Assembly (NCBI GenBank): GCA_001724025.1
Contig: MEDJ01000003.1
Location: 117,002-181,001 of the forward strand
Direction: 5' to 3'
Source of the DNA: Acidobacteria bacterium SCN 69-37
GTDB taxonomy: Bacteria; Acidobacteriota; Vicinamibacteria; Vicinamibacterales; SCN-69-37
DNA: 64,000 nucleotides
Shown here: one piece after another, positions 1 to 64,000 of the stretch
How positions within the stretch are numbered: the stretch's first letter is position 1
Layout of the letters: every line of letters begins with the position of its first letter
Position numbers and translations under genes: made by a program
The notes under the pieces: model-generated
Database searches by the model: none
What the model was told of the DNA's origin: nothing
The model's input: the letters and a program-made list of their open reading frames with translations, nothing else

Positions 1-273
1 GGCAGCGAGGAACTGAGCGCCCGTGCGCCGGGCATCGCCACGCTCGCCCCGACACCGTACGTGCTGCTGCACCCCGAGGACGCGGCCGCGGTCGGGTTGG
101 CGGAGGGTGAGATGGCCGAGGTGCTCCTGACCGATCAGCTGCCCGTGCGGCTGCCGGTCGTCTGCGCCCCGGCGATCGCCCGCGGCGTCCTGGCGCTGCC
201 GCGTGGACTGAGCGGACTGCCGTTCGTCTCACTGCCGGCATCGGGGACCGTCAGAAAGGCACCGGTGGCGTGA
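1..273 (+). CDS. nuoG: NADH-quinone oxidoreductase subunit G, C-terminal fragment (molybdopterin-dinucleotide-binding-like end), truncated by window start
   Basis: Open frame through window start, ends 4 bp into nuo[21 protein letters not shown] typical of the C-terminal domain; position upstream of nuoH. Confidence 0.7.
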
Positions 274-1235
274 TGGCGATCGACTTCGAGACGCTTCGTC
301 CGCTCCTGATCATCGTTGGCGTGCTCGGCTGCCTCGTGCTGACGGCCAGCCTCAACATCTGGATCGAGCGTCGCCTTCTCGCGTTGTGGCAGGACCGGTA
401 CGGCCCGAACCGCGTCGGGCCGTTCGGGCTCGGGCACGTGGTGGCCGACGTCATCAAGATCTCGTTCAAGGAAGACTGGATCCCGCCGTTCGCCGACAAG
501 GCCGTGTTCGTGCTGGCGCCGGCGATCATCATGACCACGGCGCTGATGTCGTTCGCGGTGATGCCGTTCGCCCCGGGCATCAGCGTGGTCGACCTGAACG
601 TCGGCATCCTGTTCGTGCTCGCGCTGTCGTCGATCGGCGTCTACAGTGTGGCGCTCGCCGGCTGGTCGTCGAACAGCAAATATTCGCTGCTCGGTGGCCT
701 GCGGGCCTCGGCGCAGATGCTGGCCTACGAAGTGTTCATGGGCCTGTCGCTGATGGGGGTCGTGGCGATGGCCGGGTCGTTCAACCTCCGCGACATCGTG
801 CTCGCACAGCAGGGGATGTGGTTCGTCGTGCCGCAGTTCCTCGGCTTCGTCGTCTTCTTCATCGCCGGCGTGGCCGAGACGCACCGCATCCCGTTCGACC
901 TGCCCGAGGCCGAGAGCGAGCTGGGCGCTGGCTTCCACAGCGAGTACTCGGGGATGAAGTTCGGCGCGTTCTTCGTCGGCGAGTACATCGGGATCACGCT
1001 GATTTCGGCGCTGACGGCCACGCTGTTCTTCGGCGGCTGGCAGGGGCCGCTGCTGCCGCCGGTGGTCTGGTTCGTGATCAAGACTTTCTCCTTCATCTCG
1101 ATCTTCGTGCTGCTGCGCGCCTCGCTGCCGCGGCTGCGGTACGACCAGCTCATGACGTTCGGCTGGAAGATCATGCTGCCGCTGTCACTGGCGAACCTGC
1201 TGGTGACCGGGGCGGTCATCCTGATGAGGCAGTGA
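270..1235 (+). CDS. nuoH: NADH-quinone oxidoreductase subunit H
   Basis: 321 aa; [23 protein letters not shown] and [26 protein letters not shown] motifs. Confidence 0.98.
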
Positions 1236-1238
1236 CGG

Positions 1239-1754
1239 ATGTTGAGCAACCTGCGCACGATCTGGCTCGTCTTCAAGCACGCGTTCGCCAAGCGCGTGAC
1301 CGTGCAGTACCCGGAGGAGAAGCCGGCGCTGGCGCCGCGCTGGCGTGGCCGGATCGTGCTCACGCTCGATCCCGACGGCCAGGAGCGCTGCGTGGCGTGC
1401 AACCTGTGCGCGGTGGCCTGTCCCGTGTCGTGCATCGCGCTGCAGGCGACCGAGGACGAGACCGGCCGCCGCTACCCGGAGTTCTTCCGCATCAACTTCT
1501 CGCGCTGCATCTTCTGCGGCTACTGCGAAGAGGCGTGTCCGACCTACGCGATCCAGCTCACGCCGGACTTCGAGATGTCGGAATACAAGCGGCAGAACCT
1601 GGTGTACGAGAAGGAGGACCTGCTGGTGAACGGGCAGGGCAAGTATCCCGGGTACAACTTCTACCGCGTGGCCGGGCTGGCCATCGGCGGCAAGGGCAAG
1701 GGCGAGGCCGAGAACGAGGCGCCCCCTGTCGACGTGCGGAGTCTGGTTCCCTGA
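1239..1754 (+). CDS. nuoI: NADH-quinone oxidoreductase subunit I (two 4Fe-4S ferredoxin)
   Basis: Two CxxCxxCxxxCP motifs ([26 protein letters not shown]). Confidence 0.98.
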
Positions 1755-1761
1755 GGCGGCG

Positions 1762-2280
1762 ATGGACCTGTTCTTCTATCTGGCATCCGGCGTCGCCGTG
1801 GTTGCGACCCTCATGGCGCTCACGCGGCTCAACGCGGTGCACTCGCTGCTCTACATGGTCGTGTCGCTGCTGTCGGTGGCGCTGATCTTCTTCGTGCTCG
1901 GGGCCCCGTATCTCGCGGCGCTGCAGGCGATCGTCTATGCCGGCGCCATCATGGTCCTGTTCGTGTTCGTCATCATGCTGCTCAACCAGGGGCCGCAGGC
2001 GGTGGCCGTGGAACGCCAGTGGCTGTCGCCACAGACCTGGGTCGGCCCCTCGATCCTGGCCGGCGTGCTCTTCGTCGAGATGGTACTCCTGTTGCGCGGC
2101 GATCCCGCATGGCTGCCGGGCCAGCGCGTCATCGGGCCGAAGGAAGTCAGCCTGGCACTGTTCGGGCCCTACATCCTGGTCGTCGAACTCGCGTCGCTGC
2201 TGCTGCTCGCCGGGCTGATTGCCGCCTACCACCTCGGCCGGCGCGAAGTCGACACGTCGCACGGCGCGGGGGGACGGTGA
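1762..2280 (+). CDS. nuoJ: NADH-quinone oxidoreductase subunit J
   Basis: Hydrophobic; [21 protein letters not shown]; operon position. Confidence 0.95.
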
Positions 2281-2594
2281 TGGCGCAGATTCCGCTCGAA
2301 CACGGCCTGCTGCTGGCCGCCACCCTGTTCGCGCTCGGCTTTGCGGGCCTGATCGTGCGCCGCAACATCATGTTCGTGCTCCTGAGCGTGGAGATCATGC
2401 TCAACGCGGCCGGACTCGCGTTCGTCGTGGCCGGGTCGCGCTGGGAGCAGGCCGACGGTCAGGTGATGTTCCTCGTCATCTTGACGATGGCCGCGGCCGA
2501 GGTGGCGGTGGCACTCGCGATCGTGCTGCGCTTCTATCGCCAGTACCAGACGCTCGACGTCGATGCGGCCGATCGGCTGCGGGAGCAGGCCTGA
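2280..2594 (+). CDS. nuoK: NADH-quinone oxidoreductase subunit K
   Basis: [22 protein letters not shown] signature; ATG overlaps nuoJ stop. Confidence 0.97.
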
Positions 2595-2596
2595 AC

Positions 2597-4477
2597 ATGG
2601 AAGCACTGCTCTGGACCGTCCCGGCGCTGCCCCTGGCGGGGTTCCTCGTCCTGCTGCTGGCCGGCGGCCGCCTGCCGCGACCGCTCGTGGCGGCCATCGG
2701 CGTCGGCAGCGTGACAGCGGCGGCCGTCGTGGCTCTGCTGCTCGCCCGCGATTTCCTGGCCATGCCGCCCCCGGGCGGCGCGTTCGAGCAGCCGCTCTGG
2801 ACGTTTTTCGATCTCGGCGGCCTGCGCGTCGACGCGGCCCTGCGGCTCGACGCGCTCTCGCTCGTCATGACGCTGGTCGTGACGATCGTCGGCGCGCTCA
2901 TCCACCTGTATTCGATCGGCTACATGCACGGCGACGCCGGGTACGCCAGGTTCTTCGCCTGCATGAACCTGTTCGTCGCCTCGATGCTCACGCTCGTGCT
3001 CGCCGACGACGTGTTCTTCCTGTTCGTCGGGTGGGAGGGCGTCGGCATCTGCAGCTTCCTGCTGATCGGCTTCTGGTTCGACGACCCGGCGAACGGGCGT
3101 GCGGCGGCCAAGGCGTTCCTCGTCACGCGGATCGGCGATGTCTGCCTCACGGTGGCGATGTTCCTGCTGATCGCGCAGTTCGGCACCCTGCACATCGCCA
3201 CGCTGCTCGAGCGCGCGCCCGCCCTGTGGGGACCGGGGGCGGCTGTGGCCACGCTGGCGGCTGCACTGCTGCTCGGCGCCGCCATCGGCAAGTCCGGGCA
3301 GTTGCCGCTGCAGGTCTGGCTGCCCGACGCGATGGCCGGCCCCACACCCGTCAGCGCACTCATTCACGCGGCGACGATGGTCACTGCGGGTGTGTACCTG
3401 ATTGCCCGGATGCACGGCCTGTTCCTGCTCGCGCCCGCCGTGATGACGGCCGTCGCGGTCATCGGCGCGCTCACGCTCCTGCTGGCGGGCGTGGCCGCGC
3501 TGGCGCAGCGCGACATCAAGCGTGTGCTGGCGTATTCGACCATCAGCCAGATCGGCTACATGTTCCTCGCGCTCGGCGTGGGGGCCTGGTCGGCGGCGCT
3601 GTTTCACTTCTTCACGCACGCGATCTTCAAGGCGCTGCTCTTCATGGCGGCCGGCGCGATCATCGTCGCGCTGCACCACGAGCAGGACATGTACCGCATG
3701 GGCGGCCTGCGGCGGCGGATGCCGGTGGTGTTCTGGACGTTCCTCGCCGGGGCGATTTCGCTCTGCGCGCTGCCGCTCGTCGGGGCCGGCTTCTTCAGCA
3801 AGGACCTGATCCTGTTCGAGGTCTTCTCCTCGACGGCCGGCGGCCCGGTGCTCTGGTTCGCCGGCGTGGTCGGCGCGTTCATCACGGCGCTCTACACCAG
3901 CCGGATGATGTGCCTGACGTTCTTCGGCGAGACAGGACCGGACGTCGAACACCCGACGCCGGCCGTGATGGCCGTGCCGCTGGTGGTGCTGGCCGTGGCC
4001 GCGACGTGTGCCGGTCTGCTCGAACTGCCGCGCACGCTCGGGAACCTGCCGCTGTTCTCGCACTTCCTCGAGTCGGTCCTCCCGCACGCGCCGCTGCGCG
4101 AGACGACCGTCTCGGTCGAACTGCTGTTGCAGGCCGTCTCGGCCGTGGTCGTCCTTGTCGGCCTGGGCGTCGGCTGGACGCTCTGGAAGCGCGGGGCCTT
4201 TGCGGACCGCGGATCGGCCGTGTCGCCCGCCACGGCCTGGGCGGCCTCGGGCCTCGGGTTCGATCGGCTGTACGGCGCGGTCGTCACGCGCCCCTACACC
4301 GCGTTCGCAACGGCGAATGCCGCTGACGCGATCGATGGCGTGTGGCGCGCCGTGTCGGTCGTCAGCTACGTGCTGGCCGCCCTGCTGCGGCTCACGCAGA
4401 ACGGACGCCTGCGCTGGTATGCGGCGGCGATCGGCGCCGGTACCGTCGTGGCCATCTATCTGGTCGTCTATACATGA
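2597..4477 (+). CDS. nuoL: NADH-quinone oxidoreductase subunit L
   Basis: WEGVGICSFLLIGFWF, LPDAMAGPTPVSALIHAATMVTAGVYL; start set to ATG 2597. Confidence 0.98.
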   Translation: MEALLWTVPALPLAGFLVLLLAGGRLPRPLVAAIGVGSVTAAAVVALLLARDFLAMPPPGGAFEQPLWTFFDLGGLRVDAALRLDALSLVMTLVVTIVGALIHLYSIGYMHGDAGYARFFACMNLFVASMLTLVLADDVFFLFVGWEGVGICSFLLIGFWFDDPANGRAAAKAFLVTRIGDVCLTVAMFLLIAQFGTLHIATLLERAPALWGPGAAVATLAAALLLGAAIGKSGQLPLQVWLPDAMAGPTPVSALIHAATMVTAGVYLIARMHGLFLLAPAVMTAVAVIGALTLLLAGVAALAQRDIKRVLAYSTISQIGYMFLALGVGAWSAALFHFFTHAIFKALLFMAAGAIIVALHHEQDMYRMGGLRRRMPVVFWTFLAGAISLCALPLVGAGFFSKDLILFEVFSSTAGGPVLWFAGVVGAFITALYTSRMMCLTFFGETGPDVEHPTPAVMAVPLVVLAVAATCAGLLELPRTLGNLPLFSHFLESVLPHAPLRETTVSVELLLQAVSAVVVLVGLGVGWTLWKRGAFADRGSAVSPATAWAASGLGFDRLYGAVVTRPYTAFATANAADAIDGVWRAVSVVSYVLAALLRLTQNGRLRWYAAAIGAGTVVAIYLVVYT

Positions 4478-5940
4478 GCGTCCTCTGGATTTTCCTGCTC
4501 CCGCTGATTGGCGCGGCGATCGCGCCGTGGATCGGCCGCGCGGCACGGACCGCGGCGATGGCCGTGCTGGCTGTCGACGCGCTGCTGCTCGTGCAGCTCT
4601 GGCGCCAGGCCGACGTGTCGGCCGCATCGCCCTGGATCGCCACCTGGTCGGCCGACTGGGTGCCGCAGCTCGGCATCCGTTTCGCGTTCGGTCTCGACGG
4701 GTTCGCGCTGGCGCTTTCGCTGATGGCGTGCGTCGTCGCGTTCGCCACGCTGGCGGCGACACCGGGCCGCGGCCACGAGGACGGCGCGTTCTGCGCGTGG
4801 TTCCTGACCGGTGTCGCCGGAGTGCTCGGCGTCTTCCTGGCCACGGACCTCGCGCTGTTCTTCGTGTGCTTCGAGGTCATGCTGCTGCCGGTGGTGGCGC
4901 TGATCGTGCGGTGGGGCCAGGGCGATACGCGGCGCGTGGCCCTGCGGTTCTTCGTGTTCACCCAGACGGGCGGGTTGCTGATGCTTGTCTCGATCGTCGG
5001 ACTGCACGTCGTCCATCACGCCGCGACCGGTGTCCGCACGTTCGACTACACGGCCCTGCTCGCCACGCCGCTCGACGACGGCCTGGCGCGGCTGTTCCTG
5101 ATCGGCTTCCTCGCCGCGTTTGCCGTGAAGCTGCCCATCGTGCCGTTCCACACCTGGCAGGCGCCGGCCTATGCCGCGGCGCCGACCGAAGGGGCGGTGC
5201 TGCTCGCCGCGCTCATGGCGAAGACCGCGGGCTACGGCCTGCTGCGGTTCGCGCTGCCGCTGTTTCCGACAGCGGCGGTGGAACTCGCGCCCTGGATGAT
5301 GGCGCTCGGCGTCCTCACGATTCTCTATGCCGCGTGGCTGGCGTACGGCCAGCAGGATCTCGTCCGCGTGATCGCCTATTCGAGTGCCAGCCATCTCGGC
5401 TACGTCGTGCTCGGCGCGTTCGCCATGAACGAACTGGGGCGGACGGGTGCGGTCGTGCAGATGATCAGCCACGGCCTGAGCGTGACGGGGCTGTTCCTGG
5501 TCTACGCGCACGTGGCCCGCACTGCCGGGGCCCGCGAACTGCGCGATCTCGGCGGCCTGTGGAAGACCGCGCCGGCGCTCGGGATGATCGGCGTGGCGTT
5601 CGCGTTCGCGACGCTGGGCCTGCCGGGACTCGGCAATTTCGTGGGTGAGTTCATGACGCTGGCCGGGGCCTTCCAGCGGTTTCCGCTGGCGGCCGCGCTC
5701 GGGGCGATTGGCGCGGTGCTGAGCGCCGCCTACGCGCTGCGGATGTTCCAGTTGACGTTCTTCGGGCCACCGCACGCGTCGCGTCGCGCCGCGGCGCTGC
5801 CCGTCGGTTCGCTCGTCGTCTGCGCCGGGCTCCTGGTCGGGCTGGTGTGGACCGGGTTCCACCCGCAGTCGATCGTCACGCTGATCGCGCCGTCGCCGTC
5901 GGCGGCCCTGGAGCAGACGGCACAGGGAGTCCAGCCGTGA
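4474..5940 (+). CDS. nuoM: NADH-quinone oxidoreductase subunit M
   Basis: KLPIVPFHTWQAPAYAAAPTEGAVLLAALMAKTAGYGLLRF; ATGA overlap with nuoL. Confidence 0.97.
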   Translation: MSVLWIFLLPLIGAAIAPWIGRAARTAAMAVLAVDALLLVQLWRQADVSAASPWIATWSADWVPQLGIRFAFGLDGFALALSLMACVVAFATLAATPGRGHEDGAFCAWFLTGVAGVLGVFLATDLALFFVCFEVMLLPVVALIVRWGQGDTRRVALRFFVFTQTGGLLMLVSIVGLHVVHHAATGVRTFDYTALLATPLDDGLARLFLIGFLAAFAVKLPIVPFHTWQAPAYAAAPTEGAVLLAALMAKTAGYGLLRFALPLFPTAAVELAPWMMALGVLTILYAAWLAYGQQDLVRVIAYSSASHLGYVVLGAFAMNELGRTGAVVQMISHGLSVTGLFLVYAHVARTAGARELRDLGGLWKTAPALGMIGVAFAFATLGLPGLGNFVGEFMTLAGAFQRFPLAAALGAIGAVLSAAYALRMFQLTFFGPPHASRRAAALPVGSLVVCAGLLVGLVWTGFHPQSIVTLIAPSPSAALEQTAQGVQP

Positions 5941-7370
5941 GCGCCGCCGACATGCTGGCGCTGCTGCCGCTCGTCATCCTGGCCGCCACGCCCATCGTCC
6001 TGCTGCTGACGATCTCGACCGAGCGTCGCCACGCTCTCACGGCCGGTCTGGCCCTCACCGGCCTGGTCGGTGCGCTGCTGGCGCTGCCGACGGCGGCGGC
6101 CCAGGCCCCGCGCGACGTCACGGTCCTGCTGCGCGTGGACGCGTCGGGGCTCGCCTACGCGGCGCTCGCGATCGTCGCGGCGGCGTGTCTGGTGGTGATC
6201 GGCTACCGGTACGTCGGGGCGCGCGAGGCGAATCCCGAGGAGTACTACGTCCTGCTGCTCATCGCGACGGCCGGGATCGTCGCCATGGCGTTCAGCACGC
6301 ACTTCGTGTCGTTCTATCTCGGTCTCGAGATCCTGAGCGTGTCCCTGTACGGCCTGATGGCCTACTTCCGCCGCGATCGGTGGGGCACCGAGGCCGGCAT
6401 GAAGTATCTCGTGCTCGCGTCGGCGTCGGCGGCATTCCTGCTGTTCGGGATGGCGCTCATCTACGCGGAACTCGGCACGATGACCTTCGCGGGCCTCGTG
6501 GCGGCCTCGCCCGAGCAGATGAGCAACGCGGTCGTGCTGCTCGGCCTGGCCATGCTGTGCGCGAGCATCGGCTTCAAGCTGTCGATCGTCCCGTTCCACT
6601 ACTGGACGCCAGACATCTACGACGGCGCCCCGGCCTCGGTCGTGGCCTTCGCGTCGACGGCCGGCAAGCTCGGTGTGTTCGCCGTGATCGTGCGCTACTT
6701 CCTGCTGCCCGTCGGCGCCGTCACCAGCGGCCTGACGACGTATCTCGTGGTGACGGCCGTGGCCTCGATGCTGGTCGGCAACCTGCTGGCGCTGCTGCAG
6801 ACGAACCTCAAGCGCCTGCTCGCCTATTCTTCGATCGCGCACATGGGCTACATCGCCGTCGCCTTCCTGGCGCACGGGCCGGTGGCCGCCGAGACGGTGA
6901 CGTTCTACGTGCTGGGCTACACGCTGGCGTCAATCGCGGTCTTCGGCGTGATTGCCGTGCTGTCGACCGAGCCGGGCCGCACGAGCGATCTCGATCACAT
7001 CGCGGACTACAAGGGCCTGCTACGCACGCGGCCGGTGCTCGGCGCGGTGCTCATTGCCGGGCTGCTCTCGTTCGCGGGCATCCCGCTTACTGCCGGTTTC
7101 CTCGGCAAGGTCTACGTCGTACTGGCCGGCGCGCAGGACGGGCACTGGTTCGTGCTCCTGGCGCTGGCGCTCAGCAGCGTGGCCGGCGCGTGGTACTACC
7201 TGCGCGTCGTCGTGGCCGTCTGCTCGACACCCGATGGCGAGTCGGCCCTCGAACGTCCCTCGGTGCCGGCCGCACCCACGGCCGTGCTGGCCGTGCTGGC
7301 GGTGGCCGTGCTGATCCTCGGCACGTATCCCGCGCCGGTGCTCGCGGTCATCGAATCGCTGCACCGCTGA
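5937..7370 (+). CDS. nuoN: NADH-quinone oxidoreductase subunit N
   Basis: FKLSIVPFHYWTPDIYDGAPASVVAFASTAGKLG; GTG start overlapping nuoM stop. Confidence 0.95.
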   Translation: MSAADMLALLPLVILAATPIVLLLTISTERRHALTAGLALTGLVGALLALPTAAAQAPRDVTVLLRVDASGLAYAALAIVAAACLVVIGYRYVGAREANPEEYYVLLLIATAGIVAMAFSTHFVSFYLGLEILSVSLYGLMAYFRRDRWGTEAGMKYLVLASASAAFLLFGMALIYAELGTMTFAGLVAASPEQMSNAVVLLGLAMLCASIGFKLSIVPFHYWTPDIYDGAPASVVAFASTAGKLGVFAVIVRYFLLPVGAVTSGLTTYLVVTAVASMLVGNLLALLQTNLKRLLAYSSIAHMGYIAVAFLAHGPVAAETVTFYVLGYTLASIAVFGVIAVLSTEPGRTSDLDHIADYKGLLRTRPVLGAVLIAGLLSFAGIPLTAGFLGKVYVVLAGAQDGHWFVLLALALSSVAGAWYYLRVVVAVCSTPDGESALERPSVPAAPTAVLAVLAVAVLILGTYPAPVLAVIESLHR

Positions 7371-7456
7371 CGATCGGCTGAAACTTCACCCGTGCCCGAG
7401 GGTTCTCCACGGCAGGCGACGGGGCCTCGATGCCGCCTGCCCGCCTGGAGATCGTC

Positions 7457-8650
7457 ATGCGCCTGCTCCGTCGGCCCGTCGTGGCCATTCCCATCGTGTT
7501 CACCGTGGTCCTGATCGCCTGGCTGCTCGCCGGCCCGGGCCGCGCCGCCGAAGGCCCCGATCCTTCCGCCATCGTCGCCGTCGAGAAGGGCACGATGGTC
7601 GTCTCCGTGGTGGCCACGGGCAAGGTCGAACCGATCACAAAGGTCGAGATCAAGTCGAAGGCCAACGGCATCATCGAGCGCCTGCTGACCGACATTGATC
7701 AGGTGGTCGAGCCGGGCCAGATCCTCGCGGAACTCGACCGCGAGAACCTGACGGCACGCCTGCGCGAGGCGCGCGCGAACCTGCAGGCGGCCGAGGCCGC
7801 GCGCGACGGGGCGCTGGCGCAGGTGAAGAAGAGCGAGATCGAAGCCGAGTCGCCGGAGGTGGAACTGGCCGCGCGCAACTTCCAGCGTGCCGAGCAGCTT
7901 GCCGACGGCCGGCTGCTCTCGGCCTCGCAGCTCGATGAATCGCGTACGGCGCTCGACCAGGCGCGGAACCGCCAGCGTGCCGCTGTCGGGCAACTCGCGA
8001 TCGCCCGCGCGCGCGTCGTCGAAGCCGAGGCGAACGTGGCACAGGCGCAGGCGGCGGTCGAGCGTGCGGCCGAGGAACTGGCCAGTGCCACCATCCGCGC
8101 GCCCATCCATGCCACGGTGCTCACGCGCGACGTCGAGGTGGGCAGCCCCGTGTCGTCGATCCTCAACATGGGCGCGAACGCGACACTCGTGATGACGCTC
8201 GGCGACATCGACAGGGTCCACGTGAAGGGCCGCGTCGACGAGGCGGACATCGGCCGCGTGCAGGTGGGGCAGGCGGCGCGGATCACGACCGAAACGTTCC
8301 GCGATCGCGTGTTCGACGGCCGCGTCACGCGCATTTCGCCGATCGGGGTCGAGCGCGACAACGTCACGACGTTCGCCGTCGAAGTGTCGATCGACAACCC
8401 GGCCAAGATTCTGAAGGCCAACATGACGGCCAACGCGGAAATCGTGCTCGAGTCGCTGCCCGACTCGCTGCTGCTCCCGGAAACGGCCATCATCTACGAC
8501 GCCCAGCGGCGCGCGTTCGTGGATGTGTTCGATCGCGCGGCGGCCAACGGGCGACGACGCGTGCCCGTGACCGTCGGCGTCGGGAACGGCTCGCGCACGC
8601 AGATCCTCGACGGCCTGCGCGAGGGCGACCAGGTCGTGCTGCCGGGGTGA
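7457..8650 (+). CDS. Efflux RND/ABC periplasmic adaptor (HlyD/MacA-like membrane fusion protein)
   Basis: N-terminal TM, lipoyl-like and coiled-coil hairpin, STIRAPIHATVLTRDVEVGSPV motif. Confidence 0.9.
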   Translation: MRLLRRPVVAIPIVFTVVLIAWLLAGPGRAAEGPDPSAIVAVEKGTMVVSVVATGKVEPITKVEIKSKANGIIERLLTDIDQVVEPGQILAELDRENLTARLREARANLQAAEAARDGALAQVKKSEIEAESPEVELAARNFQRAEQLADGRLLSASQLDESRTALDQARNRQRAAVGQLAIARARVVEAEANVAQAQAAVERAAEELASATIRAPIHATVLTRDVEVGSPVSSILNMGANATLVMTLGDIDRVHVKGRVDEADIGRVQVGQAARITTETFRDRVFDGRVTRISPIGVERDNVTTFAVEVSIDNPAKILKANMTANAEIVLESLPDSLLLPETAIIYDAQRRAFVDVFDRAAANGRRRVPVTVGVGNGSRTQILDGLREGDQVVLPG

Positions 8651-8653
8651 CGC

Positions 8654-9949
8654 GTGCGTGAGGTCCTCGATCAGGTCGTCCAGAACCTGCGCGCCAACAG
8701 GCTCCGATCGATCCTGACGATGTTCGGGATCCTGTGGGGTGTGGTGTCCGTGGTCGTGCTCGGCGCGACCGGCGAGGGATTCCAGCGCGGCAACCAGGCC
8801 GTGCTCGAGACGCTCGGGAAGAACGTCGGCATCGTCTGGGGCGGCCGCACATCCGCGCACGCCGGCGGCGAGCGCGCCGGCCGCCGCGTGTTCCTCACGG
8901 CCGACGATGCGCGGGCGCTCGCGCGGGAGTCGAGCTACCTCGCGGTCGTCAGTCCTGAAATCCAGTGCGGCGGCGTTACCGTACGGAGTCGCCACAACGC
9001 CGCGGCGCTGACGGTTCATGGCGTCGAGCCGCAGTACCAGGCGATTCGGACCGTGGAAATTGCGCACGGTCGCGGCCTGCGCGATGGCGACAACGATGGA
9101 CGCCTGCGCGTGGCACTCGTCGGCGCCGACGCGGCCCGCCAGTTGTTCGGCGCGCGCGAGGCCGTCGGCCAGCAGGTGCAGCTCAACGGGCTGCCGTTCA
9201 TCGTCATCGGCCGGTTGGTGAAGAAGGATCAGAACAGCAGCTACAGCGGACCCGACAACGACAAGGTCTTCATCCCGTTCTCGACCATGGCGCGCGACTT
9301 CCCGCGGACCGATGCGCCGCCAGGCGCCGTATCCCAGATCATCGTCGCGCCGCATGACTGGGTGGTGCGGGACATGCCGCGTATCCTCGCCGCACGTCCG
9401 GGCCGGATCGAGGACATCGACTGGCCGCTCGAACGCGAGATCCGGCGCGTGCTGGCGATCAGGCACGGCTTCGATCCCGCCGACCGCAACGCCATCGCGA
9501 TGTGGGACACGGCGTTGGAGTCGATGATGTTCGGCCGCATGGTGCAGACCATGAAGGACTTCTTCAGCCTGGTCGGCTTCGTCACGCTGGCGCTCGGCGG
9601 GCTGGGCGTGATGAACATCATGCTCGTCGCCGTGCAGGAGCGCACGCGCGAGATTGGCGTCCGCAAGGCGCTCGGCGCGACGACGGCGCAGGTGCAGCGC
9701 CAGTTCTTCCTCGAAGGCTTCCTGTTGACGCTGCTCAGCGGCACGATCGGGTTCGTGCTGGCCGCCGGGATCTGCGCGGCCATCAACACGCTGCCGATGC
9801 CGACGCGGTTCCAGGGCATGACGATCACCTGGCAGGCCAGTGTCTGGGCCATTGCGGTGCTCGTCCTGATCGGCGTGGCCACGTCGACGTTCCCGGCGAG
9901 ACGTGCTGCACGCCTCCCGCCTGTCGAGGCGCTGAGGTACGACGGGTGA
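8654..9949 (+). CDS. ABC transporter permease, MacB/FtsX type
   Basis: MacB_PCD N-terminus (LRANRLRSILTMFGILWGV) and FtsX C-terminus (GGLGVMNIMLVAVQERTREIGVRKALGA). Confidence 0.92.
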   Translation: MREVLDQVVQNLRANRLRSILTMFGILWGVVSVVVLGATGEGFQRGNQAVLETLGKNVGIVWGGRTSAHAGGERAGRRVFLTADDARALARESSYLAVVSPEIQCGGVTVRSRHNAAALTVHGVEPQYQAIRTVEIAHGRGLRDGDNDGRLRVALVGADAARQLFGAREAVGQQVQLNGLPFIVIGRLVKKDQNSSYSGPDNDKVFIPFSTMARDFPRTDAPPGAVSQIIVAPHDWVVRDMPRILAARPGRIEDIDWPLEREIRRVLAIRHGFDPADRNAIAMWDTALESMMFGRMVQTMKDFFSLVGFVTLALGGLGVMNIMLVAVQERTREIGVRKALGATTAQVQRQFFLEGFLLTLLSGTIGFVLAAGICAAINTLPMPTRFQGMTITWQASVWAIAVLVLIGVATSTFPARRAARLPPVEALRYDG

Positions 9950-11196
9950 CCGACATCCTTCGCGAGGCCGTTGTCGGACTCTGGCGCAACCGCACGCGCA
10001 CACTGCTGTCGATGCTCGGCATCTCGTGGGGCATCGTCGCGGTCGTGGGCCTGCTGGCGTACGGGGACGGGTTCGATCAGGCGCTGCTCCGCGGCTTTCA
10101 GGGGGCGTTCGGCGACGGCGTCTCTGTCGTGTTCGGCGGACAGACGAGCATGCAGGCCGGCGGGGAGCGTGCCGGTCGTCCGGTGCGGATGCGGCTGGCC
10201 GATGCCGAGGCGGTCGGCGAACTGCCGCTGGTGAAGGCGTGGAGTCCGGAGTACATCCGCGGCGGCACGGTGACGTGGGGCACGAAGCAGGCCGACTATG
10301 CCGTGCGCGGTGTGGCGCCGGCATACGCATCGATGCGCGCGCAGCCCGCGGCCGCCGGCCGCTTCCTCGATGCCGAGGACGTGCGCCTCCAACGTCGCGT
10401 CGTGTTCCTCGGATCCGAGGTTGCGCGCAAGCTGTTCGGTCAGGTCGATCCCGTGGGCGAGTCCGTCCGCATCATGGGCATGTCGTTCGACGTGATTGGT
10501 GTGCAGAAAGAGAAAGTGCAGCTGTCGAACTACAACAGGCCCGACAGTGAGAGCGTCTTCATTCCGCACACGACGGCCGGCCAGCTCTGGAACACCGAGT
10601 TCCTCACCACGTTCGTCTACCAGGCGATGGATCCCGGCCTGGGGACGCGTATCGACACGCAGATGCGCGAGGTGCTCGCGCGGCGCCTGCGGTTCGATCC
10701 GGCCGATGAGCGGGCGATCGACGCCTGGGGCTATGCCGAATCGGTGGCGATCACGGCCGGCATCGTCACGGGTCTGAAGATCGTGCTCGGGTTCATCGGC
10801 GTCCTGACGCTGGCGATTGGCGGCATCGGCGTGATGAACATCATGTTCGTGTCGGTGACCGAGCGCACGGCGGAGATCGGGCTGCGCAAGGCGCTCGGTG
10901 CGCGGCGCGGCCTGATCCTGCTGCAGTTCCTGACCGAGGGGCTCGTCACCACCGTGGCCGGCGGCAGCGCCGGGATCCTGCTGTCGTTCGCGCTGGTCTG
11001 GCTGCTCAGCCCGAGGCCGTTCCTGTCCGAACTGCTCGACGACTCGACGGGCGCGGCCGACATCCACCTGCGGCTGTCGTTCGAGCTCGTGGCCATCAGC
11101 AGCGCCATCCTGATGATCGTCGGCCTCGTCAGCGCATTTGTCCCCGCCCTGCGCGCCGCGCGCATGGATCCGATTGCTGCCCTGCGACAGGACTGA
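9946..11196 (+). CDS. ABC transporter permease, MacB/FtsX type (second)
   Basis: GIGVMNIMFVSVTERTAEIGLRKALGA; GTG start overlapping previous stop. Confidence 0.92.
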   Translation: MTDILREAVVGLWRNRTRTLLSMLGISWGIVAVVGLLAYGDGFDQALLRGFQGAFGDGVSVVFGGQTSMQAGGERAGRPVRMRLADAEAVGELPLVKAWSPEYIRGGTVTWGTKQADYAVRGVAPAYASMRAQPAAAGRFLDAEDVRLQRRVVFLGSEVARKLFGQVDPVGESVRIMGMSFDVIGVQKEKVQLSNYNRPDSESVFIPHTTAGQLWNTEFLTTFVYQAMDPGLGTRIDTQMREVLARRLRFDPADERAIDAWGYAESVAITAGIVTGLKIVLGFIGVLTLAIGGIGVMNIMFVSVTERTAEIGLRKALGARRGLILLQFLTEGLVTTVAGGSAGILLSFALVWLLSPRPFLSELLDDSTGAADIHLRLSFELVAISSAILMIVGLVSAFVPALRAARMDPIAALRQD

Positions 11197-11209
11197 GAGG
11201 CCATCATCC

Positions 11210-11235
11210 GGAGCCCAGGGCTTCGGCCCCAGGGG
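11210..11235. repeat. Degenerate GGAG-REP copy
   Basis: GGAGCCCAGGGCTTCGGCCCCAGGGG. Confidence 0.55.
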
Positions 11236-11277
11236 AACACCCGCGACGCGTGATTAGCGATCCCCGATAATGGCGCG

Positions 11278-12741
11278 GTGAGTGATCGCAACGAATATCG
11301 CGCGGCCGTGACCGTGGCGGTGGCGCTGGTGGTGCTGCGATCGGCCGTGCAGCTCGTCAACGAACGGTCGCTCGACTCCGATCAGGCCATCGTCGGGTTG
11401 ATGGCCACGCACCTGAGCGAATTTCGCGCGTTTCCGCTGTTCTTCTACGGACAGAACTACATGCTGGGCGTGCAGGCCTGGCTGGCTGCACCGTTCTTCT
11501 GGATTGGCGGCCCGACGGTGACGATGCTGCGGCTGCCGCTGCTGCTCGTGAACGTCGGCGTGGTCTGGGGGCTGATCGCCACGTTCCGTCGCCTCGGCCT
11601 GCGTCCCGCGTTCGGGCTGGTGGCCGCGCTGCCGTTGGCGATCACGACACCGGTCATGTCCGACGCGCTGCTGCGGCCGCTCGGTGCCGCTGTCGAACCG
11701 TTTGCCTGGGTACTGGCGCTCTGGGCGCTGCGTCGTCGGCCGCTCTGGTTCGGCCTGGTGTTCTGCGTCGGCTTCCTGCACCGCGAATTCGTCGTCTATG
11801 CGGCGCCCGCGATGCTCGTGGCGCAGGCGATCGAGCGTGCCTGGTGGTCGCGACGCGACGCACTCATGGCCGTTGCGGGTTTCGCTGGCGCGTGGGTGTG
11901 CATCGATCTCCTGAAGCGATCGGTGAACGTCTACGGTCCGGCAGGCGGGACCTTCGAGTCGGGCGCACTGTTCCTGCAGTCGCAGCAGATCGCGATGTGG
12001 GTCACGCTCGACGCGTACGGCGCGCGCGTGTGGCACCTGGTGAGCCACGGACTGCCGGACATGTTCGGCCTGCGTCCCTACGTGCTCGACAGCTATCACG
12101 GCCTGTTCAGCGCGCTGACCGTCGGATCGCACCTGGCCGGCGTCGCACTGGGGACTGCGCTCGTGCTCGCGATCGTCAGGCTGGTGACGCCGCTGCGTAC
12201 CCGCGGCCTGCGGACGGGTGACGCGGGCGACGCGCTGGGCTGGTACCTCGGCACGATTGGGGTCGCGGCCGTGTTCGGGTACGGCTTGAATGGCGGTCTC
12301 GACACGCAGGCGATGCCTGTCGTCCGCTACGCGCTGTTCGTGCTGTTCGTGCCGGTGGCCATCCTGATGATGTTCCTGCGTCACGAGACGCGCGCGCGCA
12401 TCAGGGCTGTTGTCGTCGCCTGTGTCTGCGTGTGGGCCGCGGCCACGGCTGTCGATGCGACGCGCGTCGCGCGCGAGTTCGTCACGGCGCCGCCAGACAA
12501 TCCGCACCGCGAACTGGCGGATGACCTCGTCGCGCACGGCATCCACTACGCGCGCGGCGGCTACTGGGACGCGTATGTGGTCACGTTCCTCGCACGCGAG
12601 CGCGTGATTGTCGCGTCGACCGAGCAGGTGCGCATCTCGTCCTACCAGGCGCTCGTCGACGCCCACGAGTCCGAAGCCGTGACGCTGGTCCGTCAGCCCT
12701 GCGGCGGCGGACGACGCGTGGCCGCCTGGTGTCTGGAGTAA
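11278..12741 (+). CDS. Polytopic membrane protein, GT39/ArnT-like glycosyltransferase-type topology
   Basis: 487 aa, many TM helices; LDSDQAIVGLMATHLSEFRAFPLFFYGQNYMLGVQAW resembles N-termini of dolichyl-P-mannose transferase-like proteins. Confidence 0.6.
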   Translation: MSDRNEYRAAVTVAVALVVLRSAVQLVNERSLDSDQAIVGLMATHLSEFRAFPLFFYGQNYMLGVQAWLAAPFFWIGGPTVTMLRLPLLLVNVGVVWGLIATFRRLGLRPAFGLVAALPLAITTPVMSDALLRPLGAAVEPFAWVLALWALRRRPLWFGLVFCVGFLHREFVVYAAPAMLVAQAIERAWWSRRDALMAVAGFAGAWVCIDLLKRSVNVYGPAGGTFESGALFLQSQQIAMWVTLDAYGARVWHLVSHGLPDMFGLRPYVLDSYHGLFSALTVGSHLAGVALGTALVLAIVRLVTPLRTRGLRTGDAGDALGWYLGTIGVAAVFGYGLNGGLDTQAMPVVRYALFVLFVPVAILMMFLRHETRARIRAVVVACVCVWAAATAVDATRVAREFVTAPPDNPHRELADDLVAHGIHYARGGYWDAYVVTFLARERVIVASTEQVRISSYQALVDAHESEAVTLVRQPCGGGRRVAAWCLE

Positions 12742-12751
12742 GAAGGCACGG

Positions 12752-12836
12752 ACTTCAGGTACGACGGGTACGACGGGCAAGTCGTGGGCCCCTGTGGACC
12801 CGGGGCCGGCTTTTTCGGGTACGACAGGTACGACTC
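12752..12836. repeat. GTACGAC-family repeat (family B), solitary divergent copy
   Basis: TTCAGGTACGACGGGTACGACGGGCAAGTCGTGGGCCCC...GGGTACGACAGGTACGAC between convergent genes. Confidence 0.6.
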
Positions 12837-13997
12837 TTATCCAGCAGCCACGACCGTCGGTTCGCTCGTCGTTTCGCCAGCCGGCGGCGGATCGGTGAGG
12901 TCATTGCCGTCGAGCAGCCGCTCGGTGATGTAGTCGATCGCCGCGTCGTCGTGCCTGGCAAGCAGGGCTTCGAGCGGGGAGCGCGGGACGAAGGCGGACT
13001 CGCGTTGCTGCATCGTCGGCCACGTGCCGTCCGGGCGCTGCGGGGCGTAGCGGACCCAGAAGCCGACGTGCCAGCGCAGGAAGTCACGCACGCGCTCGCG
13101 GGCGTGGTCGTCGAGTACGCGCGGCGCATCGTCGGCGGCGTCGGCGAGCGGCGTGACGGGATCATCAGCCCTGTCGTGCGCCGTGGCGGCGTCCGGGCGC
13201 CGGCCCCAGTGCCGGGTGGCCAGTTCGACGTAGCGCCGATACAGCGCGATCCGCTCGTCGGCCGTGATGTCCCAGTAGCGGCCCTCGGCCACCTCGCGGA
13301 AGAGCCACGGCTTGATGAGCGCGCCACGCGCCGTCATCAGGGCGGTGCACCCGGACGCAGCGAGGCGCTCGGCGGCCTCGTGTGGAAAGAGCAGGTCACC
13401 GTTGCCGATCACGGGGATCGGCACGGCGGCCGCCACCTCGGCGATGGCGTCCCAGTCGGCCGGCTGCCGGTACCGCGCTTCGCGCGTGCGGCCGTGGACG
13501 GTGAGCGCGGCGCCGCCGCCGTCGGCAATGGCCTGCGCCAGTTCGAGGTAGTTGTGCGTCGAGGCGTTCCAGCCGAGCCGGATCTTCACCGTCACCGGCA
13601 CCTGCACGACGGCGCGCATCGCTTCGACGATGCGCCGGACGCGGGTGACCTGGCGCCCGAGCGCGGCGCCAAGCCCCATGCGCGTGAAGTGATCGATGGG
13701 GCAGCCCAGATTGAGATCGACGAAGTCCGCGCCGCGGGCTTCGACGAGCGCGGCGGCCCACGCCATCTCGTCGGGCTTGTTGCCGGCCAGTTGGACGCCG
13801 AAGCACGGCTCGCCCGGCGCGCGGCGGATGAGCGCGAACTCGCTCCGGCGTCGCTGCTTCAGGCGCCGCGCCACCACCATTTCACTCACGAGCACCGTGG
13901 CGCCGAGTTCGACGCACAGCTGACGGAACGGGAGGTTCGACCCCTTGGTCATCGGGGCCAGGACGAGTGCGCCGGGCAGGGACGAGACGAACGACAT
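12837..13997 (-). CDS. tRNA-dihydrouridine synthase family protein
   Basis: LAPMTKGSNLPFR, DLNLGCPIDHFTRMGLGAAL, TVHGRTREARY, PVIGNGD motifs. Confidence 0.9.
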   Translation of the reverse strand: MSFVSSLPGALVLAPMTKGSNLPFRQLCVELGATVLVSEMVVARRLKQRRRSEFALIRRAPGEPCFGVQLAGNKPDEMAWAAALVEARGADFVDLNLGCPIDHFTRMGLGAALGRQVTRVRRIVEAMRAVVQVPVTVKIRLGWNASTHNYLELAQAIADGGGAALTVHGRTREARYRQPADWDAIAEVAAAVPIPVIGNGDLLFPHEAAERLAASGCTALMTARGALIKPWLFREVAEGRYWDITADERIALYRRYVELATRHWGRRPDAATAHDRADDPVTPLADAADDAPRVLDDHARERVRDFLRWHVGFWVRYAPQRPDGTWPTMQQRESAFVPRSPLEALLARHDDAAIDYITERLLDGNDLTDPPPAGETTSEPTVVAAG

Positions 13998-14032
13998 GGG
14001 GAGCGATCTTAGCCGCTCAGGGCGGCGGGAGG

Positions 14033-14056
14033 CGGGGCGGGCGCGTGCCCGCCCCG
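14033..14056 (-). terminator. Putative hairpin terminator downstream of the 14067-14525 gene
   Basis: 10-bp perfect stem CGGGGCGGGC-GCGT-GCCCGCCCCG; no clear T tract. Confidence 0.35.
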
Positions 14057-14066
14057 GGTGTGCGTG

Positions 14067-14525
14067 TCAGTTCGCGGCCGGGGCGGCGGGCGTCTTCGTG
14101 CCGACTCCGCCCATCTCGAACGCGCCGTCGGCAAAGCTGAAGCCGGCGTTGACCTTGTCGGCGTCCGGCGTCAGGGTCAGCACGGCCGGAATCGAGTTGC
14201 CCTCGTAGTCGAACGAGTAGTAGAGCACCAGGTTGTTGCCGGTCTTCCTGATGTTCGCGTTGGCGATCGGCGTGGCCGGCTGGATGTCCGAGCTGAGAAC
14301 CGCGCCGACCTGGCCGTTTTCGACCTTGATCGACAGTGCGGTGGTAAAGGGGCCCATCGGGCTCTCGCCGACGATGGACCAGTCTCCCAGGAACGGAGCG
14401 GCGTCAGCCGCCGTGATGCCGGCCGGGGCGGCAGCGGCCGGCGCGGATGCCTGGGCGAGGGCGAAGCCAGGCGCGGCGGCAAGCGCCATCGCCAGGCAGG
14501 CGGCGGTCAGGGTGATGCGGGGCAT
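14067..14525 (-). CDS. Hypothetical secreted protein
   Basis: Signal peptide MPRITLTAACLAMALAAAPGFALAQ; 152-aa mature-type sequence with lipocalin-like flavour. Confidence 0.75.
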   Translation of the reverse strand: MPRITLTAACLAMALAAAPGFALAQASAPAAAAPAGITAADAAPFLGDWSIVGESPMGPFTTALSIKVENGQVGAVLSSDIQPATPIANANIRKTGNNLVLYYSFDYEGNSIPAVLTLTPDADKVNAGFSFADGAFEMGGVGTKTPAAPAAN

Positions 14526-14593
14526 GGGCAGAATCCTCCGGGACAGGTGCAGGGAACAGCGTTCAGAATGGAACGCCGGAGTATACGCACCGT

Positions 14594-16933
14594 ATGGACA
14601 AAGGTTCAATCGCATTGCTGCCGATCGACGGGTATCTCGAGGCCATCGTCGACCTGGTCCGCACCCGCCGGGCGGTGGTCGTCACGGCTACACCGGGGGC
14701 TGGCAAGACGACGCGGGTACCGCCGGTGCTGGCTGAAGACGGGCGTGTGCTGCTGTTGCAGCCACGACGTGTGGCGGCGCGCGCCATCGCGAGGCGCATC
14801 GCGGACGAGCAGGGCTGGAGTGTGGGACGCGAAGTCGGCTGGCACGTGCGATTCGATCGCCGCGACTCCGCGGAGACCCGGCTGCTCGTCGTCACCGAGG
14901 GGATCCTGACGGCCAGGCTGCAGCACGATCCGCTGCTGTCGGATGTGCGCACGGTCGTGCTCGACGAGTTCCACGAGCGCAGCGTGCACACGGACCTCGG
15001 CCTTGCGCTCGTGAAGCAGGCCTGGATCGCGCGCGACGACCTGCGCATCGTCGTGATGTCGGCAACGATCGATGCCGCGCCGGTGGCCGCGTTCCTCGAC
15101 GGATGTCCGGTCGTCGATGTGCCAGGCCGATCGTTCCCGATCGACGTGGCCTATCGTCCGGGGGCGGCTGTCGAAGACGTTGTTGCGGAGGCGATCGACA
15201 CGGCGGACACCGGGGCGGTGCTCGCGTTCCTGCCCGGCGCGCGTGAAATCGCGCAGGCGGCGGCCCGGATTGCCGCGCGCGTGGGCCCCCGCGTGGACGT
15301 GTGCGAACTGCACGGCGGACTCGACGCCGACGCGCAGGACGCGGCACTCACGCCCACCGGCCGGCCGCGCGTGATCGTGGCGACGAACATCGCGGAGACG
15401 ACACTGACGGTGCCTGACGTCACGCGTGTGGTGGACGCGGGCTGGCAGAAGGTGGCGCGCTATGACGCCGGGCGCGGGATCGATCGGCTCGAGACCGAGC
15501 GTGTGTCGCGCGACGCGGCCGATCAGCGCGCCGGCCGCGCCGGGCGCCTCGGGCCCGGGCGCGCGTTCAGGCTGTGGGAGGCCCATCTGCGTCTGGCGCC
15601 GCACCGGTCGCCGGACATCGCGCGTGTCGACCTCGCGTCGCCCGCCCTCGAGGTGCTGGCCTGGGGCGCCGATCCGCGCACGTTCGCGTGGTTCGAGCCA
15701 CCGCGCGCCGATCGGCTCGACGCGGCGATCGCCCTGCTCGTCCGGATCGGCGCCGTCGACGACGCGGGGCGCCTGACCGACGTGGGACGCCGGCTGCACC
15801 GGCTGCCGCTGCACCCACGTCTCGCACGCCTGCTGGATGTGGCCGGGGGCGCACCGGCGGCCGCGCGCGCCGTCGCGCTGCTGTCCGAGCGTGTGCGGCC
15901 TGCGGCGTCTCCGGCGGCCACGGCGTGCGATCTCTGGTCGGCCGCGCACGACGCGCACGTGCCGCCGCACGTGGCCCGCATCGCGCGCGACGTGCGCCAG
16001 GCGCTTCAGGCGCGGCGTGACGGGGCTTTGCGCAACTCGATCGACGAGGAGACGTTCAGGCGCGCCGTGCTCGCGGCATATCCGGATCGCGTGGGACGTC
16101 GGCGCGGGGTCGGGAGCGACCGCATCCAGCTGGCGTCCGGCACTGGTGCGCGGCTCGGTCGTGAGAGTGGCGTCGTGTCTCACGAGTTCGTGGTGGCGAT
16201 CGACGTGAGTGGCAGCAGTGGCGATCCCTCCGGTGAGGCGATCGTGCACATGGCGTGCGGGATCGAGCGCGACTGGCTCACGCCGACGTCGTCCGTCGTC
16301 GAGCATGTGTTCGATCGATCGGCAGGCATCGTCAGGGCGCATCGGATCGCGCGATACGACGCGCTCGTGTTGTCGTCCACGGAGACGATGGTCGATCCGA
16401 CCGAGGCCGGGCGACTGATGACCGAGGCCCTCGTCGCACGCGGGCCCGACGAGGGCGATCGCCGGCTGCTGGCGCGCTGTGCGATGGCCGGGATCGACGT
16501 CGCGTTCGAGGCCGCGGCGCGCGAGGCGGGGCCGTTCCTGTCGCGTCTCGAGGCGTTCGCGCTGGCCGATCATCTTCCGGCTGGTGTGACGCAGCGGCTC
16601 GCGCGCGAGGCGCCGGTCGATCTCGCGCTGCCGAGCGGCCGTCGTGCGCGGCTCGAGTATCGCGATGATGGCCGCGTGATGGCGGCGGTGAAGCTGCAGG
16701 AGCTGTTCGGCCTGGCCGAGACGCCGCGTCTCGGCGGCGGGCGCGTGCCGGTGACGTTCGAACTGCTCGCCCCGAACGGCAGGCCCGTGCAGGTGACGTC
16801 CGATCTTCGCAGTTTCTGGACGACGACGTATCAGGATGTGAGGAAGGAACTGCGGGCGCGCTATCCCCGGCATCCGTGGCCCGAGGACCCGTGGACGGCG
16901 CAGGCGACGCACCGGACGGTCCGCCGTCGATGA
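14594..16933 (+). CDS. hrpB: ATP-dependent helicase HrpB
   Basis: TATPGAGKTTRVPP, LDEFHERSVHTDL, VIVATNIAETTLTVPDVTRVVDAG, C-terminal HrpB domain. Confidence 0.93.
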   Translation: MDKGSIALLPIDGYLEAIVDLVRTRRAVVVTATPGAGKTTRVPPVLAEDGRVLLLQPRRVAARAIARRIADEQGWSVGREVGWHVRFDRRDSAETRLLVVTEGILTARLQHDPLLSDVRTVVLDEFHERSVHTDLGLALVKQAWIARDDLRIVVMSATIDAAPVAAFLDGCPVVDVPGRSFPIDVAYRPGAAVEDVVAEAIDTADTGAVLAFLPGAREIAQAAARIAARVGPRVDVCELHGGLDADAQDAALTPTGRPRVIVATNIAETTLTVPDVTRVVDAGWQKVARYDAGRGIDRLETERVSRDAADQRAGRAGRLGPGRAFRLWEAHLRLAPHRSPDIARVDLASPALEVLAWGADPRTFAWFEPPRADRLDAAIALLVRIGAVDDAGRLTDVGRRLHRLPLHPRLARLLDVAGGAPAAARAVALLSERVRPAASPAATACDLWSAAHDAHVPPHVARIARDVRQALQARRDGALRNSIDEETFRRAVLAAYPDRVGRRRGVGSDRIQLASGTGARLGRESGVVSHEFVVAIDVSGSSGDPSGEAIVHMACGIERDWLTPTSSVVEHVFDRSAGIVRAHRIARYDALVLSSTETMVDPTEAGRLMTEALVARGPDEGDRRLLARCAMAGIDVAFEAAAREAGPFLSRLEAFALADHLPAGVTQRLAREAPVDLALPSGRRARLEYRDDGRVMAAVKLQELFGLAETPRLGGGRVPVTFELLAPNGRPVQVTSDLRSFWTTTYQDVRKELRARYPRHPWPEDPWTAQATHRTVRRR

Positions 16934-16996
16934 CGTTGGTGTACGCTGGCCCTTTCCGACAGGCGTCGGCGGATTGGCGGCGGGCTGCCGACAGCC

Positions 16997-17117
16997 GGAG
17001 CCCTGGGGCTTCAGCCCCAGGGAGATTTGTGGGATGGGGCGTGTCCCCCGGGGCTGAAGCCCCGGGGCTCCGAAGATCTCATGCGGCCGGAGCCTTGGGG
17101 CTTCAGCCCCAGGGGAC
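16997..17117. repeat. GGAG-REP cluster, three copies in alternating orientation
   Basis: GGAGCCCTGGGGCTTCAGCCCCAGGG; CCCCCGGGGCTGAAGCCCCGGGGCTCC; GGAGCCTTGGGGCTTCAGCCCCAGGGG. Confidence 0.92.
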
Positions 17118-17171
17118 ATCAGAGACCGGGGCCCGCGGGCGTTGAGCGGTAGTGAGGAGTGTGTGGACGCG

Positions 17172-18005
17172 ATGAGTGATCGAGGCCGATACCTGACGAG
17201 ACATCACACGACCGCGGGACCGCGCTGGGCGGTCGATGGCCGCTGGCTGCCCGCCGCGTTCAGGCTCGAACTGCTGCTCCAGCAGCCGGTGGCGTCCATC
17301 GATGCACTCCTGGCGGCGCTGGCGACCGAGGTCGTCGCTGAAGGGCCGCTGCTCGCACCGGTCGAGCCCGGGCACGAAGTCTGGGCGTGCGGCGTCACGT
17401 ACCTGCGCAGCCGCGAGGCGCGCGAGGCCGAGTCGACGGTGCGCGACGTCTACGCGCGCGTCTACGATGCCGAGCGGCCCGAGCTGTTCTTCAAGTCCGT
17501 GGGATCGCGCGTCGTGGGTCACGGCGGCGAGATTCGCGTGCGCGACGACAGCACCTGGAACGTTCCCGAACCCGAACTGACGCTCGTCGTCACGGCCGGC
17601 GGTGAGATCGCGGGCTACACCGTCGGGAACGATGTCTCGTCGCGTGACATCGAGGGCGAAAACCCGCTGTACCTGCCGCAGGCCAAGGTGTACGACGGGG
17701 CGTGCGCCGTGGGCCCGGGCATCCAGCTGTGTCCGGCGGCGTCGATGCGCGATCTGCCGATCCGTCTGCACCTGTCGCGCGACGGCGCGACGGTCTTCGA
17801 GGGCGAGACGCGGACGTCGCAGATCAAGCGGCCCTTCGAAGAGCTGGTGGCGTATCTCTGCCGCGAGTCGTCGTTCTCCGGGGGCGCGTTCCTCATGACG
17901 GGCACCGGTATCATTCCTCCGATGGCGTTCTCGCTGCAGCGCGGTGATACGGCGCGGATCACGATTGGCGATCTGACGCTCGAGAACCGCACGGCGATGG
18001 CGTAG
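17172..18005 (+). CDS. Fumarylacetoacetate hydrolase-family protein (possible 2-keto-3-deoxypentonate dehydratase)
   Basis: [63 protein letters not shown]. Confidence 0.85.
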
Positions 18006-18104
18006 GCGGCACGGCCGCTGGCGGGATGGCCGCGGTTGGCACGGCGACGAGCGGCGCGGAAGACGGATCCCCGGTCTTCAGACCAGGGGGCCAGCATCAC
18101 GGGA

Positions 18105-19709
18105 GTGGAGACCTTGTCCTTGAAACCTGTTCTCATCGGCGGCGCGTGGCGCGCGTCTGCCAGCGCTTCGGATACGTTCACGGCGATCAATCCCGCGACG
18201 GGGGAGTCACTGGCCGACCGATACCCGGTCTCGGGGATCGATGACGTCGAGGCCGCGTGCCGGGCGGGGTACGACGCGGCCGTCGCGCTCGGCGCGCTGC
18301 CGGATCGCGTCGATCGCCTCGCGGCCTTTCTCGAGGCATATGCGACACGGATCGAGGGGGCTGCCGATGCGCTGGTCGCGATGGCGCACGACGAAACGGC
18401 GTATCCCGAGACGCCGCGCCTGCGGTCGTCGGAACTGCCGCGGACCACGAATCAGTTGCGCCAGGCCGCTGCGGCCGCCCGCGATCGATCGTGGACGATG
18501 GCCACGATCGATACGGCCACGAACATCCGGTCGTACTACGCGGCCCTCGGCGGGCCCGTCGTCGTGTTCGGGCCGAACAACTTTCCGTACGCGTTCAACT
18601 CGGTCGCTGGCGGGGACTTTGCCGCGGCTGTCGCGGCGGGCCACCCGGTGATCGCCAAGGCGAACACCAGCCACCCGGGGACGTCGCGGCTGTTCGCCGA
18701 ACTCGCGCACGCGGCGGCCGTCGAGGCCGGGTTACCGGCGGCCATGGTGCAGCTGATCTATCGCCTGCCATCGGACGCCGGTTTCCGGCTCGTGTCGCAC
18801 CCGCTCGTGGCCGCCACCGGCTTCACCGGCAGCAAGGCCGCGGGTGTGGCGCTGAAGGCAGCGGCCGAGCGGGCGGGCAAGCCGATCTATCTCGAGATGT
18901 CGAGCGTCAATCCGGTATTCGCGCTGCCCGGCGTGCTGGCCGAGCGCGGTGCGGCCGTCGCGCGGGAGCTCTTCGATTCGTGCGCGCTCGGTTCGGGTCA
19001 GTTCTGCACGCGTCCCGGCCTCACCGTCGTACCGCAGGGCGCGGCCGGCGATGCGTTCCTCTCGGAAGTCGCGCTGCTGTTCGCCCAGGGGGCGCCGGGC
19101 ACGCTCCTCGGTCGTGCCGGCCTGTCGTCGGTGATCGAGGGCATCGAGGTCCTCAAGCAGCACGGCGCCGAGGTGCTGGTCGGGGGCGCGCCCGTCGACG
19201 GGCCACGCATCAGTTTCGCCAACACGCTGCTGCGCGTGTCGGGCGAGACATTCCTCACGCACGCACACGCCCTGCAGACCGAGGCGTTCGCCACGGTCAA
19301 CACCGTGGTCGTCGCGCGTGACGTGACGCAGATGGCCGCGATCGCCGACAGCCTCGAGGGCAACCTCACGGGCACGATCTACAGTGCCACGGGTGGGGAA
19401 GACGATTCGGCGTACGACGTCATCGCGCCGGTACTGCGTCGCCGCGTGGGCCGGCTGCTGAACGACAAGATGCCGACGGGCGTGGCCGTCTCGCCGGCGA
19501 TGAACCACGGCGGACCGTACCCGGCCACCGGGCACCCGGGCTTCACGGCCGTCGGAATCCCTGCGTCGCTGCTGCGGTTCGCGGCGCTGCAGTCGTTCGA
19601 CAACGTCCGGCCGCATCGGCTGCCGCCGGAACTCGGTGACAGGAACCCGACGGGCACGATGTGGCGGCGAATCGATCTCCAGTGGACGACGGGAGACGTG
19701 GCGAAGTAG
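18105..19709 (+). CDS. Aldehyde dehydrogenase, 2,5-dioxovalerate (alpha-ketoglutarate semialdehyde) dehydrogenase type
   Basis: FGPNNFPYAFNSVAGGDFAAAVAAGHPVIAKANTSHPGTSRL; catalytic Cys region GSGQFCTRPGLTVV. Confidence 0.88.
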   Translation: METLSLKPVLIGGAWRASASASDTFTAINPATGESLADRYPVSGIDDVEAACRAGYDAAVALGALPDRVDRLAAFLEAYATRIEGAADALVAMAHDETAYPETPRLRSSELPRTTNQLRQAAAAARDRSWTMATIDTATNIRSYYAALGGPVVVFGPNNFPYAFNSVAGGDFAAAVAAGHPVIAKANTSHPGTSRLFAELAHAAAVEAGLPAAMVQLIYRLPSDAGFRLVSHPLVAATGFTGSKAAGVALKAAAERAGKPIYLEMSSVNPVFALPGVLAERGAAVARELFDSCALGSGQFCTRPGLTVVPQGAAGDAFLSEVALLFAQGAPGTLLGRAGLSSVIEGIEVLKQHGAEVLVGGAPVDGPRISFANTLLRVSGETFLTHAHALQTEAFATVNTVVVARDVTQMAAIADSLEGNLTGTIYSATGGEDDSAYDVIAPVLRRRVGRLLNDKMPTGVAVSPAMNHGGPYPATGHPGFTAVGIPASLLRFAALQSFDNVRPHRLPPELGDRNPTGTMWRRIDLQWTTGDVAK

Positions 19710-19726
19710 GCGGGGCTGGCGGCCTG

Positions 19727-20641
19727 GTGCCGCCGGCGATCGCCGCGCGGCTCTACGACCGCGCGGGCGCGGCGGCATGGGCGCTGCCGCACGCGGTCTT
19801 TGCAGCGGCGCTCGATCGCAGCGTGCGCCACGCGCTCGGCCTGGCGCTGGCGACATCCTCGCCGGCGGACGTCGAGCGGTACTGCGGGGGCCTGCACCTC
19901 GAGGATCTCGCGCTGGCCACGGCCTGTGCCGAGGGACGTGAGCCGGCCTGGGAGCACTTCGTCCGCGAGATGCGTCCGGCCCTGTATCGCGCGGCGGCTG
20001 CGATCGATCGCACGGGCGGTGGCCGCGATCTCGCCGATTCGCTCTACGCGGAGCTGTTCGGCCTGCGCGATCGCGACGGCGCCCGGCAGTCGCTCTTCCG
20101 GTACTTCCACGGGCGGAGCAGTCTCGGATCCTGGGTCCGCGCCGTACTCGCGCAGCGACATGTCGATCGCGTGCGTGCGGCGCGTCGTCTCGATCCGCTC
20201 CCCGATGACGATGCGCCGGGCGCGCTGCCGTCACCGCCTGCGGCGGCGCCGGCCGCGCCCTCGCGTCATCACGTGGCGATGCACGCCGCGCTGGCCGCGG
20301 CTCTGGCCGCGATCGCGCCGCGCGATCGCCTGCGGCTGGCCTGCTACTACGCCCGCGACATGAAACTGGCCGCCATCGGCCGGATGCTCGGCGAGCACGA
20401 GGCGTCCGTGTCCCGGCGCCTGGCCCGGGCGCGGCGCGAGGTGCGTGCGGCCATCGAGGCGCACCTGCGGGCGCAGGCCGGGTACGACACCGCGGGCGTG
20501 GACGAGTGTTTTCGCGCCGTGGCTGTCGACAGCGGCCCGCTCGACCTGGCCGTGTTGTTCGACACGCAGCCGGCATCCGTCGACGGGGACCGCAAGATTC
20601 CCGTGGCTGCACGTTCTGAGGAAAGGGGGACGAGTGGCTGA
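19727..20641 (+). CDS. RNA polymerase sigma-70/ECF-like factor
   Basis: Region 2-like SLFRYFHGRSSLGSWVRAVLAQRHVDRVRAARR; region 4-like MKLAAIGRMLGEHEASVSRRLARARREVR; start uncertain. Confidence 0.8.
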   Translation: MPPAIAARLYDRAGAAAWALPHAVFAAALDRSVRHALGLALATSSPADVERYCGGLHLEDLALATACAEGREPAWEHFVREMRPALYRAAAAIDRTGGGRDLADSLYAELFGLRDRDGARQSLFRYFHGRSSLGSWVRAVLAQRHVDRVRAARRLDPLPDDDAPGALPSPPAAAPAAPSRHHVAMHAALAAALAAIAPRDRLRLACYYARDMKLAAIGRMLGEHEASVSRRLARARREVRAAIEAHLRAQAGYDTAGVDECFRAVAVDSGPLDLAVLFDTQPASVDGDRKIPVAARSEERGTSG

Positions 20642-22028
20642 TCGGAACGCACGCGATCGCCAGGTGGAGCCGTGGCTCCGGCAGGCATGGCCCGAGGGGA
20701 CGTCCTCGTCATCGGCCTGTCTCGACGCGGAGCAACTGGCTGCGTGGGTGGCCGGCGGGCTGCGTGCGGACGAAGCCGAGGCGGCAGAGCGTCACCTGGC
20801 TGACTGCGCGTCGTGCCAGGCCATGCTCGCGGTATTTGCCGAGGCCGAGTCGTCGGTCGCGATGGCGGAGGTCCCTGCGGCCGCGCCGTTCTGGAGCCGG
20901 TGGCGCCTGCCGTGGCTGGCGCCCCTGGCGGCCGCGAGTCTCGTCGTGCTGGTCTGGCTGGCGGCCCCGCGCGATCGCGTGGCCGCCCCCGACGTCACGA
21001 CGATGGCGCGGGTCGAGCAGCAGGCGGGGGAGCCGGCGCCGCCGGCGCCGGCTCCACCGACGCCCCCCGCGCCGGAGTCTTCGGCGCCAGCGTCTCCGGC
21101 TCCCCCCGCGTCCGCGCCCTCGGCGCCGATCGCCTCGTCCGCGCCGTCGCGGACGATGGCGGCCGCGCCATCGTCGAGCCCGTCATCGTCCGTACCCGAG
21201 CCGCCGGGCGCTGGCGCCGAAGCGTCCGCTCCGGCGCCAGCGGCGGACAGGACTGCGTCTGTGGCGCCCGCGCCGGCGCGTGGGCGCGACGCGGCTGACG
21301 CGGCCGCGCCAGCCGCGTCGGATCAGGCGATTGGCGCCGCGCGCGCGAAGGCTGCGGAGGAATCGACGCGGCTGGCATCCGCCTCGGACGCGGCGCAGGC
21401 GGTGCGGCGGCCGTCCGCTCTCGCGTCGCCCGGGGCCGGCCGCGCCGCGCGGGCGGCTCCGGGTTCGCGGACTGACGCCGCGTCCGGCGCCGATGCCGCT
21501 ATCGCGGTGCCGACGGCGCAGGCGATGACGCCACCGCCACAGGCGACGGCGCCGCCGCGCGTCGGCGGCGCGGACCGCGCCCTCGAGCGCGCGTACTCGA
21601 CGGCCATGCGCACCGAAGTACCTGGCGAGGTGCCGCGACACGCGGCGGTGTCGCCGACGGTGCCCGCGGTCTTCGGCGCGCCGCAGCCCGCGCCTGGCGC
21701 CGGCGTGGTGCGCTGGCGCATCACGCCGGACGGCAGGCTCGAGCGCGCCGCGGGGGACGGCCAGCTGTGGCTGGCCGTCCCCCTGCCGGGGCCCATCGTC
21801 GTCACGGCAGGATCGGCACCGCTGGCGCACGTGGTCTGGCTCGGCGGCCGCGGCGGCGCCGTGTTGCGCTCGACCGATCTCGTCACCTTCGATCCGCGTC
21901 CCACCCCGACGACGGCAGCCATTGTCGCGATCGAGGCGACCGACGCCGCGCGTGTGCGCGTCGTCGCGGCTGATGGCCGTGAGTTCTCGACGACGGACGG
22001 AGGCCTGACGTGGACGCCACTGCCGTAG
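20634..22028 (+). CDS. Anti-sigma-factor-like protein: zf-HC2 N-terminus, TM, long Pro/Ala linker, C-terminal BNR/Ycf48-like repeats
   Basis: AERHLADCASCQAML; TM WLAPLAAASLVVLVWL; VVWLGGRGGAVLRSTD...EFSTTDGGLTWTPLP; overlaps sigma gene by 8 bp. Confidence 0.82.
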   Translation: MADRNARDRQVEPWLRQAWPEGTSSSSACLDAEQLAAWVAGGLRADEAEAAERHLADCASCQAMLAVFAEAESSVAMAEVPAAAPFWSRWRLPWLAPLAAASLVVLVWLAAPRDRVAAPDVTTMARVEQQAGEPAPPAPAPPTPPAPESSAPASPAPPASAPSAPIASSAPSRTMAAAPSSSPSSSVPEPPGAGAEASAPAPAADRTASVAPAPARGRDAADAAAPAASDQAIGAARAKAAEESTRLASASDAAQAVRRPSALASPGAGRAARAAPGSRTDAASGADAAIAVPTAQAMTPPPQATAPPRVGGADRALERAYSTAMRTEVPGEVPRHAAVSPTVPAVFGAPQPAPGAGVVRWRITPDGRLERAAGDGQLWLAVPLPGPIVVTAGSAPLAHVVWLGGRGGAVLRSTDLVTFDPRPTPTTAAIVAIEATDAARVRVVAADGREFSTTDGGLTWTPLP

Positions 22029-22211
22029 ATCCCATCCGCGTCGACGTCGTCACGCACGTGCGCACGCGCCAGCAGGGAACACGCGCGATCGAGGATGTCG
22101 GACGCCCCGGCGGGCGCGGGGCACCCGCCTCCGCCAGGGCTTCAGCGGACCACCGCCGCCTCGGGCGAAGGAAGATGGTCGGCCCCGGGGAGCAAGGGCG
22201 ATCGCATTACG

Positions 22212-22241
22212 TTCCCCGAGGCTGAAGCCTCGGGGCTCCGA
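22212..22241. repeat. GGAG-REP, GAGG stem variant
   Basis: TTCCCCGAGGCTGAAGCCTCGGGGCTCCGA. Confidence 0.9.
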
Positions 22242-22345
22242 ATGCAAACAGCCGCCGCCTGCCGCCCGCCGCCCGCGGCCGCGCCGCCCACTGCCTGCCG
22301 CCACAGCCTTGTCGCCTCGCAGCCGCTGAGTTCTAATGTCCCTTC

Positions 22346-23095
22346 GTGCGTTCGATCCTGCCCCCGTCCTACAAGCTGCAACATGGTCACGCCGAACGCG
22401 TCGAACTGGCGGCCGACCGCGTGTTTCGCGTGCGGAACAAGGTGTCGTATCGCCTGGCTCACTGGCCCATCTGGATCTGGGTCTTCTTCATCGCCCCGGG
22501 GCCCATCACCTTCGATCTCTTCGCGAGCGGCGGCAGCGTGATGACGCTCGCCTGGCTTGGCATCGTCCTCGTCGGCACCGGCATCGCCGGGCTGCGCGGA
22601 CGGCTGCCGGGCGTCGAGCCAGCGCCGTATATCCTCCGGTTCTACGAGGATCGTCCGAACCCGCTCTATCGTCGCGTCTGCTACACGCTGGCGTGGAGCG
22701 AGGTGGTGGCCTACGCGGTCCTGAACATCGCAGGGCTCGTCGACGCGATCGTCAACGGTCAGTGGCGCGCGCGCGCCATCTACGATGCCGGCTATTTCCC
22801 CATCGTGATCACCATCTGGACGCTGGGCGGAATCGGCTGGCTGCCGCGCGTGGGCCGGTCCACGAAGAACGAAGGACACGAGCGGCGCTACTTCTACGGA
22901 TCGGTCTGGGCGGTCTGCATCGCGCAGCCGGTGCTGTGGCTGCTCTGGAAGGTCCTGCCGCAGACGCGCGGCTTCGACGCGCTGAAGCTGGCGGTGTTCG
23001 TCGGCATCCTCGTCTGGGTCGGCGATCGGGCGCGGCGCGGATTGCTGCCGCGCACGCGTCCGATCCTCCCCGGCGAACTCGCCATCTCGGATTGA
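22346..23095 (+). CDS. Hypothetical polytopic membrane protein
   Basis: 249 aa, several TM segments, GTG start, followed closely by a methyltransferase gene. Confidence 0.75.
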   Translation: MRSILPPSYKLQHGHAERVELAADRVFRVRNKVSYRLAHWPIWIWVFFIAPGPITFDLFASGGSVMTLAWLGIVLVGTGIAGLRGRLPGVEPAPYILRFYEDRPNPLYRRVCYTLAWSEVVAYAVLNIAGLVDAIVNGQWRARAIYDAGYFPIVITIWTLGGIGWLPRVGRSTKNEGHERRYFYGSVWAVCIAQPVLWLLWKVLPQTRGFDALKLAVFVGILVWVGDRARRGLLPRTRPILPGELAISD

Positions 23096-23106
23096 GGACG
23101 AGCACG

Positions 23107-23880
23107 ATGACCAGACGCGAAGGCTGGCACGGCTGGGATACCTATGCCGCGTTCTACGACTGGGAGAACGCGCGCACGCTCGGCCGTCGCGACGTGCCGT
23201 TCTGGCGGCGCACGCTGACGGGTGAAGGCGCGCGGACGCTCGAACTCGGCTGCGGCACGGGCCGGCTCTTGGTTCCGATGGCGCGCGCGGGTGTGTCGAT
23301 GGTCGGTCTCGATCGATCGGCGGAGATGCTCGCGCGTGCACGGACACGCGCGCGACGGCTGCCGCGCGCGGCCCGTCCCGCCCTCGTGCGCGGGGACATC
23401 CGCACGCTGCCGTTCCCCGATCGATCCTTCGGCGCCGTGATGGCGCCGTATGGCATGTTCCAGTCACTGGTGCGCGAGTCCGATCTCGCGATGCTGCTCG
23501 CCGACGCGCACCGCGTGCTGCGCCGGCGCGGACTGTTCGGGATCGATCTCGTGCCCGACCTGCCGAAGTGGCGCGAATATCACGAACAGGTCAGCATGCG
23601 CGGCCGCGGTCCTCGCGGTGGGGAGTTGACGCTCGTCGAATCCGTACGTCAGGACCAGCGTCGCCGTCTGACGATCTTCGACGAGACGTTCGTCGAGCGC
23701 ATCGGCCGATCGACCACGCGCCACACGTTCTCGCTCACGTTCCGCACCCTCACCGTCCCCGAGGTCGTCGAGCGCCTGGCCGCTGCCGGCTTCGCCGTCG
23801 AGCAGCTGATTGGCGACTACCGTGGCGGCGCGTGGACGGACGACGCGGACGTGTGGGTGGTGCTCGCGAGGAAGCGGTAG
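23107..23880 (+). CDS. Class I SAM-dependent methyltransferase
   Basis: TLELGCGTGRLLVPMARAGVSMVGLDRSAEML; start set at ATG 23107. Confidence 0.93.
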   Translation: MTRREGWHGWDTYAAFYDWENARTLGRRDVPFWRRTLTGEGARTLELGCGTGRLLVPMARAGVSMVGLDRSAEMLARARTRARRLPRAARPALVRGDIRTLPFPDRSFGAVMAPYGMFQSLVRESDLAMLLADAHRVLRRRGLFGIDLVPDLPKWREYHEQVSMRGRGPRGGELTLVESVRQDQRRRLTIFDETFVERIGRSTTRHTFSLTFRTLTVPEVVERLAAAGFAVEQLIGDYRGGAWTDDADVWVVLARKR

Positions 23881-23902
23881 CGTGCGCGCGGCCCCTACAC
23901 GT

Positions 23903-24032
23903 CGGAGCCCCGAGGCTTCAGCCTCGGGGGACACGTGTCGTGCGGGTGTCGGTGTTTCCCTGGGGCTGAAGCCCCAGGGCTCCGAAGACTGAAGCCCCAG
24001 CGTTCCGAACACTGAAGAAGCCCAGGGCTCCA
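23903..24032. repeat. GGAG-REP cluster, two intact copies plus decayed fragments
   Basis: GGAGCCCCGAGGCTTCAGCCTCGGGGGA; TCCCTGGGGCTGAAGCCCCAGGGCTCCGA; fragments CTGAAGCCCCAGCG and AAGCCCAGGGCTCC. Confidence 0.9.
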
Positions 24033-24075
24033 AAGACCGGGTGTCACGCCCGGGAAAGATCGGTAGGCGGAGGCG

Positions 24076-25164
24076 TTACTCGGCATAGGGATCGATCGTC
24101 TTGATCGATCCGTCGACGCGATGCGTGAGCGGGGTCACTTTGATGTTGCGCAGGTGCGTCTGGCCACCGGAGCTCTGCGTGTCGTGGTAGAAGAGGTACC
24201 ACTGCCCGCCGATGTCGACGATCGAGTGGTGGCTCGTCCAGCCGAGGACCGGCTCGAGTATGCGGCCGCGGTACATGAACGGCCCGTAGGGTGACGAACC
24301 GGTGGCGTACGCGATGTAGTGCGTATCCCCCGTCGAGTACGAGAAGTAGTACGTCCCGTTGTACTTGTGCAGCCAGGAGGCCTCGAAGAAGCGGCGGTCG
24401 TTGTCGCCGGCCGTGAGCGGCGCTCCGTGTTCGTCGAGAATGACGACGTTCGTCGGCGTTTCCGCGAAGCTCAGCATGTCGTTCGCCAGGCGCGCGACTT
24501 TCGGCGCGATGGCCGGCTGATCGTCGGCCGGATAGACGTCGTCCGGCTGGTAGGTGCCGTTCGTCCATCGCTGGAGTTGCCCGCCCCAGATGCCACCGAA
24601 ATACATGTAGAACTGGCCGTCGTCGTCCTTGAAGACGGCCGGATCGATGCTGAAGCTGCCGGCAATCGGCTGCGGCGCCGCCTTGAAGGGACCCGCCGGG
24701 GAATCGCCGACAGCCACGCCGATGCGGAAGACGTCGTCCTTGTCCTTGGCCGGGAAGTAGAAATAGTAGCGGCCGTCCTTCTCCGCAGCATCGGGCGCCC
24801 ACATCTGGCGGCCGGCCCACGGTACGTCGGCGATGTCGAGCGCCACACCGTGGTCGGTCACGTCACCGCCAATGGCCGGCATCGAGAACACGTGATAGTC
24901 GCGCATGGCGAAGTGGCTGCCGAGATCGTCGGCAGGCACGCCCGCGTCGAAGTCGTGCGACGGATAGATGTAGATGCGTCCATCGAACACGTGGGCGGAC
25001 GGATCGGCCGTGAAGATCTCGCTGACGAGCGGTTGCGTGAGGAAGCGCGAGGCGTCGGCCGGACCGGGAGGCTCGACGGGCGGAGCCGGCGGTTGTCCGC
25101 ATCCCGCCACGATCGACGAGAGGATCGCGGCGGCAGTCACGTGCGTCAGGGCAGATCGAGCCAT
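24076..25164 (-). CDS. Glycoside hydrolase family 43 lipoprotein (arabinosidase/xylosidase-like)
   Basis: Lipobox-like SIVAGCG; TADPSAHVFDGRIYIYPSHD; FSIDPAVFKDDDGQFYMYFGG; FEASWLHKYNGTYYFSYSTG. Confidence 0.9.
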   Translation of the reverse strand: MARSALTHVTAAAILSSIVAGCGQPPAPPVEPPGPADASRFLTQPLVSEIFTADPSAHVFDGRIYIYPSHDFDAGVPADDLGSHFAMRDYHVFSMPAIGGDVTDHGVALDIADVPWAGRQMWAPDAAEKDGRYYFYFPAKDKDDVFRIGVAVGDSPAGPFKAAPQPIAGSFSIDPAVFKDDDGQFYMYFGGIWGGQLQRWTNGTYQPDDVYPADDQPAIAPKVARLANDMLSFAETPTNVVILDEHGAPLTAGDNDRRFFEASWLHKYNGTYYFSYSTGDTHYIAYATGSSPYGPFMYRGRILEPVLGWTSHHSIVDIGGQWYLFYHDTQSSGGQTHLRNIKVTPLTHRVDGSIKTIDPYAE

Positions 25165-25216
25165 GGATGGACTCCTCGTGTGAGAACCGGCAGTGCGATG
25201 GGGTGCGATGATATCG

Positions 25217-26968
25217 CTAGACCGAGCCCTGTTTCATCTGCTCCATCAGATAGTCCATCGAGCGGACCGTGAGCGCCATGATGGTGAGTGTCGGGTTCTG
25301 GCAGCCGCCGGAGACGAAGCACGACGCGTCGGTCACGAACAGGTTCGGGACGTCGTGCGTCTGCTGGAACTGGTTCAGTACCGATGTCTTCGGGTCGCGG
25401 CCCATCCGCGCGATGCCCATCTCGTGGATGCCGAATCCCGGCACGCGATCGATGTACTGGAACGGCTGCACGTTCCGTCCGCCGGCCGCCTCGAGCATCT
25501 CGGCGGCGGCCACGCCCATGTCCGGAATCATCTTCAGCTCGTTCTCTTTCCACGCCATCGAAATACGCAGCACCGGGATGCCCCACGCGTCGACGACGGC
25601 GGGATCGATCGACACGTGGTTGTCCTCGTACGGCAGCACTTCGCCGAAGCCGACGAACTGGACCGTCGTGACGCCCGTCTGCTGCACGACGGCCCGCTTG
25701 TACGCCTCGCCGAATCCGGGAAACGCAAGCGTGTGCGCCGTGGTGCCGCCACCCTGGTAGCCGTAGCCGCGGATGAAGTCCTTGTGCGCCGGCTCGCCGG
25801 GGCGGTTGCGGAACCGGACGACGTACAGACCGGTGGGCCGGTTCGGCCCGTCGATGCCGAGCGGACCGGGATGATCGGGGAACTCGGCGCTCGCGCCGCC
25901 GGCCACCCACGTGTGATCCATCAGATACTTGCCGAGGACCCCGCTCGAGTTCGCGAGTCCACCCTCGTACTGGCGGTTGCGGCTGTTGAAGAGGATGCGG
26001 ACCGATTCCAGCGACTGCGCGGCCAGGACGACGACGCGCGCGCGCACTTCGTGGACCTCGCGCGTGTCCCTGTCGATGTAGGTGACGCCGCGCGCTGTCC
26101 GGCCGTCCGGATCCATCAGCACCTGATAGACCATCGCGTTCTGGATCAGCGTGCAGCGGCCCGTGGCCAGCGCGTCGGCGACGGTCGTGTTCGCCGCGTT
26201 GAAGTACGACCGCGTGACGCAGCCTCGCTCGCACGGGCCGCAGTAGTGGCACGGCTGGCGGCCGTTCTGGGCGCGCGTGATGTTGGCTGCGCGGCCCTGC
26301 GTGAGTGTGCGGTTGAACTGCTGCTTCAGGACGCCGCGCACGTGGACCTCGGCGCACGTGAGGCCCATCGGTGGGTGATACCGGCTGTCGGGCAACATCG
26401 GATCGTTCTCGACCATGCCCGTGATGCCGACGTAGTCTTCGACCAGTTCGTAGTAGGGAACCAGATCCTCGTATGCCAGTGGCCAGTCCATGCCGAAGCC
26501 GTCGAGGCTTGCGGCCTGGAAGTCGTGCGGCCCGAACCTGTAGCTCTGCCGGCCCCACACGTTCGTCCGGCCGCCGACGACGCGCATGCGCCCCTGCCAC
26601 GAGAAGGGGCGGCCGGTGGGCGTCGTGTACGGCTCGTCGAGATCGTTGGCGAACCACTCGTAGTTGAATTCGCTCAACGCGTAGCAGTCGCTCTGGCGGG
26701 GACGCGTGGCGCGCACGATCGCCGCCGCGCGATTGCGGTACGGCAGGTGATAGGGCGCAAGGTGTTCGCGATAGTCGCCCGGCGACAGCGCGCGTCCGGC
26801 CTCGAGCATCGTGACGCGGATGCCGGCCTCGGTGAGCCGCTTCGCCGCCCAGCCGCCCGAGGCCCCGGATCCGACGACGAGCACATCCACCTGTTCATGG
26901 GTCCCGGGCGTCGCCTGCTGCATCACGTCGTCGATCCTCTCGTTGGGGGTGGCGTTCAGAGTAGTCAC
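25217..26968 (-). CDS. GMC family oxidoreductase (gluconate/glucose dehydrogenase large-subunit-like)
   Basis: VDVLVVGSGASGGWAAKRLTEAGIRVTMLEAG, FAD-binding N-terminus; HYCGPCERGCVTRSYFNAANT; start GTG 26968 or ATG 26923. Confidence 0.9.
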   Translation of the reverse strand: MTTLNATPNERIDDVMQQATPGTHEQVDVLVVGSGASGGWAAKRLTEAGIRVTMLEAGRALSPGDYREHLAPYHLPYRNRAAAIVRATRPRQSDCYALSEFNYEWFANDLDEPYTTPTGRPFSWQGRMRVVGGRTNVWGRQSYRFGPHDFQAASLDGFGMDWPLAYEDLVPYYELVEDYVGITGMVENDPMLPDSRYHPPMGLTCAEVHVRGVLKQQFNRTLTQGRAANITRAQNGRQPCHYCGPCERGCVTRSYFNAANTTVADALATGRCTLIQNAMVYQVLMDPDGRTARGVTYIDRDTREVHEVRARVVVLAAQSLESVRILFNSRNRQYEGGLANSSGVLGKYLMDHTWVAGGASAEFPDHPGPLGIDGPNRPTGLYVVRFRNRPGEPAHKDFIRGYGYQGGGTTAHTLAFPGFGEAYKRAVVQQTGVTTVQFVGFGEVLPYEDNHVSIDPAVVDAWGIPVLRISMAWKENELKMIPDMGVAAAEMLEAAGGRNVQPFQYIDRVPGFGIHEMGIARMGRDPKTSVLNQFQQTHDVPNLFVTDASCFVSGGCQNPTLTIMALTVRSMDYLMEQMKQGSV

Positions 26969-27041
26969 AAAGTCGCACGCGCGTAAAGCCATCGTCGTGG
27001 CTGCAGGGCTTCTGGTAAGCTCCGGGTTCGAGAGGGATCCC

Positions 27042-27662
27042 ATGACGTCACGCCTGTCACGTCGCGTTGCGCTGCGGACGATTGCCACCGGCATCGGTGC
27101 CGGTGTCGCCGTGCCATTGGCCGCCGCGGATCACGCCACGCACGAGCACGCGACGGCCGAGGCCGGCATCCAGGGCAGCGCCACGGCGTCGACGACGCGT
27201 GACTTTTTCAGCGCGCACCAGTTCGCCACGCTGCAGGTGCTGGCGGGACTGATCGTGCCTGGTGCGCAGGCGAGCGGCACGCCCGAGTTCCTCGACAAGT
27301 GGCTGGCGGTGGAGCCGGTCGACGCCCGGCGGCAGTTCATCAGTGCGCTCGGCGCGTTCGACGGTGCGGCCATGCGCGCACACGGACGGGCATTCAAGGA
27401 TCTCGCGCCGGCCGATCAGACGGCCATCCTCACCGAGGCCTCGACCATGGCGCCGGGTACGACCGTGGCGTCATGGCGCACCGGCGATCCGATTGGTGCG
27501 CCGCAACCGCCGCCCGAGCCGATCAATCTGCGCGACTATTTCGATCACATCAAGGGGCTCGTCGCCGACGTGCACTTCAGCTCGGAGGCCGGCCTGCGCG
27601 ACCTCGGATCCACGGGCACGCTCGTGTTTCCGAGTTTCCCCGCCTGCGAGATTCCGACGTAG
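27042..27662 (+). CDS. Gluconate 2-dehydrogenase subunit 3 family protein, Tat signal
   Basis: Twin-arginine SRRVALRTIATGIGAGVAVPLAAA; FFSAHQFATLQVLAGLIVPG; divergent from GMC gene. Confidence 0.85.
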   Translation: MTSRLSRRVALRTIATGIGAGVAVPLAAADHATHEHATAEAGIQGSATASTTRDFFSAHQFATLQVLAGLIVPGAQASGTPEFLDKWLAVEPVDARRQFISALGAFDGAAMRAHGRAFKDLAPADQTAILTEASTMAPGTTVASWRTGDPIGAPQPPPEPINLRDYFDHIKGLVADVHFSSEAGLRDLGSTGTLVFPSFPACEIPT

Positions 27663-27676
27663 CGAGAGCGAATCCT

Positions 27677-27767
27677 CCTGAGGCGGAAGCCCCGGGGCTC
27701 CGAAGAAGAGGCGCGTCGTCGGTCAACGAAAACAATCCGGAGCCCTGGGGCTTCAGCCCCAGGGGAC
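27677..27767. repeat. GGAG-REP pair (BIME-like)
   Basis: CCTGAGGCGGAAGCCCCGGGGCTCCGA...CCGGAGCCCTGGGGCTTCAGCCCCAGGGGA. Confidence 0.88.
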
Positions 27768-27872
27768 GGCCAGGAGGCGACGGCGACCGCGTGACGAGGC
27801 GACAAGCCCGCCGCCCGCGTAGCCCGCTGCCGAGCCGCCCGCGGCCCGCGGCCGCGTAGCCCACCGTCCCCG

Positions 27873-30815
27873 TCAGGACAGCAACATTTCCAGATCGTCG
27901 CGCTCGAGATGGCGCAGGCCGACGGCATCGGCCGAGAGGACCGCGTCAGCCAGCTCGCGCTTCGACTGCTGCAGGGCGAGGACTTTCTCTTCCACCGTGT
28001 CGCGTGCGATCAGGCGGTAGGCGAATACCTCGCGCTCCTGGCCGATGCGGTGCGCGCGGTCGATGGCCTGGGCCTCGACCGCCGGGTTCCACCAGGGATC
28101 GAGCAGGAACACGTACGCGGCCGACGTCAGGTTGAGGCCGAGGCCGCCGGCCTTCAGGCTGATCAGGAAAAGTGGGACCGCGGGATCGGTCTGGAACCGC
28201 TCCACGCGCGCGTCGCGGTTGCGCGTCCGGCCGTCGAGGTACTCGTACGGCAGCGTCGCGGCATCGAGCTGATCGCGCAGCAGCGCCAGCAGGCTCGTGA
28301 ACTGCGAGAAGACGATGGCCTTGTGTCCTTCGTCGACCAGTTCCTGGAGCCGGGGGATGAGGACGTCGAATTTCGCCGAACTGGCCGTCCGTTGCGCGGT
28401 GTCGACCAGCCCGACGTGACACGCGGCCTGGCGCAGCCGCAGCAGGGCCTCGAGCACGTGCATCCTGGACTTCGCGATCCCCTCGCGATTGACGCGGGCG
28501 AGGAGCGTCTGGCGGTAGTGGCGCCGCAGGCCGTCGTAGAGGGCGCGCTCGCGTGCGTCGAGTTCGCAGAGGATCGTCTGTTCGGTCCGCGGCGGCAGTT
28601 CCGTGGCCACCTGGGCTTTCGTCCGGCGCAGGATGAACGGCCGCAGTCCGCGCGAGAGCAGCGCTGCCGCGTCGTGACCCGAGGCGGCCGCGGCGCGCTC
28701 GAACATCCGAGCGCGGCCCAGCACGCCGGGATTGAGGAACTCGAACAGGCTCCAGAGCTCGCCGAGATGGTTCTCGATCGGCGTGCCCGAGAGCGCCAGG
28801 CGGTGGCGGCCCCGCAGCAGGCGTGCGGCGCGGGCCGCGGCCGTGCCGGCGTTCTTGATGGCCTGCGCCTCGTCGAGCACGATGTAGTCGAACGTGATCT
28901 CGGCCAGCGCCTCGACGTCGCGCCGCAGCGTGCCGTACGTCACCAGCACGACATCGTGGCCGGCCATGGTCGTTTCGTCGATCGAGCGGCGGGCGTGCGC
29001 CGCGTCGAGCACGCGCAACTGCGGTGTGAACCGCGCGGCTTCGTCGATCCAGTTGCCGACGAGCGATCGCGGCACCACGACGAGCGACGGGCGATGCGTC
29101 TCGGCCGGCGTGTCGGGCCGCACCCGCCGCGAGTCGAGCAGCGCCAGGACCATGATCGTCTTGCCGAGGCCCATGTCGTCGGCCAGGCAGCCGCCGAAGC
29201 CGAACTGACGCAGGAACGCGAACCAGCCGAGGCCTTCGCGCTGATATGGCCGCAGCGCGCCGGTGAACGACGGCTCCGGATCGAAGGGCGCGATGTGGGT
29301 GAACGACGCGAGTTCGCGACGCACGCGCGCGAACGCGGCATCGACCTGCACCGCGGCGTCTGCCTCGCGTTCGGCCAGCAGCGCGTCGACAAGGGCGCCC
29401 TGCGCGCGCGAGAACCTGATGCGATCGTCGATGACCGTCCCCGTTGCCGCCAGCGCCGAGTACTGCCGCAGCCATTCCTCGGGCAGCAGGCCCATCGTGC
29501 CGTCGTCGAGCGTGATCGCCTGCGCGCCGTCGCGGATGGCGTCGAGGATGGCCGTGAGCGGGACGCGATCGGCCGCATACGAGACGGTGGCCGTCAGGTC
29601 GAACCAGTCGACCCCGGACGTGACCGACAGGTGAACGGTGCCGGGCAGCCGGTACCGCAGGCCGTCGACCTGCACGATCCAGCCATCGGCCGAAAGCGCC
29701 TGCGTCACCGTCGGGATGTCGTCGACGTGGACGTGGACCGCCGTACGCGTGTCGTCCGTCAGCGCCAGTCCGAGCGCGAGCAGGCGCTGGACCGCACCCT
29801 CTTCCGCCTCGGGATCGCGATGGATCACCCGGCCGTGCTCGCGGTCGAAGACGATGGCGGCGTCCGGGCCGGGCCGGACACGCGTGCCCGCGTAGTCGAA
29901 CGTGATGTCGCCGACGAGCGCCTGCGGATCCGCCGTGCGCTCGAGCAGCAGGCACGGGACGGGTGGCTCCCTGACGTCGATGGCATGGAGCGCCGCCGGC
30001 AGCGCCTCGGCGGCCACGCCGCTGCGCGCGAGCAGCCAGGCCAGCCGCGCCGCATCGCGTGCCGGCACGCGCAGCGGCCGCGCGCAGCGCAGTGCCGCGG
30101 CGAAGGCGACCTGCGGATCGGCCTCGAACCGCGCGATCGATCGCCGCAGGATCACCAGCGTCGATCCGACGAGGACGTGCGGCTCGTCGATCGACACGCG
30201 CGCGGACTCGCGCACGAACGCCGCGTCGACGTCGAAGCTGTCCGGCTGTTCCGTGACGCGCACGTCGATCCGCCACGCGCCGCCGTCGTCCCACGTCAGC
30301 GGCTGCGGATCGGCACTCGTCGTCGTCCGCACCCAGGCGCGCGCCAGGCGCGCGATCTGCGGGAGCAGTTCCTGCGCGAGCGCGGGCGGCAGGAGGAACG
30401 TCGCCGGCCGGCGCAGGCCGGCGTCCTCGTCCCGCGTGCCCGAGGCGTCAGGCGCTGCGCGCGTGCCCCCGAGCAGGATCGCGAGCCATCGTCGATCGAC
30501 GCCCGACGCCCACGCGACGTCATCGATCGAGATGTCGATCGTCCGCGGCTTGGTGACGCCGCCGCCCTTGATGCGGCGCTGGTGCATGACGGTCAGCAGC
30601 GTGTCGCCGGCCGCGATCGATGCCGGCACGTCGACCACGTAGAGCAGCGGGACGTCGGTGAAGGGCAGATCGCCGGGCGCCGGTGCCGTGAGCGAGGTCA
30701 GGCGGTGATCGATCGCGTCGAGGGCGGCGCGGCTGACGTCCGCGACCGCGTCATCAGGCGTGGCGATCGGAACGTCGGGAAGTGCGTCGGGATGCCGCAT
30801 CGGTGGAACACGCAA
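27873..30815 (-). CDS. SNF2-family DEAD/DEAH helicase
   Basis: LADDMGLGKTIMVLALL, VLDEAQAIKN, LSGTPIENHLGELWSLFEFLNPG, DPWWNPAVEAQAIDRAHRIGQ. Confidence 0.95.
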   Translation of the reverse strand: MRVPPMRHPDALPDVPIATPDDAVADVSRAALDAIDHRLTSLTAPAPGDLPFTDVPLLYVVDVPASIAAGDTLLTVMHQRRIKGGGVTKPRTIDISIDDVAWASGVDRRWLAILLGGTRAAPDASGTRDEDAGLRRPATFLLPPALAQELLPQIARLARAWVRTTTSADPQPLTWDDGGAWRIDVRVTEQPDSFDVDAAFVRESARVSIDEPHVLVGSTLVILRRSIARFEADPQVAFAAALRCARPLRVPARDAARLAWLLARSGVAAEALPAALHAIDVREPPVPCLLLERTADPQALVGDITFDYAGTRVRPGPDAAIVFDREHGRVIHRDPEAEEGAVQRLLALGLALTDDTRTAVHVHVDDIPTVTQALSADGWIVQVDGLRYRLPGTVHLSVTSGVDWFDLTATVSYAADRVPLTAILDAIRDGAQAITLDDGTMGLLPEEWLRQYSALAATGTVIDDRIRFSRAQGALVDALLAEREADAAVQVDAAFARVRRELASFTHIAPFDPEPSFTGALRPYQREGLGWFAFLRQFGFGGCLADDMGLGKTIMVLALLDSRRVRPDTPAETHRPSLVVVPRSLVGNWIDEAARFTPQLRVLDAAHARRSIDETTMAGHDVVLVTYGTLRRDVEALAEITFDYIVLDEAQAIKNAGTAAARAARLLRGRHRLALSGTPIENHLGELWSLFEFLNPGVLGRARMFERAAAASGHDAAALLSRGLRPFILRRTKAQVATELPPRTEQTILCELDARERALYDGLRRHYRQTLLARVNREGIAKSRMHVLEALLRLRQAACHVGLVDTAQRTASSAKFDVLIPRLQELVDEGHKAIVFSQFTSLLALLRDQLDAATLPYEYLDGRTRNRDARVERFQTDPAVPLFLISLKAGGLGLNLTSAAYVFLLDPWWNPAVEAQAIDRAHRIGQEREVFAYRLIARDTVEEKVLALQQSKRELADAVLSADAVGLRHLERDDLEMLLS

Positions 30816-30905
30816 TTATGACAGGCTCTGGGCTGATCAGGCCAGCGCCCGCCACGACGCCGGTCGCGTGCGCACGGCATCCGCGCACGCTCCGGCGGCT
30901 TGACG

Positions 30906-32093
30906 ATGGCGACGCGGCGGCACACACTGGCCCGATTGCGCAGTCTGGCTCCTGATGTCTTCGTGCGTGTGCGCGCCGCCTGGCAGCGGCGCATCGTCAC
31001 GCGCGGCGTGCCCCCTGTCGGCGGCGCGTGGCGCGTGGCCGTACGCGGGGCCCTCGTCGCGGCCGTGGTCGCGTCGATCGTGATGGCGTCAGCGTGCGGT
31101 GCCGGGGAGCCCGCGCGGCGGGCCACATCGTTCTCCGGCGTCTCGATGGGCACGGGATGGACGGTGACGGTCGTCACGGGGCCCGAGGGGCTGTCGGGCG
31201 ACGAGCATCGCGCCATCGACGACGAGATCGCCGCGACGCTCGGACGCATCGACACGCTGATGTCGACGTGGCAGCCGGCGTCGGAACTGTCGCGGTTCAA
31301 TGCGTCGGACGATCTCCTGCCGTTCCCCGTGGCGCCGGAGACGTTCGACATGTTCCAGTGGGCGCAGCGCCTGTCGGACGAGACGGGCGGGACGCTCGAT
31401 GCGTCGGTGGCTCCGCTCGTCGAGGCCTGGGGCTTCGGCCCGGCGAGCCGCGATCGACAGCTGCCCGACGAGGCCACGATCGCGCGACTGCGCCAGACGG
31501 TCGGGATGGCGCTCATCGAACTCGATCCCGCCGGGCACTGGGTGCGCAAGCGCCGGCCCGGCGTGCGCGTCGACTTCTCCGCGTTCGCCCCGGGCTATGG
31601 CGCCGATCGCGTGGCCGATCATCTGACGGCGCGTGGCCTGACCGACTATCTGATTGATGTCAGCGGGGAACTCGTCGCCCGCGGCCGCAATGCCGACGGC
31701 CGGATCTGGCAGGTGGGCGTGGAGCGTCCGCAGGCCGAGGGGATCGCGGTGGCGCACGTCGTGCCGCTGCAGAATCGCGCGATGGCGACGTCGGGCGACT
31801 ACCGCAACTTCCGCGAGGTGGACGGGCAACGGCTCTCGCACGTCCTCGATCCGCGGACCGGCAGGCCCGCGCGTCACGATCTGGCGTCGGTCACGGTGTT
31901 CGACGATCTGGCGGTCCGCGCCGACGGCCTCGCCACGGCACTGCTGGTGCTCGGCCCCGACGAGGGGCCGGCGTTTGCCGAGCAGCACGGGCTGCCGGCC
32001 CTGTTCCTGATTCGGCGGCCCGACGGCCGCTTCGACGAACGGACGACGACGGCGTTCGAGGCCCTGGACGCGGCGGCGGCACCGGCCCCCTGA
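30906..32093 (+). CDS. apbE: FAD:protein FMN transferase (ApbE)
   Basis: SGVSMGTGWTVTVV, VDFSAFAPGYGADRVADHL, SHVLDPRTGRPA, ADGLATALLVLG. Confidence 0.92.
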   Translation: MATRRHTLARLRSLAPDVFVRVRAAWQRRIVTRGVPPVGGAWRVAVRGALVAAVVASIVMASACGAGEPARRATSFSGVSMGTGWTVTVVTGPEGLSGDEHRAIDDEIAATLGRIDTLMSTWQPASELSRFNASDDLLPFPVAPETFDMFQWAQRLSDETGGTLDASVAPLVEAWGFGPASRDRQLPDEATIARLRQTVGMALIELDPAGHWVRKRRPGVRVDFSAFAPGYGADRVADHLTARGLTDYLIDVSGELVARGRNADGRIWQVGVERPQAEGIAVAHVVPLQNRAMATSGDYRNFREVDGQRLSHVLDPRTGRPARHDLASVTVFDDLAVRADGLATALLVLGPDEGPAFAEQHGLPALFLIRRPDGRFDERTTTAFEALDAAAAPAP

Positions 32094-32208
32094 CCGGCGG
32101 CCGGCCCGCGGCGGCAGGGGCCGTCAGGGCGTCAATCCGGTTGCGCCGAGTCGGTCCCGGACACTAGAATCAGGCGGTTTCGACGATCTTTCGCGATGGA
32201 GAACGAGC

Positions 32209-32958
32209 ATGTCCGGGCATTCCAAGTGGCACACCATCAAGCACAAGAAGGGCGCCGCCGACGCCAAGCGCGGGAAGATCTTCACGCGCATCATCAAAGA
32301 ACTCTCGATTGCCGCGCGTAACGGCGGAGGCGATCCCGATTCCAACCCCCGGCTTCGCACGATCATCGCGGACGCCAAGGCGGTCAACATGCCCGCCGAC
32401 AACATCAAACGGGCCATCAGGCGCGGCACGGGCGAGGAAGAAGGCGTGTCCTACGAGGAGGTCACGTACGAGGGCTACGGTCCGGGTGGCGCCGCCGTCA
32501 TCATCGAGACGATGACCGACAACCGGAACCGGACGGTGGGCGAACTGCGCCACATGCTCTCGAAGTACGGCGGCAACCTCGGCGAGGCCAACAGCGTGGC
32601 CTGGATGTTCGATCGCCGGAGCCTCATCGCGCTCGCGAAGGACAAGACTTCGGAAGACACGCTCATGGACGCCGTGCTCAACGCCGGCGCCGATGACCTG
32701 AAGGACGAGGATGACACCTGGGAGATCGTGTCGCCGATCGACGCGCACCAGACCGTGCTCGACGCGGTGAAGGCGCTCGGCGTGGAGCCCGATTCGGCGC
32801 AGATTGCGATGCTGCCGCAGAACTACATCATGCTCGAGGGGAAGACCGCGCAGCAGATGCTGAAGCTGATGGATCTGCTCGAGGAACACGACGACACGAA
32901 GAACGTGTGGTCGAACTTCGACGTCGAGGAGCAGGAGATCGAGGCCTCGCTGGCGTGA
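32209..32958 (+). CDS. YebC/PmpR family regulator (TACO1-like)
   Basis: MSGHSKWHTIKHKKGAADAKRGKIFTRIIKELSIAAR. Confidence 0.98.
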   Translation: MSGHSKWHTIKHKKGAADAKRGKIFTRIIKELSIAARNGGGDPDSNPRLRTIIADAKAVNMPADNIKRAIRRGTGEEEGVSYEEVTYEGYGPGGAAVIIETMTDNRNRTVGELRHMLSKYGGNLGEANSVAWMFDRRSLIALAKDKTSEDTLMDAVLNAGADDLKDEDDTWEIVSPIDAHQTVLDAVKALGVEPDSAQIAMLPQNYIMLEGKTAQQMLKLMDLLEEHDDTKNVWSNFDVEEQEIEASLA

Positions 32959-33515
32959 GGATTTTCGGGATCGATCCCGGTTCCGTGCGGACGGGCTACG
33001 GCTGTGTCGACACCGCGGGCGGACGCCACCGGTTCGTCGCCTGCGGGGCCCTGTCGACGCCGGCCGGGCATCCGCTTCCCGAACGCCTGCTGGCCATTCA
33101 CGCCGGTCTCACCCAGGCCCTCGTCGACGCCGCACCCGACTGCGTGGCGATCGAGAACCTGTTCCACGCGCGCAACGCGCGCAGCGCGCTGACGCTCGGT
33201 CACGCGCGCGGCGTGGCGATGCTGGCGGCCGTGCAGCAGGGGCTGCCCGTCGTCGAGTACACCCCGGCGGAGATCAAGATGTCGGTCGTCGGCTACGGGC
33301 GCGCCGAGAAGGCGCAGGTGCAGCACATGATCGCGCTGCTGCTCGGGCTCGACACGCCGCCGACGCCGTACGACGCGTCCGACGCGCTGGCCGTGGCGCT
33401 CTGTCACGCGCACCTCACGCACGGGCTGGCCGTGGTCCAGGCCCGCGCGCCGAAACACCTCCGCAGCTGGCGTCACGCGAAAATCGATCAACTCGGCAGG
33501 CGCCAGGTCCCGTGA
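32955..33515 (+). CDS. ruvC: Holliday junction resolvase RuvC
   Basis: RIFGIDPGSVRTGYG, AIENLFHARNARSALTLGHARG; GTG start. Confidence 0.97.
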   Translation: MRIFGIDPGSVRTGYGCVDTAGGRHRFVACGALSTPAGHPLPERLLAIHAGLTQALVDAAPDCVAIENLFHARNARSALTLGHARGVAMLAAVQQGLPVVEYTPAEIKMSVVGYGRAEKAQVQHMIALLLGLDTPPTPYDASDALAVALCHAHLTHGLAVVQARAPKHLRSWRHAKIDQLGRRQVP

Positions 33516-34108
33516 TCGCGCGGCTCCAGGGGACGCTGCTCGACAAGCACCTCCCGCGGCTCGTCATCGACGTGTCGGGCGTCGGCTACGAGGTGTCCGT
33601 GCCGCTCTCGACGTTCGCCGCCGTCGGTGACGTCGGCGCCCGCGTCGTCCTGCGCATCCACACGCACGTCCGCGAGGATGCGATCCTGCTGTTCGGGTTC
33701 GCGACCCCGCTCGAGCAGGATCTGTTCGAGCGCCTGATCACCGTGAGCGGCATCGGGCCGAAGCTCGCCCTGGCCGTCCTCTCGGGGATCGAGAGCGGCG
33801 ACCTGGTCCGGGCGATCCGCGCCGGCGATGTCGCGCGGCTGACACGCACGCCCGGTGTCGGCCGCAAGACCGCCGAGCGGCTCATCGTGGAACTCAAGGA
33901 CCGGCTGCCGGCCGCCATCGACGAGGGCGAGTCCCTGACGGCCGACGCGCCGGCGTCCATGCGCGACGACGTGCTGTCGGCGCTCGTCAATCTCGGGTAC
34001 CAGCGGCACGCCGTCGAGAAGACCGTCGATGCCGTGCTGACACGCGACGGCTCGGCGGACTTCGAGACCGTGCTGCGGCAGATTCTGAGGGAGCTGGCGC
34101 GCTCATGA
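33512..34108 (+). CDS. ruvA: Holliday junction branch migration protein RuvA
   Basis: [42 protein letters not shown]. Confidence 0.97.
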
Positions 34109-35121
34109 CCGATCCCCGCCTCGTGGCCGCGTCGCGCGTCGACGATGACGCGCAGTTCGAGTCCGGCCTGCGGCCGCGCACGCTGCGCGACTACATCGGC
34201 CAGGAACGCCTGCGCGAGAACCTGATCGTGTCGATCGAGGCCGCGCGCCAGCGTGGCGAGGCACTCGACCACGTCCTGCTCTACGGCCCGCCGGGCCTCG
34301 GCAAGACCACGCTGGCCAACGTCATCGCCAATGAACTGGGCGCGCCGCTGCGCACGACGTCGGGCCCTGTCCTCGAGACCAAGGGCGACCTGGCCGCGAT
34401 TCTCAGCAGCCTCCAGCCGCGCGACGTCCTCTTCATCGACGAAGTCCACCGCATGAGCGCCGTCGTCGAGGAGACGCTGTACCCGGCGATGGAGGACTAC
34501 GAGATCGACATCATGATCGGCCAGGGACCGGGCGCGCGATCCGTGCGCATGCCGCTGAACCCGTTCACGCTCGTGGGCGCGACGACGCGCGCAGGGTTGT
34601 TGACGTCGCCGCTGCGCGCGCGGTTCGGGATCGTGCACCGCCTCGAGTTCTACGGCGAAGCCGACCTGACGACGATCGTCAGGCGATCGGCCGGCATCCT
34701 CGGTGTCGGCATCGCCGACGACGCGGCCGTCGAGATCGCGCGGCGATCGCGCGGTACGCCCCGCATCGCCAACAGGCTCCTGCGCCGCGTGCGCGATTTC
34801 GCCGAGGTACGGGCGGACGGACAGATCACGACGCCTGTCTGTCACGACGCGCTGGCGCTGATGGAGGTGGATGCGCACGGGTTCGACGAGGCGGATCGGC
34901 GGCTGCTGCGGACGATCATCGACAAGTTCGGCGGCGGGCCCGTCGGTCTCGGCAGCCTGGCGGCGGCCATCGGGGAAGAAAAGGACGCCATCGAGGACAT
35001 CTACGAGCCGTTTCTCATCCAGATCGGCTTCCTCGATCGCACGCCGCGCGGCCGTGTGGCCACGGCGCGCGCCTATGATTACTTCGGGCTGATGGCCCCG
35101 CGAAAGGATCAGTTGTGGTGA
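34105..35121 (+). CDS. ruvB: Holliday junction DNA helicase RuvB
   Basis: [39 protein letters not shown]. Confidence 0.99.
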
Positions 35122-36116
35122 AGGCACTCAGGCGGGTGAAGATCTCGGGGCTCGGCACGCACGTACCGCCCCACGTGCTGACCAACGCCGACCTGGAGAA
35201 GATGGTCGAGACGACGGACGAGTGGATCCTCCAGCGCACGGGAATCCGCGAGCGGCACATCGTCGAGCCCGGCCAGGGAGCCTCGGACATCGCCGAGCCG
35301 GCCGCGCGCGCCGCGCTGGCCGAGGCCGGACTCGCCCCCGCCGATATCGGCTTCATCGTCGTCGGCACGACCACGCCCGATACGATCTTCCCGAGCACCG
35401 CGTGCCGGCTGCAGGCCAAGATCGGGGCCACGCGGGCCTGGGGCTATGACCTGGGTGCGGCCTGCTCGGGCTTCACCTATTCCCTCACCGCCGGCTGGTC
35501 GATGGTCGCGACAGGCGCTGTCGAGCACGCGCTCGTCGTCGGCGCCGACGTGATGTCGAGCATCATCGACTACACCGATCGCGCCACGTGCATCCTGTTC
35601 GGCGACGGCGCCGGTGCCGTCGTCCTGTCGCCGGCGGGCGACGATGAGCCGGGAGTCATCGACTTCATGCACGAGATCGACGGCAACGGCGGCGACGCGC
35701 TGTGCATGCCGGCCGGCGGCAGCCGGAAGCCCGCGTCGCACGAGACCGTGGATCAGCGGCTGCACTACGTGAAGCAGGACGGCCAGACCGTCTTCAAGTT
35801 CGCCGTGAAGAAGAACGAGGAAATGGCGCTGCGGATGCTCGAGCGCAACCAGCTCAGCGGAACGGATCTGGATCTCTACTGCTCGCACCAGGCCAATCGC
35901 CGCATCATCGAGGCCACGGCGGCGCGCCTGGGGCTGGGGCCGGACAAGTTCATCCTCAATCTCGATCGCTACGGCAACACGACAGCGGCCACGATCCCGC
36001 TCGCTCTCGCCGACGCGCGTGCGGAGGGCCGGCTGAAGAGGGGCGATCTGGTCATGCTCGCATCGGTCGGTGCGGGGTTCACGGCCGGCAGCGTGCTGCT
36101 GCGGTGGAGCTTGTAG
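35115..36116 (+). CDS. fabH: 3-oxoacyl-ACP synthase III
   Basis: [61 protein letters not shown]-like motif ([15 protein letters not shown]). Confidence 0.97.
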
Positions 36117-36171
36117 ATAAAGGCTACAAGGCCACGAGGCCACCGGGCCGCTTGACGGGGGGAGGAGCGCG

Positions 36172-36645
36172 ATGGCACCAACGCTGGCGCCCGAGTGGCA
36201 GACGACAGACTGGATCAATACGCCGGAGCCACTGACGCTCGAGCGTCTGCGCGGACGCGTGGTCATGCTGCACGCCTTCCAGATGCTCTGTCCCGGGTGC
36301 GTGGCGAAAGCGATTCCGCAGGCGCAGCGCGTGGCCGCGGTGTTTGCCGATGCCCCGCTGACGGTCGTCGGATTGCACACGGTGTTCGAACACCACGACG
36401 CGATGACCGTCACCTCGCTGCGCGCGTTCCTGCACGAGTACCGCGTGGGGTTTCCCGTGGGCGTCGATGCGCCCGATCCCGAGGGGGGACCCATTCCGCT
36501 GACGATGCAGGCGTACGCGATGCAGGGGACGCCGACGCTCGTGCTGATCGATGCCGAGGGTCGGCTGCGGCGCCAGGCGTTCGGCGCTGTCGACGATCTG
36601 GCGCTGGGGGCCGAATTGCAGGGCCTGTTGCTGGAAGTGCGGTAG
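36172..36645 (+). CDS. Redoxin/TlpA-like thioredoxin-fold protein
   Basis: LRGRVVMLHAFQMLCPGCVAKAIPQAQR; MQGTPTLVLIDAEGRLRRQAFG. Confidence 0.85.
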   Translation: MAPTLAPEWQTTDWINTPEPLTLERLRGRVVMLHAFQMLCPGCVAKAIPQAQRVAAVFADAPLTVVGLHTVFEHHDAMTVTSLRAFLHEYRVGFPVGVDAPDPEGGPIPLTMQAYAMQGTPTLVLIDAEGRLRRQAFGAVDDLALGAELQGLLLEVR

Positions 36646-36693
36646 CGGACGCGTGCGGGCGGCATCGTCGCGCGCGGACCGGAGGGAACGACG

Positions 36694-37119
36694 ATGAGCG
36701 TGCGGGTACCGGTGGCCGCGCTGATTGGGCTGGTCGTGGTCCTGGGGCTCGTCACCGGGATCGAGAGCGTGGGCGACGTGATGTACCCGACGCCGGCGGA
36801 CCTCGATCTCACCGACAGCGAGCAGTTGCGGCGCTATGTGGAGACACTGCCGCTCGGTGCGTTCCTCGTCATCCTCACCGCGTGGGTGACGTCGACGTTC
36901 GCCGGCGGACTCGTGGCGGCACTCGTGGCCCGCACGTATCCTTACGTCGTTGCCGGGTTCATCGGGCTGGTCGTGTTCGTGGCCTCGGCGTCGCACCTGA
37001 GCTCGATTCCCCACCCGATCTGGTTCGCGCGCGCTGCGCTGATCGCCGTACCGCTGGCCGCCTGGGCCGCCGGCGCACTGGCCGCCGGGATCGCTCGAGG
37101 GCGTGTCTCCCGGGGCTGA
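36694..37119 (+). CDS. Hypothetical membrane protein
   Basis: 141 aa, four predicted TM segments. Confidence 0.75.
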   Translation: MSVRVPVAALIGLVVVLGLVTGIESVGDVMYPTPADLDLTDSEQLRRYVETLPLGAFLVILTAWVTSTFAGGLVAALVARTYPYVVAGFIGLVVFVASASHLSSIPHPIWFARAALIAVPLAAWAAGALAAGIARGRVSRG

Positions 37120-37272
37120 AGCCCCGGGGCTCCGAAATGCGAACGGTCGCCGCGAGAAAAATCCGGAGCCCTGGGGCTTCAGCCCCAGGGGGAGGCGACG
37201 GGTCGCGCCGCGGCGATGCGGCTGGCTGCCGCGAGAAGAATCCGGAGCCCTGGGGCTTCAGCCCCAGGGAGA
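37107..37272. repeat. GGAG-REP cluster, three copies with conserved spacer
   Basis: TCCCGGGGCTGAAGCCCCGGGGCTCCGA-AATGCGAACGGTCGCCGCGAGAAAAATCC-GGAGCCCTGGGGCTTCAGCCCCAGGG... Confidence 0.92.
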
Positions 37273-37311
37273 CAGCTGGGTCCGCGCGCATGCGGCAGTG
37301 TCGGCCCGGGG

Positions 37312-38460
37312 TTATCGTCCGGTCGCGATGTAACCCTGTCGTGCCCTGACCCGATGCCCCCGGCCCGCATCGACGAGCTCGACGCGCAGTTCGCGCCACG
37401 TGCCGTCGCCGGTCGAGCGATCGGGCAGGTAACTCAGCAGGTAGCCGCCTGACAGATCGCGCGCGATGTCCGTGAAATGGCGGCCGAGCGTGTCCATGCG
37501 CGGCGCGAACCAGGCGTCGCCGCCCGTCTCCGACGCAATCCGCGCGAGCTGCGCGAGCGGACTGCCCGCGGCCGGCGCGTCGGCACCCACGATCAGATAC
37601 AGGACGACGTCGGCTGCCTGCAGTGCCGATCGCACGGTCTGCACGGCGGCGCGACTGACGACATCGCCCCCGTCGGTGAAGGCGACGATGGCCCGCGGGG
37701 AGGGCTGGGTCCGCACGAGCCCGGCCGCGCGGATCAGGCTGTCGTAGAGTGCGGTCTCACCCCCGGCCTGCAATTGATCGAGCGCGCGCCGCTGTGCCCC
37801 GCGGTCGTCGGTCTGCGGTGTCAGCGTGAAGAGACGTTCGCTGAACCCGGCCAGCGACACCGTGTCCTGGTCGCGGACTGCGTCGAGGAACAGCGCGGCT
37901 GCGCGTTGCAGGTCCGGCAGTTTCGCGCGCATGCTCGCGCTCGTGTCGAGCGCCAGCAGGATGCTGGCCGGCACGTCCTCGTTGACGACGGAGGCGATGT
38001 GTTGGGACCGGCCGTCCTCGTAGATCCGGAAGCGCGTGGCATCGAGTCCGCGAACGAACGCGCCGCGCGCGTCGGTGACGCGCACGGGTACGAGTACCGC
38101 GCTCGTCGACGTGCTGAACGTCAGGCCACCCGGGCTCGTCCGACGCGTGGCCACGAGGCGTCCCTCGCCCAGGTCGGCCACCACGCGAACGATGCGCGGA
38201 TCGGTCCGGCTGCCGGCGTCCCACTCACACTGAAACGGCCGCGTCTCCACCTGACACGCCTGCTGGCCGTCGACGAAGAAGGTGACGCGCCGGACCATGA
38301 CCGATGCCGGCGCGATCTCGACTTCGAGCCGCGCGGGTCCGGCCAGCGGCATGTCCGGCCCGGGGTGCACGATGACCAGCGCGGGCTCGGGCGCCTGACC
38401 GGCCATCGCGACAACCGCGAGCGGCAGGCACAGGGCGGACACGGCCGAGGCCTGCATCAT
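37312..38460 (-). CDS. VWFA-related domain protein, secreted
   Basis: ILLALDTSASMRAKLPDLQRAAALFLDAV, IVAFTDGGDVVS; start ATG 38460 or 38457. Confidence 0.88.
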   Translation of the reverse strand: MMQASAVSALCLPLAVVAMAGQAPEPALVIVHPGPDMPLAGPARLEVEIAPASVMVRRVTFFVDGQQACQVETRPFQCEWDAGSRTDPRIVRVVADLGEGRLVATRRTSPGGLTFSTSTSAVLVPVRVTDARGAFVRGLDATRFRIYEDGRSQHIASVVNEDVPASILLALDTSASMRAKLPDLQRAAALFLDAVRDQDTVSLAGFSERLFTLTPQTDDRGAQRRALDQLQAGGETALYDSLIRAAGLVRTQPSPRAIVAFTDGGDVVSRAAVQTVRSALQAADVVLYLIVGADAPAAGSPLAQLARIASETGGDAWFAPRMDTLGRHFTDIARDLSGGYLLSYLPDRSTGDGTWRELRVELVDAGRGHRVRARQGYIATGR

Positions 38461-41243
38461 GGCCGCGTCTCCTCGCCGGACGGCACGGCGAGGACGCCGG
38501 TCGAGATCAGGTGCATCAGGTACGCCTCCACGCGATCGATCGACAATTCGCGCGGCCAGTGCACGAACGCGTCGCTGTCGTCGGGCCACGCCGGCCGCGA
38601 CGCACCGAGCCAGTCCTGGAACGCCATCGGCAGCAGGATCGGCGCCAGCGAGGCGTCGAGGTCGATGGTCGCGAGTGCTTCGACCAGTCGCACAGTGACG
38701 TCGTGCGGGCGAAGTGCCTGCACGCCGCGCCGCCGGCCGCGCAGCTGTTCGGACGTCACGGAGCGGACGTCGATCGCGCAGAGGCACCCGTCGATCGGCC
38801 GGCTCGATCCCGACCAGCGCAGGAGAGGCCCCTCGCGCCCGGACGCCCGGGCACCAAGCCCCGCCGCTTCGGTCGCCGTCAGGCTGGCGATCCAGTCGGA
38901 GCGATCCTGCCCGGCGATCCAGGCGAGCACGTTGGCGCGCCACGCGTCGGTGCCGGCCGCACGCAGGCGCGCGCGCACGTCGCCGCTGTCCGGCCGCGTC
39001 GTCGTCCAGCTCGATACCATCGCCCGGCCACGGATCACGTCCTCGCCAAGCGTGACCGGGATGTCGTCCTGCGACGTGTGTGGGGTGTCGAAGACCAGCC
39101 GCTCGACGAGCCCTCGGCGGATTGGATCGTCGATGACGCCCGGTACGTTCGGCGTGTCCGGCGCGACGCGGATCAGGCGTGCGTCGGCCAGCGCCACATC
39201 GACGGCCAGGAACGCGCCGATCAGCTGCGTGCCTCCACCGAGGCCGTAATCGGTCGGAAACTGCCAGGCGACATCGCGCCAGGATCGACCGTTCGTGGAC
39301 GACAGGCCCGTCGGCGCGTCCAGGCTGTGGCGCGACCACGCCTCGGCGTAGAGGATCGGCTCGGCTGCGGGCGACGCGGCGAGCGCGTAGAGCAGCGACG
39401 CCGTTACCGTCTCGGTCACCGCATCGACGGCGTCATCGATCGTCGACAGGTACTCGCCCAGGCGATTGCCCAGGCTGCCGCCGATGGCCCGGATCATCTG
39501 GGCGTAGTCGCGGATGCGCCGGTCATCGCGGTGATCGATCCGCGCGATCGCCGGGGCAATCCGCTCCAGCCTGATGATCAACGGCCGTGTCGTCGTCGGG
39601 GCCTTCGCGTCGTCGATCGCCCGGCGCACGCGTGAGATCTCGAGGAGATCCTGCAGTCGCGGACCCGCGAACGCCTGCCGGATCGTCGTGGCCGATACTC
39701 GCGCCGCCTCTGCGGTATCGAGCCGATACGTCTGGCCTTCCCAGATGATGGAGGCCGGAGGTGCGTCGGGTGACGTCGTGGCCGCGCGCAGGAACGCTTC
39801 CTCGATGGCGGCCGGCGGCGTCGATGCCGGGATCAAGGCGGGCAGGAGGTGGTCGTCGATCCAGGCCGCCACGGATCCGTCCGAGGCCCCGGGTGTTCCT
39901 GGGGCAATGGCGAGGAGCGTCTGCAGGAGCGGAGCCAGCCGCGCTTCGGGCAGTGTGACCCGGCGCTGCACTTGTTCGAGCAGGCCCAGTGCAGCCTGCC
40001 AGCGCGCGAGGGCCGGCGACTGGCGCGGCGATCGCGCGGCCGACGCCGCGTGCGCAACCGCACCGAGCATCGCAGGATCGCGCACGCCCATCCGTTCCGC
40101 GGTCATCATCACCAGCGGTGTCTCGAGCACGCCCGCGATGGCGGCCTGCATGTGCGGCGCCGCCTCGCGCGGCGTGTCGGCGAACAGGCGACGGGCAAAG
40201 CGAATCGCCGCAAAGCGCGTCTGCGCGGCATCCGGCACCGCGAAGACCCAGTCGAAGAACCACCTGGCGTCGGCCGCGCGATCGCTGGCGGTCGCGCGCG
40301 TGTTGTCGCGCGAGGTTCCCGCCGCCGCGTCGAAGGCGGCCGGCCACCATGCCGGTCCCACGGTGCCGTCATCCTCCGGATCGAGGACCAGCAGCGCGAT
40401 CGCGGCATCGAAGACCGGACGGTAGAACGGCCGCGTGGCGATGCGCCAGCCGGGATCGGCCGCGGTGAAGCGTGCGTAGATGGCACGCACGGCCGCGAGC
40501 CGCGCGTCAGGCGCCAGGTGTGACGCGAGGACGAACCGCTGCGTGGCCGGCGGCAGGCCGGCAACCGTGTCGTAGAACCAGGCGAGCCGCCCCTCGTCGC
40601 GGCCGAACAGCGCGCGCGTGAACGCGTCGATGTCCGTCGGAGACGTGCCGACGAGCCGCCGCCAGAGGACGTCCGCATCGTCTCCCGGCGTGATCTCGCC
40701 TCTCGGACCGAGGCGGAGGCTGGATCCGAATGTGGCGAACGCGCCGGCGGCCGTGTCGTTGGCAGATATCGTGCGCAGCAGCGCGGGGCGAGTGGCCAGG
40801 ATCGCGAGCGTGTCCTCATCGAGGCCCATGAGGCCGTGGTAGGTGAGCAGCGCCCCGCGGTTGCGAATCAACCTGGCGAGCAGGAGAGTCGTGTCGCCAT
40901 ACGTACGCGCCCAGAATGTGGGCAGCGGCAGTGGCAGCGCGTCTGACGGCGCGGTGCTGGTCGTTGTGACCTCGCGCAGGTGGTGCGTGAAGCGGTCGCC
41001 GGCTGATCGCAGATCCGTGTTGGCGTAGCGTCTGACGAAATCGAGGAGCACCGTCTCGCCGAGCCGCTCGCGGGGATCGCCGAGGTCGAGCGCATCCCGT
41101 GCGGCGGCCGTACCGCCGGGCAGCGGGATCGATCCCCAGATCTGCGGCGTTGTCTGCGCCGTCGCCAACGTCGGCGCGCCTGCGACGATGGCGAGGAGCG
41201 CGAGACAGATCAGCCCGAGTGAGAAGGCTCCTCGTGCCTGCAT
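38457..41243 (-). CDS. Large secreted protein of unknown function (928 aa), overlapping the VWFA gene
   Basis: Signal peptide GAFSLGLICLALLAIVAGAPTLATAQ; long uninterrupted ORF, translationally coupled overlap. Confidence 0.8.
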   Translation of the reverse strand: MQARGAFSLGLICLALLAIVAGAPTLATAQTTPQIWGSIPLPGGTAAARDALDLGDPRERLGETVLLDFVRRYANTDLRSAGDRFTHHLREVTTTSTAPSDALPLPLPTFWARTYGDTTLLLARLIRNRGALLTYHGLMGLDEDTLAILATRPALLRTISANDTAAGAFATFGSSLRLGPRGEITPGDDADVLWRRLVGTSPTDIDAFTRALFGRDEGRLAWFYDTVAGLPPATQRFVLASHLAPDARLAAVRAIYARFTAADPGWRIATRPFYRPVFDAAIALLVLDPEDDGTVGPAWWPAAFDAAAGTSRDNTRATASDRAADARWFFDWVFAVPDAAQTRFAAIRFARRLFADTPREAAPHMQAAIAGVLETPLVMMTAERMGVRDPAMLGAVAHAASAARSPRQSPALARWQAALGLLEQVQRRVTLPEARLAPLLQTLLAIAPGTPGASDGSVAAWIDDHLLPALIPASTPPAAIEEAFLRAATTSPDAPPASIIWEGQTYRLDTAEAARVSATTIRQAFAGPRLQDLLEISRVRRAIDDAKAPTTTRPLIIRLERIAPAIARIDHRDDRRIRDYAQMIRAIGGSLGNRLGEYLSTIDDAVDAVTETVTASLLYALAASPAAEPILYAEAWSRHSLDAPTGLSSTNGRSWRDVAWQFPTDYGLGGGTQLIGAFLAVDVALADARLIRVAPDTPNVPGVIDDPIRRGLVERLVFDTPHTSQDDIPVTLGEDVIRGRAMVSSWTTTRPDSGDVRARLRAAGTDAWRANVLAWIAGQDRSDWIASLTATEAAGLGARASGREGPLLRWSGSSRPIDGCLCAIDVRSVTSEQLRGRRRGVQALRPHDVTVRLVEALATIDLDASLAPILLPMAFQDWLGASRPAWPDDSDAFVHWPRELSIDRVEAYLMHLISTGVLAVPSGEETRP

Positions 41244-41348
41244 GGGAGAGCAACAGGATAGCTGAAGGTGCCCGGATACCGATCGCCATCCGGAACCCGG
41301 CGTCCCGGGGCTCTGCGTCCGGGCAGGGAGCAGGTGCCGAGGGCGTGT

Positions 41349-41513
41349 TCCCCGGGGCTGAAGCCCCGGGGCTCCGAAATGCGAACGGTCGCTGCGAGAA
41401 AATCCGGAGCCCTGGGGCTTCAGCCCCAGGGGGAGGCGACGGGTCGCGAGGGGGCGATGCGAACGGTCGCCGCGAGAAAAATCCGGAGCCCTGGGGCTTC
41501 AGCCCCAGGGAGA
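41349..41513. repeat. GGAG-REP cluster, three copies sharing spacer with the 37.1-kb cluster
   Basis: CCCCGGGGCTGAAGCCCCGGGGCTCCGAAATGCGAACGGTCGCTGCGAGAAAATCCGGAGCCC... Confidence 0.92.
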
Positions 41514-41578
41514 CAGGTCGGTCCGTGCGGATGCGGGCGCGGAAGGGCCGACCCCTGCGTCGGCCCACGTCCACGCGA

Positions 41579-43687
41579 TCACGCCCGCACGAACCTGAAC
41601 ACCGCCGACGAATATCGCTCCAGGAGCCACGTGGCGCCGGGGGCGAGTGGCGGGACCGGGGGCCGACCGCTCGTGTCGAGCGTACAGGCCCACAGGCCCC
41701 CCGCGCGGGGCGGCAGCGTGAACATGACGTCGACCGGCGCGGCGTGTAACAGGATCAACAGCGTGTCGCCGCTGACCGGCTCGCCCTGCGCGTTGCGCTC
41801 GCGAATGTGGTCGCCGTCGAGCAGGACGCCAATCGTCCGCCGCTCCGGATCGCGCCAGTCCGCCGCTGTCAGTTCGGTGCCGTCGGTCCGCAGCCACAGC
41901 ACGTCCGCGCTGTCGGACTGGCGGCCGTTGAGGAACGTCCGGCGGCGGAGGACCGGCTGTGACGCGCGCAGCGCCACCGCGCGCTGCACGAACGCCAGCA
42001 GCGCCGACGCCTCGCCCTGATCGTCGTCAGGCCACGCGGTCCACGAGAGCGGCGAGTCGTGGCAGTAGGCGTTGTTGTTGCCCTGCTGCGTCCGGCCCAC
42101 CTCGTCCCCGCCGGAAAGCATCGGCACGCCGATCGACGTGAGCAGCGTCAGGATGAAGTTGCGCTGCTGCTTCGCGCGCAGTGCGCGGACGGCCTGGTCG
42201 CCGGTCGGGCCTTCGACGCCGCAGTTCCAGCTGAAGTTGTGCGAGTCGCCGTCGCGGTTCTGTTCCCCGTTCGCGTCGTTGTGCTTGTCGTTGTAGCTGA
42301 CGAGGTCGGCCAGCGTGAAGCCGTCGTGGCTGGTGACGAAGTTGATGCTCGCGTGCGGCTGTCGGCCCGACGATCCGTAGAGATCGCTGCTGCCCGAGAA
42401 GCGCGTCGTCAGTTCGGGCAGCACGCCGGCCTCGCCGCGCCAGAATCGCCGGATCGTGTCGCGGTAGCGGCCGTTCCACTCGGTCCAGCCCGGCGGAAAA
42501 TTGCCCACCTGGTAGCCGCCTTCGCCCACGTCCCAGGGCTCGGCGATCAGCTTCACGCGCGAGATCACCGGGTCCTGCGCGATGACGTCGAAGAACGCCG
42601 ACAGCCTGTCGACCGCGTGCAGTTCGCGCGCGAGGGCCGAGGCCAGGTCGAAGCGGAATCCGTCGACGTGCACGTCCTCGACCCAGTAGCGCAGGCTGTC
42701 CATCATCAGCCGCAGGACGGCCGGCGACTGCATGTTGAGCGTGTTGCCGGTGCCGGTGAAATCCTGGTAGCGCGAGGGCTGGCCCGGCTGCAGGCGGTAG
42801 TAGACCCGGTTGTCGATGCCGCGGAACGACAGCGCGGGGCCGAGATGATCGCCCTCGGCCGTGTGGTTGTAGACCACGTCGAGGATGACCTCGAGGCCGG
42901 ACGCGTGCAGCGTCTTCACCATCGCCTTGACGTCGTCGACGACCCGATCGGGAGCCTCGCGGCGCGCGTAGCGGTGGTCGGGCGCGAAATAGGACAGCGT
43001 GTTGTAGCCCCAGTAGTTCGTGTGCCCCTGCTGGACGAGGCGCCACTCGTCGACGTACGCGTGGATCGGCATCAGCTCCACGGCGGTCACGCCCAGCCCC
43101 TTCAGGTGCGCGATCGCCGTGGGCGAGGCTACGCCGAGGTACGTGCCGCGCAGTTCTTCCGGAACCCGGACGTCGAGGGCGGTGAAGCCCTTCACGTGGA
43201 GCTCGTAGATGACCGTCTCGTGCCACGGCCGGCGCGGCGGGGCATCGTCGCCCCAGTCGAAGGTGTCGGCGACGACCCGGCCGAGCGGCGCGTAGCCGGC
43301 GCTGTCGGCCGTGTCGGCCGGACCGTCGACATCGCCCGCCCGGTAGCCGAACAGCGACGGATGCCAGCGCATCGGCCGGCCGATCGATCGCGCGTACGGA
43401 TCGAGCAGCACCTTCGCCGGATTGAAGCGGTGCCCCTCGGCCGGGCTCCACCGGCCGTCCACGCGGTACCCGTAGAGCTGGCCCGGTCGTACATCGGGGA
43501 GGTAGGCGTGCCAGACCATGTCGGTCCTGTCGACGAGCGGCACGCGGATGCGCTCGACCTGCGACCCGGCATCATCGAAGAGGCACAGATCGATACGCGT
43601 CGCGTGTTCGGAGTAGATCGCGAAGTTCACCCCTTCGCCATTCCACGTTGCGCCAAGGGGAAACGGAGAGCCAGGCCACGCACGCAC
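41579..43687 (-). CDS. glgX: Glycogen debranching enzyme GlgX (isoamylase type)
   Basis: WPGSPFPLGATWNGEGVNFAIYSEHAT, DVVYNHTAEG, DGFRFDLASALAR; start GTG 43687, since upstream ORF extension is repeat DNA. Confidence 0.94.
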   Translation of the reverse strand: MRAWPGSPFPLGATWNGEGVNFAIYSEHATRIDLCLFDDAGSQVERIRVPLVDRTDMVWHAYLPDVRPGQLYGYRVDGRWSPAEGHRFNPAKVLLDPYARSIGRPMRWHPSLFGYRAGDVDGPADTADSAGYAPLGRVVADTFDWGDDAPPRRPWHETVIYELHVKGFTALDVRVPEELRGTYLGVASPTAIAHLKGLGVTAVELMPIHAYVDEWRLVQQGHTNYWGYNTLSYFAPDHRYARREAPDRVVDDVKAMVKTLHASGLEVILDVVYNHTAEGDHLGPALSFRGIDNRVYYRLQPGQPSRYQDFTGTGNTLNMQSPAVLRLMMDSLRYWVEDVHVDGFRFDLASALARELHAVDRLSAFFDVIAQDPVISRVKLIAEPWDVGEGGYQVGNFPPGWTEWNGRYRDTIRRFWRGEAGVLPELTTRFSGSSDLYGSSGRQPHASINFVTSHDGFTLADLVSYNDKHNDANGEQNRDGDSHNFSWNCGVEGPTGDQAVRALRAKQQRNFILTLLTSIGVPMLSGGDEVGRTQQGNNNAYCHDSPLSWTAWPDDDQGEASALLAFVQRAVALRASQPVLRRRTFLNGRQSDSADVLWLRTDGTELTAADWRDPERRTIGVLLDGDHIRERNAQGEPVSGDTLLILLHAAPVDVMFTLPPRAGGLWACTLDTSGRPPVPPLAPGATWLLERYSSAVFRFVRA

Positions 43688-43725
43688 GGGGAAAGAGTAA
43701 TTCAGGTGAGGATCCAGGTGCGGCA

Positions 43726-44050
43726 GGTACGACAGGTACGACGGGCGATTGGTGGGCCCTTTGGGCCATTCATTCAGGTACGACCGGTACGACAGGCGAG
43801 CGGTGGGCCCTTTCGGGCCGTTCATTCAGGTACGACGGGCGGGGATGACCGCGACGGCACCTGGCTGCCCTCTCCACACCGCACCTGAATCAGATGACCC
43901 CGAAAGGGACCCCACTGCTCGCCCGTCGTACCGGTCGTACCCGAATTGAACGGCCCGAAAGAGCCCACCGCTCGCCTGTCGTACCAGTCGTACCTGAATC
44001 GAACGGCCCGAAAGGGCCCCCCAATCGCCTGTCGTACCCGTCGTGCCTGA
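43726..44050. repeat. GTACGAC-family repeat (family B): two inverted arrays of about three 51-53 bp units around a short unique centre
   Basis: Units GGTACGACNGGTACGACAGGCGAGCGGTGGGCCCTTTCGGGCCGTTCATTCA at 43726, 43777, 43829 (truncated); reverse-complement units ending near 43941, 43994, 44050. Confidence 0.9.
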
Positions 44051-44074
44051 GATTCATGAATTACCCTGTCCTCT

Positions 44075-44530
44075 GTGCGTTCTCTCGCGTGGTTCCGGCA
44101 GTTGGCGACGCTCCTCGACGCGCGGTTCCGGATTCCGGGCACGAACATCAGGTTCGGGCTCGATCCGATTCTCTCGCTGCTGCCGGGGATTGGCGATCTC
44201 GCCAGCCCGGCGTTCGCCGTGGCCCTGCTCGTGCAGGCCCTCTACCAGGGCGTCCCTCGCCTCGTCATGGTGCGGATGCTGCTCAACGCGCTGATCGATG
44301 CGCTCCTCGGTGCGGTCCCGTTCGCCGGGCCGGTCGCCGACATCTTCTATCGCGCCAATCTGCGCAACCTGGCGCTGCTCGAGCGCCACGCGACCCCCGG
44401 CGTCGCGCCGACGCGGGGCGATCGGATTTTCGTACTGGTGGCGGCCGGCCTCTTCGGGGTCGTCATCCTCGTGCCCGTCGTGCTGGCCGTGTGGCTCACG
44501 TTCCTCGTCTGGAACGCGATCGCACCGTGA
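44075..44530 (+). CDS. DUF4112 domain-containing protein
   Basis: LATLLDARFRIPGTNIRFGLDPILSLLPGIGD ... LIDALLGAVPFAGPVADIFYRAN. Confidence 0.9.
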   Translation: MRSLAWFRQLATLLDARFRIPGTNIRFGLDPILSLLPGIGDLASPAFAVALLVQALYQGVPRLVMVRMLLNALIDALLGAVPFAGPVADIFYRANLRNLALLERHATPGVAPTRGDRIFVLVAAGLFGVVILVPVVLAVWLTFLVWNAIAP

Positions 44531-44551
44531 CGGGCAGTCCCTGTCTCGCCG

Positions 44552-45658
44552 ATGACGTCTGTTGCCGACTTCGATTTCGATCTGCCCGATCGCCTGATTG
44601 CGCAGGACGCGCGCCCGCGCGGCACGTCCCGTCTGCTCGTCGTCGACCGCGCGTCGGCGTCGTGGCACGAACACACGGTCGCGGAGCTTCCCGCGTTACT
44701 CGTCCCGGGCGATCGGCTCGTGGCCAACGACACCCGCGTCTTTCCCGCGCGGCTGATCGGACGCCGCGATCCGACAGGGGGCGCGGCCGAATGCTTCCTG
44801 CTCGAGCGCCGCAGCGCGCGCGAGTGGCTGGCGCTCGTCCACCCGGGACAGAAGCTCAAGCCCGGCGCGCGCATCCTGTTCGAGGACGCGGCACGTGCAC
44901 CGGGAATCCGGATCCGGGCCGTGGTGCGCGAGCGCACGGGCGTGGGGCGCCGGCTCGTGGAGTTGGAAGTCGAAAGAGATGGGCCGCGGGCGGCACGGCT
45001 GCCCGGCGGCGCGGCGGCAGGAGACGCGTGGGGCGACGTCGACGACGCGATCGATCGGCTGGGGCACGTGCCGCTGCCGCCCTACATCAATCGTCTCGAC
45101 GATCCGGCGGACCGTGAACGCTACCAGACGGTGTTCGCACGCGCCCGCGGATCCGTGGCGGCACCGACGGCGGGGCTGCACCTGACGGACGCCATCATCG
45201 ACGCGGCGCGCCAGCGCGGGATCGGCTGGACCACGGTCACGCACCACGTCGGGTACGGCACGTTCAAGCCGGTGCGCGTCGAGACGGTGGAGGCGCACGC
45301 GGTCGATCCCGAGTCGTTCGACATCGCGGTCGATGCGGCCGACGCCATCACCGCCACCAGGCGCGCCGGCGGTCGTATCGTGGCCGTGGGCACGACGACC
45401 ACGCGGGCGCTGGAGAGTGCGGGGCGCGCGGACGGGCGCGTCAGGCCGGGGCCGGGGACGACGGACCTGTTCATTCATCCCGGCCACCGGTTCACGGTCG
45501 TCGATGCGCTGATGACGAATTTCCACCTGCCGAAGTCGTCGCTGCTCATGCTCGTGTCGGCCTTCGCCGGCCGCGACCTGATCCTGGACGCGTACCGGTA
45601 CGCGGTGGCCGAGCAGTTCCGGTTCTACAGCTATGGCGACGCGATGTTGATCCGGTAG
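44552..45658 (+). CDS. queA: S-adenosylmethionine:tRNA ribosyltransferase-isomerase
   Basis: FDFDLPDRLIAQDARPRGTSRLLVVDR, VAAPTAGLHLTDAIIDA, TDLFIHPGHRFTVVDALMTNFHLPKSSLLMLVSAFAG. Confidence 0.97.
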   Translation: MTSVADFDFDLPDRLIAQDARPRGTSRLLVVDRASASWHEHTVAELPALLVPGDRLVANDTRVFPARLIGRRDPTGGAAECFLLERRSAREWLALVHPGQKLKPGARILFEDAARAPGIRIRAVVRERTGVGRRLVELEVERDGPRAARLPGGAAAGDAWGDVDDAIDRLGHVPLPPYINRLDDPADRERYQTVFARARGSVAAPTAGLHLTDAIIDAARQRGIGWTTVTHHVGYGTFKPVRVETVEAHAVDPESFDIAVDAADAITATRRAGGRIVAVGTTTTRALESAGRADGRVRPGPGTTDLFIHPGHRFTVVDALMTNFHLPKSSLLMLVSAFAGRDLILDAYRYAVAEQFRFYSYGDAMLIR

Positions 45659-45699
45659 CGGCGCGGGCATGAAGCCCGCGCCGCTACCGGATCAACATC
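45643..45699. terminator. Perfect 26-bp inverted repeat with 5-nt loop overlapping queA stop; probable terminator-like hairpin
   Basis: GATGTTGATCCGGTAGCGGCGCGGGC-ATGAA-GCCCGCGCCGCTACCGGATCAACATC. Confidence 0.7.
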
Positions 45700-45700
45700 A

Positions 45701-45780
45701 GCAGGCCGGGAGGCGACAGGCGGGAAGGAGTCTGGAAGGCCTTCCGGCCTCCTCCCCGCCTGCAGCCTCCCAGCCTTCTG
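45701..45780. repeat. Palindromic intergenic repeat (family C) upstream of tRNA
   Basis: GGCCGGGAGGCGACAGGCGGGAAGGAG...CTCCTCCCCGCCTGCAGCCTCCCAGCC inverted arms with inner GGAAGGCCTTCC palindrome. Confidence 0.6.
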
Positions 45781-45798
45781 CTATCATCCTCGGGTTAC

Positions 45799-45875
45799 GC
45801 CGGTGTAGCTCAGTTGGTTAGAGCATGCGGCTCATATCCGCAGGGTCCGGGGTTCAAGTCCCTGCACCGGCACCA
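45799..45875 (+). tRNA. tRNA with CAT anticodon (elongator Met favoured; Ile2 not excluded)
   Basis: GCCGGTG...CACCGGC acceptor stem, GTAGCTCAGTTGGTTAGAGC D-arm, TGCGG-CTCATAT-CCGCA anticodon arm, GGTTCAAGTCC T-arm, encoded CCA. Confidence 0.95.
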
Positions 45876-45883
45876 ATCAGAGG

Positions 45884-45956
45884 CTGGGAGGCGACGGGCT
45901 GGAAGGAGGCCGGAAGGCTCCCAGCCTCCTCCCAGCCTGCAGGCTTCCAGCCTCCC
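45884..45956. repeat. Palindromic intergenic repeat (family C), second copy between tRNA and tilS
   Basis: GGCTGGGAGGCGACGGGCTGGAAGGAGG...CCTCCTCCCAGCCTGCAGGCTTCCAGCCTCC. Confidence 0.6.
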
Positions 45957-47347
45957 ATGTCTCGCCTCGCGCATCGCGTTCTCGAGGCCATCACTGACGG
46001 TCCCCTCTGGCATGACGAGGACCGCGTCGCCGTCGCGATCTCCGGCGGCGCGGATTCGGTGGCGCTCGTCCGGATCCTCGGCGGGATCGTGCCGCACGTC
46101 GCCTGGACACTGGCCGGGCTCATGCACGTCCATCACGGCCTGCGCGGGGCCGAGGCCGACGCTGACGCGGCGTTCTGTCGCGACCTGGCCGACCGCCAGC
46201 ATCTGCCCATCGAAATCGTGCACGTCGACGTGCCGGCGGCCATGGCGGCCGGCGGGCGCTCGATCGAGGTGACGGCTCGGGCGCTGCGCTACGCGGCGTT
46301 CGAACGGGCCGCGCGTGCGCTGGGCGCGACGGTCGTGGCCACGGGACACACGGCCGACGACCAGGCCGAGACCGTGCTGTTGCGGCTGCTGCGCGGGGCG
46401 TCGGTGCGCGGCGCGTCAGGCATTCGGGCCCGGCGCGGCCCCTACGCGCGGCCCCTGCTCGGCGTGCGGCGGGCCGACCTCCGCGCGCATCTCGAGGCGA
46501 TCGGGCAGCCGTGGCGCGAGGACGCCTCGAACGCGGACGTGTCGATCCCGCGTAACCGCCTGCGCCAGCACTTGATGCCGGTCATCGAGCGCGACTGGCC
46601 GGGGGCCGTCCCGGCGCTGGCCCGGTTCGCGGCGTTGACCGCCGAGGACGAGCGGCTGCTCACCGCGCAGGCCGCCTCGGCCGCGGCCGACGTGATCCGT
46701 CCCGGCTCCGACGGGGTCGAACTGATCAGGCAGCCGCTCGACGCCCTGCCGGCGCCCGTGGCGCGTCGGGTCATCCGCCGCGCCGTCGAGCTGGCGGGCG
46801 GGACGCCGATCAGGCGCGAGATTGCGGACGTGTACCGGACCGTCCGGCGCGGGCGGCCGGGCGGGGGACTCGATCTGCACGGACTGCGCGTCGAGTGCAC
46901 ACCGGAGGGCGTGGTGCTGCGGGGGCATCGCCCCGCGGGGCGCGGCGCGACCTATGCCTGCCGGCTCGATCCGGGCGCCACGGTGCAGGTGACTGAAACC
47001 GGCGCGGAGGTCAGGGCGTCTTTTCTGACAGCCGTCGCGCGGCCGGGCGTGTCGCCCGGATGGGACGCCACCGCCGCCCTCCAGGCATCGTCGGTGACCT
47101 GGCCGCTGACCGTCCGCTGCCGGCAGCCCGGCGATCGGATGCGGCCGATCGGGGCACCGGGGCGTCGGCGGTTGCAGGACCTGTTCGTCGACAGGAAGGT
47201 GCCGCGCGTCTGGCGGGCGCGGTGGCCGGTGGTGGTCGACGCCACGGGACAGATTGTCTGGGTGCCGGGTGTGGCCGTGGCCGAGTCCTGCCGGGTCCGG
47301 GTGCCCGAGGGGGGCATGGTAATCTTGGAGTTCAAGAAGGGAATCCC

Positions 47348-47351
<4 letters not shown>
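45957..47351 (+). CDS. tilS: tRNA(Ile)-lysidine synthetase
   Basis: [20 protein letters not shown]-loop; [20 protein letters not shown]-terminal TilS domain. Confidence 0.96.
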
Positions 47352-49282
<1,931 letters not shown>

Positions 49283-49309
49283 GCCTCGATCGCTCGACCC
49301 GTCTACTCG

Positions 49310-50197
49310 GTGCCCCTGCCCGACGGCCGTGTGCTCGCACTCGGCCGTCGGACGCTCGTCATGGGCATCGTCAACGTCACCCCTGATTCCTTTTCCGATG
49401 GCGGCCTGCGCTTCGATGCGGGCCGCGCCGTGGCCGACGCGGTGCGGATGGTCGCTGACGGCGCGGACATCCTCGATGTCGGCGGCGAATCCACCAGGCC
49501 GGGCGCCGCGCCCGTCGACGCGGACGAGGAGTGGCGGCGCGTGGGGCCCGTGCTGCAGGGCCTGCGCGCGGCCGGCGTGTCTGTCCCGATGTCCATCGAT
49601 ACGTCGAAGGCCGTCGTGGCCGAACGCGCGATCGACGCGGGCGCGGTCATCGTCAACGACATCAGCGCGCTGGCGTTCGACCCCGCGCTTGCGGCGGTCG
49701 TGGCGCGGACGCGCGCGGCCGTCGTGCTGATGCACACGCGCGGCCGCCCGCAGACGATGGCGGCCGAGGCCCGGTATGGCGATGACGTGGTGGAGGAGGT
49801 GACGCGCGAACTGGAAGCGCGCGGGACTGTGGCGCGCGCGGCCGGTATTGCGCGCGAGGCCATCCTCTACGATCCCGGCTTCGGGTTTGCCAAGCAGGCC
49901 CGGCATTCGCTGGCGATCCTGGCCGGGCTCGCGCGGCTGCACGTGCTCGGCGCGCCGCTGGTCTCGGGGCCTTCGCGCAAATCGTTCCTGACCGCCGCGC
50001 TTGGCGACGTGCCGCCCGCCGATCGCGTCTGGGGGACCGCGGCCGCCGTCACTGCTTCGATCCTCGCCGGTGCCCACATCGTGCGCGTCCACGACGTCGA
50101 GGCCATGGTGCAGGTGGCGCGGACCGCGGATGCGATCCTGACGGCGGCCTCCGAGCCCCACGGCCCCGCAGCATTCCCCCGAGGCCCCCGAGGCTGA
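49310..50197 (+). CDS. folP: Dihydropteroate synthase
   Basis: VMGIVNVTPDSFSDGG, ILDVGGESTRPGA, DPGFGFAKQARHSLAIL. Confidence 0.96.
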   Translation: MPLPDGRVLALGRRTLVMGIVNVTPDSFSDGGLRFDAGRAVADAVRMVADGADILDVGGESTRPGAAPVDADEEWRRVGPVLQGLRAAGVSVPMSIDTSKAVVAERAIDAGAVIVNDISALAFDPALAAVVARTRAAVVLMHTRGRPQTMAAEARYGDDVVEEVTRELEARGTVARAAGIAREAILYDPGFGFAKQARHSLAILAGLARLHVLGAPLVSGPSRKSFLTAALGDVPPADRVWGTAAAVTASILAGAHIVRVHDVEAMVQVARTADAILTAASEPHGPAAFPRGPRG

Positions 50198-50260
50198 AGC
50201 CTCGGGGCTCCGAAAGGCTTCCAGCCTCCTTCCCGCCTGCCGCCTCCCAGCCTCCTCTGA
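50186..50260. repeat. GGAG-REP (GAGG variant) followed by half a family-C repeat
   Basis: CCCCCGAGGCTGAAGCCTCGGGGCTCCGA then GGCTTCCAGCCTCCTTCCCGCCTGCCGCCTCCCAGCCTCC. Confidence 0.8.
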
Positions 50261-50276
50261 TACGCTATTTCTGCCC

Positions 50277-51086
50277 ATGCGCCAGATCACTTCATGGCTG
50301 ACCCCGCCACAGGTGTCCGCATGGGATGTCGTCGACATCCTGGTCGTCTCGCTGCTGATTTACGAGGCGCTGAAGCTCATTCGCGGCACCCGTGCCATGC
50401 AGATGGCAATCGGGTCCGTCTTCGTCCTGTTGCTCGTGTACCTCTCGCAGGCCTTCCCGCTCCGGACGCTCGGCTGGCTGATGCAGAACCTGCTCGCCTA
50501 TGCCGGGTTCGCGGCCATCGTGCTGTTTCAGTCAGACATCAGGCGGGCGCTCTCGCACCTCGGCCGTGCGCGGTTCTTCCGCTACCTCGGGCGATCGGAA
50601 CGGGCGGCCGACACGGTGGAGGAAGTCGTCACGGCGGCCAGCATGCTCGCCAAGGCGCGGGTGGGCGCCCTGATCGTGTTCGAGCGCGAGATCGGGCTGC
50701 GCAACTACGTCGAGAGCGGGATTCCGCTCGACGCGGCCGTCAGCTACGATCTGCTGATCACCATCTTCCAGCCCTCGACGCCGCTGCACGACGGCGCCGT
50801 CATCCTGTCGGAGGAGCGCATCGCGGCGGCGGCCTGCTTCCTGCCGATCAGTGTCGGGACGCAGTTCGACAAGGATCTCGGGACGCGGCACCGGGCGGCC
50901 ATCGGGCTGACGGAGGAATGTGACGCGCTGGCCGTCATCGTCTCCGAGGAGCGCGGCGAGATCTCGGTGGCGCGGCAGGGCGAGATCGAACGACGGCTGT
51001 CGCCCGACGACCTCCGTCAGCGCCTGCAGATGCACGTGTTGCAGCGTGGACCGAACCGGCCGGGCACGGCGGGAGCGCGACGCTGA
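50277..51086 (+). CDS. cdaA: Diadenylate cyclase CdaA
   Basis: Three N-terminal TMs plus DAC domain LHDGAVILSEERIAAAACFLP, GTRHRAAIGLTEECDALAVIVSEERGEIS. Confidence 0.96.
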   Translation: MRQITSWLTPPQVSAWDVVDILVVSLLIYEALKLIRGTRAMQMAIGSVFVLLLVYLSQAFPLRTLGWLMQNLLAYAGFAAIVLFQSDIRRALSHLGRARFFRYLGRSERAADTVEEVVTAASMLAKARVGALIVFEREIGLRNYVESGIPLDAAVSYDLLITIFQPSTPLHDGAVILSEERIAAAACFLPISVGTQFDKDLGTRHRAAIGLTEECDALAVIVSEERGEISVARQGEIERRLSPDDLRQRLQMHVLQRGPNRPGTAGARR

Positions 51087-51805
51087 TGGCCTGGCATCCG
51101 TTCCGCAACTTCGGGCTGAAGGTCCTGGCGTTCTCGCTCGGCGGACTGCTGTGGTTCACGATCAGCGGCTACGAGATCGAGCGCCGCATCTCGGTGCCCG
51201 TGTCGTACCGCAATGTGCCGGCGTCGTTCGAGATGACGGGCGAGCAGACCGATCGAGTGACCGTGCAGGTGCGCGGGGACGACAACGTCGTGAGCGCACT
51301 GACCGAGGGCGCCATTCGCGTGGTCGTCGATCTCGAGGGCAGCCAGCCGGGCGCCAACACGATCCCGCTGCGGACCGATCAGGTGGCCACACCGCCGCGT
51401 GTCGACGTGCTGCAGATCGATCCCGGCACCGTCACCGTGATGATGGAGCGGGCCGGGCAGATCATGGTGCCGGTGCGGCCGACGCTCGAGGGGCGTCCGG
51501 CGCCGGGATTCGCCGTCACGCAGGTCACGGCCGATCCGGAACGCGTGACGATTGCCGGTCCCGAGAGTCGTCTCGTCGGGCGCATCGACGTCGTCACCGA
51601 GCGCATCATGGTGGAAGGGCGCAACGGCCGCTTCACGCAGGAAGTGGCCGTCGGCGTGAACAATCCCCGGCTGCGCGTGCAATCGCCGCGCACCGTGCGC
51701 GTCACGGTGACGATTGAGCCGGTGACGCCGGACGCCGGCGGCGCGTCCGGCGAGGCCGTCGTCGCGCCCGAGTCCCCGTCGCCTGGAGTATCGTCTGACC
51801 CGTGA
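51086..51805 (+). CDS. YbbR-domain protein (CdaR-like)
   Basis: N-terminal TM LKVLAFSLGGLLWF, YbbR repeats; between cdaA and glmM. Confidence 0.88.
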   Translation: MAWHPFRNFGLKVLAFSLGGLLWFTISGYEIERRISVPVSYRNVPASFEMTGEQTDRVTVQVRGDDNVVSALTEGAIRVVVDLEGSQPGANTIPLRTDQVATPPRVDVLQIDPGTVTVMMERAGQIMVPVRPTLEGRPAPGFAVTQVTADPERVTIAGPESRLVGRIDVVTERIMVEGRNGRFTQEVAVGVNNPRLRVQSPRTVRVTVTIEPVTPDAGGASGEAVVAPESPSPGVSSDP

Positions 51806-53139
51806 GTGACAAGTTGTTTGGAACCGATGGCGTTCGAGGCGTGGCCGGTGAGTGGCCGCTCGACGCGCGGACGGTGACGCGGCTCGGGGCCGCGCTCGTC
51901 CGGACCCTCGCGGTCCCCCAGGGGCCGCGCCTGATCGTCGGCCGCGACACGCGCGAGTCCGGCGAGTGGATCGAGCGGGCGCTGGCCAACGGCGCCGTCT
52001 GGGCGGGCGCGCACGTGACCAGCGCCGGTGTCGTGCCCACGCCGGCCGTCGCGTACCTGGCCGGAGCGCTGGATTTCGATCTCGGCGTCGTCCTGTCCGC
52101 CTCGCACAATCCGTATGCCGACAACGGCATCAAGGTGTTCTCGGGGCACGGCCAGAAGTTCGGCGAAGCGGCCGAGCGCGCCGTCGAGGCGATTGTCGCC
52201 GACCCGTCGTGGACCGTGCCGGAGTCGGCCGCGGCGACCATCGTGCAGCAGCCGCTCGTCGACGCGTACCTGGCGCACGTCAGCCAACTGCTCCCGTCCG
52301 TGTCGCGTCTGCGCGGGGCGCGGCTGGCCATCGACATGGCCAACGGGGCCACCACGGCCACGGCGGCGCGCGTCCTCGATCACCTCGGCTTCGAGCTGGT
52401 GACGACGGGCGACCGGCCCGACGGCCGGAACATCAACCTCGAGTGCGGATCGACGCACCCGCAGGGGCTGGCACGGGCCGTGGTCGAGTCGAGGTGCCTG
52501 CTCGGCATCGCCTTCGACGGTGACGGCGACCGCGCCATCTTCGTCGATCACACGGGGCGCATCGTCGATGGTGACGCCGTGCTGCTGATGCTCGCCCGCG
52601 CGCGGCAGCGCGAGGGACGGCTGGCGCACGAGACGGTCGTCGCCACGGTGATGAGCAACATCGGGCTGGAGATCGCGCTGCGCCGGCACGGCATCCGGCT
52701 CGTCCGCACGGGCGTGGGCGACAAGTACGTGATGGAGGAGATGGTGCGCGGCGGCTTCGTCCTGGGCGGCGAGCAGTCGGGACACATCATCCTGGCCGAG
52801 CACCTGGCCACCGGCGACGGCGTGGCTACGGCACTTGCCATCCTGAGCGTGCTCGAGGAAACCGGCCAGTCGCTCGCGGAGCTCGCCGCCGAGCTGGTGA
52901 CCTATCCCCAGACGCTGGTGAACGTGCGCGTGCGCGAGAAGGTGCCGGTGGCCTCCGTCCCGGCCGTGGCCGATGCCATCAGGCAGGTGGAAGCGGCGCT
53001 CGACGGACAGGGCCGGGTGCTGGTCCGGTACTCGGGGACCGAGCCGCTGCTGCGCATCATGATCGAGGGACCGACGCAGTCGGCCGTCGACGGGTGGGCC
53101 GAGCAGATTGCGGTCTCGGTGCGCACGCACCTCTGCTGA
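51802..53139 (+). CDS. glmM: Phosphoglucosamine mutase
   Basis: KLFGTDGVRGVAGEWPLD; SASHNPYADNGIKVFS; GDGDRAIFVD. Confidence 0.97.
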   Translation: MSDKLFGTDGVRGVAGEWPLDARTVTRLGAALVRTLAVPQGPRLIVGRDTRESGEWIERALANGAVWAGAHVTSAGVVPTPAVAYLAGALDFDLGVVLSASHNPYADNGIKVFSGHGQKFGEAAERAVEAIVADPSWTVPESAAATIVQQPLVDAYLAHVSQLLPSVSRLRGARLAIDMANGATTATAARVLDHLGFELVTTGDRPDGRNINLECGSTHPQGLARAVVESRCLLGIAFDGDGDRAIFVDHTGRIVDGDAVLLMLARARQREGRLAHETVVATVMSNIGLEIALRRHGIRLVRTGVGDKYVMEEMVRGGFVLGGEQSGHIILAEHLATGDGVATALAILSVLEETGQSLAELAAELVTYPQTLVNVRVREKVPVASVPAVADAIRQVEAALDGQGRVLVRYSGTEPLLRIMIEGPTQSAVDGWAEQIAVSVRTHLC

Positions 53140-53146
53140 GGCGGGC

Positions 53147-53926
53147 ATGGTACGGCTGTCGGTCAACGTGAACAAGGTGGCGACGCTGCGCAATTCGCGC
53201 GGCGGCCGGGAGCCCGGTGTGCTCCAGGCCGTGGACGTGTGTCTCGAGGCCGGCGCGCCGGGCATCACCGTGCACCATCGGGCCGACGAACGGCACATCC
53301 GGCGCGGCGACGTCCTCGACATCGCCGCACGGCTGGCGCAGGTGCGCGCGGACGGCGGCACACCGGAGTTCAATATCGAGGGCGATCCGCGCCCGGATCT
53401 GCTCGCGCTCGTGCACGAGGTGCGGCCCACCCAGTGCACGCTGGTCCCCGTCAGGCCCGGCGAGATCACGAGCCAGGCCGGGTGGCCCGTCGAGACGGAC
53501 GCGGCCTGGATGGGCGCCATCGTCAGGGACCTGCGGCACGCGGGGATCCGCGTATCGCTGTTCGTCGATCCGGATCCGGCGGCCGTCCGCTGGGCGGCGG
53601 CGCTCGAGGCCGACAGGGTCGAGCTCTATACGGAACCGTTCGCGCGTGCCTGGGAGCAGGGCGAGGGGGCGGCCCGCTTCGAGCAGTACGCTGCGGCCGC
53701 GCGCCTGGCGCACGATCTGGGCCTCGGTGTGAACGCCGGGCACGATCTCGATCTGCGCAACCTGCCGCTGTTCCGCTCGTTGCCGCACCTGGACGAGGTG
53801 TCGATCGGTCACGCGCTCATGTCGCACGCGCTGTTCGTCGGACTCGATCGGTCTGTGCGCGACTACCTGGCCGTGCTGGCCCCACCTGGCGATCGGAGCG
53901 TGAACGACACGCCTCCGACTGTATGA
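53147..53926 (+). CDS. pdxJ: Pyridoxine 5'-phosphate synthase
   Basis: RLSVNVNKVATLRNSRGGREP; GITVHHRADERHIRRGDV; GVNAGHDLDLRNLP. Confidence 0.96.
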   Translation: MVRLSVNVNKVATLRNSRGGREPGVLQAVDVCLEAGAPGITVHHRADERHIRRGDVLDIAARLAQVRADGGTPEFNIEGDPRPDLLALVHEVRPTQCTLVPVRPGEITSQAGWPVETDAAWMGAIVRDLRHAGIRVSLFVDPDPAAVRWAAALEADRVELYTEPFARAWEQGEGAARFEQYAAAARLAHDLGLGVNAGHDLDLRNLPLFRSLPHLDEVSIGHALMSHALFVGLDRSVRDYLAVLAPPGDRSVNDTPPTV

Positions 53927-53945
53927 TCGACGGTCGAGATCTCTG

Positions 53946-54557
53946 ATGCGGAAAGATTCCCTTGCGTTCGCGCTGTCCGGTGTCGTGTTCGGGCTGTTGA
54001 TGGGCTGGATGATCGGCACGCAGCACGCGCCGCAGCCTGCTGCGCCGGCGGCCGCGCCCGTGGCGCAGGCCGCGCCGGGCCAGCAGCCGGCCGCCGCGCC
54101 GCCGCCGCTCGATCAGGCCCGCGTCTCGGCCCTCGAGCAGCAGGCCAAGGCCGAGCCCGGCAATGCGGCCGTGCGCATTGCGCTCGGCAATCTCTATTTC
54201 GACTCGGAACAGTTCGCCGACGCGGCGCCCTGGTACGAGGCGGCCCTCGAGATCGATCCGCGGAACGTGGATGCGACGACCGATCTCGGCATCGTCTACT
54301 TCTACCAGCGGCAGTTCGATCGCGCGCTCGCGACGTTCGACAGGGCCCTGGCCGTCGATCCCGGCCACGTCAAGGCGCTGCTCAACCAGGGCATCGTCAG
54401 GAGCATGGGGAAGCAGGACTTCGCGGGTGCGGCCGAGTCGTGGGAGAGGGTCGTGACGCTGGCTCCCGACAGCGAAGAGGCACGGCTGGCCAGAATGGGG
54501 CTCGAGGGGATCCGTTCGAGCCAGGCGCCGGGTCAGGGCGCTGCTGCCGTGCAGTAG
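53946..54557 (+). CDS. Membrane-anchored TPR protein
   Basis: N-terminal TM; TPR-like ALGNLYFDSEQFADAAPWYEAALEIDP / LGIVYFYQRQFDRALATFDRALAVDP. Confidence 0.88.
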   Translation: MRKDSLAFALSGVVFGLLMGWMIGTQHAPQPAAPAAAPVAQAAPGQQPAAAPPPLDQARVSALEQQAKAEPGNAAVRIALGNLYFDSEQFADAAPWYEAALEIDPRNVDATTDLGIVYFYQRQFDRALATFDRALAVDPGHVKALLNQGIVRSMGKQDFAGAAESWERVVTLAPDSEEARLARMGLEGIRSSQAPGQGAAAVQ

Positions 54558-54564
54558 GTGATTC

Positions 54565-54867
54565 GTGGCCCTGCTGCTCTGGATCCTGCGCGTCCTCGTC
54601 CTGCTGCTGATTGCCCGGTTCCTCGTGACGATGGTGCGGCAGGCGATCCGATACGCCGGGGGCTCGTCGTCCTCGCCGAATCCGGCACGCGGGAGGAAGC
54701 CCGAGCGGATTGGCGGGACGCTCGTGCAGGATCCGCAGTGCGGCACGTACATTCCGCAGGACCGCGCGATTGCGCACACGTCCGGTGGAGCAACGACCTA
54801 CTTCTGCTCGACGACGTGCCGGGATGCGTGGATGCAGGGAACCGCGGAGTCACGGGCCCGATCGTGA
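54565..54867 (+). CDS. Small membrane protein with YHS/PP0621-like cysteine motif
   Basis: LVQDPQCGTYIPQDRAIAHTSGGATTYFCSTTCRDAWM. Confidence 0.8.
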   Translation: MALLLWILRVLVLLLIARFLVTMVRQAIRYAGGSSSSPNPARGRKPERIGGTLVQDPQCGTYIPQDRAIAHTSGGATTYFCSTTCRDAWMQGTAESRARS

Positions 54868-54873
54868 AACCGT

Positions 54874-55090
54874 GGAGGCCATGGAGGCAGGGAGACGATG
54901 CGACGAGCGACGGGCCGGGAGACGCGGCGCGTGAAAACGAAAGGGCGAATCGTTTGCGTGCCCTTTCGTTTTCACGCGTCACGTCTCCCGGCCAGCGGCC
55001 GAATGGCCGCCGGCCGACTCGTCGAGTCGGCCGCGCTCGTCGCGCAATCAGCACGCGCCGTCTCCATGTCCTTCATGCCCTCCATGGTTC
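54874..55090. repeat. Large nested inverted-repeat element: outer stems enclosing a ~34-bp hairpin and a 23-nt palindrome
   Basis: CCGGGAGACGCGGCGCGTGAAAACGAAAGGGC (54915-54946) vs GCCCTTTCGTTTTCACGCGTCACGTCTCCCGG (54960-54991), 2 mismatches; CGGCCGACTCGTCGAGTCGGCCG (55011-55033); GCGACGAGCG...CGCTCGTCGC; CCATGGAGG...CCTCCATGG. Confidence 0.85.
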
Positions 55091-55164
55091 ATGTCCCGCT
55101 GCCGCCCGGTCGCCTCGTAGCCTCGTAGTCTTGTCGCCCTGTCGCCGTCTTCTTCCAGCCACCC

Positions 55165-56061
55165 ATGTCTGACTCCCAACTCCGTGAAGACATCGTCGAG
55201 ATTGGCCGTCGTCTCTGGCTGCGCGGGTTCGTCGCGTCCAACGACGGCAACATCAGCGTGCGCGTTGCCGACGACCGTGTGCTGATGACGCCGACCGCTG
55301 TGTCGAAGGGCTTCATGACGCCCGACATGATGGTCATCACCGACATGGACGGCACGCTCGTCTCCGGCGCGCCCGGGCGCAAGCCCTCGTCCGAGATCAA
55401 GATGCACCTGGTCGCGTACAGGCAACGGCCGGACGTGAAGGCCGTCGTCCATGCGCACCCGCCGCTCGCGACAGGGTTCGCGGTCGCCGGCATTCCCCTC
55501 GACCGCGCCGTGCTCGCCGAGGTCGTGACGACGCTCGGCAGCATCCCGATTGCGGAGTACGCCACGCCGTCGACGCAGGAACTGCCGGACGCGGTGAAGC
55601 CGTATGTCGGCGCGCACGACGGCCTGCTGCTCGCCAATCACGGGGCGCTCGCGCTCGGGGCCGACCTGTTCGGCGCGTACTACAAGATGGAGACGATCGA
55701 GCACTTTGCGCGCATCAGCCTGGTGGCGCGGCAGCTCGGTCGCGAGAACCTCCTCTCGCGCGACGAGGTCGATCGGCTCCAGGGACTCCGCACGCGATAC
55801 GGGATCGCGTCGCCCGCGCCCGTGTGCGTGGACGAGACGCCGGGCGCGCGTCGCGGGCCTGACGAGGCCGTGAACTGTCAGGCGGTCTACGCGCCGGCCA
55901 CGAGCGGCGAGCGACTCGTGCCCGATCCCGGAACGGTCCCCGCGGTCGAGGCCGGTTCGGTAGGTACGAACGGCGGGATTCGGCTAACATACGCGCAGTT
56001 GACGGCGCTCATCGACGACGCCGTTGCGCAGGTTGCTGAAGGACTGGGACTCAAGCGGTAG
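55165..56061 (+). CDS. Class II aldolase/adducin family protein with C-terminal encapsulation-peptide-like helix (BMC cargo)
   Basis: SNDGNISVRV, GRKPSSEIKMHLVAYRQRPDVKAVVHAHPP, ANHGALALG; linker then LTYAQLTALIDDAVAQVAEGLGLKR. Confidence 0.92.
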   Translation: MSDSQLREDIVEIGRRLWLRGFVASNDGNISVRVADDRVLMTPTAVSKGFMTPDMMVITDMDGTLVSGAPGRKPSSEIKMHLVAYRQRPDVKAVVHAHPPLATGFAVAGIPLDRAVLAEVVTTLGSIPIAEYATPSTQELPDAVKPYVGAHDGLLLANHGALALGADLFGAYYKMETIEHFARISLVARQLGRENLLSRDEVDRLQGLRTRYGIASPAPVCVDETPGARRGPDEAVNCQAVYAPATSGERLVPDPGTVPAVEAGSVGTNGGIRLTYAQLTALIDDAVAQVAEGLGLKR

Positions 56062-56085
56062 ATCCGGTTCCTCCTGGAGGGTCAG

Positions 56086-56373
56086 ATGGGCGAGGCGCTC
56101 GGAATGGTCGAGACGAAGGGGCTGGTCGCGATGATCGAAGCGGCCGACGCCATGGTCAAGGCCGCAAAGGTCACGTTGGTCGGGTGGGAGAAGATCGGAG
56201 CCGGCTACGTGACCGCGATCGTCCGCGGTGACGTCGCGGCCGTCAAGGCCGCCACCGATGCCGGTGCCGCCGCCGCGCGCCGCGTCGGCGAACTCGTCTC
56301 CGTCCACGTCATCCCGCGGCCGCACGCCAATCTCGAGGACGTGCTGCCGATCGGCAAGGCCGCCAAGGGCTGA
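56086..56373 (+). CDS. Microcompartment shell protein, BMC-H (hexamer)
   Basis: [77 protein letters not shown]. Confidence 0.98.
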
Positions 56374-56392
56374 ACGCGTTCGGCGTCGTTCC

Positions 56393-56662
56393 ATGCTCCT
56401 CGCCAGAATCGTCGGCACGGTCGTCGCCACGCGCAAGGACGATCGGCTCGTCAGCAGCAAGTTCCTCATCGTCAGGCCCGTCGATCCGGCCGGCACGCCG
56501 GAGGGGAACCATCTCGTGGCTGTCGACACCGTGGATGCCGGCGTGGGCGAGACCGTGCTCGTCGTCAGCGGCAGTTCCGCGCGCATGGCCGCCGGGTTGA
56601 AGGACTCGCCCGTGGACGCGGCCATCGTCGGCGTGGTCGATCAGGTCGAGGTGAAGGGGTAG
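56393..56662 (+). CDS. Microcompartment vertex protein, BMC-P (EutN/CcmL family), paralog 1
   Basis: MLLARIVGTVVATRKDDRLVSSKFLIVRPVD...AVDTVDAGVGETVLVVSGSSAR...VDAAIVGVVD. Confidence 0.97.
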   Translation: MLLARIVGTVVATRKDDRLVSSKFLIVRPVDPAGTPEGNHLVAVDTVDAGVGETVLVVSGSSARMAAGLKDSPVDAAIVGVVDQVEVKG

Positions 56663-56668
56663 CGCGTC

Positions 56669-56965
56669 GTGCACCTCGCACGCGTGGTGGGCGACGTGGT
56701 GGCCACGATCAAGGACCCGGAGCTGCACGGACACCGGCTCCTGGTGCTCCAGCCCATCCTGCCCGATGCGTCACCCGTGGGACGCCGACTCGTTGCCGTG
56801 GACGCCACGGGCGCGGGTGTCGGGGAGTACGTGTTCTTCGTGCGCGGCAGGGAAGCCTCGTTCCCGTTCCTGCCCGCAGCGCCGCCTGTCGACGCGTGCG
56901 TCGTGGGCATCGTCGATGCGTGGCACGTGGATGAGGACGCACAGAGCGGGCCACCGCGTTCGTGA
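56669..56965 (+). CDS. Microcompartment vertex protein, BMC-P, paralog 2
   Basis: MHLARVVGDVVATIKDPELHGHRLLVLQPI...AVDATGAGVGEYVFFVRGREASF...VDACVVGIVD; GTG start. Confidence 0.95.
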   Translation: MHLARVVGDVVATIKDPELHGHRLLVLQPILPDASPVGRRLVAVDATGAGVGEYVFFVRGREASFPFLPAAPPVDACVVGIVDAWHVDEDAQSGPPRS

Positions 56966-56980
56966 GTGAGGGAATCGTTC

Positions 56981-57385
56981 ATGCAGATTGGCCGTGTCGT
57001 CGGGACCGTCGTGGCGACGCAGAAGCACGCGAAGCTCGAGGGGGCAAAGCTGCTGCTCGTGCAGCCGACCGACCCGGACGGCGCCGACAGGGGCGTGCCG
57101 CTGCTGACGATTGATTCGGTGGGCGCGGGTGTTGGCGAGCGCGTGCTGATCGTGGTCGAGGGACGCGCGGCCGGTGAGGCGCTGCGCCGCAAGGCCGCGC
57201 CTGTCGACGCGGCCATCATCGGGATCATCGACGCGGTCACCATGGCCGAGGCCGCAGGCGCGTCCCCCGGACCTGAAGGTCCGGGGCTCCGCTTCGCAGA
57301 AGGGAGCCCCGGGGCTTCAGCCCCGGGGACCGCGTCCGAGGCCGCAGGTGCGCCCGTTGCGGCGCGCGGGACGCACACGCGATGA
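56981..57385 (+). CDS. Microcompartment vertex protein, BMC-P, paralog 3, with REP-derived C-terminal tail
   Basis: MQIGRVVGTVVATQKHAKLEGAKLLLVQPTD...IDSVGAGVGERVLIVVEG...VDAAIIGIIDAV; tail [20 protein letters not shown] encoded by REP pair. Confidence 0.93.
   Translation: MQIGRVVGTVVATQKHAKLEGAKLLLVQPTDPDGADRGVPLLTIDSVGAGVGERVLIVVEGRAAGEALRRKAAPVDAAIIGIIDAVTMAEAAGASPGPEGPGLRFAEGSPGASAPGTASEAAGAPVAARGTHTR
57264..57331. repeat. REP pair (BIME-like) inside BMC-P3 coding sequence
   Basis: CCCCGGACCTGAAGGTCCGGGGCTCCG...GGAGCCCCGGGGCTTCAGCCCCGGGGA. Confidence 0.85.
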
Positions 57386-57684
57386 ACGACGAGGAACTCC
57401 GGACGATCGTCCGCGACGCGGTCGCGCGTCACCTGGGACGGGCTGGGGCGCCGGTCCCGGTATTCCCCGGACCTGAAGGTCCGGGGCTCCGTTCAGCAGA
57501 AAGTCCGGGGCTCCATCTGTCAGAACGGAGCCCCGGGGCTTCAGCCCCGGGGAACACGCCCGCCTGGCGCCAGCACGCCAGTCATCAGCTCTATGTGTCG
57601 CTCGTCAATGTCGATGGCGCGTGCGTGATCGAGCCGTCGGTGGCGTGCGATCACTGCGGCTACTGCAGGAGCCATGGCCACTGA
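57382..57684 (+). CDS. Small BMC-associated protein: encapsulation-peptide-like N-terminus, REP-derived middle, C-terminal CxxCxxC motif
   Basis: MNDEELRTIVRDAVARHL; C-terminus HASHQLYVSLVNVDGACVIEPSVACDHCGYCRSHGH; overlaps neighbours on both sides. Confidence 0.75.
   Translation: MNDEELRTIVRDAVARHLGRAGAPVPVFPGPEGPGLRSAESPGLHLSERSPGASAPGNTPAWRQHASHQLYVSLVNVDGACVIEPSVACDHCGYCRSHGH
57464..57554. repeat. REP pair (BIME-like) inside the small BMC-associated ORF
   Basis: CCCCGGACCTGAAGGTCCGGGGCTCCG ... GGAGCCCCGGGGCTTCAGCCCCGGGGA. Confidence 0.85.
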
Positions 57685-58621
57685 TCGTGCGACGGTCCTC
57701 GTGACGGGCCAGCTGCCGTCTTCGGCCCTCGCTCTGCTCGGCGACGTCGACGTGCGGACGGTGGACGGGACGACGAATCGTCAGGCGTTCCTCGAGGCCG
57801 CGCGCGGTGTCGACGCGATGATGACGTTCGTCACCGACACGGTCGATGCGGCGCTGCTGGACGCGGCGGGGCCCGCGCTGAAGATTGTGGCCAACGTGGC
57901 TGTCGGCTTCGACAACATCGACGTCTCGGCGACCAGGCCGCACGGGATCGTCGTGACGAACACACCCGACGTGCTCAACGGCGCGGTCGCCGAACTGACG
58001 TGGGGCCTGATCTTCGCGATCGCGCGCCGCATCGGCGAAAGCGACCGGCTCGTGCGCCGCGGCGACTGGCACGGCTGGGCGTTCGATTTCATGACCGGCA
58101 TGGAACTGGCCGGCAAGACGCTCGGCATCATCGGCAAGGGACGCATCGGGCGTGACGTGGCCAGGCGCGCCGCGGCGTTCGACATGCGCGTCGTGTTCGG
58201 CGGCCGCGAAGCCGGGGGCGAGGTCGACGGACACCCGGTGTTCGCGATCGATGACGTGCTGGCGATGGCCGACGTCGTGTCGCTGCACGTGCCGGGGCGT
58301 CCGGACACGCGACACCTGATCGATGCGCGCGCGCTCGACCTGATGAAGCCGACGGCGTACCTGATCAACACCGCGCGCGGGATCGTCGTCGACGAGGCCG
58401 CGCTCGTCGAGGCGCTGAGGACGCGGCGCATTGCCGGCGCCGGGCTCGATGTCTTCGAGCGCGAGCCTGTCGTTCATCCGGGTCTGATCGGGCTCGACAA
58501 CGTCGTCCTGTTGCCGCACATCGGCAGTGCCACGGTGGAAACCCGTACGGCCATGGCCGAACTGGCGGCGCGCAATGTCGCGGCCGTGCTCGCCGGCCGG
58601 CCGCCAGTGACGCCGGTGTGA
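57674..58621 (+). CDS. D-2-hydroxyacid dehydrogenase (glyoxylate/hydroxypyruvate reductase-like)
   Basis: LAGKTLGIIGKGRIGRDVARRAAAFDMRVVFG; MKPTAYLINTARGIVVDEAALVEAL; VVLLPHIGSAT. Confidence 0.93.
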   Translation: MATDRATVLVTGQLPSSALALLGDVDVRTVDGTTNRQAFLEAARGVDAMMTFVTDTVDAALLDAAGPALKIVANVAVGFDNIDVSATRPHGIVVTNTPDVLNGAVAELTWGLIFAIARRIGESDRLVRRGDWHGWAFDFMTGMELAGKTLGIIGKGRIGRDVARRAAAFDMRVVFGGREAGGEVDGHPVFAIDDVLAMADVVSLHVPGRPDTRHLIDARALDLMKPTAYLINTARGIVVDEAALVEALRTRRIAGAGLDVFEREPVVHPGLIGLDNVVLLPHIGSATVETRTAMAELAARNVAAVLAGRPPVTPV

Positions 58622-59277
58622 GCGACCCGGCTCTCGTCCTGCGCCGCATTGCGCGCGCCATGCGCGGGATGAACGAACTGGCGGTCGAGAAGATCAGCAC
58701 GGCATCGCGCCGGGATCCGTTCCGCGTCCTGATCTCTACCCTGCTCTCGGCGCAGACGAAAGACGCCGTGACGCATGCCGCGTCGACGCGCCTGTTCGCC
58801 GTGGCCCGTACGCCCGAGGCCATCGTCGCGCTCACGCCGGCCCGGATCGAGAAGCTCATCTATCCCGTCAGCTTCTATCGCAACAAGGCCGTACACGTGC
58901 GCGCGTGCTGCCGCCGGCTGATCGACGCGTACGGCGGACAGGTGCCGGACACGATGGAGGCGCTGCTGACGCTTCCGGGCGTGGGACGCAAGACCGCGAA
59001 CCTCGTGCTGATCCTGTCGCACGCGAGCCGCAACAACATCTGCGTCGACACGCACGTGCACCGGATCGCGAACCGCCTGGGCTGGGTGGCGACGAGAACC
59101 CCCGAGGAGACGGAGTTCGCGCTGTACCGCGTTGTGCCGAAGCGCTACTGGGCCGACGTGAACCTGCGCCTCGTCACCTGGGGCCAGAACGTGTGCAAGC
59201 CCGTCTATCCGCGGTGCGCGGCCTGCGTGATCGCCGACGTTTGTCCTAAGATCGGGGTCACGAAACAAGGACGGTGA
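58618..59277 (+). CDS. nth: Endonuclease III
   Basis: [28 protein letters not shown] HhH, VDTHVHRIANRLGW; C-terminal Cys pattern C-x6-CxxC-x5-C. Confidence 0.95.
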   Translation: MSDPALVLRRIARAMRGMNELAVEKISTASRRDPFRVLISTLLSAQTKDAVTHAASTRLFAVARTPEAIVALTPARIEKLIYPVSFYRNKAVHVRACCRRLIDAYGGQVPDTMEALLTLPGVGRKTANLVLILSHASRNNICVDTHVHRIANRLGWVATRTPEETEFALYRVVPKRYWADVNLRLVTWGQNVCKPVYPRCAACVIADVCPKIGVTKQGR

Positions 59278-59279
59278 TC

Positions 59280-59813
59280 ATGCGCAAGCTCATCCTGCTG
59301 ATGACGACGTGCCTGCTGGCGGCGGCTGTGGTGGCCGGCGCGCAGCGATCGAGCGGACCTGCCGACGGCCCGAGGCTCGTCATCGAGACGGTCAAGGGCG
59401 TCATCACGATCAGGCTCTTCCAGGCCGACGCGCCGAAGACGGTGGAGCAGATCCTGTCGCTGGCGAAACGGAACTTCTACAGGGGCCAGCGGTTCCACCG
59501 GGTCGAGCGGACGCTCGTGCAGTTCGGCGATCCGGTCTCGCGCGACGTCTCGCGCCGCGACTGGTGGGGCCGATCGGGCAGCGGCAACATCATTGGCGTG
59601 GCCGAGTTCAGCAAGCGGTCGCACGTACGCGGGACGGTGTCGATGGCGCACAGCGGCAATCCCGCCAACGCCGACAGCCAGATGTTCATCCTCAAAACGG
59701 CCGTGCCGGCCTACAACGGCAAGCACGTCATCGTCGGCCAGGTCGCGAGCGGCATGGACGTCGTCGATCAGCTGGCGGTCGGCGACGTGCTCAAGCAGGT
59801 GCGGATCGAATAG
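59280..59813 (+). CDS. Secreted peptidyl-prolyl cis-trans isomerase, cyclophilin type
   Basis: Signal peptide; FYRGQRFHRVERTLVQFGDP; RGTVSMAHSGNPANADSQMFI. Confidence 0.93.
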   Translation: MRKLILLMTTCLLAAAVVAGAQRSSGPADGPRLVIETVKGVITIRLFQADAPKTVEQILSLAKRNFYRGQRFHRVERTLVQFGDPVSRDVSRRDWWGRSGSGNIIGVAEFSKRSHVRGTVSMAHSGNPANADSQMFILKTAVPAYNGKHVIVGQVASGMDVVDQLAVGDVLKQVRIE

Positions 59814-59854
59814 AAGGCTACGAGGCTCCGAGGCCACGGGGCCGCAACGTTCTT

Positions 59855-59901
59855 CGGAGCCCCGGGCTTTCGGAGCCCTGGGGCTTCAGCCCCAGGGAGC
59901 C
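59855..59901. repeat. GGAG-REP, one decayed and one intact copy
   Basis: CGGAGCCCCGGGCTTTCGGAGCCCTGGGGCTTCAGCCCCAGGGA. Confidence 0.85.
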
Positions 59902-59905
59902 ACGC

Positions 59906-60865
59906 CTACAGCGGCAATCCCGCCGTTGACACGATGCCTGCCAGTTCGGGATAGCGATCGACCATCTCGCGCGGGTACTCGCCCGGTACGTCCTGGGCGA
60001 GCTGGTGCCGCAGGATCGCGGCGTTGGCCACCGCCTTCGACGAGAAATGGTTGTTGAGGTACATCGCGACTTTCCGGCCGTCGGCTTCGGCTTCGCGCGC
60101 GGCCTCGGCGAACGGCGCGAGCTCCGTCGCGGCGTAGAGATAGTCGTACCGATCCTCGGCCTGGGCGTGGCTCCACCACTGCGCGGCGTTGCGGCCGTGC
60201 AGGCGGATGTAGCAGATCGACGAGGCCGGCCTGGCGTGCGCGGGGAGCAGCGCGTCGACGAGCCGTGTCGTGGGGCCGTGCAGATCCTGCCGGATCGAGC
60301 CATGGAACTTCGGCTCATCGATCAGGACCCAGGCGGCGCGGTGATGATCCAGGACCGCGCGCGTTGCCGCCTCGTCGTCGCTCCAGGAACGGTGTCGGAG
60401 CTCGACGGCGAGGGGGTACTCGCGGAGCGCGTCGAGCAGCCACGCCAGGTAGTCGCGCGTGACGGTTTCGGCGCGGAAGCTCGGGGGGAACTGCAGCAGC
60501 AGGGCGAGCAGGCGGCCGGCGTTGGCCAGCGGTGCGATCCCGAGACGGAAGACGTCGAGATCGCCGCGCGTCACGTCCCACTCGGCCGTGCCGTGCTTCT
60601 CGACGTACATCGCCGGGTGCGTGAACTTCTGGTAGAGCTTGACGGCAAAGGTGAACGCGGGCGGCGTGCGCTGGAGCCACGCCGCCGCGTGTGCCGGATC
60701 GGGCTGGCGATAGAAGGTGGTGTTCACCTCGACGGAATCGAAGTGTGCCGCGTAGTACGTCAGCTCATCGAACCCGCGCGGCCGCCGGGCCGGGTAGAAC
60801 ACCCCGTTCCACGTCCCGCGTCCCCCGGGATAGTGCCAGCCCGACGTCCCCACGTGGATGGACAT
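59906..60865 (-). CDS. DUF72 domain-containing protein
   Basis: HVGTSGWHYPGGRGTWNGVFYP; DSVEVNTTFYRQP; YIRLHGRN. Confidence 0.95.
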   Translation of the reverse strand: MSIHVGTSGWHYPGGRGTWNGVFYPARRPRGFDELTYYAAHFDSVEVNTTFYRQPDPAHAAAWLQRTPPAFTFAVKLYQKFTHPAMYVEKHGTAEWDVTRGDLDVFRLGIAPLANAGRLLALLLQFPPSFRAETVTRDYLAWLLDALREYPLAVELRHRSWSDDEAATRAVLDHHRAAWVLIDEPKFHGSIRQDLHGPTTRLVDALLPAHARPASSICYIRLHGRNAAQWWSHAQAEDRYDYLYAATELAPFAEAAREAEADGRKVAMYLNNHFSSKAVANAAILRHQLAQDVPGEYPREMVDRYPELAGIVSTAGLPL

Positions 60866-60879
60866 GGGACAAGGCTACA

Positions 60880-61100
60880 GCTTTCGGGCTGCGGGCGGCG
60901 GGGCGGCGCGGCTGCAGGAAGAAACGGCTACGAGGCCACGTGGGCTACGAGGTCACGGAGCCGGACGACAACCAACGTCGTGGCCCCGTGACCCGTCGCC
61001 CGCGTAGCCCAGTCGCCTTGCAGCCTGCAGCCCGCCGCCCAGTAGCGTCGCCGCCCGTCGTCGCCTGGTAGCCTCGTGGCCTTGTAGCCTTCCCGTCTAC
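60880..61100. repeat. Structured intergenic region with nested inverted repeats (GTAGCC family) ending in a family-C-like half copy
   Basis: GGCGGCGCGGCTGCAGG vs CCTGCAGCCCGCCGCC; GGGCTACGAGGTCACGG vs CCGTGACCCGTCGCCCGCGTAGCCC; TAGCCTCGTGGCCTTGTAGCC. Confidence 0.65.
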
Positions 61101-61125
61101 TCCCCGCCTGCCGCCTCCCCGCCTC

Positions 61126-62367
61126 TTAATACAGCGTCGAGATGAAGAAATTCTTCATCGCCTCGGCGTAGTACACGCCGTAGCGCTGGAACGTCGCCTT
61201 GGTCTGCTCGTCGGGTTTCCAGTCGAAGAACGCGTGGCCCGCGCCGCCCACCTGGATGTACTCCGCGCGCTGGCCGGCCTGCACGAGGGCGTCGAGGAAC
61301 TCCGTCACGTCCGCGTTGGTGATGAGCTTGTCGTTCGTCCCGCGCGTCAGGAACTGCGGCACGGCCCGCTCGCTGGCCTTCGGGATGTGGCTGAGCGGCG
61401 CGATGGCGTCCTTCCACGCCTGATCCTTCGCGTGCGCCTCAGAGTACGGGTTGAGCCGCGCGGCGCTGAACACGCCGTAGCTCGGGGCCGCGGCCTTGAT
61501 GGCGGCCGTCAGCTGATCGCGGACCTGCTCGACGGTCCGGCCCTGCGGGATGTAGCTCGGCGTGAACTCGAACACGCCGGGCGTCGTGCCGAAGCCGCGC
61601 GATCCGATCATGTTCGGCATCAGCGAGGCGGCCGCCGACAGGTGTCCGCCCGCGCTGTCGCCCGTGATCCCGATGCGCGTCGGATCGCCGCCGTACTGCG
61701 CCGCGTGCTCGACGATGTGTGCGATGCCGCCGAACACGTCCTCGATCAGGTTCGCCATCGTGTTGGGCGTGGCGTCCCCGTCTTCGGTCCCGGCCCACCG
61801 ATAGTCCAGGCTGGCGACGACGAACCGGCCGCCGCGGGTGAGCTCGCGCGCCAGGCCGCGCATGATGTCCTCGTCGTTGGCCGTCCAGCCGCCGCCGTGC
61901 ACGATCACGATCACCGGCAGGTTGCGCGCGCCCTTCGGCGAGTAGACGTCGTACTTCAGCGCCTTCACGCCCGGCTTGGCGAAGACGACGTCGTGCGTCA
62001 CGGTGAGGTGATCGACGACCGACTGCTCGACGAAGGACGCGCCGATGCGCTTGTCGCGATCGATCGTGACCTTCCAGTCCTGCGTCATGCCTTCCGTGTA
62101 CATCTGCCCGAAGCGTCCAGGCACGGAGTACCACGCCGAGTCGAGCGCATAGCCCGCGTCGGGCGTCGTCGTGACGGTGACCACGGTGCCGGCCGGGTAC
62201 TTGCCGTCGGCGGGCAGCGCGGGTGTGAGCGTGACGCGGCCGTGCGTGGGCGGCACGAGGGTCACGGTGAAGGGGCCCGAAGCCTGCGCCGGCGCGGTCT
62301 GGGCGGCGGCGGAGGCGCAGAGGACGAGCGACAGACCTGTGGCGGCGAGGAGTCGGATTGTATGCAT
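61126..62367 (-). CDS. Secreted alpha/beta hydrolase (carboxylesterase/lipase-like)
   Basis: Signal peptide; VIVIVHGGGWTANDEDIM oxyanion HGGG; IGITGDSAGGHLSAAASLMP. Confidence 0.92.
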   Translation of the reverse strand: MHTIRLLAATGLSLVLCASAAAQTAPAQASGPFTVTLVPPTHGRVTLTPALPADGKYPAGTVVTVTTTPDAGYALDSAWYSVPGRFGQMYTEGMTQDWKVTIDRDKRIGASFVEQSVVDHLTVTHDVVFAKPGVKALKYDVYSPKGARNLPVIVIVHGGGWTANDEDIMRGLARELTRGGRFVVASLDYRWAGTEDGDATPNTMANLIEDVFGGIAHIVEHAAQYGGDPTRIGITGDSAGGHLSAAASLMPNMIGSRGFGTTPGVFEFTPSYIPQGRTVEQVRDQLTAAIKAAAPSYGVFSAARLNPYSEAHAKDQAWKDAIAPLSHIPKASERAVPQFLTRGTNDKLITNADVTEFLDALVQAGQRAEYIQVGGAGHAFFDWKPDEQTKATFQRYGVYYAEAMKNFFISTLY

Positions 62368-62489
62368 TCAGGTCGCATCTTACCGCGTTCCGGACCGCGG
62401 CGCGCCGGCCGATTCCCAGAGTCCGTCTCATCAACCCCGGCGTGGCACTGAGGGCGGCGAGGCGCCGGGATCGCCAGGCGCGACGGGTA

Positions 62490-63284
62490 CTACAGATCCT
62501 GCGCCAGCAGTGCCGCCACCTCGTCGGGCTTCTCGGCGTGAATCCAGTGGCTGCCGTCGAGGTGGTGCAGGACCACGCGTCCTGTCGCCGCTGCCTCCAC
62601 GCGCCGAACCGCGTCGTCGGACATCACCGCCGAATCGCTGGCCTTGATGAAGTGGAACGTGTGGCCGGGCGCGGGCGGCTCGATGACCGTCCAGAGATCC
62701 GTCGCATAGAAATCGCGCATCAGCCGTTCCATGACGTCGAAGTCGAGGCGCCAGGCGAACGTCTCGCCGCGCCGCTCGAGGTTCGTGGCCATCCACTGCG
62801 CGATGCCCGTGGCCCAGCCCCGGTTCGTGAGTGTCGTCACGAAGGCCTCGCGCGACGGGAAGGCGGTGGGCAGTTCGCGGACGATGTGCAGCAGGCTCCA
62901 GGCGCTCCCGGACGGATCGCGTGTGCCGGGCGTCGAGTCGACGATCCAGACGCGGAGTTCGCGGTCCCGCCAGCGATCGGCCAGGGCCAGTGCGACCTTG
63001 CCGCCGAACGAGTGGCCCAGCACCGCATCGATGGTCAGGCCCTCTGCCTCCACCCACGCGGCCACGTCGTCGGCCTGCCCGCGGACCGTGTCGCCGTGCG
63101 CGCCGGGGCCCGATTCGCCGTGGTGCGGCAGATCGAGGAGCACGCACGCATAGTCGGGACGCGCGGCCGCGAGCCGCCTGGCAATCGCCGCCCAGTTCCG
63201 GCCCCAGCCGTAGATGCCGTGGAGCATGAGCAGGTGCCGTGACGCGTGGGGCGAGCCGATGCGGAGCGAGCCGAGCGAGGCCAT
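62490..63284 (-). CDS. Alpha/beta fold hydrolase
   Basis: HLLMLHGIYGWGRNWAAIARRL; DLPHHGES; VLGHSFGGKVAL. Confidence 0.92.
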   Translation of the reverse strand: MASLGSLRIGSPHASRHLLMLHGIYGWGRNWAAIARRLAAARPDYACVLLDLPHHGESGPGAHGDTVRGQADDVAAWVEAEGLTIDAVLGHSFGGKVALALADRWRDRELRVWIVDSTPGTRDPSGSAWSLLHIVRELPTAFPSREAFVTTLTNRGWATGIAQWMATNLERRGETFAWRLDFDVMERLMRDFYATDLWTVIEPPAPGHTFHFIKASDSAVMSDDAVRRVEAAATGRVVLHHLDGSHWIHAEKPDEVAALLAQDL

Positions 63285-63316
63285 CCGCGTATGGTACCAA
63301 GCCGCGCGTGTCCAAA

Positions 63317-63373
63317 GAGTCCGTTAGAGTCCGTTAAAGTCCTGTCAATTTTCTGCCATCTGTAAATTTTCTG
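63317..63373. promoter_or_regulatory. Low-GC divergent intergenic region with tandem 10-bp direct repeats (possible regulator-binding site)
   Basis: GAGTCCGTTA GAGTCCGTTA AAGTCCTGTC followed by AATTTTCTG...AATTTTCTG. Confidence 0.45.
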
Positions 63374-63486
63374 TACGTTCGGACTGAAGCTGCTTGACAC
63401 CGACATAGTTCGGGCGCATGCTTCGCGCACGGGTTAGATGAATCATCCCTGACGTCGCCGGTGGACGGTCAGGCGCGGAGAAACCG

Positions 63487-64000
63487 ATGCGGCTCCGAAC
63501 GGTCGTGGTGTGTCTGTTGACAATGGCGCTCGTGCCCGGTCTGGCGCGGGCGCAGGATCCGGTCTACGACGCGAGCGGGGCGCAGTACGGCCGCGGCTTT
63601 TTCGCGCCCCTTCCCTTCGAGCATATCGACGTGGTCACGGGTAATGTGTTCCTCTCGTTCACCGATCTGTCGCTCCCCGGCAATGGCGGGCTGGGGCTGA
63701 GCGTGGTACGGACGTACAACAGCCGCGAGGGACGCTGGCGGATCGGCCTCGGCGGCCTGCCGCTGCGCGTGATCTTCAACGGCAGCCTGGATGACGTCGA
63801 CTTCCTCACCGCGGACGGCGCGAAGCACAACGCCGCCGGCCTCGGCGCGACGACGCTGACGCAGGGCTTCGGGGTCTTCACCAAGGCCACGCGCACGCTC
63901 GAGATGCCGAACGGCCTGGTGCTCACCTACGGGCACGAACCAAGCAGCGCCGGTGCGTATCTCACGGAGGTGCGGGATCCGTTCAACAACGTCCTCACGC
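63487..64000 (+). CDS. RHS/YD-repeat-like secreted protein, N-terminal part, truncated by window end
   Basis: Signal peptide MRLRTVVVCLLTMALVPGLARAQ; HIDVVTGNVFLSFTDLSLPGNGGLGLSVVRTYNSREG; open to window end. Confidence 0.8.
   Translation, partial: MRLRTVVVCLLTMALVPGLARAQDPVYDASGAQYGRGFFAPLPFEHIDVVTGNVFLSFTDLSLPGNGGLGLSVVRTYNSREGRWRIGLGGLPLRVIFNGSLDDVDFLTADGAKHNAAGLGATTLTQGFGVFTKATRTLEMPNGLVLTYGHEPSSAGAYLTEVRDPFNNVLT

Follow-up and report, generated by a model that had tools for sequence, protein, structure and literature searches.

A Predicted ACI-Type Microcompartment Main Locus in Acidobacteria bacterium SCN 69-37, with a Satellite Aldehyde Dehydrogenase and a Tentative Nucleoside-Sugar Substrate

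Background

The ACI type of bacterial microcompartment (BMC) was described by Sutter et al. in 2021 from 125 members in Acidobacteria, mainly of subdivisions 4 and 6, and is defined by a class II aldolase with a C-terminal encapsulation peptide (EP), a hydroxyacid dehydrogenase, a BMC-P triplet and at least one BMC-H (PMC8217296). Proteins of unknown function are also included, and the AldDh, placed phylogenetically next to MIC3, is consistently located on a satellite locus (PMC8217296). A carbohydrate function was proposed by the same authors from the aldolase superfamily common to PVM and GRM5 (PMC8217296); our literature search found no biochemistry on any ACI BMC. Related aldolase chemistry is known for DrdA, which converts 5-deoxyribulose 1-phosphate into DHAP and acetaldehyde (PMC6079011), and for a haloarchaeal Ru1P aldolase yielding DHAP and glycolaldehyde (PMC9700705).

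Gene Content of the Locus

The locus described here occupies positions 55165 to 58621 of the window, the stretch of 64,000 nucleotides from contig MEDJ01000003.1 that was analysed, and consists of seven genes oriented on the positive strand. The first encodes a class II (PF00596) aldolase of 298 aa (55165..56061; Pfam PF00596, 169.5 bits) and is followed by genes for a BMC-H shell protein (56086..56373; PF00936, 104.6 bits) that exceeds the NCBIfam EutM cut-off, and for three BMC-P shell proteins matching PF03319: BMC-P1 (56393..56662, 107 bits), BMC-P2 (56669..56965, GTG start, 91 bits) and BMC-P3 (56981..57385, 102 bits). A small Cys-rich ORF that matches no Pfam family (57382..57684) and a glyoxylate-reductase-like D-2-hydroxyacid dehydrogenase (57674..58621; PF02826/PF00389) complete the set. 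The nth gene for endonuclease III (58618..59277, positive strand) overlaps the end of this run and is a housekeeping flank, not a BMC component; upstream, a conserved flank on the same strand carries glmM, pdxJ and genes for a TPR protein and a small YHS-like protein (51802..54867). From BMC-P3 onwards each gene overlaps its successor by 4-11 bases, through the Cys-rich ORF, dehydrogenase and nth genes to one for a peptidyl-prolyl isomerase. Coordinates and Pfam matches show that all seven genes are intact with unbroken frames, and the tightly packed order reported in the first-pass annotation is confirmed. A REP-like repeat is inserted in the C-terminal part of BMC-P3.

Genome-wide statements refer to targeted family searches of this genome. 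PF00936 gave three matches, each a short single-domain frame, so that no tandem BMC-T was seen in this genome, and the sole three PF03319 matches are the BMC-P proteins of this locus. PduL (PF06130) had no match genome-wide and Pta/Ptb (PF01515) was not found, both results applying to this one genome, which is rated 100% complete; neither the PduL nor the Pta of a complete metabolosome core is encoded. Because both known phosphotransacylase families are missing, acyl-CoA is probably not converted to acyl phosphate in the lumen. The searches with PF00936, PF03319 and PF06130, together with the locus content, bear out the earlier observation that ALDH, PduL and BMC-T are locally absent.

Satellite Loci and the Aldehyde Dehydrogenase

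A second BMC-H gene lies on contig C1, directly upstream of a gene for a 560-aa AldDH, and a third stands alone on contig C2. Among the satellite loci of this genome and its relatives, BMC-H adjoins AldDH in 27 of 30. The top curated match of the C1 AldDH is the acetylating acetaldehyde DH model TIGR02518 (570.7 bits, slightly below the cut-off of 620.1), and among solved structures it comes closest to acetylating acetaldehyde DHs and AdhE (350-460 bits). Scores in the same solved-structure comparison are about 176 bits against 4c3s, which we take to be a GRM5-type AldDH, and 165 bits against 5jfl. By sequence, the enzyme is placed in the acetylating acetaldehyde-DH lineage, distant from both. 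It carries a conserved tail in which a linker precedes a C-terminal motif, FVCEDDVR...TIVTPxARDLG; this tail has no match in Pfam or PDB, and the amphipathicity of its helix is not significant.

The features of the ACI definition can be recognised in this acidobacterial genome: a pfam00596 aldolase with a predicted C-terminal EP, a pfam00389/02826 dehydrogenase within the locus, a BMC-P triplet, at least one BMC-H and an AldDh on a satellite. As every ACI feature tested is present, the locus is assigned to this type, and gene content identifies it as the ordinary, intact main locus of an ACI-type BMC with the C1 AldDH/BMC-H pair as its satellite. The comparison with a published BMC catalogue that the first-pass annotation had proposed thereby returns a known type, and the apparently missing ALDH is explained, since the published ACI pattern puts the AldDh on a satellite locus. 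The suggestion that this was itself a satellite with its ALDH elsewhere was right about a real BMC and a remote AldDH, now placed on C1, but had the roles of main and satellite locus reversed.

Aldolase, Cys-Rich Protein and Dehydrogenase

The catalytic Glu77 of the aldolase and its metal ligands His96, His98 and His159 are invariant in 81 of 81 homologues, as are Asn29, Thr42 and Ser75, so that catalytic and phosphate-site residues are kept; Glu77 aligns to the catalytic Glu76 of DrdA. A C-terminal extension of approximately 100 aa ends in an amphipathic, encapsulation-peptide-like helix (LTYAQLTALIDDAVAQVAEGL). This helix is present in all 81 aldolases, with significant amphipathicity in 84% of the 80 tails tested, and from its pattern and amphipathicity the tail is predicted to be an encapsulation peptide; one BMC aldolase without a tail occurs in the sister family f17. 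No NCBIfam equivalog cut-off is reached by the aldolase, and its substrate is therefore not fixed by sequence. The top NCBIfam match is OtnC (135.8 bits against a cut-off of 250), the score against RU1PAldHalo (101.6 bits) is under the cut-off of 300, and the best solved-structure match is DrdA (6btd, 94.1 bits), by a small margin over other FucA-like enzymes (90.9).

Prediction and alignment give the Cys-rich protein an N-terminal helix, a disordered linker and a C-terminal C-x7-C-x2-C-x2-C-x4-H motif, in which Cys81, Cys89, Cys92 and Cys95 (C-x7-C-x2-C-x2-C) are invariant. The AlphaFold model contains a helix at residues 3-19 (pLDDT about 94 over residues 1-10), a low-scoring linker and a small Cys-rich end; in this genome the linker is enlarged by a REP-like repeat. 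Conservation in 44 of the 53 complete loci, defined as those uninterrupted from aldolase to nth, indicates that the ORF encodes a real protein. The amphipathicity of its helix is not significant, and in profile comparisons of its N-terminus with the aldolase tail unrelated proteins score equally. It may serve as a small cargo or organiser that binds a metal or an Fe-S cluster, both metal binding and targeting being putative. The dehydrogenase is found in 46 of the complete loci; its absence from the other seven means that it is not essential, and it is a dispensable accessory that perhaps recycles NAD+.

Conservation among Relatives

The order glmM-pdxJ-TPR-YHS-aldolase-BMC-H-P1-P2-P3-Cys-rich-dehydrogenase-nth recurs, up to the contig ends, in 80 related loci, far beyond chance, and the glmM-to-YHS flank accompanies the locus in the class as a constant chromosomal neighbourhood. 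The closest related loci are almost all from acidobacterial MAGs, and by its relatives the genome most probably belongs to class Vicinamibacteria. BMC-H, P1 and P3 occur in 53/53 complete loci and P2 in 52/53, and no AldDH was found in the flanks fetched around any of the 80 main loci. Of 149 genomes from the class, 129 have BMC-P and 126 have AldDH, totals that slightly overstate ACI because families f8 and f12 contribute some proteins from other BMC types, whose AldDH is encoded within the locus. The two co-occur (118 genomes with both, 12 with neither and 19 with just one of them; p = 6e-7, without correction for phylogeny).

Proposed Function and Alternatives

From the enzyme families involved, the aldolase would be packaged in a shell assembled from the BMC-H and BMC-P triplet of the main locus and the two further BMC-H of the satellite sites, and would cleave a ketose 1-phosphate into DHAP and a short, probably two-carbon, aldehyde. 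The trapped aldehyde would then be oxidised by the AldDH to an acyl-CoA. Leaving the substrate aside, the ACI identity and this aldolase/AldDH mechanism are, taken jointly, likely to be correct.

The likeliest source of ketose 1-phosphate in this order is MtnA, which converts aldose 1-phosphates to ketose 1-phosphates. It is encoded here (TIGR00512, 441.9 bits against an equivalog cut-off of 279) in a DeoA-PNP-Cdd-MtnA gene run, its companions there being purine- and pyrimidine-nucleoside phosphorylases and cytidine deaminase; this run is conserved across much of the order. Tentatively, the BMC substrate may be ribulose 1-phosphate or 5-deoxyribulose 1-phosphate supplied via MtnA from nucleoside phosphorolysis. 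Confidence in this substrate is kept low by three observations: DeoB is present in this genome, giving ribose 1-phosphate another route; genomes of family f16, which have no BMC, also encode MtnA, in most cases with no PF00596 protein at all; and in family f17 MtnA has no adjoining phosphorylase genes, one genome of that family (G005) having an MtnB-like protein. The MtnA gene stands apart from the BMC genes. Two stronger propositions were rejected, namely MtnA as a BMC-specific marker, as it is nearly universal in the class, and an obligatory use of MtnA for ribose 1-phosphate, as DeoB is present. It is possible, and we propose it with caution, that ACI BMCs are nucleoside-sugar organelles in which (5-deoxy)ribose 1-phosphate from nucleoside phosphorylases is isomerised by MtnA to a ketose 1-phosphate, which an encapsulated aldolase and AldDH then convert into DHAP and glycolyl-CoA or acetyl-CoA without a known phosphotransacylase. 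No literature linking microcompartments with 5-deoxyribose or ribulose-1-phosphate was found, and as far as our search could establish this functional hypothesis is new.

The aldolase could instead act on another phosphorylated substrate, such as a 3-oxo-tetronate 4-phosphate, as an OtnC-like decarboxylase, or a ketose 1-phosphate produced by a kinase outside the FGGY family. OtnC is its top NCBIfam match, but at a score under the cut-off, and the OtnC reaction gives DHAP and CO2 and would supply no aldehyde to the AldDH, making this alternative rather unlikely.

A metabolosome for fucose or rhamnose like those of PVM and GRM5, in which lactaldehyde is released from fuculose or rhamnulose 1-phosphate, is suggested by the shared aldolase superfamily and is compatible with the carbohydrate function put forward by Sutter et al. 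(PMC8217296). Rhamnose, however, is served here by its own cluster of isomerase, rhamnulokinase and a rhamnulose-1-phosphate aldolase/dehydrogenase fusion that exceeds its cut-off, the fusion and the BMC aldolase being the only two PF00596 proteins of the genome. In seven near-complete relatives (G003, G009, G022, G023, G042, G060 and G085) the single PF00596 protein adjoins the BMC-P genes, and these genomes therefore have no MtnB and no separate FucA. Among them, BMC-bearing G042 lacks FGGY kinases altogether and the only FGGY kinase of BMC-bearing G023 and G022 is glycerol kinase, so that the usual kinase supply of fuculose or rhamnulose 1-phosphate is missing from all three; the ketose 1-phosphate from a fuculo- or rhamnulokinase that marks PVM and GRM5 is not provided for there. 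With an AldDH of the acetylating acetaldehyde-DH lineage and no PduL, this reading becomes improbable, and the earlier suggestion of fucose or rhamnose as the conserved substrate is not upheld.

It was also suggested that the dehydrogenase stands in for the ALDH, the aldehyde or its product being handled without CoA chemistry. The dehydrogenase does belong to the ACI definition, and its gene overlaps those of the BMC, but a CoA-type AldDH accompanies BMC-H in this genome and in most relatives, and the seven complete loci without a dehydrogenase retain shell and aldolase, leaving this a very doubtful account. Finally, the few genes and the lack of a local ALDH could suggest that the locus has decayed from another BMC, as a remnant or satellite deprived of its ALDH. 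Conservation across relatives refutes this reading and leaves it a negligible probability: all frames are intact, 80 loci share one gene content and order, and 129 of the 149 genomes from the class carry BMC-P.

Comparison with Known Systems

ACI microcompartments, a BMC type known before this work, are widespread among soil Acidobacteria; what is new is that gene-content tests weaken the fucose/rhamnose guess, that known phosphotransacylases are missing, and that a testable substrate hypothesis can be stated. If the nucleoside reading is true, it would explain why the organelle's genes keep one position amid housekeeping genes, and would describe a metabolosome operating without PduL or Pta and a BMC fed by an aldose-1-phosphate isomerase, near-core equipment of a major soil clade.

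The locus shows no essential difference from the published ACI type (PMC8217296), to which the present analysis adds a satellite in the same genome, the absence of PduL and Pta, the finding that some relatives have lost the dehydrogenase, and a conserved Cys-rich motif. With the PVM, PVM-like and GRM5 fucose-rhamnose BMCs it shares the class II aldolase; unlike them, it has no local AldDH and no PduL, its AldDH is of another lineage, and some relatives of this genome do not depend on fuculo- or rhamnulokinase. The SPU BMCs, which use a DeoC aldolase on DNA-derived deoxyribose, would follow a similar logic of pentose phosphate, aldolase and C2 aldehyde if the nucleoside reading is right, whereas the aldolase here is a FucA-type class II enzyme and not DeoC, no RpiB is encoded in the locus, and no BMC-T was seen. 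In the DrdA/DHAP shunt and the haloarchaeal Ru1P systems (PMC6079011, PMC9700705), a FucA-like aldolase takes over, as proposed here, after a phosphorylase or kinase and an isomerase have acted, but no shell has been described for either.

REP-like Palindromes across the Window

A REP-like palindrome, GAGCCCCGGGGCTTCAGCCCCGGGG, occurs in 17 copies in the window when up to three mismatches are allowed, against 0 expected. One copy (57304-57328) lies inside the coding region of BMC-P3, the third BMC-P shell gene, and lengthens the tail of its product, while another (57528-57552) falls within the coding region of the adjacent small Cys-rich protein and lengthens its linker; the Cys-rich protein of the closest relative does not carry the REP-like insert. 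A third copy is located at 59873-59897, and the 14 further copies lie between 16998 and 50210.

BMC Genes Elsewhere in the Genome and in Relatives

Divergently upstream of the satellite BMC-H and AldDH genes is a predicted lipoprotein-like gene of 303 aa (L007:9022-9933), an arrangement kept in most relatives. The third BMC-H gene stands alone on contig C2 (L008:9790-10146), in a neighbourhood without other BMC genes, and is convergent with a gene encoding a MerR-like regulator.

In G051, a member of the same order whose genome is 97% complete, BMC-P, AldDH and the aldose-1-phosphate isomerase MtnA are all absent together, a single case that possibly represents coordinated loss. The family f17 genome G005 encodes an MtnB-like protein, identified by eye in locus L178, and its presence suggests that MtnA serves methionine salvage in this genome.

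Within the same class, families f8 and f12 have other BMC loci (L187, L188, L189, L190 and L195), whose AldDH is encoded within the locus itself. Judged by eye, L187, L188 and L190 look SPU-like, and L189 and L195, in which an aldolase is also present, look PVM-like.
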